37,912 nucleotides of DNA from an uncultured Actinomycetes bacterium. Its GTDB lineage: Bacteria > Actinomycetota > Acidimicrobiia > Acidimicrobiales > RAAP-2. The notes beneath the pieces are model-generated. The model made no database searches, was not told the origin of the DNA, and saw nothing but the letters and a program-made list of their open reading frames with translations. The stretch is from contig CAINFA010000053.1 in NCBI GenBank assembly GCA_903847955.1, forward strand, positions 1-37,912, given 5' to 3'. Below are positions 1 to 37,912 of the stretch, piece by piece. Each line of letters opens with the position of its first letter. The first letter of the stretch is position 1. The position numbers and the translations under genes were made by a program.

Positions 1-10
1 CCACCCGCCA

Positions 11-28
11 ACTACGCTTCGTCGTAGT
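11..28. promoter_or_regulatory. Candidate BlaI/CopY-type operator, perfect inverted repeat ACTACG-N6-CGTAGT
   Basis: ACTACG cttcgt CGTAGT directly at the start of an operon that encodes a BlaI-family repressor. Confidence 0.45.
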
Positions 29-599
29 GGAATCGACTCCTGCTCCCGAAGCTCTGAGGACCCGCTCTCCGCTGCGGGTGCTGGTCGCCATTAGCGCTGT
101 CGGGATCTGTGGGCTGGCCGCTGGTGCAGCCATGATCGCCCTGCCAGATGCCCCGAGCAGTTCAGCCACCGTCGTCGCCCACGTTGGCCACCTCGAGGTC
201 TTCCAACCCTTGGCCTCCACCGGCCAACGTGGCGGCTTCAGCGCGGTGACCGCGGTCTTCGAGAACACGGGCGCAACCCAAATCGTGCTGACCGGCGCAC
301 GCTCGCACCTCGCCACCTACGCCATGCTGGCCAACGACGTGGCGGGTTGTGACCCCAAGGCCGACGGCCGCTCGATGACCAACCTCCCCTCAATCGTCAT
401 CGCTCCGCACTCCTCACTGACCATGAGCGCCACCACCCAGGCCGTGATGCTGATGGGGCTCAAGGTCCACGTCGAACCGGGCAGCCTCGTCCCGGTGATC
501 CTGGGCGTCCACGGTGCGGCCCCCGGCGTTTCGTCCATCACGCTCAGCGTCCCGGTGAGCGGCAGTCCGAGCGGGGCCATGGCTGGGATGCACATGTGA
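27..599 (+). CDS. Exported/membrane-anchored PCuAC-type copper chaperone-like protein
   Basis: N-terminal hydrophobic segment; 'MLMGLK' motif and beta-rich layout of PCuAC domains; C-terminal MAGMHM. Confidence 0.7.
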   Translation: MESTPAPEALRTRSPLRVLVAISAVGICGLAAGAAMIALPDAPSSSATVVAHVGHLEVFQPLASTGQRGGFSAVTAVFENTGATQIVLTGARSHLATYAMLANDVAGCDPKADGRSMTNLPSIVIAPHSSLTMSATTQAVMLMGLKVHVEPGSLVPVILGVHGAAPGVSSITLSVPVSGSPSGAMAGMHM

Positions 600-958
600 T
601 GGCAAAGCTCGGTGAGCTCGAGCGGCAGGTCATGGACGTGCTCTGGGGTGCGGGATCTGAGACGATGACGGTTCGGACGGTTGTAGCCTCCTTCCCTGAC
701 CACGCCTACACCACCCTCCTCACCGTGCTCGACCGCTTGGCTGCCAAGGGGCTCGTGCACCGCACCATGGTGGGTCGGGCGTACCAGTACGCCGCCGCGG
801 CCACCCGTGAGGACTACACGTCCTCGCTCCTCCACGAGGTGCTGGCGGAGACCACCGACGCCAGAGCGGCGCTCGTTCGCTTCGCGGAGACCATCTCCGA
901 CGAGGAGGCGGCACACCTCAGAGACGCGCTCGACGAGGCCCGGACGAACCGGCCGTGA
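599..958 (+). CDS. BlaI/MecI/CopY family transcriptional regulator
   Basis: LGELERQVMDVLW...AYTTLLTVLDRLAAKGLV winged-helix signature; ATG overlaps the upstream TGA. Confidence 0.9.
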   Translation: MAKLGELERQVMDVLWGAGSETMTVRTVVASFPDHAYTTLLTVLDRLAAKGLVHRTMVGRAYQYAAAATREDYTSSLLHEVLAETTDARAALVRFAETISDEEAAHLRDALDEARTNRP

Positions 959-1854
959 GCACCGCGCTGTTCGCCGCACTCAGCATCGTCTGCCTCGTGG
1001 TCGCCCCCCGACCCTTGGCATCGGCGAACTGGGCCACCCGCAGCCCACGGGCTGGCTTGCTAGCGTGGTACGCCCTCGGAGCGGCAGGACTCCTGAGCCT
1101 GCTCGGCACAGGGTTGTCGATGGCCTTCGTGCACCACGACACCTCGCTGCGTACAGCGATGCGCGCCTTCCTCAGCGGCGTCTGCCACCACCACCTCCTC
1201 GCCAGCCTGGGCGTGCGCGAGGCGGTCGGGTTGACCCTCGCCACTGACGTCGCCCTCGTGGTCCTCGGGGGTCTCGTGACGACCTCAGCCTCCACGGTGC
1301 TGCGCCGGAGGCGGCACCGGATGGTGCTCAACGTGATCTCCACCAGCGCGCCAGGCGCTGAGGTACTCGAGCACCCCGCCATCGCCGCCTACTGCTTGCC
1401 TGGTCGACGGCCTCGCATCGTGGTGAGCCGAGGCACGATCGACCTGCTCGACCCAGCCGAACTCGGTGCGGTCCTCGCGCATGAGCGAGGCCATGCAGAG
1501 GGTCACCATGGGCTGGTCTTGCTGCCCTTCGCCTCGTTGCTCCAGGTCCTCAGCTTTCTGCCCTACGCCGCCTTGGCCCCTCGGGCTACTGCGCTGTTGG
1601 TCGAACTGGCAGCAGATGACGCGGCCGCCCGCACGAGTGATCGGCACACCTTGGCCAGTGCGCTGCTCTCCATGGCCACAGCTGGAACCAATCGAGCCCC
1701 CCGTTGTGCGTTGGGGGCCAGCGAGGCAGCGGTGGGGCTCAGGGTCCACCGACTCCTCGGTCGAGATCGACCCTCAATGCCACACCTCGCCTCGAGCGCC
1801 GCGTGCAGCGTGATGGTGCTCCTCGCACCTCTCGCCTGCGCCGTCGTGCGCTGA
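955..1854 (+). CDS. M56 (BlaR1-like) family membrane metallopeptidase
   Basis: HERGH (HExxH) motif in 'AVLAHERGHAEGHHGL', multiple TM segments, overlaps the BlaI-type gene. Confidence 0.88.
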   Translation: MSTALFAALSIVCLVVAPRPLASANWATRSPRAGLLAWYALGAAGLLSLLGTGLSMAFVHHDTSLRTAMRAFLSGVCHHHLLASLGVREAVGLTLATDVALVVLGGLVTTSASTVLRRRRHRMVLNVISTSAPGAEVLEHPAIAAYCLPGRRPRIVVSRGTIDLLDPAELGAVLAHERGHAEGHHGLVLLPFASLLQVLSFLPYAALAPRATALLVELAADDAAARTSDRHTLASALLSMATAGTNRAPRCALGASEAAVGLRVHRLLGRDRPSMPHLASSAACSVMVLLAPLACAVVR

Positions 1855-1877
1855 GCGACCCAGCTCCTGCGGGAACC

Positions 1878-2699
1878 TCAGTTGGCGGTGTGCGCCAGGC
1901 GACGTCGACGCCACGCCACGCCGCTCACGGCGAAGGCCACGCCAGCAACCGTGGTCACCACGAGCGCACCGTTGGGCCCACCAGTGGAGAGCTCGGCGCC
2001 GTTGCTCAGCGAGAAGTTGGAAATGGAGTGGACGTTGGTCAGCCCACCGGTTGAGCCGGTGAAACCGACGCGCACCGAACTCGGCAAGCTCACGGCAGTG
2101 GACAGGACCTGGTTGGCATCGACGAGCACCGTCAAGATCCCGCCGACGTAGGTGACCTCGACGTTGTGCGAGCCGTAGAGCGAGCTGGTCAGCGTCTTGG
2201 TCGCGAGCCAGGTCTTGGCGGCAGCCGTGCCACCGGTCAGGATGCCGACGAAGTTCTTCGACGGGTCGTTGACGTTCTGGTAGGTGTCGAGCGCCACACC
2301 CACGCCTGAGACGCCCACGTGGGTGGGGTCGGTGGTGAACCCGAGACCCCCGCCGCTCGACCCGAGGGTCGTCGCCGGGTTGGTCGAGGGGTTGGCGAAG
2401 GACAAGGTGACGCCGTCTGCTCCCCACGGCACGCCCATCTGGACCTGGAAGGTGACGTCGAGGTTGGCCGATGCCAGGGGGGTGTTGAGCCACGCCGAGC
2501 CGTCTTGGTTCGACAGGTTCTGGGTCAGGTTCAGCGTCGTGCCCGACACCGCGGCGTTGCCGTTGAGGGTCCAGGTGGCATCAGGTGGCCACGCCACGCT
2601 CGTCGCGCCTGCGATGGGGGCTGCCATGGCGGCGGCGAGCATCGCACCGACGGCGCTGGTGGCGAGGAGGCGGGTGGTGCGCCGGGAAGGATGGTTCAT
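1878..2699 (-). CDS. Secreted L-type-lectin-like domain protein with C-terminal TM/Arg tail
   Basis: Signal peptide MNHPSRRTTRLLATSAVGAMLAAAMAAPIAGA; beta-rich lectin-like domain; C-terminal hydrophobic helix plus RRRR. Confidence 0.7.
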   Translation of the reverse strand: MNHPSRRTTRLLATSAVGAMLAAAMAAPIAGATSVAWPPDATWTLNGNAAVSGTTLNLTQNLSNQDGSAWLNTPLASANLDVTFQVQMGVPWGADGVTLSFANPSTNPATTLGSSGGGLGFTTDPTHVGVSGVGVALDTYQNVNDPSKNFVGILTGGTAAAKTWLATKTLTSSLYGSHNVEVTYVGGILTVLVDANQVLSTAVSLPSSVRVGFTGSTGGLTNVHSISNFSLSNGAELSTGGPNGALVVTTVAGVAFAVSGVAWRRRRLAHTAN

Positions 2700-2725
2700 G
2701 AAGGACTCCGTAAGAAAAGGGGATG

Positions 2726-2753
2726 CCTCCGTAAGCAACGCCTTACACGGAGG
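2726..2753 (-). promoter_or_regulatory. 5' UTR hairpin containing a duplicated SD-like segment
   Basis: CCTCCGT/ACGGAGG stem with an inner AAG/CTT; CTCCGTAAG repeated at 2706-2714 and 2727-2735. Confidence 0.55.
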
Positions 2754-2820
2754 ATCTGGTCAACCCTACTTGATTGCAGGGAGGTTGCACGACCGGTGCT
2801 GCTCTGTCGCGCTGTGGGAA

Positions 2821-2852
2821 CGCACCACCTCGGCCCTCGCCCAGGTGGTGCG
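2821..2852 (-). terminator. Candidate intrinsic hairpin downstream of the surface-protein gene
   Basis: Perfect 10-bp stem CGCACCACCT/AGGTGGTGCG with a 12-nt loop, just past the stop at 2864; no clear U-tract. Confidence 0.55.
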
Positions 2853-2863
2853 CCCCCTCAGCG

Positions 2864-5095
2864 TCAGGCGGCAGATCGGCGGCGGCGCAGGAGCATGAGG
2901 CCACCGAAGAGCACCGCGATGGCTCCCACCAGGGCGAAGAGCCCCGTGTTGCCGGCCGCAGGAACCTCGGTGCCCTCGAGGTAGAAGGTGTTCGAGTCCG
3001 CGCCCTTGGTGATGGGCGGCTGGCCCTGCGGGGTCGTGATGGTGTCGACGTGGTTCCCGAAGGAGGTGATCGACCCCGGGTTGACCACGGTGGTCTCGAA
3101 GCACAGCTGCACCGGGTCACCGGTCCACGAAATCGAGGCACCAGGGGTGGCACTGGGCCAGGGAAGGTCGGTCGGAATACCCCGGACGGTGACCGCTGCG
3201 GTCAAGGCCGTGGTGTTGCCCGAGAAGGGGATCGACGAGATGTCGAGCACGCCACTGGGGGCAGCGACGTTCTCGAAGCCGGGCACGGGGATGCCGTCGG
3301 CGTCGTAGACGGTGACCAAGATGTCGCTGAAGGCAGAGCCCGGAGCCAACCCGGTGATCGAGACGTCGTGCCATGCCACCACGTGGTTGGTGCCACCGTC
3401 GCAGTAGGCGGCATTGATCGACGCGGTCGGGGCAGCGGAGACCTGGGTGGTTGCCGTGGTCTTGCAGGTGCCCTCGAGTCCTGTGGCGACGTCCACCGAG
3501 CGCAAGAGGCCCGAGTCAGCGTCGGTCCACAGGCACGTGGGGTCGTAGGGGTCGATCTGCTGGGAGTAGAGGCCCTCTTGGCCAGAGGTGTTCGTATCGC
3601 TCGGCCGGGTCGGCAGGTTGATGATCCCCGACGTGCCCCACCCACCGTTGGATCCGTTGCCCACCGAGCCGGTGCAGCCGGCGTTGGTCGACCAGTCGAA
3701 GCAGGCCAGCTGGTTACCCGAGACCGACCCCAGTTGGGAGGAGTAAACCATGAAGACCTTGGAGCCCGAAGGGTTGCCGAAGTCTGCCTTGAGCCCAGGG
3801 TTCGACGTCACGCCGATGCGGGCTTCGCTGAAGGCGTTGAGCGACCCAGCCGCAGCGGTGTTGACCGTGCCGTTGGCGTTGTAGCACGCCCAGTGGCCGG
3901 CGTAGTACGCACTGTGGCTGCAGACGCCCTGGCCAACGCCCTGGCTGTTGAGCAGCGGGACGAGGAACGACGAACCAGCTGCATTGACGCCTGAGGAGGC
4001 CGGGAAGTCATGGGCGGTGTTGACGTAGCCCGATGGGGTGCCTGACGGCTCACCGGTGGGGTGCCAGCTCGGGCAGGGGGTGCCGAGCACAGGGTCGTAG
4101 CACGTGATGCCCTCGAACTTGCCATCGCCCGCACTGGTCGAGTTCCCCGCCGAGGCCCACAAGAGCCCATCGCTGTAGATGCTCGAGTCGTCGGTGGGCT
4201 GGCTCGTCAAACCGGTGGTGATGGTGCCGCCGTTGCACAGGGCCATGGCGGTGGTCACGCAGTAGAACTTGTTGCCCGTCCAGACGTAGATCCGACTGCC
4301 GACGATCTGGGTGTCGACGTTGGCGTTGGCAGGGCCCAAGTCGAGCACCTGGGTGGGAGCACAGCCCACGGGGGACGATGCGCTGTTGAGGTCCACGCAG
4401 GCCAAGGCCAACTTGGAGGTCGTCTTGTCCTGCACCGAGAAGAACACCCGGTTGTCGGCCACGTCTTGGACCGGGGCGGCGCGGTCGATGGTTTGGACGG
4501 TCTTGGACACGTAGGTGTTGGAGTCAACCGCACCGGTCACCTTGTTGAAGCACTCGACGTTGAGCCCGGTGCCCTCGACGTGGAAGGTGGTGCAGACGTC
4601 AGACGGGGTGAAGTAGGCCTGGAACCCATCGCCACCGCTCTCTGACAGCGAGTTGTCGAGCGGCACGTTGGGCTTGGGGAGGATGGCCGAGCCACTGGTA
4701 GAGCTCGTACCGACGAACAAGTTGACGGCCCGAACGTTGGTCACGGTGCTGGCCGGCGAGGGCTCGGTGGTGACCCAGGTGGTGCCGTGGTCGGTCGACC
4801 ACTCCGGCGTCCAGCCAGCGGGAACGTTGAGCGAGCCAGCGACGTAGGAGTTCGGTGCTACGAGGGCGTCTCGGAGGTCCGCGTTGACGATCGATCCGGT
4901 GGTGTTCTCGTAGCTGATGGTCCACCGAATGGTGTCCCCGGTGCTGGCTTGGGACGTCGAGCCATTGGTGACGTCGACCCCGGACTTGGTCACCGTGGTG
5001 GTGGCAGCGAAGACCGGCGTCGCGGTCATGGTGACCACAGCGGTGGCGGCCACGACCGAGGTGATGCCGCGCTTGAGCGTTGCGGAGAGCTTCAT
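2864..5095 (-). CDS. Large secreted surface protein with DUF11-like N-terminal region and C-terminal cell-wall/membrane anchor
   Basis: Signal peptide MKLSATLKRGITSVVAATAVVTMTATPVFA; C-terminus 'EVPAAGNTGLFALVGAIAVLFGGLMLLRRRRSAA'. Confidence 0.78.
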   Translation of the reverse strand: MKLSATLKRGITSVVAATAVVTMTATPVFAATTTVTKSGVDVTNGSTSQASTGDTIRWTISYENTTGSIVNADLRDALVAPNSYVAGSLNVPAGWTPEWSTDHGTTWVTTEPSPASTVTNVRAVNLFVGTSSTSGSAILPKPNVPLDNSLSESGGDGFQAYFTPSDVCTTFHVEGTGLNVECFNKVTGAVDSNTYVSKTVQTIDRAAPVQDVADNRVFFSVQDKTTSKLALACVDLNSASSPVGCAPTQVLDLGPANANVDTQIVGSRIYVWTGNKFYCVTTAMALCNGGTITTGLTSQPTDDSSIYSDGLLWASAGNSTSAGDGKFEGITCYDPVLGTPCPSWHPTGEPSGTPSGYVNTAHDFPASSGVNAAGSSFLVPLLNSQGVGQGVCSHSAYYAGHWACYNANGTVNTAAAGSLNAFSEARIGVTSNPGLKADFGNPSGSKVFMVYSSQLGSVSGNQLACFDWSTNAGCTGSVGNGSNGGWGTSGIINLPTRPSDTNTSGQEGLYSQQIDPYDPTCLWTDADSGLLRSVDVATGLEGTCKTTATTQVSAAPTASINAAYCDGGTNHVVAWHDVSITGLAPGSAFSDILVTVYDADGIPVPGFENVAAPSGVLDISSIPFSGNTTALTAAVTVRGIPTDLPWPSATPGASISWTGDPVQLCFETTVVNPGSITSFGNHVDTITTPQGQPPITKGADSNTFYLEGTEVPAAGNTGLFALVGAIAVLFGGLMLLRRRRSAA

Positions 5096-5176
5096 TTGGT
5101 GTGCAGACCCTTCTCGTCAGCTGAGCCAACTCGGCTCGGACGTCACCAGACCACTTCTGGTCTTGGAGTAGGACGA

Positions 5177-5204
5177 TTCTTACCGCGATGGTGATGGTTG
5201 TCAA
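5177..5204 (-). promoter_or_regulatory. Sigma70-like promoter for the surface-protein gene
   Basis: Minus strand TTGACA, 16 nt, TAAGAA(T). Confidence 0.55.
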
Positions 5205-5408
5205 AGGGGTGACGGGAGCCGGCGATGCACCCCAAGGCGCATCACCGAGCCGAGCGCCAGGCTCCTCCAACCAGGTGCTGCTCGGTTGCCAAGGAGAGGT
5301 CCACCGGCGGCGGTCCGAGGGAGGCAGAGGGACCGGCCGTAGGACGGCGCCGACGCAACCACCTGGAGATACAGCACACCCGTGGTCCTGCTGTGGTTGT
5401 GTGGAGTG

Positions 5409-6497
5409 ATGCCTGCCACCCAAGGGTCCACCAACCGCCCCGTCGAGTTCTCCTGGTTCGCCGCGCTCTGCGATGACGATGCCACCGAGCTGGCCAACCC
5501 CGCAGCGGCGCTGCCCTCGAGCTACGACCACTGCTCGGGCATCGTGGCCGAGGCCGCCCGGCAGGGGTTCGATGCCGTGCTGCTGCCCTCAGGCTACGAG
5601 CTCGGGATCGACAACACCGTCTTCGCCGCCGGCGTGGCACGAGATGTCCCCGACATCGACCTCCTCCTCGCCATTCGGTGCGGTGAGCTGTGGCCGCCGC
5701 AGTTGGTGCGCCAACTGGTCAGCCTGGACCAACTGTGCGAGGGCCGGCTCCGGGTGAACCTCATCAGCTCGGATCTGCCGGGTCGATCTGAGAGCGGCGA
5801 GGTCCGTTACGGCCGGACCGCCGAGGTGATCGACCTGCTGACCTCGGGGCTCTCGGGTCAGCCCCTCGAGCACCACGGCGATGCCTTCGACCTGTCGGTC
5901 CCTTCCCCACGAATCGCCCGCACCGACGGCCGCCGGCTCCCGCTCTACTTCGGTGGACTCTCCGCCCCGGCTCGGGAGGTCGCAGCCCGAGGCGTCGACG
6001 TCTACCTCATGTGGCCCGACGTCGAAGAAGTCGTGGCAGCGACCATCACAGACCTCAGGCAGCGCGCCGCCGTCCACGGTCGACAGCTCACCATGGGCTA
6101 CCGGGTCCACGTCGTGGTCCGAGAGGATGAAGCCGAGGCGAGGGCTGCGGCTCGGGCCCTCGTCGCTTCCCTTGATGAAGCAGCGGGCACGGCGCAACGG
6201 GAGCGGTCGCTCGACGCCACCTCGGTGGGCGTGCACCGCCAGAGCGAGCTGCGGGCCGAGGCCGATGTCGAGGGCTACGTCGAAGCGAACCTCTGGACCG
6301 GCATCGGCAGAGCCCGGTCAGGGTGTGGTGCGGCCATCGTCGGCACGCCAGACCAGGTCGAGGCCAAGTTGCGCCGCTACATGGCGATGGGGATCGATGC
6401 CTTCATCTTGTCGGGTTACCCCCACGCCGAGGAGTGCCGGCGGTTCGGTGAGCTCGTGCTCCCCCGCTTCGACCACGCCAAGCTGCAGCTGCCCTAG
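5409..6497 (+). CDS. LLM-class flavin-dependent oxidoreductase (alkanesulfonate monooxygenase SsuD-like)
   Basis: 'GFDAVLLPSGY', 'RLRVNLISSDLPGRSESGEVRYGRTAEVIDLL', 'GTPDQVEAKLRRY...GIDAFILSGYPHAEE'. Confidence 0.88.
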   Translation: MPATQGSTNRPVEFSWFAALCDDDATELANPAAALPSSYDHCSGIVAEAARQGFDAVLLPSGYELGIDNTVFAAGVARDVPDIDLLLAIRCGELWPPQLVRQLVSLDQLCEGRLRVNLISSDLPGRSESGEVRYGRTAEVIDLLTSGLSGQPLEHHGDAFDLSVPSPRIARTDGRRLPLYFGGLSAPAREVAARGVDVYLMWPDVEEVVAATITDLRQRAAVHGRQLTMGYRVHVVVREDEAEARAAARALVASLDEAAGTAQRERSLDATSVGVHRQSELRAEADVEGYVEANLWTGIGRARSGCGAAIVGTPDQVEAKLRRYMAMGIDAFILSGYPHAEECRRFGELVLPRFDHAKLQLP

Positions 6498-7558
6498 AGC
6501 ACCTCTGCAACCGCGACGACGCGACCTTCTTCGATCGAACGCTGGGCGGCCACCCCCATCGCCACCGACCAGGCCCCATCTTCCAAGGTGACCGAAGCCC
6601 CGGTGCCCGAGGTGATGGCTTGGAGGAAGTCACGGTGCTCCAAGTAGCTGGCACCGTGGTGGAAGCCCTCGAAGCCAATGCTGTCGTCGACGACCACCTC
6701 CTCAGTCACCCCCGGAGCCCAGCCGCTGCGCATCCCAGACCGGAAGATGCCAGAGGGCAGGAAGGCCTCCAGCTTGCCCAGGTCGCCAACCACCGAGAGC
6801 TCTTCTTGGTTGACCGAGCCTTCGGCGAACATGCACAGGTCCAGCGATGCTCGAACACCGTTGGCGAAGTCGACCACCACGAGCGCGTTGTCCAAGATGT
6901 CGGGCTGCCGGCCGTCGTAGCGCTCATCGAGGTGGTTGACGTCCATGGCGCCAGAGGCCATCACCCGCACGGGGTTGGCGCCGACCAGCAGGCGCATGAG
7001 GTCGAAGAAGTGGCAGCACTTCTCGACCAAGGTGCCCCCCGTGTTCTCGTTGAACCGGTTCCAATCCCCGACCTTGGGCAAGAACGGGAACCGGTGCTCG
7101 CGAATCCCCACCATCTTGAGGTTCCCAATGGTCCCAGCCTGCACCTCTGCCACCAGCCGAGCCACCGGGGGCATGTAGCGGTACTCGAGGCCCACCCAGA
7201 TGACCTGGCCTGGCTGCGCCAACTGCTCGAGCTCACGGCAGTGCTCGACGGTGGTGGCGAGCGGCTTCTCCACCAAGACGTGGTGCCCCGAGGCAATGGC
7301 CGCCCCGGCCACCTCGCGGTGGGTCATGTTGGGCGACGCGATGACCACCGCATCGACCAGGTCACTGTCGAGCAGGTCGTGGTAGTCGCTGAACCCCTTG
7401 GCTGAACCTCCGCTCAGCTCAACGGCGAGGCCGAGCTGGTGGTCGTCTGGGTCTGCGACCGCGGTCACGACCGCCCCCTGCAAGGCGTCGAGGTTGCGTT
7501 GGTGCTCGAGCCCCATCATCCCGGTGCCGATGATGCCGTAGCGGAGGGGTCGATCCAT
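6494..7558 (-). CDS. Gfo/Idh/MocA family oxidoreductase
   Basis: 'YGIIGTGMMGLEHQRNL' Rossmann motif, 'VLVEKPLATTVEHCREL' EKP motif. Confidence 0.92.
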   Translation of the reverse strand: MDRPLRYGIIGTGMMGLEHQRNLDALQGAVVTAVADPDDHQLGLAVELSGGSAKGFSDYHDLLDSDLVDAVVIASPNMTHREVAGAAIASGHHVLVEKPLATTVEHCRELEQLAQPGQVIWVGLEYRYMPPVARLVAEVQAGTIGNLKMVGIREHRFPFLPKVGDWNRFNENTGGTLVEKCCHFFDLMRLLVGANPVRVMASGAMDVNHLDERYDGRQPDILDNALVVVDFANGVRASLDLCMFAEGSVNQEELSVVGDLGKLEAFLPSGIFRSGMRSGWAPGVTEEVVVDDSIGFEGFHHGASYLEHRDFLQAITSGTGASVTLEDGAWSVAMGVAAQRSIEEGRVVAVAEVL

Positions 7559-7602
7559 GAGGGGAGAACCTAGTGGGGCAGCCGAAGTTCCCGCTGGTGG
7601 AC

Positions 7603-9009
7603 CTAGGGAATGAGCTTGGTCTTGGGCCACTCGGGCTCGATGACCCCGTTGCGTGGCTGGGCGTAGCTGAAGTTGAACTCGGAGTTCACCGAGCCGACCT
7701 GGGAGTAGTTCTCCCGAACGTACGGCCTGGGGTCGGGTCGCCCATCGGTCGTTGGGTTGAGCCGCTGAGAGTTCATGAAGTCGTCCTCAACGAACCTGAG
7801 GAGCGAATCGTCGCTCAGCACGGTGTGATCGACGTAGCCGATCCTGGCGTAGGGGCTGATCATCAGCATGGGCACCCGAAGGCCGAAGCCGTCCTTGTCG
7901 ATGGTCGGAGGAGCAAGGTGGTCGTAGAACCCACCCCAGTCGTCCCACGTTAAGAAGATGGCCGTCGAGCTCCAGTCAGGGCTCTTCATCACGGCGTTGA
8001 TCAGGCTGGCGGTGTAGGCCATGCCGTCGGTGATGGGGTCGCCGGGGTGCTCTGAGACCTCCCGGGACGGCACGATCCAACTCACCTGGGGAAGGTTCCC
8101 ACTCAGCGCATCTTGGTAGTAGTTGTTGATGGGCTGGACGTTGCCCAGCTGGTGGTCCGCTTGGACGTCGGCGAAGTCGGGGAGGGGGTTCCAGATCCCA
8201 GGCGTGGAAGAAGACTGCAGGGTGGGTCCGCAGCTCAACTGTGAGTCGTTGTCGCAGTCGGGCTGCTTGCCAGGTACGACGTAGTACTTCCAGCTGACGT
8301 TGTTCTTGTAGAGCAGCCAGGTGATGTCGGTCCAGGCGTAGTTGTGGTTGGCCGGGGTGTTGGCCGTGAAGCTGTTGCCGAGCGCAATGTCGTTGGTGCA
8401 GGTCTTGGGGTCCGCCGCCTTGGCGCACTGGGCTGACCATCCTGAGACCTGCCACAGGTGCGAGGGCAAGGACCACGAGGCGACCGACTCAAAGAAGTGG
8501 TCAGACAAGACGAAGTACTTGGCGTAGGCCCAGTAGGTCGGAATGTCGGCCCCGTTGTAGTACGCCATCGAGTCCATCGGCGCCTCACCGCCGCACACCG
8601 AGGTGGTGTGGGTGCACCCGAGCGAGACCAGGGCCTGGTTCACGAAGCCGTCCATCTTCCCGTGGTCGATGTCGGCGTAGGCGTCGGTGGACCCGTGGGG
8701 CCCACCGATCGAGGTGTCTCGGTTGGACAAGAAGGGCTTGACGCACGACTTGGTCAACGGGTCGGGCACGCACACCGTCGGCACGCCATTGACCATCGGG
8801 ATGCCGTCGGCGCCAGGGTAGGTACCGAAGTAGTTGTCGAAGGAACGGTTCTCTTGGGTGATGAAGATGATGTGCTGGATCTTGTGGATGCCCACCGGAG
8901 GAGCGTCGGTGGCGGTGGCCGGGGTAGCGAGGCTCGGGGAGGCCAAGACCGCTCCCATGAGCGCGAGCGCTACGAGGCCGAACAAGACGTTGCGGAGCGG
9001 TCGACGCAC
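7603..9009 (-). CDS. Secreted phospholipase C / acid phosphatase-like phosphoesterase
   Basis: '[28 protein letters not shown]', '[14 protein letters not shown]'; signal peptide; GTG start at 9009. Confidence 0.9.
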
Positions 9010-9149
9010 GAGGTACTGCCTTTCAGGCTTCGGTCTCGGGTCACCATAGCAATGGTCCTCAGCGTCGCCTTCGCGGGCGCCCAAGTCCTGCTCGAGCGCG
9101 GTCCTAGGCTGGAAGAGCAGTGCGCCAGCACGACCAGAGAGGACCCGTC

Positions 9150-11123
9150 ATGAGCAACCAGAGCCAGCTCAGCGCCGGCTCACGCCTGGTCATCGGGTTG
9201 CTCAGCTTGGCCTGCACGTTCCTCGGGTGGCCCAGCATTGCCGGGGCCTCATCGGCGCTGCCAGCCACCTTGCAGGTCGCAGTCACCACCATCAACGTGG
9301 GAGCCGTTCGGGTCGGCACCATCGGGTACGCAACCTTCGACGTCGTCGACGACAACGAGAACCCGGCGCTGTCGAACGTGATCGGAACCTCGACCGGCCC
9401 GACGAGCGGTCCGTTCCGCATGATCTCAACCATCGCGGTTGGCACCGAGCTCTCCCTCGGTGACATCGTGCCGGTGCAGGTGGCCTTCCAGCCCACCACC
9501 ACCGGGCCGGCATCGACCTCGGTCACCTTGGCCACCGTCGGTGGCGCACCACTGACGATCACCGTGGTGGGGACCGGGTCAGGGGCTGGCTACGGCCTCC
9601 CCGCCGTGGCGAACAGCACCTGGTCGATCAACGGTTCGGCCTACGTCGATGCGTCAGGACTCACCCTCACCACCGCAGGCGTGGGTGAGGCCGGCGATGC
9701 CCTCTTCCCCGTTCCGGCCTCCACCTCGAGCATCTCGGCCAGCTTCAACCTCGACGTCGGCGGTGGCAGCGGGGCCGATGGCGCCGCCTTCGACCTCCTC
9801 GCTCCATCAACCTCACCAACCTCTGTGGGAGGCATCGGCCAGGCGATGGGCTTCGGTGGCCTCCAGGGGATGGCGGTCGTCTTCGGTGAGTACCTCGAAC
9901 CGGGCGCCCCCCAGGCCGACTTCATCGGCATCACCGATGGGATGAACCCCGATGGATCGCTGCACTACCTCGCCACCGCCCCGGTGACCGCCCCGCTCAC
10001 CTTGGGCAGCTCCACCAACGTGGTGGTGATCACCATCACCGCAGGCGTGGTGTCGGTCTCCCTCGACGGCTACCTCCAGCTGAGCCAGGCGGTGAGCTTG
10101 CCGTCGACCGCCATGGTCGGCTTCGCTGCGTCGACCGGCGGCCTCGACGACAACCACGTACTCACCGACATCTCGGTCACGGTGGGAGGAGCACCGCCCA
10201 CCAACCCGGTCGTGCTCACTGCCGCCAAGCCCTGCCTGACCTCGATGCCCGTGGGGAGTGTGACGACCTGCACGATCCTCGCGACCAACACGGGGGCCGC
10301 TCCGGTCACGCTGACCTCGGTCACCATTGCTGGTAGTACCGCCATCGCCCTCGGGAGCACGCCGAGCATCGGGCAGCAGCTGGCGCCGGGGGCATCGACG
10401 CCGATCACGGTCTTAGCAACGCCATCGGTGAGTGGGAGCGCATCGGCCACGGTGTCGCTCCGTGTGCTCGACATCGTGGGGGCATCGACCTGCGTGGTCG
10501 CCGGGGTTGCCAGCGGCGCTGCTCGACGCCTCCCGAGCCTCGGCGCGCCACAGTGGACCATGAGCGGCACCGCTGCCAGCCACGGGACGAGCGTCACCTT
10601 GACCGGCCTGCACCCCTTCGCCGCAGGTGCGGCGTACCTCTCAAGTTCTGTCGCCACGACCAACCTGGCGGTGCGGTTCAACGTCACGGTGGGGACGAGC
10701 AGCCACTGCTGCGGCGATGCCACGGCGCTGAACCTCGTGACGGGCTCGACCCGGCCGACGGTCGGCGCCAATGGCGCCAATGCTGGCATCTCGACCTCGC
10801 CGGGCATCTCGGTCGTCCTCGGTGAGTTCCCCGATCCGGGCGCACCTGGACCCACCTACGTCGCCATCGTTAACGACGCGCGCCATGGTGCGCACCTCGC
10901 CTTCGTCGCCTCAGCAGCGCTGAGCACGCTCGTCATCGGCCACACCACCGCCGTGCTGGTCGCCATCGCCCACGGCAAGGTCACCGTGTGGGTGAACGGG
11001 GTGCCGGTGTGCTCGGCCAAGGTCGTCCTCCCCACCACCGCGCACCTTGGATTCTCTGCTGGCAGCGGCGAGCTCTACGCCAGCCACAGCGTCTCAGGGG
11101 TGCTCATCGCTGATCACGCTTGA
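9150..11123 (+). CDS. Secreted protein with an Ig/choice-of-anchor-like region and two L-type-lectin-like domains
   Basis: Signal peptide; two 'W[ST]xxGxA...VGFxxSTGGL/LGFSAGSGEL' modules similar to the 1878-2699 protein. Confidence 0.65.
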   Translation: MSNQSQLSAGSRLVIGLLSLACTFLGWPSIAGASSALPATLQVAVTTINVGAVRVGTIGYATFDVVDDNENPALSNVIGTSTGPTSGPFRMISTIAVGTELSLGDIVPVQVAFQPTTTGPASTSVTLATVGGAPLTITVVGTGSGAGYGLPAVANSTWSINGSAYVDASGLTLTTAGVGEAGDALFPVPASTSSISASFNLDVGGGSGADGAAFDLLAPSTSPTSVGGIGQAMGFGGLQGMAVVFGEYLEPGAPQADFIGITDGMNPDGSLHYLATAPVTAPLTLGSSTNVVVITITAGVVSVSLDGYLQLSQAVSLPSTAMVGFAASTGGLDDNHVLTDISVTVGGAPPTNPVVLTAAKPCLTSMPVGSVTTCTILATNTGAAPVTLTSVTIAGSTAIALGSTPSIGQQLAPGASTPITVLATPSVSGSASATVSLRVLDIVGASTCVVAGVASGAARRLPSLGAPQWTMSGTAASHGTSVTLTGLHPFAAGAAYLSSSVATTNLAVRFNVTVGTSSHCCGDATALNLVTGSTRPTVGANGANAGISTSPGISVVLGEFPDPGAPGPTYVAIVNDARHGAHLAFVASAALSTLVIGHTTAVLVAIAHGKVTVWVNGVPVCSAKVVLPTTAHLGFSAGSGELYASHSVSGVLIADHA

Positions 11124-11137
11124 GGGTGCTCGAGCGG

Positions 11138-11150
11138 TAGCGTGCGGAGG
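11138..11150 (+). promoter_or_regulatory. -10-like TAGCGT six nt upstream of a GTG
   Basis: TAGCGT gcggag GTG; same geometry as other starts in the window. Confidence 0.55.
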
Positions 11151-11191
11151 TGACCTCGAACCTCGGCTCGCGCAGCACCACCGCACCGTGA
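11150..11191 (+). CDS. Putative leaderless 13-aa leader peptide (MTSNLGSRSTTAP) overlapping the next gene by GTGA
   Basis: GTG at the predicted TSS; stop TGA 11189-11191 overlaps GTG start 11188-11190. Confidence 0.4.
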   Translation: MTSNLGSRSTTAP

Positions 11192-13395
11192 GGCCACCGA
11201 CGCGCTCGGCGAGATTCCTGGTCAGCGCCCTCGTTGGGGCCGTCGCGGCCGCCGTTACCATCAGTACGCTCAGCCCCACCCACGCCCCCCGAGCAGCAGC
11301 GACCACCGCTCCCGCCATCACCTACGCAGCACTCGGCGATGGGGTAGCCGCAGGGGTTGGGGCAGGAGCGGCCATCGCCGGCTCACCAACGGGTTGCGAC
11401 CGCACCAGTGGCAGCTACGCCGCCCTCGTGGCTCGCGCCGAGCCGTCGCTTGTCTCGGTGAACGTCGCCTGCGCTGGTGCCACCACGAAGAACCTCGACC
11501 CCTCGGCCCCGAGCGCGGTGCCGGCCTCGAGCAACGGCGCTGCTGCTGGCCCACAACTCGACCGTGCCCGCCTCCACGTGGGACCCTCGGCCAAGTTGGT
11601 GACGGTCACCGTGGGCGCCGCCGATCTTCGCCTCACCTCGGTGCTCACCTCGTGTCTCAGCTCGGGCTGCACGAGCGAAGGCGCCATCGCCGGGCTGACC
11701 AACGAGCTCAAGGCACTCCCTGCCGCTCTGGATGCCACCTTGGCCGCGGTCAAGGCGTCGGCGCCCAACGCCACCGTTGAGGTCGTCGCCTACCCCGACT
11801 GGGTGCCACCGACCCCGACTATGACCGAGGTGGCTGCGTGCGCTGCAGCACACGTACTCTCGGGGAACGCCACTGGCGCGGCTGTCACCACCAGGGTCAT
11901 TGCGTCCGTTGCGGTCATCGGCGCCATCCAAGCGAGCCTCAACGGCGACCTGGCCCAAGCTGCGGCCCGGACCGGGATCCACTTCGTCAACCCCAACCTG
12001 ACCGGCAGCCCCGGCCAGTCCCTCAAGCACACCTGGTGCACCCAGGCACCGTGGATCGCCACAGCTGGAGCGTCGGCCACGTTGCCCACGGCCTCAGGAC
12101 AGCGGGCGATCGCGAGCGACGTCACCGCCGCGATCGCCGCCGATGGGCTCGGGCTCGGCGCCATCGCCACCCCGTCGCTCGCCACCCCACAGCTGCTCAC
12201 GAGCGTGGCTCACGCGCTGTCGTCGATCAAGAACGCCGATGATGCGCTCAGCTGCCCGTCGGCCACGATGTGCGTGGCCGGTGGCTCCTACGAAGACGGC
12301 ACCAAGGCGGTGCAGGCCTCGGTCGCCATTGTGACGCCGAACCACCCGGCGACCTCGATGCAGCTCCCCCTGCCCTCCACCGACGTGAGTTCCAACCCCC
12401 AAGCCAACGTGGTCGGGGTCAGCTGCACCTCCACCTCGAGCTGCACCGCCGTGGTCGACTACTTCAATGCGGGCGGCTTCGGGGTCGCTGGGGTGTCGAG
12501 CTACAACGGGCACACCTGGTCGGCAGTGAGCCCACTGCCGGTCCCCGCACAGAGCGCGAACCCCAGCTACGTCTCGGCCAGCGGGATCAGCTGCACCCGC
12601 CCCACCACCTGCGTGGTGGTTGGCAACTTCACCGAGGCCACCGCACCAGATGCCACCTCGGTGCCCAACGTCGATCCCTACGTCGCCTCCGAGCTCAACG
12701 GCACCTGGTCGGCGAACCAGGTGCTCGCCCCCCAAGGAGCACCGACCACCAATGGCTACGCCCTGTTCAACGCCGTCAGCTGCCCGGTCACTGGAACGTG
12801 TGAGGCCGTGGGCTACTACACCAACGCCTCGGACAACCAAGTTCCCTTGGCCGCGGCCGACCACGACGGCACCTGGTCCCAGGCGGTCACCGTGGCTGTC
12901 CCGCCCCAAGGGACCAATGGGCTTGGGGGGCTCAACGGCGTGTCGTGTCCAGCGCCAGGATCCTGCGTGGCGGTTGGCGCCTTCGCCGCCAAGCTGGCCG
13001 TGCCGACCAAGAAGGACACCTCGGTAGAGGTGGTCGAGGGCTTCACCACCACCTTGCACGGTTCGAACGTCTCGAGCCCGCAGCCCGTGGCGCTCCTCGA
13101 GCCGGTGGCTGCGTGGGACGATGCCCAGTTGAGCGCCATCAGCTGCCCGTCGGTGGCAACCTGCCTCGCCGTGGGATGGGAGCTCACCAGTGCCAGCGGC
13201 ACCGAGCGGGCGCCCATCGAGGTGACCTTGAGTGAAGACCAAGGCTGGTTGCCCCCAACCTTCGCTCCCCTCCCCACGAGCACCAACCACTACCTCGCTT
13301 CAGCCGAGCTCCAAGCGGTGAGCTGCGCGGGGCCCAGTTGTGCCGCAGCGGGCTTCGACTTCACCGCGTCCAACACCTACCTCGCACTGGGTTGA
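11188..13395 (+). CDS. Secreted SGNH-hydrolase-like (probably catalytically inactive) domain fused to seven Cys-containing propeller-like repeats
   Basis: 'YAALGDGVAAGVG', 'CAGATTKNL', 'VTVTVGAADL', 'TLPTASGQRAIA'; seven 'SC-x(n)-C-x-A-x-G' repeats. Confidence 0.75.
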   Translation: MRPPTRSARFLVSALVGAVAAAVTISTLSPTHAPRAAATTAPAITYAALGDGVAAGVGAGAAIAGSPTGCDRTSGSYAALVARAEPSLVSVNVACAGATTKNLDPSAPSAVPASSNGAAAGPQLDRARLHVGPSAKLVTVTVGAADLRLTSVLTSCLSSGCTSEGAIAGLTNELKALPAALDATLAAVKASAPNATVEVVAYPDWVPPTPTMTEVAACAAAHVLSGNATGAAVTTRVIASVAVIGAIQASLNGDLAQAAARTGIHFVNPNLTGSPGQSLKHTWCTQAPWIATAGASATLPTASGQRAIASDVTAAIAADGLGLGAIATPSLATPQLLTSVAHALSSIKNADDALSCPSATMCVAGGSYEDGTKAVQASVAIVTPNHPATSMQLPLPSTDVSSNPQANVVGVSCTSTSSCTAVVDYFNAGGFGVAGVSSYNGHTWSAVSPLPVPAQSANPSYVSASGISCTRPTTCVVVGNFTEATAPDATSVPNVDPYVASELNGTWSANQVLAPQGAPTTNGYALFNAVSCPVTGTCEAVGYYTNASDNQVPLAAADHDGTWSQAVTVAVPPQGTNGLGGLNGVSCPAPGSCVAVGAFAAKLAVPTKKDTSVEVVEGFTTTLHGSNVSSPQPVALLEPVAAWDDAQLSAISCPSVATCLAVGWELTSASGTERAPIEVTLSEDQGWLPPTFAPLPTSTNHYLASAELQAVSCAGPSCAAAGFDFTASNTYLALG

Positions 13396-13419
13396 AGACC
13401 CTCCCGGTAGCCTGAGGAC

Positions 13420-14655
13420 GTGCCCGAGGTCGACGTCGCCATCGTCGGCGCAGGCCTGGCCGGCCTCCGCTGCGCCCAAGTGCTCGAAGCGAGCGGGCTC
13501 GAGGTGGCGGTCTTCGAGCGGGGAGCAACGGTCGGTGGTCGAATCCAGACCGACGTCGTCGATGGCTACCTCATCGACCGGGGGTTCCAGTTGCTCAACC
13601 CCGCCTACGCCGCCCTGCGGGCATCGCTCGATCTCGCCGCCCTCGAGCTGCGCCCCCTCGTGGCCGGGGTGGCCTTGGGCTCGGTGACCGGGCCAACGCT
13701 CCTCGACCCCCGCCGAGCCCCGGGCTCGTTGCCAGCAACCCTGCAGGCGCTTCCAGGTCCGCGTCGCTCCCAGCTGGCCTTCGGGCGCTTGGCGGCCCAA
13801 ACGCTCATTGCTCCCCAAGCCGTGAGCCGTCGCCTGGGCTCAGTGAGCACGGCGGAGGGCTTGACCCGGCTTGGCATCACCGGGCCGCTCCGCTCCACGC
13901 TCCTCGACCCCTTCTTGGTTGGCGTCACCCTCGACCCCGACCTCGAAGTGCCCCTCGGCTTCACCACCTTGGTGCTGCGCTCGATGCTGCTCGGCCGACC
14001 CTCGGTGCCTGCTCGGGGCATGGGAGAGCTTCCCCGGCAGCTCGCCCGGCAGCTCGCCACCTCCACGGTGCGCCTCGGCGCCGAGGTTGAACGGGCCTCG
14101 GCCACCGAGGTCTTCGTCGAGGGCACCACCTACCGAGCCAAGGCCGTCGTGCTGGGGGTCGATGCTCAGGCGCTGTCCCGCTTCGACCCCGACCTCCCTC
14201 CCCCGCCCATGGGGTCGGTCACCACCTACTGGCATGCCACCAGCGGCTCGGCAGGGCGGGCTCTGCTGGCCGTTGCGCCCCAAGGTCCGTGGAACTCGGT
14301 CGAACTCTCTGCCGCTGCCCCCCGCTACGCCCCCGCTGGCCGGAGGCTCTTCGCCACCTCCACTCCAACCCGGGTGCCAGATGCTGCGGCGCGCACCGCA
14401 GCAGCAGCGCTGCAGGGCCTCGCCGAAGGGGACCTTGAGCTCGTGGCCGTGACCGAGGTCGACGCCGCGCTCCCCCTCGGGCGGCCGCCGCTCGAACTCG
14501 ACCGGCTTGCGCAGTCCCATGGACGATTCGTAGCCGGCGACCACACCACCACCGCCTCCATCCAAGGTGCCCTCGTGTCTGGAGCCCGTGCGGCGCACGC
14601 CGTCATGGCAACCTTGGGCGTGGATCCACCGAGGAAGCCTCGACCACCGCGCTGA
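13420..14655 (+). CDS. FAD-dependent amine oxidase / phytoene desaturase-like protein
   Basis: 'VAIVGAGLAGLRCAQVLEASGLEVAVFERGATVGGRIQTD' dinucleotide-binding motif; C-terminal 'FVAGDHTTTASIQGALVSGARAA'. Confidence 0.9.
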   Translation: MPEVDVAIVGAGLAGLRCAQVLEASGLEVAVFERGATVGGRIQTDVVDGYLIDRGFQLLNPAYAALRASLDLAALELRPLVAGVALGSVTGPTLLDPRRAPGSLPATLQALPGPRRSQLAFGRLAAQTLIAPQAVSRRLGSVSTAEGLTRLGITGPLRSTLLDPFLVGVTLDPDLEVPLGFTTLVLRSMLLGRPSVPARGMGELPRQLARQLATSTVRLGAEVERASATEVFVEGTTYRAKAVVLGVDAQALSRFDPDLPPPPMGSVTTYWHATSGSAGRALLAVAPQGPWNSVELSAAAPRYAPAGRRLFATSTPTRVPDAAARTAAAALQGLAEGDLELVAVTEVDAALPLGRPPLELDRLAQSHGRFVAGDHTTTASIQGALVSGARAAHAVMATLGVDPPRKPRPPR

Positions 14656-14809
14656 ACCCTCAGCGCACGCGCCGACGATGCACGGCGCCTGGCACCGTGA
14701 TGGGTCTCGCCAGGTTCGCGCATTCCTGAGCACACTCGGTGAATCGGTGGTCAGTGGCCAGTCCGTGCGATGGCGCGCTGGTACGGTTCCAAGATCCTGA
14801 GGAGGTCAG

Positions 14810-15580
14810 ATGTTGCATCGGAGCAAAGTGGCAAGCGCGGTGCTCGCAGCCGGGCTCTGCCTCGCTGCGTGTTCGTCGAATTCGGGGAGTGGAACGGTCA
14901 TCGACTCCTCGATGTCTGCTGCCACCATCGCCAAGGCGGCGGGGAGCGCCTTGGCGAGCCAGTCGGTCTTGAAGCTGGAAGGCGAGATCCCCACCAGCGG
15001 CTTCCAAGGTCCGCTCAAGATGGAGATGAACCGCACTGGGGAGTTCACCTTGTCGCTCACCCATTCGGCGACCGGAACCGCACCCTCGGTCGAAGTGGTG
15101 AAGTCCAACAACACCTTGTACCTCAAGATGTCGGTCGCCTACCTCGAGAGCCAAGTCCCAGCACTTGAGAAGCTCAGCCCTGCCGTCCGCAGTGCCGTCG
15201 TCTCAGCACTCACCGAGAAGTGGCTGATCGTCCCGACGAGTGGACCCCTGGCATCGCTCAAGCGGATCGTCTCGGTGGCCAAGAGCCTCGACCTGTTCTA
15301 CTTGGCGGCGGAGATCACCAACATCCCCTCTGGGGCGGTCGTGAGCCCAGAGGTCATGCACCACGGCATCCAAGTGGTGCCGGTGAGCGCCCAGGGCACC
15401 ACCATCGACGTGGCGACGGCCACTGCGCTCCCGGTCGAGTTGTTCCAGGTCGGCACCACCAACAACTTCTCGATGAGCTACCCGACGTCATCGAAGATCC
15501 CAGCACCCACGGGCGCGATCACCGTCCGAGCTGCCCTCGGTCAAGAGCTCTACCAAACCATCCTCGCCGCCGGGTTCTGA
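14810..15580 (+). CDS. Putative lipoprotein
   Basis: Signal peptide with lipobox LAAC (MLHRSKVASAVLAAGLCLAACSSNSG); AGGAGG SD. Confidence 0.75.
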   Translation: MLHRSKVASAVLAAGLCLAACSSNSGSGTVIDSSMSAATIAKAAGSALASQSVLKLEGEIPTSGFQGPLKMEMNRTGEFTLSLTHSATGTAPSVEVVKSNNTLYLKMSVAYLESQVPALEKLSPAVRSAVVSALTEKWLIVPTSGPLASLKRIVSVAKSLDLFYLAAEITNIPSGAVVSPEVMHHGIQVVPVSAQGTTIDVATATALPVELFQVGTTNNFSMSYPTSSKIPAPTGAITVRAALGQELYQTILAAGF

Positions 15581-15622
15581 GACCAGGTCTCGCCGAGCGC
15601 CTCGGTCCGCTAGGTTCGCGGC

Positions 15623-17119
15623 GTGGAGCCTGACGAAACGACATCCTCAGCGGCCCTCGCCGCCATGCACGCTGCCCTCGAGACGGCGAGTGAGGGGGGC
15701 GCCGCCGAAGCGAGCGCCCGCCACGAGGTGGTCCGCACCCAGGTCATCACCCTGCGTGACGGTGAGCTCGAGACCAACCTGGACCGGACGGTCAGCGGAC
15801 TCGGCGTTCGGGTGATCGCTGGTGGTGCACCGGGATTCGCCGGCACCGTCGAGCCCGGCACCCAGGGCGGTCACGATGCCGCGCTGGCCGCGCTGGCAGG
15901 GGCGCAACTTGCTGGCTTGGCCAGGAGCGGTCGATTCGAGTTCGTCGGTGAGCCTGGCCATGGTGAGGTCACCTACCGATCCAGCTTCGAGATCGACCCC
16001 ACCGAGGTAGCCCTCGAGGAGAAGGTGGCGCTGCTCCAAGCGATGAGCCGCCGGCTGCTCGACTCGCCGGGGGTGACCCACGTCAGCACCCGTTTGATGG
16101 CGGTGAGCGAGCGCAAGGCCTACCTCGACACCTCAGGGACCTTGGCGCACCAGCACCGTGTGCGAATCCACCCCTCCTTCGAGATCGTGAGCGTCGCCGA
16201 TGACGGTGACTTCGAGTCGATGCGAACCTGCGCACCACCGGTCGGGCGGGGCTGGGAGTACCTGCTCGGGACGGGCTGGGACTGGGACCACGAGCTTGAG
16301 ACCATGCCAGCGCTCTTGGCCCAGAAGTTGGCCAGCCCGTCCGTGGATCCCGGTCGCTACGACCTCGTCATCGACCCCACCAACCTCTGGCTGACCATCC
16401 ATGAGTCCATCGGGCACGCCACCGAGCTCGACCGAGCACTGGGGTACGAGGCTGCCTACGCCGGCACCTCCTTCGCCACACCCGACCGACTGAACACCCT
16501 GCGCTACGGCTCGCCCATCATGCAGGTCACCGGCGACCGCACGGTCGAGCACGGCTTGGCGACGACGGCCATCGATGACGAAGGCGTCGCCACCCAGCAG
16601 TTCGACCTCGTGCGCGATGGCGTGCTCGTCGGCTACCAACTGGACCGCTCAGTGGCAGCCATTGCAGGGCAAGCCCGCTCGAATGGCTGCGCCTACGCCG
16701 ACTCGCCGCTCTCGATCCCGATCCAGCGCATGGCGAACGTCTCGCTGCAGCCAGTCCAAGGTGGCCCCTCGACCGAGGAGCTGATCTCGGGGGTAGATCG
16801 CGGCATCTTCATCGAGGGTGACAAGAGTTGGTCGATCGACATGCAGCGGTACAACTTCCAGTTCACCGGCCAACGCTTCTTCGAGATCCGAAACGGCAAG
16901 CTCGCTGGCCAGCTTCGAGACGTGGCGTACCAAGCGACCACCACCGACTTCTGGGGGGCCATGGAGGCCGTCGGCGGTCCTGACACCTACCTTCTGTGCG
17001 GTGCGTTCAACTGCGGCAAGGCCCAGCCGGGGCAGATCGCCGCGGTCAGCCACGGTGCTCCCACCTCGCTGTTCCGAGGGGTCAACGTCCTCAATGCTCG
17101 AGGGGAGTCAGGTCGATGA
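15623..17119 (+). CDS. tldD: TldD/PmbA family metalloprotease (TldD-like)
   Basis: HExxxH in 'LTIHESIGHATELDR'; C-terminal 'GQPG...VSHGAPTSLFRGVNVLN'-type tail; paired with the next gene. Confidence 0.88.
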   Translation: MEPDETTSSAALAAMHAALETASEGGAAEASARHEVVRTQVITLRDGELETNLDRTVSGLGVRVIAGGAPGFAGTVEPGTQGGHDAALAALAGAQLAGLARSGRFEFVGEPGHGEVTYRSSFEIDPTEVALEEKVALLQAMSRRLLDSPGVTHVSTRLMAVSERKAYLDTSGTLAHQHRVRIHPSFEIVSVADDGDFESMRTCAPPVGRGWEYLLGTGWDWDHELETMPALLAQKLASPSVDPGRYDLVIDPTNLWLTIHESIGHATELDRALGYEAAYAGTSFATPDRLNTLRYGSPIMQVTGDRTVEHGLATTAIDDEGVATQQFDLVRDGVLVGYQLDRSVAAIAGQARSNGCAYADSPLSIPIQRMANVSLQPVQGGPSTEELISGVDRGIFIEGDKSWSIDMQRYNFQFTGQRFFEIRNGKLAGQLRDVAYQATTTDFWGAMEAVGGPDTYLLCGAFNCGKAQPGQIAAVSHGAPTSLFRGVNVLNARGESGR

Positions 17120-18495
17120 GCCTCATCGCTGCCCACGAACTGGTCGAAGCAGCGCTCGGGGCGTCGACCGCAGACGACTGCATCGTCATCGTCCGTGACC
17201 GCAGTTCGGTCAACCTGCGCTTCGCGGTCAACACCACCACCTCCAATGGGAGCATTCGCTCGAGGTCGGTCACCGTGCTGAGCTTCGTCCGGAGCCCTGC
17301 GGGCACCGCGGTGGGATCGATCAATCGGTTCGGCGCTGTCGACGTCGATGACATGGTCGCCCAAGCCGATGCCATGGCGCGCAGAGCACCAGTGTCGAGC
17401 GATGCTGCCGAGTTGCTCGGCGGAGCAGCCGAGGACGACTTCGAGATGCCAGCGGGCACCACGGATCACGGCGTCCTCCAAAGCATCGCCGCCGCCCTCG
17501 GTGTGGTCCTGCCTCGAGCCGAACGTTCGGGCATCACCGTGGCCGGGTTCGCCGAGCACGAGGTGGAGACCACCTACCTCGGATCGTCGACCGGTATCCG
17601 GCGCCGCTTCGAGCAGCCGACGGGCATCTTCCAACTGAACGGTCGTGCCGACGGCGGTCGTCGGTCAGCCTGGACCGGTCTCGGCGACGCCAACCTCGAC
17701 GTCGACGTCGACGCCGAGATGGCCACGATCGAGCGACGGCTGGCGTGGGCCGAGCGTTCCATCGAGTTGCCGGCTGGTCGCTACGAGACGATCCTGCCGC
17801 CTATTGCGACCGCTGACCTCATGATCTACCTCTATTGGGTCATGTCCGGCCGCGACGCGCTCGACGGCAAGACCGTCTTCTCCAAGCGTGGGGGAGGCAC
17901 GAAGATCGGAGAGCGGTTGAGCGACCTGCCCTTCACGCTGCGCTCGGACCCGAAGGCGCCGGGGCTCTCCTGCCTGCCCTTCGTGGCGGCCGGCCAGTCC
18001 GATGATGCCACGTCGGTCTTCGACAACGGTGCGACCCTCGAGCCCACGGCGTGGATCGAAGATGGGGTGCTTGAGCGCCTCCTCACCACGCGCGCCGATG
18101 CCGAGCGGCACCAGATGGTCTTCTCGCCTTGGATCGACAACCTGGCCTTGGAGCTCCCCGGGGCCACGGCGAGCGTCGAGGAGATGGTGGCGAGCACCGA
18201 GCGGGGCCTGCTCCTCACGAGCCTGTGGTACATCCGCATGGTCGATCCCGCCACGGCGCTGCTGACCGGGCTCACCCGCGATGGGGTCTACCTCATCGAA
18301 GACGGCGAGATCAGAGGCGCCGTCAACAACTTCCGCTTCAACGAGAGCCCCGTCGACCTCCTCAGCCGCGCGGTCGAAGCCGGTGCCAGTGTGCGGACCA
18401 ACAGCCGTGAGTCCGGCGACGAGTTCAACCGCACGGCGATGGCGCCCTTGCGCATCCCCGGGTTCAACATGAGCTCGGTGAGCCCCGCCAACTGA
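17116..18495 (+). CDS. TldD/PmbA family protein (TldE/PmbA-like)
   Basis: ATGA overlap with the tldD-like gene; 'FFDNGAT'-type region and '[36 protein letters not shown]'. Confidence 0.88.
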
Positions 18496-18599
18496 GCACC
18501 GCAACCTCGCTGCCCATCGAAGCGGGCCGCGAGCGGTACCACAAGAAGTTTCGCTCGTCAGCGCGCCAGCGCGAGAAGTTCTCCACAATTCACAGGATG

Positions 18600-18642
18600 T
18601 TGACAGAGTCGCGTTGACACTTCTGGGGCCTGTGCGTAGATT
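18600..18642 (+). promoter_or_regulatory. Strong sigma70-like promoter for the SBP gene, with duplicated GTTGACA
   Basis: TTGACA 18614-18619, 17 nt, TAGATT 18637-18642; second TTGACA at 18600-18605. Confidence 0.75.
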
Positions 18643-18678
18643 GACCAAACTGTGTAGCAACCAAAGGGAGGAACACAG

Positions 18679-20478
18679 ATGAGAAAGAATCCAACCGCCA
18701 GAGTTCTGGCGGGGGTCGCAACTCTTGCGGCCGTGTCCATGGGGCCAGCACTGGCCGGCGGCAGCATCGCCGAGGCAGCCAACAAGGCACCGCATTCATC
18801 GACCACCATCAAGATGGCGCTCAACCAGACCCTCGCCGGCTGGAACGTCTACACCTCGAACGACAACGAGTTCGTGTTGGCCGAGATCCTGAACTTGGTC
18901 TGGCCGTCGCCGTTCATCACCACCAACAAGCTGGCGCTCGTGCAGAACACCGACATCGTGTCGAAGGTCGCTGACACGGTCGTCGGTCCCGTCCAGACGG
19001 TGACCTACACGATCAACCCGAAGGCTGAGTGGTCTGACGGCACCCCGATCACCGCAGATGACTTCATCTACGCGTGGCAGGCGCAGTGTGGTGGCCAGTC
19101 TGCTGACCCCTACTGCAGCGACAACTGGAAGGACATCGGCAACCAGCCCTACGACGACGCCGGCACCTCTGGCTACAACCAGATCCAGTCCGTCGTTGGC
19201 TCGAAGCCCGCGAAGGGCAGCTGCGCCGCCGGCTCCACCGCCGACCGGAACGCTGGGCTCTGCCCGAACGGCCTCACCGTCACGGTGACCTTCGAGAAGA
19301 ACCAGCCGTACTCCGACTGGCAGGGCCTGTTCGGTCTGGTGCCCGCCCACGTGGCTCGCGTCCACGGCTGGAACACCTTGGCCGCTGACGGCAACACCGT
19401 CCAGGGCTTCAGCGTTGACCCCGTCGCCCGTGTTCTGTCCGCCGAGCAGTACAAGCTGCAGAGCTACGACTCGACCGGCAACAACGTGGTCTTGGTCAAG
19501 AACCCTGACTACCACGGCAGCGACCCGGGCAAGGCCGACTCCATCGTCTTCGTGAACGAGTCGAACGACGATAACGGTGTGTCGGACATGTCGAACGGAT
19601 CGTTCCAGGTCTGGGAGCCGAACTCGACCTCGCTGGCCTACGTCCAGACGGCGCAGGCCGCAGGGCTGCACACCTCGGTGGTTCCTGGTCTGCAGTTCGA
19701 GCACTTCGACTTCAACGAGTCCAACCCCTACCTCGCCAAGGTGCAGGTCCGTCAGGCGATCGCGTACGCGACCGACCGTGCGGCCATCATCAAGGCCGTG
19801 GACCAGGCTGCTCCGGGTACGAAGCCCCTCGACAACCGCATGTTCATGAACAACCAGGCGACCTACGTTGCCAACGGCAAGGCCTACGACGCTGTGGACC
19901 TGAAGAAGGCCGCTTCGCTCATGACTGCAGCTGGGTTCAAGAAGGTCGGCGGCTACTGGCAGCCCACCTTCGGTCCCCAGAAGGGCCAGGACCTGACCTT
20001 GCAGGACTACTCGACCACGGCAAGTCTTCGTGGCCAGGTCATGCAGCTGTGGCAGAACCAGATGAAGAACTTCGGTATCAAGATCGGTATCAACCAGATC
20101 GCGGCCGGCAAGCTCTTCGGAACCGTTGGTCCTAAGGGTGAGTTCGACATCATCGAGTTCGCTTGGGTCGGTGGCGTGTTCCCCTCTGGCAACCAGGCCA
20201 TCTACTGCAGCTACAACCTCAACGCTTGCTCCTCCAACTGGGACCACTTCTCGGACAAGGCAGTCGACAAGCTGCTGTTCGCCGGTCCTCAGTCGGGGAA
20301 CTTCAAGACCGAGGTTGCGGACTACAACAAGGCTGACGCCCTGCTGTGGGCCGACATGGCGACGCTTCCGATCTACCAGAAGCCCGTCATGGTGGCGTAC
20401 ACCAACGTCAACCACGTGCTCAACAACCCGGGCAGCGCTGGCGTGACCTGGAACGCCCAGGACTGGACGGTCTCCTGA
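18679..20478 (+). CDS. Peptide ABC transporter substrate-binding protein (SBP family 5)
   Basis: 'YTINPKAEWSDGTPITADDFIYAWQ' signature; signal peptide; GGGAGG SD. Confidence 0.93.
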   Translation: MRKNPTARVLAGVATLAAVSMGPALAGGSIAEAANKAPHSSTTIKMALNQTLAGWNVYTSNDNEFVLAEILNLVWPSPFITTNKLALVQNTDIVSKVADTVVGPVQTVTYTINPKAEWSDGTPITADDFIYAWQAQCGGQSADPYCSDNWKDIGNQPYDDAGTSGYNQIQSVVGSKPAKGSCAAGSTADRNAGLCPNGLTVTVTFEKNQPYSDWQGLFGLVPAHVARVHGWNTLAADGNTVQGFSVDPVARVLSAEQYKLQSYDSTGNNVVLVKNPDYHGSDPGKADSIVFVNESNDDNGVSDMSNGSFQVWEPNSTSLAYVQTAQAAGLHTSVVPGLQFEHFDFNESNPYLAKVQVRQAIAYATDRAAIIKAVDQAAPGTKPLDNRMFMNNQATYVANGKAYDAVDLKKAASLMTAAGFKKVGGYWQPTFGPQKGQDLTLQDYSTTASLRGQVMQLWQNQMKNFGIKIGINQIAAGKLFGTVGPKGEFDIIEFAWVGGVFPSGNQAIYCSYNLNACSSNWDHFSDKAVDKLLFAGPQSGNFKTEVADYNKADALLWADMATLPIYQKPVMVAYTNVNHVLNNPGSAGVTWNAQDWTVS

Positions 20479-20520
20479 GCAACTGCTCATGGTGAACGAT
20501 CCACATCTTGGTGATGTGAG

Positions 20521-20550
20521 GAACGGGAGGGGCTTCGGCCCCTCCCGTTC
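20521..20550 (+). terminator. Strong hairpin between the SBP and permease genes
   Basis: Perfect 13-bp stem GAACGGGAGGGGC-TTCG-GCCCCTCCCGTTC; no U-tract. Confidence 0.8.
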
Positions 20551-20691
20551 CGCGTCCACACGCAGCTCTTCGCCCTCGCAGTTTGGGGCCGCGCGTAGCC
20601 CGTGGCAGAGGAGGGCACGCGATGGCCGTGCAGTACCGAGCAATCGCTGAAACCCCTCGGTGACTGAAAGGTGACGGGGGGTCAGGGCGAC

Positions 20692-20704
20692 TAGACTGCT
20701 CTTA
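20692..20704 (+). promoter_or_regulatory. -10-like TAGACT six nt upstream of the permease ATG (leaderless geometry)
   Basis: TAGACT gctctt ATG. Confidence 0.55.
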
Positions 20705-21693
20705 TGTTGCGCTACGTCTTGCGGCGGATTCTGGCGAATGCACTCAATCTCGCCGCCATTTCGGTCCTCGCCTTCTGGCTGGTCGCAATCTCGGGCGACC
20801 CGCTGGCGGGCCTTCGGCTCGATCCAAGGATTCCAAAGAGCACGATCGAGCTTCGGATCCACCAACTCCACTTGGACAAGGGTCTCGTTGAGCGGTACTG
20901 GATCTGGCTCCGTGGCGTGCTCCACGGCGACTTCGGCGTCAGCACCTCACTGAATCAGCCGGTGGCTGCGTCGTTCACTGCCCACTTCGCCGTGACCCTC
21001 CGGATGGTCATCGGGGCGACCCTCTTGTCGATCGTCGTCGCTGTGGTCACCGGCGTGGTCGCGGCGCTGCGCCGAGGTCGCCTCGTGGACCGAGGGGTCA
21101 CCTTCAGTAACTTCATCTTCTTGGCCGTCCCGACCTTCGTGCTGGCGCTGTTCTTGAAGCTCTACGTGGCAGGCCCGATCAACACGCACTTCGGGAGTCT
21201 GGGAAATCCGGTCCTGCCGGTGAGCCTCGACCAGAGTCCAACCCAAACGGGCGGCTTCTTCCAGAGGCTGCCTGACTACGCCGTGCACATGATCTTGCCG
21301 ACCATCACCTTGACGCTGGTCACCTACGCCTCGTGGTCCCTCTACCAACGCTCACAGGTGCTCGAGGCGCTCGACATGGACCACGTTCGCTTGGCCAAGA
21401 GCAAGGGGCTCTCGGGGCGGCGAGTCCTCACCCACCACGTCCTGCGCAATGCGCTCATTCCCGTGGTTACCGTCATTGCGCTCGACTTCGCCGGCTTGCT
21501 CGGCGGTGCCATCATCACCGAGAACGTGTTCAGCTGGAACGGACTCGGCTCGTGGTTCATCGACGGGGTGAACGCACAAGACGTCAACCTAACCCTGGCC
21601 TACGTCATGATCACTGCGCTCTTCGTCGTGGTGTTCAACCTCTTGGCCGATGTGATGTACGCCGTGCTCGACCCGAGGATTAAGTATGACTGA
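20704..21693 (+). CDS. Peptide ABC transporter permease, DppB-like
   Basis: BPD transport family architecture; EAA-like 'VRLAKSKGLSGRRVLTHHVLRNALIPVVT'. Confidence 0.92.
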   Translation: MLRYVLRRILANALNLAAISVLAFWLVAISGDPLAGLRLDPRIPKSTIELRIHQLHLDKGLVERYWIWLRGVLHGDFGVSTSLNQPVAASFTAHFAVTLRMVIGATLLSIVVAVVTGVVAALRRGRLVDRGVTFSNFIFLAVPTFVLALFLKLYVAGPINTHFGSLGNPVLPVSLDQSPTQTGGFFQRLPDYAVHMILPTITLTLVTYASWSLYQRSQVLEALDMDHVRLAKSKGLSGRRVLTHHVLRNALIPVVTVIALDFAGLLGGAIITENVFSWNGLGSWFIDGVNAQDVNLTLAYVMITALFVVVFNLLADVMYAVLDPRIKYD

Positions 21694-22762
21694 GCAGTAC
21701 CACGTTCCTGGTCCTGGTGATCCCAAGTACGGCGTCCCGGGCGGCACGATTGATCCCGGCGACGCGCTCGACGACGCCGAGTTCGCCCGCCTCGACCCAG
21801 CCCAAGATCAACTCGACAACACCGTCACCGAGCACGACCCCAAGCGCTACGCCGAAGAGGGTCGCGGAGAGGTGCGCCCGGTTGGCACAGAAGAAGCACT
21901 CGTCAAGTCACGTGGACAGTGGAACCAAGCCTTGCGCCGCTTCTACCACGACAAGACGGCGATGGCTGGATTGATCGTCTTCGTGGCGCTGTCTGGATTC
22001 GCGCTCGTCAATACGGCGCTGAATCCCAACGGCTACACGAACCTCACCACGGACTACCTCGTTGCTCCCTCGTGGAAGCACCCCTTTGGAACGACCACCA
22101 TCGGCGTGGACCTCTTCCAAGCCTGCATGCGTGGGCTCATCGTGGACCTCCAGGTTGCCTTCATCGTGGCGGCGGTCTCCACCATCATCGGTATTGGCGT
22201 CGGCGCCGCTGCCGGTTTCTTCGGCGGGAAGATCGATGCGGTGCTCATGCAGCTGGTGAACCTGATCTTGATGGTCCCGACCCTCGTCGTGCTCATCGTG
22301 CTGTCCAACACGGTGCGGAACTCGAGCGACTCCACGGTGCTCCTCGCGCTCTTGGTCGCCGCGCTGAGTTGGACCTACATGTCCCGACTGGTGCGAGCCG
22401 AGTTCCTCTCACTGCGAAAGCGCGACTTCATCGAAGCGGCGCGTGCCATCGGCGCCTCGCCGCAGCGCATCATCTTCCGCCACATGCTCCCTAACGCCAT
22501 GGGCCCAATTGCGGTCAACACCACGCTCACCATGGCCGGTGCGGTGCTGCTCGAGTCCACGCTGTCGTTCCTTGGACTCGGCATCCAGCCCCCCGACGTC
22601 TCCTTGGGCCACCTGCTCTTCGACGGGCAGAGCTACGCCACGGTCGACTGGTGGGTCTTCGCCTTCCCCGCCGCTATCCTCCTCTTGCTCATCTTGAGCA
22701 TCTTCGTGGTCGGTGACGGACTCCAAGCAGCGGTCGACCCCCGAAAGAGTAGGAACCGTTGA
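21686..22762 (+). CDS. Peptide ABC transporter permease, DppC-like with long polar N-terminus
   Basis: 'DFIEAARAIGASPQRIIFRHMLPNAMGPIAV' EAA motif. Confidence 0.92.
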   Translation: MTEQYHVPGPGDPKYGVPGGTIDPGDALDDAEFARLDPAQDQLDNTVTEHDPKRYAEEGRGEVRPVGTEEALVKSRGQWNQALRRFYHDKTAMAGLIVFVALSGFALVNTALNPNGYTNLTTDYLVAPSWKHPFGTTTIGVDLFQACMRGLIVDLQVAFIVAAVSTIIGIGVGAAAGFFGGKIDAVLMQLVNLILMVPTLVVLIVLSNTVRNSSDSTVLLALLVAALSWTYMSRLVRAEFLSLRKRDFIEAARAIGASPQRIIFRHMLPNAMGPIAVNTTLTMAGAVLLESTLSFLGLGIQPPDVSLGHLLFDGQSYATVDWWVFAFPAAILLLLILSIFVVGDGLQAAVDPRKSRNR

Positions 22763-23829
22763 TGAGTGATCCAGCGCTGTCAGCCTCTCCGGCCAACGAC
22801 GTGACCGCAGATGGCCCCCTCCTCGAGTTCAACAACCTCACCGTCGCCTTCGCCAGTGAAGGTGCAACCGTGTCGGCCATTCGAGGCGTGAGCTTCACCA
22901 TCGCTCGTGAAGAAGTCGTCGGGCTCGTCGGCGAATCTGGTTCGGGGAAGTCGGTGACCTCACTGGCAGCCATGGGCTTGCTCGCCAGGAACGCCACGGT
23001 TGGCGGCTCGGTCAAGGTGGTGGGCAAGGAGGTTGTCGGCCTCAAGGAGAAGGAGATGTCGAAGGTGCGTGGCACCGACGTCGCCATGATCTTCCAAGAC
23101 CCCCTCACCGCCCTCAACCCCGTCTACACCATCGGCTGGCAGATCATCGAAGCGCTGCAGGCACACCGTGACCTCAACGACGACGAGGCGAAGGCCGAGG
23201 CCATCCGCCTGCTCTCTCTGGCGGGGATCCCCCGCCCCGAGGACCGCCTCTCGAGCTACCCCCATGAGTTCTCCGGCGGCATGCGCCAGCGCGTGGTGAT
23301 CGCCATCGCCATCGCCAACCAGCCCCAGATCATCTTGGCGGACGAGCCGACCACCGCCCTCGACGTGACGGTGCAGGCCCAGGTAATGCGCACCTTGCAG
23401 CTCGCGCTCGATGAGACGAAGAGCTCCCTGCTGCTCATCACCCACGACCTCGGCGTCATCGCAGGCATCGCAGATCGCGTCCTCGTGATGTACGCCGGGC
23501 GCATCGTGGAGTCCGGCACCGCTGACGACATCTTCTACCGCCCCGCCATTCCCTACACCCACGGACTCTTAGGTTCGATCCCGAGCGTCGACAGCGATGA
23601 CGGTGGGCGACTCGCCCAGGTTCCAGGGAATCCACCGGTGCTGACCGAGGCGGTGGTCGGGTGCCCCTTCGCACCACGCTGCCCCATCAAACAGGACATC
23701 TGCCTCGAGGTCGAGCCCGACTTGCAGCCGGTTGCCGACGGGCACGCCTCGGCCTGCCACTTCGCCAGCTCGGTGATCGAGATGCCCATTGGCGAGATGT
23801 TCAGCATTGACGACGAGGTGCCCGCATGA
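22762..23829 (+). CDS. Peptide ABC transporter ATP-binding protein, DppD-like
   Basis: Walker A GESGSGKS, signature FSGGMRQR, Walker [13 protein letters not shown], oligo/dipeptide C-terminal Cys region. Confidence 0.94.
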
Positions 23830-24863
23830 CCGAGACCACCGTGACCCAGCCGCCGACGGTGACCCCTGTCGACACTCCCGTGCTCAGGGTGCGCGACCTC
23901 GAGGTCCACTTCTCCGCCAAGAGCAAAGAAGGGGTGATCCGTCGCCCCAGCACCACCATCCACGCCGTCTGCGGGGTCAACTTCGACCTCTTCCAAGGCG
24001 AGACGCTCGGCCTCGTGGGCGAGTCGGGTTGCGGCAAGACCACGACGGCACGGGCCATCCTCCAGCTCGAGCGCGCCACTGGTGGCTCAGTGCAGTTCAA
24101 TGGCCGCGAGCTGCTGAACCTGAAGTTCGCCCAGATGCGCGAGGTCCGCAAGCACATCCAGTTCGTCTTCCAAGACCCCTTCGGTTCGCTCAACCCTCGC
24201 ATTCCCGTCGGCCAGACGATTGGGGAGCCCCTGATCATCCACAAGGCCGGCACGCGTGCGGAGCGGGCTGAGCGAGTTGCCGAGGTGATGCGACTCGTCG
24301 GGCTGGAGCCGAAGTTCATGAACCGCTTCCCCAATGAGTTCTCCGGTGGCCAGCGGCAGCGCGTCGGCATCGCTCGGGCGCTCATCATGGACCCGAGCGT
24401 GGTCATCTTGGACGAGCCGGTCTCCGCCCTCGACGTCTCGATCCAAGCTGGCGTCATCAACCTGCTCCAGGGGCTCCAGGACAAGCTCGGCGTCAGCTAC
24501 CTCTTCGTCGCCCACGACCTGTCGGTGGTGCGCCACGTGTCGAGCCGCGTGGCGGTGATGTACCTCGGCCGCGTGGTCGAGGTTGGCCCCAAGGCCGACA
24601 TCTACCGCTCGCCCATGCACCCCTACACCCAGGCGCTGCTATCGGCCGTGCCGATCCCCGACCCCAGGCGAGAGCGCAGCCGACAGCACATCATCCTCGA
24701 GGGTGACGTGCCGAGCCCGGTCAACCCGCCCTCGGGCTGCCGCTTCAGGACCCGGTGCTGGAAGGCGCAGGACATCTGCGCCAGCGAGACCCCTGCGCTC
24801 AACGACGCCGGTGGTGGCCACCAGGTGGCCTGCCACTTCCCCGAGGCAGCTTCGGTCCTCTAG
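23826..24863 (+). CDS. Peptide ABC transporter ATP-binding protein, DppF-like
   Basis: Walker A GESGCGKT, signature FSGGQRQR, Walker B VVILDEPVSALD. Confidence 0.94.
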   Translation: MTETTVTQPPTVTPVDTPVLRVRDLEVHFSAKSKEGVIRRPSTTIHAVCGVNFDLFQGETLGLVGESGCGKTTTARAILQLERATGGSVQFNGRELLNLKFAQMREVRKHIQFVFQDPFGSLNPRIPVGQTIGEPLIIHKAGTRAERAERVAEVMRLVGLEPKFMNRFPNEFSGGQRQRVGIARALIMDPSVVILDEPVSALDVSIQAGVINLLQGLQDKLGVSYLFVAHDLSVVRHVSSRVAVMYLGRVVEVGPKADIYRSPMHPYTQALLSAVPIPDPRRERSRQHIILEGDVPSPVNPPSGCRFRTRCWKAQDICASETPALNDAGGGHQVACHFPEAASVL

Positions 24864-24915
24864 GACCGGCATCGCGTCTTCCTCCAAGGGCGCCCACGGC
24901 CGGCCAGCGCAACGC

Positions 24916-24932
24916 CCCTCGTCGAACGAGGG
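24916..24932 (+). terminator. Candidate hairpin downstream of the dpp-like operon
   Basis: CCCTCGT-CGA-ACGAGGG, 7-bp stem. Confidence 0.35.
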
Positions 24933-25032
24933 TGACGGCACGGCGCCACCTGGCCGAGGTGCGGTGGCTGTACACCAACGACGCCCTCGTGCACGACCTC
25001 GAGAGGCGTGTCGTCGAGGTGCTGGCACTTCG

Positions 25033-25109
25033 TGGTCGGGCTGACAGGATTTGAACCTGCGACCTCTGCGTCCCGAACGCAGCGCGCTACCAAACTGCGC
25101 CACAGCCCG
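25033..25109 (-). tRNA. tRNA-Pro(CGG), CCA encoded
   Basis: Reverse complement CGGGCTG...CTGCG TTCGGGA CGCAG...GCAGG TTCAAAT CCTGT CAGCCCG ACCA folds as a cloverleaf with anticodon CGG. Confidence 0.95.
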
Positions 25110-25174
25110 TCACCAGGCGAGCCCGGCGAGGAACCAAGCGTAGTCGACACCGTGGAGGGTCGAGGAGGCGCTCC

Positions 25175-26041
25175 TCAGCGCCCGTTCGAGCCACCCTCTG
25201 GGCGCTCAGCCTCGGCGAGCGGAGCCGTCAGCTGCTTGACCAGCACCTTGGCGATGCGCCGCTTGTCCATCTCGGCCACCTTGAACTCGAAGCCGGGCAC
25301 CGTCGCCACCTCTTGCTCCTCAGGGATGTGGCCGAACAGCTCGAAGAGGTAGCCCCCGAAGGTGACGTACTCCCCATCGGCCACCTCGACCCCGAGGGCG
25401 CGGACCTCGTCGAGGGAGGCCCGGCCGTCGACCAACCACCGGGTGCGGTCGACACGAATCACTGGGGGCTCCTCGGCCTCGTCGAACTCATCGGCGAGGT
25501 CTCCCACCAAGGGCTCGAGGAGGTCCTTGATGGTGAGCACGCCAGCCACCCCGCCGAACTCGTCGACCACCACTGCGAACCGCCGGCGGGCCTGGCGGAG
25601 GTCAGCGAGTGCCTCGAGCACGGTCAACGACTCGGGGATGACGTGAGCGTCGCGGAGTCGCTTGGAGATATCCAGCCGGCTGGGCTCATGGCCCTGGGCC
25701 TGGTTGGTGCGGAACAGATCGGTGACGTAGAGCACGCCGACCAGGTCGTCGAGCTCATCGGTGACCACGGGAAAGCACCGGTGGCCGGTCGCACGCACCG
25801 CTTGGGCCACCGCTTCGGCGGTAACCGGCAGCTGCAGGGCGACCACGTCGAGCCTGGGGGTCATCACCTCCCGCACGTCGAGCGTCTTGAGGTCCGCCAA
25901 GGCAGCGACGATCAACTGCTCCTGCTCGAGCGCAGGGGAACTGGCCTCAGGGGTGGGACCACCGTGATCTCTGCTGCGCAGGCGGTGCAGCAGCGATCCC
26001 CGGCCCTTGGCCGAGGGGGGTTGGTCCCCGGGCGCGCTCAC
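25175..26041 (-). CDS. CBS-domain / CorC_HlyC domain protein (CorC-like)
   Basis: 'VREVMTPRLDVVAL...FPVVTDELDDLVGVLYVTDLF', 'RFAVVVDEFGGVAGVLTIKDLLEPLVGDLADEFD', C-terminal CorC 'ETVATVPGFEFKVAEMDKRRI'-like. Confidence 0.92.
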   Translation of the reverse strand: MSAPGDQPPSAKGRGSLLHRLRSRDHGGPTPEASSPALEQEQLIVAALADLKTLDVREVMTPRLDVVALQLPVTAEAVAQAVRATGHRCFPVVTDELDDLVGVLYVTDLFRTNQAQGHEPSRLDISKRLRDAHVIPESLTVLEALADLRQARRRFAVVVDEFGGVAGVLTIKDLLEPLVGDLADEFDEAEEPPVIRVDRTRWLVDGRASLDEVRALGVEVADGEYVTFGGYLFELFGHIPEEQEVATVPGFEFKVAEMDKRRIAKVLVKQLTAPLAEAERPEGGSNGR

Positions 26042-26472
26042 GCGCCCTTCGTGGTGTCGGCGACGAGGACCGGCGAGGGCAGGTAGCTGTCGTCGTCGTA
26101 GTGCTCGCCGGCCAAAATGGCCTTGGTGGCCCGGCGAAGCCGCAGCGCGTCGATGGGCTTGACGACGAAGCCCTCAGCGCCCGAACGGCGGGCCAAGAAG
26201 ACGTCGGCTCTCCGGTCGAGCAGCATCAGCACGGGCACGTGGGCGATGGCGCCGTAGGACTCCTCGAGGCGGAGCTCCAAGGTCACCGCCATCGCGCCCA
26301 TGTTCGACATCTGCAGGTCCAAGATGCACAGGTCGACCTCGTTGGCCTTGACCAGCGCCAAGGCGTCGGGCCCAGAGCTGGCCTCGAGCATGGTGGTCGA
26401 GCCGTCAGTCACCGTTGCGATGACCTCTTGGCGGACGGCCTTCGAGTCACTGGCGACGACGATGGTGGGCAC
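26038..26472 (-). CDS. Single-domain response-regulator receiver protein
   Basis: Receiver fold with 'LCILDLQMSNMGAMAV' and downstream K ('FVVKPIDALRL'). Confidence 0.85.
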   Translation of the reverse strand: MPTIVVASDSKAVRQEVIATVTDGSTTMLEASSGPDALALVKANEVDLCILDLQMSNMGAMAVTLELRLEESYGAIAHVPVLMLLDRRADVFLARRSGAEGFVVKPIDALRLRRATKAILAGEHYDDDSYLPSPVLVADTTKGA

Positions 26473-26481
26473 GGCGAAATC

Positions 26482-27570
26482 CTAGCGGTTGGTGGTGCTC
26501 GACTCCGGCGACGCACCACCGCTGCCAACGAGCAACCCGGCGAGCACCATCAGCGAGGACCGATCGGCGATGTCGAGCTCCATGAGGGGGAGCTCGCCCA
26601 CCGGGGCAGGGGCGATGGCGGCCACCAGCCCGGCCACCGCAGCTCGATCGGCGGTGGCCAGCCGCTCGAGGTGGGCGAGGTTCTCGAGGTAGGGCTCGAG
26701 CGAGGGATCGGGAGAGACCTCGACGGGTCCGAAGCTGGGGTGGATGCGGTTGACCACCATGGCGGTCACCGTGGTGCCGGCGTCGGCCAGCTTCTGGGCG
26801 AAGAAGCGGGCCTCGGCCACCGCATCTGGTCGCGGTGAGGTGACCACCACGTAGCGGGTGCCCTCGGCTTCGAGCACCGCCTTGACCGCCCTGGCCCGCT
26901 CGGAGAACCCGTCCTCCATGCCGGCGAAGGCTTGGAAGAAGGCCACCGCGTCAGCCACCAGCTCGGCGCCCGCTGCCACCGAGATGGTCCGCAGCAGGGC
27001 TTGGGTGGCGACACCCAAGACCCTGAGGTAGGCCTTGGTCGGCATGAGCAGGGCCCGGAAGATCTTGTTCTCGAGCAGGTTGGTCAGCCGCCGGGGGGCA
27101 TCGAGGAGGTCGAGGGCGTTCCTCGTCGGCGGGGTGTCGACGATGACGAGGTCGAAGGCTCCTGAGGTGGTCAGCTCGTAGAGCTTCTCCATCGCCATGT
27201 ACTCCTGGGTGCCACCCAGCGAGGAGGAGAGGTTCTGGTAGAGCCGGTTGGCCCGGATCTTGGCCGCCTGCTCGTCCGAGCTCGAGTACCGCCGCACCAG
27301 GTCGTCGAAGGTCCCTTGGCTGTCGAGCATCACCGCCCACAGCTCTCCGTCGCGCTCGCCGGGCACCTTCGTGGGGAGGTTGGAGACCTCCGCCAGCCCG
27401 AGCGCGTCGGCCAGGCGACGGGCGGGGTCGACCGTGATCACACACACCCGGCGCCCCGCTGTGGCCAGGCCCACTGCGAGGGAGGCTGAGACCGTGGTTT
27501 TGCCCACGCCCCCTGGCCCACAGCACACGATGACCGATGCCCCCTCGAGGGCTCGAAGCAGCTCAGCCAC
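26482..27570 (-). CDS. ArsA/GET3-family ATPase
   Basis: 'VIVCCGPGGVGKTTVSASLAVGLA', 'DLVIVDTPPTRNALDLLDAP'. Confidence 0.88.
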   Translation of the reverse strand: MAELLRALEGASVIVCCGPGGVGKTTVSASLAVGLATAGRRVCVITVDPARRLADALGLAEVSNLPTKVPGERDGELWAVMLDSQGTFDDLVRRYSSSDEQAAKIRANRLYQNLSSSLGGTQEYMAMEKLYELTTSGAFDLVIVDTPPTRNALDLLDAPRRLTNLLENKIFRALLMPTKAYLRVLGVATQALLRTISVAAGAELVADAVAFFQAFAGMEDGFSERARAVKAVLEAEGTRYVVVTSPRPDAVAEARFFAQKLADAGTTVTAMVVNRIHPSFGPVEVSPDPSLEPYLENLAHLERLATADRAAVAGLVAAIAPAPVGELPLMELDIADRSSLMVLAGLLVGSGGASPESSTTNR

Positions 27571-28522
27571 CGTTGGCCGCCAAGGTGCTGATGCCCGCCT
27601 CGAGGGCTTCAGCCAAGACCGTGAGCCCGTCGATGTCCACCCTCTTCGTGTCGAGCCGAGGCAGGACGACCTGGGGGAGCGGCAGCTCTCGGGCTAACCG
27701 GGTGCGCTGGAGCTGGGCCAAGCTGGATCGGTCCACGGAGAACTGCCGGGCGGCTTCCAAGCGCTCGAGAGCCGCGGCGTCGAGGCCAGGGTGCGCGAAG
27801 GGGTCGATGGGCACCTCCAAGGCCGGGTCAACCTCTTCCATGGCGTTGACCACGATGAGGGCCAAGGAGACCCCGGCCTTGTCCTCGACGAAGTACGCGG
27901 CCTCAATCAGCTCGGTGGTGGGGAGCTCCTCGGGCAAGGTGACCAGTACCACCTTGCACCTCGCAGGGTCGGTCAGCAGCTCAACCACCCCTTGGGCCTG
28001 GTTCCGGACCGGGCCGCTGCGTGCCGCATCGACCATGCCCGCAGAGGAGGTCAAGAAGGTCTTGGCGTGTCCCGTGGCCGGCGCATCCACCACGATGAGG
28101 TCGGCCACTTGGTCGTGCTCGAAGGAGCGGATCTTGCCCAGCACGAGCACGTCTTTGATGCCCGGGATGGCGGTGGCCACCACCTCGACGATGCCAGCAG
28201 AGACCAGTCGCTTGGTGGCCCGCTTGAGCCCGTGGTCGGCCAGGTACTCGATCAAGGCGTCGTCAGGGGTCAGCTGCTTGGCACGGATCGGACCACGCTT
28301 GCCGTCAGCCACGACCAGGTCGACGCCCTCGTAGGTCAACGGCTCGGTCGAGCCGAAGAGCTGGGAGAGCTCGGGCTTGCCGTCGAGCTCAACCAGCAGA
28401 ACCCGCAACCCGGCCCGGGCTGCCACGAGGGCCAAGGCGGCAGCCGTCGTCGTCTTCCCGACGCCCCCCTTGCCGGCGACGATGATGACCCGGCTCTGTC
28501 GGCAGAACGCCTCAACGTCCAT
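27563..28522 (-). CDS. ArsA/GET3-family ATPase
   Basis: Deviant Walker A 'VAGKGGVGKTTTAAALAL', 'DLIVVDAPATGHAKTFL'. Confidence 0.9.
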   Translation of the reverse strand: MDVEAFCRQSRVIIVAGKGGVGKTTTAAALALVAARAGLRVLLVELDGKPELSQLFGSTEPLTYEGVDLVVADGKRGPIRAKQLTPDDALIEYLADHGLKRATKRLVSAGIVEVVATAIPGIKDVLVLGKIRSFEHDQVADLIVVDAPATGHAKTFLTSSAGMVDAARSGPVRNQAQGVVELLTDPARCKVVLVTLPEELPTTELIEAAYFVEDKAGVSLALIVVNAMEEVDPALEVPIDPFAHPGLDAAALERLEAARQFSVDRSSLAQLQRTRLARELPLPQVVLPRLDTKRVDIDGLTVLAEALEAGISTLAANGG

Positions 28523-28642
28523 GATCGACCCAGCGTACTGGCGAGGGGCGCCTCGGGCTCCATGACCGGTGTGTGACGGCTAGGTGGACGTGAGGTTGCC
28601 GCAGGGGTACAGTCACCGAACACGAGTCACTGGGGGGTGGCG

Positions 28643-28906
28643 ATGCACAACGTCGTGGAAACGTGGCAGATGATGGCGGCATGCCGGGGTCCGAGGGCGG
28701 AGTTGTTCTTCCCGCCGAGCACGCCAGAGCGCAAGGAAGACAAGCTCCACCGTGAGCACAACGCCAAGGCGATCTGTGCCGAGTGCAAGGTGCGAGCAGA
28801 TTGCCTGTCCTACGCCTTAGCCATCCACGAACCCCACGGCATCTGGGGCGGCCTCAACGAGGTCGAGCGCCGGGTGCTCGAGGGCCAGGGGTCTGCCAGC
28901 CGCTGA
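28643..28906 (+). CDS. WhiB family Fe-S transcriptional regulator (start GTG 28637 or ATG 28643)
   Basis: C...CAECKVRADC Fe-S ligand pattern and GIWGGLNEVERR motif. Confidence 0.95.
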   Translation: MHNVVETWQMMAACRGPRAELFFPPSTPERKEDKLHREHNAKAICAECKVRADCLSYALAIHEPHGIWGGLNEVERRVLEGQGSASR

Positions 28907-28909
28907 GGT

Positions 28910-29389
28910 TCAGCGACTGCGCTCGAGCATCTTGGGCACGCTCGTGATCACGAGCACGAAGACCACGAAGGTGGTCAGGTGCACCGAGGTGCACCACAGG
29001 CAGATGTGGTTCTTGATGAACAGCTCGATGTAGATCAGGTAGCAGCAGAACCCCATCCCACCCACGATGCTCACGAGGCGCAGTTGGTGGACCCACCGCA
29101 GGTCGCTGGCCCACAGCGGTGGCGAGTTCAGCACCACCATGGCGATCCAGTAGCCGAGTCCGAGCACGGCGAAGGGAATCGAGAAGGCCGAGGAGTAGGC
29201 CCCGGTGATCACGTCGCCGCAGTTGATGACCCCGGTGTTGGGGCAAAACGGCTGCAGGTGGGTGTTGTAGTGCAGCACCGTGAGGTAGGTCGAGAGCCCA
29301 ACCCCAAGCAGCGAGAGCACGAAGGTGGACCACACCACCGCCGGTGCGGCCCGGTTGAGCTCACTGCGGTGGTCGGTGGTGGTGGTCAT
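28910..29389 (-). CDS. Vitamin K epoxide reductase (VKOR) family protein
   Basis: 4-TM protein with 'CPNTGVINCGDV' and CxxC 'ICLWCTSVHLTTF'. Confidence 0.92.
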   Translation of the reverse strand: MTTTTDHRSELNRAAPAVVWSTFVLSLLGVGLSTYLTVLHYNTHLQPFCPNTGVINCGDVITGAYSSAFSIPFAVLGLGYWIAMVVLNSPPLWASDLRWVHQLRLVSIVGGMGFCCYLIYIELFIKNHICLWCTSVHLTTFVVFVLVITSVPKMLERSR

Positions 29390-30240
29390 GAGGTCTCCTC
29401 GAGGGTGGGTCGACAAGTGGTTCGTGGCACCTCGCCGGTGAGCACGCACAGCTGGTCGGTGATGGCCTGGGCCGCGGTGACGATGCCTTGGGTGGCCGCC
29501 ACGCTGGGATCACCCAGCCCATCGGCGATCTGCTGCCGGGACATCCCCACCAAGGTGGTGGGAGCGAACTGGGCACCGACGATCTGGGCTCGACCACCGA
29601 GGTCGACGAGGGGGATGGTCGCCGGCGGGCTTGCGTGGAGGAGCAGGTTCCGCGCCGCTGCTGACAAGGCATTCAGGGGCGGGTGCAGCCCCAGCGCGTT
29701 CACCCCCGAGGCGTACAGCTCGGTGGCGGTGAAGGCGAGGTAGGGGCTCGTGTAGTGCACCCGTGAGAACGAGATCGAGTCCAAGAAGCCTGGCGTGGTC
29801 GATCCGGTCGAGGTGGCCGTCCCGAGCGAGCTGAAGGTGCCGAAGTGGCTCAGCGCCACGAGCAACGGCCACCGCTCGGCGGCGCAGGCGGTGCAGTACT
29901 CCGCCCCGAGGAAGGTCACGAGGGGGACCCGGCGACCGTTGACCACGGCGGTGTGCAGCGGGCCGTTGGTGCTCCGCAGCGGCGTGGTGGGCACGAGGGT
30001 GGGCATCGCCGCCTCGGTGGCCAGCGTCGCAGGGCTCACCGAGGTGGCGGCGTCGAGCACCGAGGTGGGCAGCGGGGTGAACGGCGTGGTCACGGGAGCG
30101 ACCGGGACGGCGGTGACTTGGGCGACGACGAGCGCCACGACCGCGATGGCCACGACCACCGACAACGCCCAGGTCGCGAGCACGAGCACGGCGGGGCGAT
30201 GAGGGCCGAGGTCCGCTGCTTGGGTGTCGGTGCCCGCCAT
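29386..30240 (-). CDS. DUF929-like membrane-anchored protein with thioredoxin-like CxxC
   Basis: N-terminal TM; 'LVTFLGAEYCTACAAERWPLLVALSHFGTF'; ATGA overlap with the VKOR gene. Confidence 0.8.
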   Translation of the reverse strand: MAGTDTQAADLGPHRPAVLVLATWALSVVVAIAVVALVVAQVTAVPVAPVTTPFTPLPTSVLDAATSVSPATLATEAAMPTLVPTTPLRSTNGPLHTAVVNGRRVPLVTFLGAEYCTACAAERWPLLVALSHFGTFSSLGTATSTGSTTPGFLDSISFSRVHYTSPYLAFTATELYASGVNALGLHPPLNALSAAARNLLLHASPPATIPLVDLGGRAQIVGAQFAPTTLVGMSRQQIADGLGDPSVAATQGIVTAAQAITDQLCVLTGEVPRTTCRPTLEETS

Positions 30241-30314
30241 CTGGGTGTGCTCCTCGATTCGGCCCCCACCTTAGAGGCCGACGCTGGCAACGTCCTGTGG
30301 AGCTGGCTCAGCAC

Positions 30315-30327
30315 TAGCGTGAGGTCG
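30315..30327 (+). promoter_or_regulatory. Leaderless-type -10 (TAGCGT) six nt upstream of GTG
   Basis: TAGCGT gaggtc GTG. Confidence 0.6.
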
Positions 30328-31241
30328 TGGCACGAGGCTCGCTCACCGACAAGTCCGCCATGCGGTTGGCCGCCACCGTGATGGTGGTCCGCGACGCCGA
30401 GGGCGGCGGGGCCATCGAGGTGCTGATGGTCCGGCGCAACCTCAACTCAGACTTCGTCGGCGGGGCCTACGTCTTCCCCGGTGGAGCGGTGGACCCCGAG
30501 GATTCCTCCCCCGAGCTCGAGGCCAGGTGCCCCGGGCGCACCGACGCGGAGGCCTCCGAGATCCTCGGGATCGAGAGCGGCGGGCTCGCCTACTGGGTTG
30601 CGGTGCTGCGGGAGTGCTTCGAAGAAGCTGGGGTGCTGTTGGCTCGCGATGGCACCGGGGCACCCTTGCGGCTCGATGCCGAGGAGGTGACGGCACGCTT
30701 CGTCGAGCACCGACGTGCGCTCAACGCCAACGAGCGTCGCTTCGAGGACATCCTCACCGCCGAGGACCTCCAGCTCGACGTCGCCGACGTGCACTACTTC
30801 GCCCACTGGATCACCCCCGAAGGAGCGCCCCGCCGCTACGACACCCGGTTCTTCGTGGCGAGGGCCCCCGAGGGGCAGACCCCAGCGCACGACGCCGGGG
30901 AGACCATCGCTGATCTGTGGATCAGCCCCGCCGATGCCCTCGAGCGGCACCAGGCGGGCGAGATCGACCTGATCTTCCCCACCATCAAGAACCTCCAGGC
31001 CATTGGGCGTTTCGCCACGGTCGATGCGCTCCTCGAGGCGGCTGCTGCCGCTGGCGAGGTGCCGACGGTGACCCCCCGGATCACCGTCTCGGACCAAGGG
31101 GTGCGCATCTTGCTCCCCGGCGACGAGGGCTACGACGAGGCCACCGTTGCCGCCAGCCCCTCGAACCCCGGCCAGTTCAACGACACCATCCGGGTCATCT
31201 CCTTGGCTGCCACCGAAGAGGGCGTGGCCGAGGGGTCTTAG
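30327..31241 (+). CDS. NUDIX hydrolase (NUDT7/19-like)
   Basis: 'YVFPGGAVDPED...VAVLRECFEEAGVLLA' split Nudix box. Confidence 0.9.
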   Translation: MARGSLTDKSAMRLAATVMVVRDAEGGGAIEVLMVRRNLNSDFVGGAYVFPGGAVDPEDSSPELEARCPGRTDAEASEILGIESGGLAYWVAVLRECFEEAGVLLARDGTGAPLRLDAEEVTARFVEHRRALNANERRFEDILTAEDLQLDVADVHYFAHWITPEGAPRRYDTRFFVARAPEGQTPAHDAGETIADLWISPADALERHQAGEIDLIFPTIKNLQAIGRFATVDALLEAAAAAGEVPTVTPRITVSDQGVRILLPGDEGYDEATVAASPSNPGQFNDTIRVISLAATEEGVAEGS

Positions 31242-32383
31242 TCTGAGCCTTCGAGGGCCGCCTCGAGGTTGCGCAGCATCTGGGCCGAGCAGCCCTCGAG
31301 CCCAGCTGCTGGGGCGAGGGTGCTGGCCACCACCTCGGCCAGCTGGGCGAAGACCTGCCCGAGGTGCCCGTCGTGGGCGGCGACGGGGTCCCCGGCATCG
31401 CCACCGCTGGCCACGGAAGGGTCGAGCGGCACCGATCCCAGCAAGGGCACGGACAGCTGCGCAGCCAGCCGCTGGCCACCACCTGTTCCGAACAGGGCGT
31501 AGGTGGTGCCGTGCTCGCAGGTGAAGTCCGCCATGTTCTCGATGACCCCGGCCACCCGCAGCGTGCCTCGACGCGCCATGTCCGCAGCCCGTGCTGCCAC
31601 CTGGCTGGCAGCGGCTTGGGGGGTGGTGACGATGAGCAGCTCAGCTCGGGGCAAGACCTTGGCCAGCCCCATGGCCACGTCGCCGGTGCCGGGGGGTAGG
31701 TCCACGAGCAGGTAGTCGAGCGCCCCCCATCTGGCGTCCTCCACGAACTGCTGCACCGCTCGGTTCAAGATCAGCCCCCGCCACATGATGGCCTTGTCCT
31801 CTTCGGCCAGAAAGCCCATGGACAGCACTGAGAGCGAGCCTGCGCCGCAGGGCATGGTCTTGGGCAACATCTTGCCGCCCTCGGCCTCCACCGGGCCCGA
31901 GAGCTTGAGCAAGCGAGGCACGCTGAAGCCCCAGATGTCGGCATCCAAGATGCCGACCTTGAGCCCCCGGCGGGCCAAGGCCACACCGAGGTTGACCGTG
32001 ACCGAGGACTTGCCCACCCCGCCCTTGCCCGAGGCGATGGCCAAGATCTTGGTGCGCTGGTCGATGGTGTCGGTCCCTCGCTCGACCGCAGCGCGGCGAG
32101 CTCGCTCCATCACCTTGGCCCGCTGGTCGGCATCCATCATCGAGATCTGCACCTCGACCCCTGTCACCCCCTCGAGCCCAGCCACCGCCTGGGTCACGTC
32201 GCGCTCGATCTGGGCCCGCAGGGGGCAGCCGGCGATGGTGAGGGCGACCTCCACCTCGACCGCACCTTCGGCGTCGATCCGCACCTCGCCCACCATGCCG
32301 AGGTTGACGATGGTGTCGCCGAGTTCGGGGTCCACCACGCCAGAGAGCACCTCGAGCACCGCGTCGGTCGTGAGGGCAGCCAT
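31238..32383 (-). CDS. mrp: Mrp/NBP35/ApbC family P-loop ATPase with N-terminal DUF59 (MIP18-like) domain
   Basis: 'VLEVLSGVVDPELGDTIVNLGMV'; 'ILAIASGKGGVGKSSVTVNLGVALA'; 'LLVDLPPGTGD'. Confidence 0.95.
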   Translation of the reverse strand: MAALTTDAVLEVLSGVVDPELGDTIVNLGMVGEVRIDAEGAVEVEVALTIAGCPLRAQIERDVTQAVAGLEGVTGVEVQISMMDADQRAKVMERARRAAVERGTDTIDQRTKILAIASGKGGVGKSSVTVNLGVALARRGLKVGILDADIWGFSVPRLLKLSGPVEAEGGKMLPKTMPCGAGSLSVLSMGFLAEEDKAIMWRGLILNRAVQQFVEDARWGALDYLLVDLPPGTGDVAMGLAKVLPRAELLIVTTPQAAASQVAARAADMARRGTLRVAGVIENMADFTCEHGTTYALFGTGGGQRLAAQLSVPLLGSVPLDPSVASGGDAGDPVAAHDGHLGQVFAQLAEVVASTLAPAAGLEGCSAQMLRNLEAALEGSD

Positions 32384-32503
32384 GGCCGCAGCGTACCGGG
32401 AGCAGGGGGATGAAGCGCCGTGGTGGGCCGACGTGGCCTCTGGACCTCTAGCATGGAGTGGTGCGGGCGCAGTGGGCGCCGAGCAGAGCAGATGGAGGCA
32501 GCC

Positions 32504-32866
32504 ATGTCGATGACCAGCACGGTCAGCATCGGGAAGAAGCCCGACCCGGTCACCTTGTCGGACAAGGCCATCGCCAAGGTCGCCCAGCTCTTGGCCGAAG
32601 AGGGTGGCGAGGAGCTGGCGCTGCGCGTGGCGGTCAAGCCCGGCGGCTGCTCTGGCTTCAGCTACGAGATGTTCTTCGACGCCGAGGTTGCCGACGATGA
32701 CGTCGTGCGGAGCTTCGGTGCGGTCAAGGTGGTCGTGGACCCCCAGAGTGCAGAGATGCTCACCGGTTCGTCCCTCGACTACTCCGACGGGCTCAACGAC
32801 GCCGGGTTCCACATCTCGAACCCCAACGCCTCGCGCACCTGCGGCTGCGGTTCCTCGTTCAGCTGA
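32504..32866 (+). CDS. erpA: HesB/IscA/ErpA-family Fe-S cluster carrier
   Basis: 'VKPGGCSGFSYEM...GFHISNPNASRTCGCGSSF' three-Cys signature; GGAGG SD at 32494-32498. Confidence 0.93.
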   Translation: MSMTSTVSIGKKPDPVTLSDKAIAKVAQLLAEEGGEELALRVAVKPGGCSGFSYEMFFDAEVADDDVVRSFGAVKVVVDPQSAEMLTGSSLDYSDGLNDAGFHISNPNASRTCGCGSSFS

Positions 32867-32879
32867 GCGACCGAGGCCG

Positions 32880-34439
32880 TTGCCGACCTTCAGGCTGAAC
32901 GGCCACGACGTTGCAATCACCGGCGAGGGCTCGCTCCTCGACGCCCTCCGAGGTGAACTCGGCCTGACCACGGTCAAAGACGGCTGCAGCCCGCAAGGCC
33001 AGTGCGGGTGCTGCACCGTGCTCATCGACGGCCAGCCCAGGGTGAGCTGCGTCACCGCCGCCCGGCGGGCGCTCGGCCGCTCGGTCACCACCCCTGAAGG
33101 GCTTCCCGCTGCCGCCCACCGCTTGGCCCAAGCCTTCGACGCCACCGGCGCCAGCCAGTGCGGCTTCTGCAGTGCGGGCATCGTCACCCGCCTCACCCCA
33201 CTCGTCGAGGCTGGCACCACCGACCGCGACGCCATTGGTCGGGCACTGGCGGCACACTCGTGCCGCTGCACCGGCTGGCAGCCCATCATCGATGCCGTGG
33301 CCATGGCGGCCTCAGGTGCACCCATCGAGGCTCGGGACCCCGACGCTGCCGCCCGCCAAGCCGAGCTCGAAGGTGGCGTGGCCCAACGCAGTGGCGCCAC
33401 GGTCGCCCTCGGCGGCCTGCGCTACGCCGCCGACCAGGTGCCCGCTGGTGCTCGCTACCTCCACCCGAACGGCCAGCTGGTCGAGAGCCGACGCGAGGCG
33501 AGGGCTGGATCGGTCCCGGGTCGGAACTCGACGCTCCCCCTCAGCTACCCGTGCCCCGCTCCTGAGGGGACCCTCCGGCTCGAGACCACCTACTGCGACC
33601 CCGCTGCCCTCGAGCCCGACGCTGCGGTGGCCAGCCCCTCCGAGCTGCTGGCTCGCCCCGCCTCCAATGGCGGCGCCTTCGGGGCCAGCTCGATGGCGGT
33701 GACCGAGGACGCCCAACGGATGGCGCGGTCGACGGGCGAGGTGGTGGCAGCGGTGTGGAGCCGAGAGCAGGTCGTGGCTCACGGCACCCGCCGGCCACCA
33801 CTCGGCATCAGCCTCGATCCAGATGGTCAGGGCACCGTCGTGGTGCCGAGCACCCTCGAGGTCACCGACCGCTCGGCCCTCGAGGCGGCGCTCGTCGCGG
33901 CCTACCCGGACGTCGAGGTTGCGGTGGCAGCGGCGACGGGGCCCACGGTCAGCTTCGCCCACCGTGGCACGCCCTTCGTCGAGCTCGAGGTAGTCGCCAC
34001 TGCGCTCGGTCACCGTGACCAGGTGCGCCTCCCGATCACCGTTCGCCATGGTGCTGCCACCGTGACCTTGACCACCACCGGCGCCATCGCCGTAGAGGTC
34101 CGTCCCGGGCAGATCTGGTGTGCCGCCACCTTGACCAGCTACGTCTGCGGCGCGGTGCACCAAGGGCTCAGCTGGGTGCTGTCTGAAGGTGTGGCCATCG
34201 ACGCCACCGGCGCCCAAGCCGACGTCACCATCCGGTCCTTCGGGGTCCTGCCAGCCAAGGCCATGCCCGAGGTGCGCGTCGAGCTCTCCTCGAGCGACGA
34301 GCCGGCTCGCCCGGTGAGCCGCTCGGTGCTCATCGCCACCGCAGCAGCGGTCTGGCTGGCAGAAGGGTTGCCCCTGCGGTGGCCCACCCGAACCCCTGGA
34401 TCGTTGTCATTGCCGCTGTGGATCTGTGAGGATGCTTGA
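32880..34439 (+). CDS. Fusion of a 2Fe-2S (CoxS/XdhC-like) subunit with a shortened molybdopterin-binding hydroxylase-like domain; TTG start tentative
   Basis: 'GCSPQGQCGCCTVLIDG', 'QCGFCSAGIV...HSCRCTGWQPIIDAV'; then 'GGLRYAADQVPAGARYLHP', 'NGGAFGASS', 'VCGAVHQGLSWVLSEGVAID'. Confidence 0.78.
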   Translation: MPTFRLNGHDVAITGEGSLLDALRGELGLTTVKDGCSPQGQCGCCTVLIDGQPRVSCVTAARRALGRSVTTPEGLPAAAHRLAQAFDATGASQCGFCSAGIVTRLTPLVEAGTTDRDAIGRALAAHSCRCTGWQPIIDAVAMAASGAPIEARDPDAAARQAELEGGVAQRSGATVALGGLRYAADQVPAGARYLHPNGQLVESRREARAGSVPGRNSTLPLSYPCPAPEGTLRLETTYCDPAALEPDAAVASPSELLARPASNGGAFGASSMAVTEDAQRMARSTGEVVAAVWSREQVVAHGTRRPPLGISLDPDGQGTVVVPSTLEVTDRSALEAALVAAYPDVEVAVAAATGPTVSFAHRGTPFVELEVVATALGHRDQVRLPITVRHGAATVTLTTTGAIAVEVRPGQIWCAATLTSYVCGAVHQGLSWVLSEGVAIDATGAQADVTIRSFGVLPAKAMPEVRVELSSSDEPARPVSRSVLIATAAAVWLAEGLPLRWPTRTPGSLSLPLWICEDA

Positions 34440-34441
34440 CC

Positions 34442-34810
34442 ATGAGCGCTCCCATCGGCCCGTACTCCCCCATCCTCCGCTTCGGTGACCTCGTGGTGAC
34501 CTCGGGTCAGCTCGGCCTCGAGGACAAGCCGGACGGCACGAGGGGGCTGGTCGACGGTGGGACCGCGGCCCAGCTGGCCCAGGCGCTCGCCAACGTCGAG
34601 GCCGTCTTGGCCACCGAAGGCGTGACCAAGCACCAGGTCGTTAAGGCCACCTTGTTCCTCACCGACATGGCCGACTTCGCTGCTGCCAACGACGTCTGGG
34701 TCGCCTTCTTCGATGCGCACCGTCCGACTCGGTCTGCCATTGGGGTGGCGGCGCTGCCCATGGGGGCCACCGCTGAGGTCGAGGTCTGGGCCTACGCACC
34801 TGGGGCCTAG
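34442..34810 (+). CDS. RidA/YjgF/UK114 family protein
   Basis: 'GPYSPILRFGDLVVTSGQLGLE', 'VVKATLFLTDMADFAAANDVWVAFF', 'ATAEVEVWA'. Confidence 0.93.
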   Translation: MSAPIGPYSPILRFGDLVVTSGQLGLEDKPDGTRGLVDGGTAAQLAQALANVEAVLATEGVTKHQVVKATLFLTDMADFAAANDVWVAFFDAHRPTRSAIGVAALPMGATAEVEVWAYAPGA

Positions 34811-35380
34811 GTGCCGAGCACCCTTCCTCCGCCTCCCACTGCTGCACGGCACAAGGAGTCGCTGCGCGACAAGGTGGCTCGCAACGTCAAGGCGTGGTTC
34901 TTGGGCGACCTCTCGGCCCACGGCGACCCCGCGGGTGTCACCTACGGCACCTTGATCGCTGGCGCCATCATCGCCATCGAACTCGGCCACGCCTACGACC
35001 TCCCCAAGTCGATCGCCATCATCGTCTGCGCCGCGGTCCTCTACTGGGCCGCTGACGCCTACGCCAACAACGTCGGCTACCGCTACCTGCATCGTGAGCC
35101 CTTCAGCTGGTCGAGCGTTGGTCGGTCGCTGTGGTTCGAACGCTCCGTGGCCAGGGGTGCGACCCTCCCCATCGTGGCGATCATCGTGGCCGGTGCCGCC
35201 CAGCGGTCGGTGATCCGCAGCCTCGAGGTGGGCGAGTGGATGGCCATCGTGCAGCTCATCGCCTACGAGGTCATCGTCGGGGTCCGCATCGGCGCCCGGG
35301 GCCTGCAGCTGGCCTACCAAGCCATCGCCGGCGCGGTGCTCGGAGCAGGGATCTTGTTCCTCAAGTCCATCGTGGGCTGA
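34811..35380 (+). CDS. Integral membrane protein of unknown function
   Basis: Four to five hydrophobic segments; GTG abuts the upstream TAG. Confidence 0.65.
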   Translation: MPSTLPPPPTAARHKESLRDKVARNVKAWFLGDLSAHGDPAGVTYGTLIAGAIIAIELGHAYDLPKSIAIIVCAAVLYWAADAYANNVGYRYLHREPFSWSSVGRSLWFERSVARGATLPIVAIIVAGAAQRSVIRSLEVGEWMAIVQLIAYEVIVGVRIGARGLQLAYQAIAGAVLGAGILFLKSIVG

Positions 35381-35453
35381 GGCCGTCTCGACCAGGTCGC
35401 TCCGAGCGGGCATCATGGTGCCGCGCACGACCGCACTGCGAGGAGGCAACCCC

Positions 35454-35750
35454 ATGGCACCGAGCGATGAGCTACGGCTCGAGGACATCCGAGCCGAGCT
35501 CGACGTGGTTGACCGCGACTTGGTGGCGGTGCTGGCCCGGCGGGCCGCGCTCATCGAGCAGGTGGTCCGCTACAAGCGCCAGCACCGCATGGGCGTGGTG
35601 GATCGGGCTCGAGAGGACGCCATGCTGGACCACATCGAGACCGTGGCCCAGGCACACGAGCTCGACCCCAGGGTGGCCCGCATCGTGCTGCGGAGCGTGA
35701 TCGACGCCTTCACCTTGCTAGAGGTCGAGGTCCTCGAGCCCGGCGAGTGA
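35454..35750 (+). CDS. Chorismate mutase (AroQ class)
   Basis: 'LEDIRAELDVVDRDLVAVLARRAALIEQVVRYKRQH' ; GGAGG SD. Confidence 0.9.
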   Translation: MAPSDELRLEDIRAELDVVDRDLVAVLARRAALIEQVVRYKRQHRMGVVDRAREDAMLDHIETVAQAHELDPRVARIVLRSVIDAFTLLEVEVLEPGE

Positions 35751-35751
35751 C

Positions 35752-36435
35752 TCAGCGGCCCCAGGTCGGCTGGCCGAGGCGGTAGCCCACCGAGCGCACC
35801 GTCTCGATCAACGAGGCGTGCTCTTCTCCGAGCTTGGCCCGCAGCCGACGGATGTGGACGTCGACGGTGCGGGCACCGCCGTAGTACTCATAGCCCCAGA
35901 CCCTGGACAGCAGGGCCTCACGGGTGAAGACCTTGGTGGGGTTCGAGGTCAGGAACTTCAGCAGCTCGTACTCCATGTAGGTCAGGTCCAAGATGCGACC
36001 ATCGACCGCTGCTTGGTAGGTCTCAAGGTTGATCTTGATCGGACCAAAGCCGACCACCACGGTGTCGGTGCCTGCCCCAAGGGCGTGGGTGAGCTGGTCG
36101 ATTCGAGCCACGAGCTCCACCCCAGCAGCAGGCACGAGGCAGAAGTCGTCGAAGTACTGCCCATCCATCTTGAGCTCGGCCAACTGGGCTGAGGTCACGA
36201 GGACCAAGATGGCCAGCGGCTCCTCACGGTGGGTCCGCAACACCTTGAGCAACTCGGCGGCACGCACGGGCTCTGCGGCGAGGGACACCACCGCGGCGGC
36301 AATCGTTGGCTCGGCATCGAGGGCCTGGGCCGGATCGTCGGTGAGCTCGAGGCGGTAGCCAGCCTCGGTCAAGCACTCGAGCACCTCGGGCTCGATGCCC
36401 GACGGGGCACACAGGATCACCGCCGAGCCCCCCAC
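35752..36435 (-). CDS. OmpR-type winged-helix regulator, GlnR-like
   Basis: C-terminal 'ALLSRVWGYEYYGGARTVDVHIRRLRAKLG...IETVRSVGYRL'; immediately downstream of glnA. Confidence 0.88.
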   Translation of the reverse strand: MGGSAVILCAPSGIEPEVLECLTEAGYRLELTDDPAQALDAEPTIAAAVVSLAAEPVRAAELLKVLRTHREEPLAILVLVTSAQLAELKMDGQYFDDFCLVPAAGVELVARIDQLTHALGAGTDTVVVGFGPIKINLETYQAAVDGRILDLTYMEYELLKFLTSNPTKVFTREALLSRVWGYEYYGGARTVDVHIRRLRAKLGEEHASLIETVRSVGYRLGQPTWGR

Positions 36436-37739
36436 TACAGCATCGGGAGGTAGCGGCTCAGCTCGAACTGGGTGATCTCGGATTTATACGCCGACCACTC
36501 CGCTCGCTTGTTCTTCAAGAACCACTCAACCACGTGGCTTCCGAGCGTCGAGCGCAGCAGCTCGGAACGCTCCATGGCATCGACCGCATCGTTGAGGTTC
36601 TGGGGCAGGGGACGTCCCGAGGTGCCGGTGGCATCGATCTCGGCCGGGAGCTCGTAGCCCTCCTCGATGCCCTTGAGTCCCGCCGCCAAGATGACGGCGA
36701 AGGTGAGGTAGGGGTTGCACGCACTGTCGGGTGCTCGGTACTCGAGGCGAGTGGACTCCGCTCGACCGGCCTTAGCGACCGGCACCCGCACCAGCGCCGA
36801 GCGGTTGTTGCGGGCCCAGCCGATGTTGACCGGCGCTTCGTGGCCGGGCACGAGACGCTTGTAGGAGTTGACCCACTGGTTGGTCACGGCCGTGATCTCC
36901 GGGGCGTGCTCGAGCAGGCCGGCCAAGAACTGCCGGGCGGTGACCGACAGCCCGGCCGTGTCGCTCGGGTCGCTGAACGCGTTCTGCTCGCCCCGCCACA
37001 ACGACACGTGGGTGTGCATGCCTGAACCTTGGACCCCAGCGAGTGGCTTGGGCATGAAGCTCGCCACCACCCCGGCCTGGCGGGCGATGGCCTTGAGCAC
37101 GAGGCGCGTGGTCATCACCGTGTCGGCCATGGTCAGCACATCGGTGTAGCGAAGGTCGACCTCGTGCTGGGAGGGCGCGTCCTCGTGCTGGGCGTGCTCG
37201 ACGGGGATGCCCATCTCCTCGAGCATCAAGACCGAGCGACGACGCAGGTCAGAGGGCAGGTCGGCCACCGACAGGTCGAAGTAGCTCCCCCGGTCGAGGG
37301 GCAATGGCGTCGAGCCCGCCTCGTTGCCAGCGAAGTAGAAGTACTCGATCTCGGGCGAGACGAAGAAGGTGTAGCCCTGCTCGTGCGCCTTGGAGGCCAC
37401 CTTGCGCAGGGTGTGGCGAGGGCAGCCCTCAAAGGGGGTGCCGTCGAGGTTCGAGATGTCGCACACCACCCGGGCGACCTCAGAGCCCGAGCCGTGGAAG
37501 GGGAGGACCTGGAAGGTGGAGGGGTCAGGACGGGCCAGCACGTCGGCCTCTTGGACCCGACTGAACCCATCGATGGCCGAGCCGTCGAAGGTCATGCCCT
37601 CCTCGAGCGCGTTCTCGAGCTCTTGGGGGGTGATGTGGAAGGCCTTGGGCGTGCCGAGGACATCGGTGAACCACAGCTGGACGAAGCCGATCCCGCGCTC
37701 TTCCACGGTCTTCAGCACGTAGTCGTTCTGGCTCAGCAC
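36435..37739 (-). CDS. glnA: Glutamine synthetase, type I (GSI-alpha-like, no canonical adenylylation loop seen)
   Basis: 'TFDGSAIDGFSRVQEADVLARPDPSTFQVLPF', 'KPLAGVQGSGMHTHVSLW', 'NIGWARNNRSALVRVP'. Confidence 0.95.
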   Translation of the reverse strand: MLSQNDYVLKTVEERGIGFVQLWFTDVLGTPKAFHITPQELENALEEGMTFDGSAIDGFSRVQEADVLARPDPSTFQVLPFHGSGSEVARVVCDISNLDGTPFEGCPRHTLRKVASKAHEQGYTFFVSPEIEYFYFAGNEAGSTPLPLDRGSYFDLSVADLPSDLRRRSVLMLEEMGIPVEHAQHEDAPSQHEVDLRYTDVLTMADTVMTTRLVLKAIARQAGVVASFMPKPLAGVQGSGMHTHVSLWRGEQNAFSDPSDTAGLSVTARQFLAGLLEHAPEITAVTNQWVNSYKRLVPGHEAPVNIGWARNNRSALVRVPVAKAGRAESTRLEYRAPDSACNPYLTFAVILAAGLKGIEEGYELPAEIDATGTSGRPLPQNLNDAVDAMERSELLRSTLGSHVVEWFLKNKRAEWSAYKSEITQFELSRYLPML

Positions 37740-37777
37740 CGCTCCATTCTCTCAGGTCGACACGCCTACCGACGACA

Positions 37778-37807
37778 AGCGGGGGTGGGCAGAAGCCCAC
37801 CCCCGCT
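37778..37807 (-). terminator. Hairpin between the upstream glutamine synthetase and glnA
   Basis: Perfect 13-bp stem AGCGGGGGTGGGC-AGAA-GCCCACCCCCGCT; no U-tract. Confidence 0.75.
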
Positions 37808-37825
37808 CGACGTGAAGTGTGGGGC

Positions 37826-37912
37826 TCAGCTCGCAGCCGAGCAGACGGTCTCGGTGATGAGTCGGGAGACCACGTAGGGGTCCATGTTGGCGTTGGGGCG
37901 ACGGTCCTCGAG
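37826..37912 (-). CDS. C-terminal 28 aa of a second glutamine synthetase, GSII-like (truncated by window edge)
   Basis: Minus-strand translation to the window edge: LEDRRPNANMDPYVVSRLITETVCSAAS*; 'EDRRPxANxDPYxVxRL' is the GSII C-terminal motif. Not in the ORF track. Confidence 0.8.
   Translation of the reverse strand, partial: LEDRRPNANMDPYVVSRLITETVCSAAS

What the first reader, a model, noticed from the sequence alone, without database searches (positions are those of the whole stretch)
11188..12240. SGNH-like domain with all key catalytic residues apparently replaced
The domain retains the framework of secreted GDSL/SGNH lipases ('YAALGDGVAAGVG', 'CAGATTKNL', 'VTVTVGAADL', 'KHTWCTQAPWI', 'TLPTASGQRAIA'). 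The GDS serine is Gly (GDG, 11335-11343), the GxND asparagine is Ala (GAAD), and the terminal HP histidine is Leu (LP). This looks like a pseudo-hydrolase repurposed for binding or scaffolding.
Basis: partly seen in the sequence, partly recalled or inferred. Interest (0 to 1): 0.72.

Follow-up and report, generated by a model that had tools for sequence, protein, structure and literature searches.

The report
Dead lipase domain fused to propeller
A secreted protein of an uncultured actinobacterium carries a lipase-like domain that kept its fold but lost its catalytic serine, asparagine and histidine, joined to a predicted seven-bladed propeller; it is very probably a non-enzymatic (binding or structural) descendant of an esterase, a kind of protein already known in plants but little described in bacteria.

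Summary
The domain passes Pfam's Lipase_GDSL_2 cut-off and aligns with, and is predicted to fold like, Streptomyces rimosus lipase (5mal), S. albidoflavus PLA1 (4hyq) and S. scabies esterase (1esc). At the positions of SrL Ser10/Asn82/His216 it has Gly52/Ala145/Leu299. Each SrL Ala mutant alone is reported to abolish activity (PMC10779480). Among 147 distinct homologous domains only the window lacks Ser, and only the window lacks all three. The oxyanion Gly (CAGAT), six-Cys pattern and reading frame are intact, so 'all key residues' is slightly overstated: three of four SGNH residues are gone. Two relatives from the same family also carry His->Leu; one of them also lacks Asn. Both are fused to RCC1 repeats and group with the window in the best tree, but not decisively. 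Most likely a secreted SGNH-fold pseudoenzyme working as a binding or structural module; that role is inferred and the ligand unknown. Plant GDSL pseudoenzymes (ERMO3/MVP1, also Gly at the nucleophile) are precedents.

The parts
11188..13395 (+). whole gene, 735 aa, probably secreted protein (SGNH-like domain + C-terminal beta-propeller)
   Evidence: ORF and translation; GC by codon position 0.67/0.64/0.82 in the SGNH part and 0.59/0.58/0.86 in the propeller, like the neighbouring genes
11188..11307 (+). N-terminal signal peptide by eye (basic RPPTRSAR, hydrophobic FLVSALVGAVAAAVTISTL, APRAAA end)
   Evidence: read from the sequence; no signal-peptide predictor was available
11314..12150 (+). 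SGNH (GDSL-like) domain, residues about 43-321
   Evidence: Pfam PF13472 over cut-off; AlphaFold pTM 0.75; Foldseek to 5mal/1esc/4hyq
11335..11343 (+). block I GDG: catalytic Ser position is Gly52
   Evidence: aligned with SaPLA1/SrL GDS
11470..11484 (+). block II CAGAT: oxyanion Gly97 retained
11614..11625 (+). block III GAAD in place of GGND: oxyanion Asn is Ala145
12082..12087 (+). block V LP in place of HP: catalytic His is Leu299
12208..13392 (+). C-terminal domain, predicted seven-bladed beta-propeller with seven Cys pairs, residues 341-735
   Evidence: Cys positions; AlphaFold pLDDT 80, pTM 0.86; Foldseek to CylK, GH145 and sialidase-type propellers; homologues across the family

Best explanation
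A secreted SGNH-fold pseudoenzyme. An ancestral secreted lipase/esterase of the SrL/SaPLA1 type lost its catalytic His, oxyanion Asn and nucleophilic Ser while its core fold, Cys pattern and block II Gly were kept. The dead domain sits in front of a predicted Cys-clasped seven-bladed beta-propeller. Shown by sequence: homology, loss of the three residues, intact frame, the fusion. Predicted: the two folds. Inferred: export, absence of hydrolysis, and that the protein now works as a two-module extracellular binding or structural protein (the old active-site pocket and the propeller face as ligand or partner surfaces).
For: Homology to SrL, SaPLA1 and SsEst by sequence and predicted fold (TM 0.79 on 5mal). 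The lost residues are the homologues of SrL Ser10, Asn82 and His216, each of which abolishes activity when changed to Ala (PMC10779480). Of 19 columns at least 93% conserved among the other homologues the window keeps 16, and the three lost are all in active-site motifs: Ser, the first Gly of GGND, and His. Cys 70, 95 and 156 are near-invariant, and there are six Cys in the same order as in the nearest relatives. There is no Ser or Cys between residues 30 and 65 and no His after residue 281 of the domain. The retained His281 (KHTWC) aligns with the GHxxC His that SrL also has, and SrL H216A is inactive in spite of it. Two relatives with His->Leu (L064 S-D-L, L063 S-G-L) are also followed by C-terminal RCC1 repeats and group with the window (88/85). 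Codon-position GC is normal and there is no stop in 2.2 kb.
Against: No orthologue with the same three changes was found, so selection on the dead domain cannot be measured; the branch is long (1.5-2 changes per column), which also fits relaxed constraint. No ligand, partner, expression or activity data. The domain model is only moderate (pLDDT 69).
Confidence: 0.75

Rival explanations
1. The SGNH domain is simply decaying: a fused, no longer needed esterase module under relaxed constraint, with the propeller as the only functional part.
For: Long branch and alanine-rich composition (23.5% Ala; make-up flag); no orthologue sharing the changes among the relatives searched.
Against: Frame fully open, GC3 0.82, six-Cys pattern and 16 of 19 near-invariant residues kept; the losses are concentrated on the active site.
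Confidence: 0.17
2. It is still an enzyme with a rearranged active site or a different chemistry, in the SGNH pocket or in the propeller (the propeller resembles that of CylK and of GH145 and sialidases).
For: Best propeller matches include catalytic propellers (CylK 7ron, GH145-type 5mvh/5muk, sialidases); block II Gly kept.
Against: No Ser, Cys or His near blocks I and V; propeller matches are general fold matches at 8-14% identity, and lectins of similar fold (PLL/PHL) score alike.
Confidence: 0.06
3. The substitutions are sequencing or assembly errors in a draft genome and the protein is an ordinary active lipase.
For: The genome is a draft in 245 contigs.
Against: Three separate codons (GGG, GCC, TTG) are changed in an otherwise intact 2.2 kb frame; the same His->Leu occurs in two other genomes.
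Confidence: 0.02

Closest known systems
Streptomyces rimosus extracellular lipase SrL (PDB 5mal) and S. albidoflavus phospholipase A1 (4hyq)
   Same: secreted actinobacterial SGNH fold, six Cys, CxGA block II, Ser-His dyad subfamily; best structural match (TM 0.79 on 5mal)
   Different: Ser10, Asn82 and His216 are Gly, Ala and Leu here; SrL and SaPLA1 are single-domain active enzymes without a propeller
ERMO3/MVP1/GOLD36 (At1g54030), Arabidopsis GDSL pseudoenzyme
   Same: GDSL-family protein with Gly at the nucleophile (a G59S variant was made), reported to lack lipase activity yet needed for ER morphology, with protein partners (PMC3498303, PMC4757993)
   Different: plant protein, no propeller; not shown to be closely related; only the nucleophile position was compared here
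SGNH + RCC1-repeat proteins of two uncultured actinobacteria (G163:C25, G164:C1; loci L064 and L063)
   Same: same SGNH subfamily (36-37% identity), His->Leu at block V, C-terminal repeat-domain fusion
   Different: Ser retained (S-D-L and S-G-L), extra N-terminal region, RCC1 repeats instead of Cys-pair repeats
CtCE2 of Clostridium thermocellum Cel5C-CE2
   Same: SGNH-type esterase domain whose active-site cleft also does non-catalytic carbohydrate binding (Montanier 2009, PMC2661963)
   Different: CtCE2 keeps its Ser-His dyad and esterase activity

Membership tests
SGNH/GDSL hydrolase superfamily (fold and sequence family, PF13472) | profile match and three-layer alpha/beta/alpha SGNH fold | tested here: met
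   PF13472 39.3 bits over cut-off 32.9; AlphaFold + Foldseek to 5mal, 1esc, 4hyq
SGNH/GDSL hydrolase superfamily (as active enzyme) | block I nucleophilic Ser | tested here: not met
   Gly52; Ser in the other 145 of 146 aligned domains
SGNH/GDSL hydrolase superfamily (as active enzyme) | block II oxyanion Gly | tested here: met
   Gly97 in CAGAT
SGNH/GDSL hydrolase superfamily (as active enzyme) | block III oxyanion Asn | tested here: not met
   Ala145; Asn in 126 and Asp in 18 of 146 aligned domains
SGNH/GDSL hydrolase superfamily (as active enzyme) | block V catalytic His | tested here: not met
   Leu299; His in 126 of 130 aligned domains
SGNH/GDSL hydrolase superfamily (as active enzyme) | ester hydrolysis | not testable with these tools
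   needs purified protein
Pseudoenzyme of the SGNH family | retained fold with loss of residues essential for catalysis | tested here: met
   essentiality taken from SrL mutants (PMC10779480)
Pseudoenzyme of the SGNH family | maintained by selection for another function | tested here: inconclusive
   open frame, normal codon-position GC and conserved Cys; no orthologue for dN/dS
Seven-bladed beta-propeller | seven sheet repeats around an axis | tested here: met
   seven Cys-pair repeats and AlphaFold pTM 0.86; a prediction, with Foldseek matches only at fold level

The most novel reading that the evidence does not exclude
A lineage of actinobacteria turned secreted SGNH esterases into non-catalytic modules by stepwise loss of His, then Asn, then Ser, each fused in front of a repeat domain that forms a propeller, giving a class of two-module extracellular lectin- or adhesin-like proteins not described before.
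Probability: 0.25. Interest if true: 0.55.

Novelty: new variant of a known kind. Interest (0 to 1): 0.42.

Why it matters
GDSL pseudoenzymes have been discussed mostly in plants; the few papers found here describe none from a bacterium with all three catalytic residues gone, though the library searched is only part of the literature. This one sits beside relatives that have lost one or two of the same residues, so it offers a series for studying how a lipase fold is turned into a non-enzyme. It is also a practical warning: a Pfam-based annotation would call this protein a GDSL lipase.

Tried and rejected
A shared catalytic-His loss with L063/L064 as one event: the best tree says so with (88/85) and without (86/63) the active-site columns, but the AU test does not reject a tree with the window outside (p = 0.27), so it is left open. 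Conserved gene neighbourhood: the neighbours of the L063/L064 genes, judged only from the start of their translations, do not resemble the window's. The first genome-contig scan with the single sequence found nothing. NCBIfam gave no match for the protein. No promoter-like site near the gene, and terminator-like sites no more than chance.

Full report
Observation. The ORF that contains the finding runs from GTG 11188 to the stop at 13395 on the + strand, 735 aa. The start is the most likely one because the upstream gene ends at 11123 and the residues after 11188 read as a signal peptide (by eye; no predictor was available, and no clear Shine-Dalgarno site precedes it). The three replaced codons are GGG (Gly52, 11341), GCC (Ala145, 11620) and TTG (Leu299, 12082).

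Family. Residues 48-279 match Pfam Lipase_GDSL_2 at 39.3 bits, above its cut-off of 32.9. phmmer finds S. albidoflavus phospholipase A1 (4hyq) and S. rimosus lipase (5mal). A profile of the window and eight relatives finds 4hyq, 5mal and 1esc with E-values of 2e-39, 4e-34 and 1e-21, with blocks I to III and the HP of block V in register. An AlphaFold model (pLDDT 69, pTM 0.75) has 5mal, 1esc and 4hyq as its three best PDB matches.

Active site. Homologous domains were collected from the window's own family, its order and class, and from named genomes, 147 distinct in all. Ser is present in 145 of 146 with that column; the exception is the window. Asn or Asp is present in 144 of 146. His is present in 126 of 130; the exceptions are Leu in the window, L063 and L064, and Ile in L169, probably a misalignment. 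Only the window lacks all three. Of 19 columns that are at least 93% conserved in the other sequences the window keeps 16; the three it lost are the Ser, the first Gly of GGND, and the His (the residue numbers printed there run one too high). The residue after the nucleophile, Tyr or Phe in 136 of 146, is Val in the window, Ile in L063 and Leu in L064. In SrL, Ser10Ala, Asn82Ala and His216Ala each abolish activity, while Gly54Ala, at the block II Gly that the window keeps, lowers it only moderately (PMC10779480). So hydrolysis by the usual mechanism is not expected.

Could other residues serve? There is no Ser or Cys between residues 30 and 65, and the last His of the domain is His281 in KHTWC. 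That His aligns with the conserved GHxxC His, which SrL also has and which does not keep SrL His216Ala active.

Is the domain maintained? The frame is open for 2.2 kb. GC by codon position is 0.67/0.64/0.82 in the SGNH part, 0.59/0.58/0.86 in the propeller, and similar in the flanking genes. Cys 70, 95 and 156 are near-invariant in the family, and the window has six Cys in the same order as its nearest relatives. No orthologue sharing the changes was found, so dN/dS could not be computed, and the long branch leaves room for relaxed constraint.

Relatives on the way. The nearest relatives are L023/L037 and L038 (G122, G151; S-D-H and S-N-H) and the pair L064 (G163; S-D-L) and L063 (G164; S-G-L). 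L063 and L064 carry RCC1 repeats after the SGNH domain (Pfam); RCC1 repeats are known to form seven-bladed propellers (established knowledge, not modelled here). The five form a supported group (90/93; 95/92 without the active-site columns). Within it the three His->Leu proteins group at 88/85 and 86/63, and the AU test does not reject the alternative (p = 0.27). One loss of His in a common ancestor is therefore possible, not shown.

C-terminal domain. Residues 341-735 contain seven Cys pairs, and the domain is predicted as a beta-propeller with pTM 0.86. Its PDB matches include the enzyme CylK, GH145-type proteins, sialidases, and Photorhabdus lectins, all at fold level, so neither catalysis nor binding can be read from them. 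Such domains are widespread in the family: 126 of 172 genomes match the whole protein, mostly over this part.

Surroundings. The gene directly upstream (9120-11123) has matches to L-type lectin and HYDIN/choice-of-anchor-D domains, the lectin match below Pfam's cut-off, and a second protein similar to it lies at 1878-2738 on the - strand. Downstream lies a flavin amine oxidase-like gene (13420-14655). The genes around L063 and L064 do not look alike.

Known or new. GDSL pseudoenzymes are known from plants. ERMO3/MVP1/GOLD36 has Gly in place of the nucleophile and works without it (PMC3498303; PMC4757993). The SrL paper notes that GDSL motif variants can give pseudoenzymes. In CtCE2 an esterase active site also binds cellulose without catalysis (PMC2661963). 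What is new here is a bacterial, probably secreted protein with three of the four SGNH residues lost, fused to a Cys-paired propeller, with partly dead relatives. I rate it a new variant of a known kind, of moderate interest. The inactivity is near certain by sequence; the function as a binding or structural module is inferred.

Noticed in passing
window 12208-13392: Seven Cys-pair repeats predicted to form a seven-bladed propeller, a domain common across the family (126 of 172 genomes match the protein, mostly here) and without a Pfam or NCBIfam match.
   Followed up: yes
window 9120-11123: Probably secreted protein with L-type lectin-like and choice-of-anchor-D/HYDIN-like stretches directly upstream, possibly one operon; relatives occur in 14 of 172 genomes of the family, including G163 and G164, which carry the other His->Leu SGNH proteins (at other loci).
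   Followed up: partly
window 1878-2738 (-): Second lectin-like protein (matched by the 9120 gene) with a C-terminal hydrophobic anchor by eye.
   Followed up: no
window 2864-5095 (-): 743-aa protein without Pfam match, with a signal peptide, a C-terminal hydrophobic stretch and an RRRR tail by eye.
   Followed up: no
L071 (G353:C104): SGNH homologue with GSS in place of GDS; Ser, Asn and His are kept.
   Followed up: no
L063 (G164:C1) and L064 (G163:C25): SGNH + RCC1 proteins that also lack the block V His, with the block III Asn changed to Gly and Asp respectively.
   Followed up: yes
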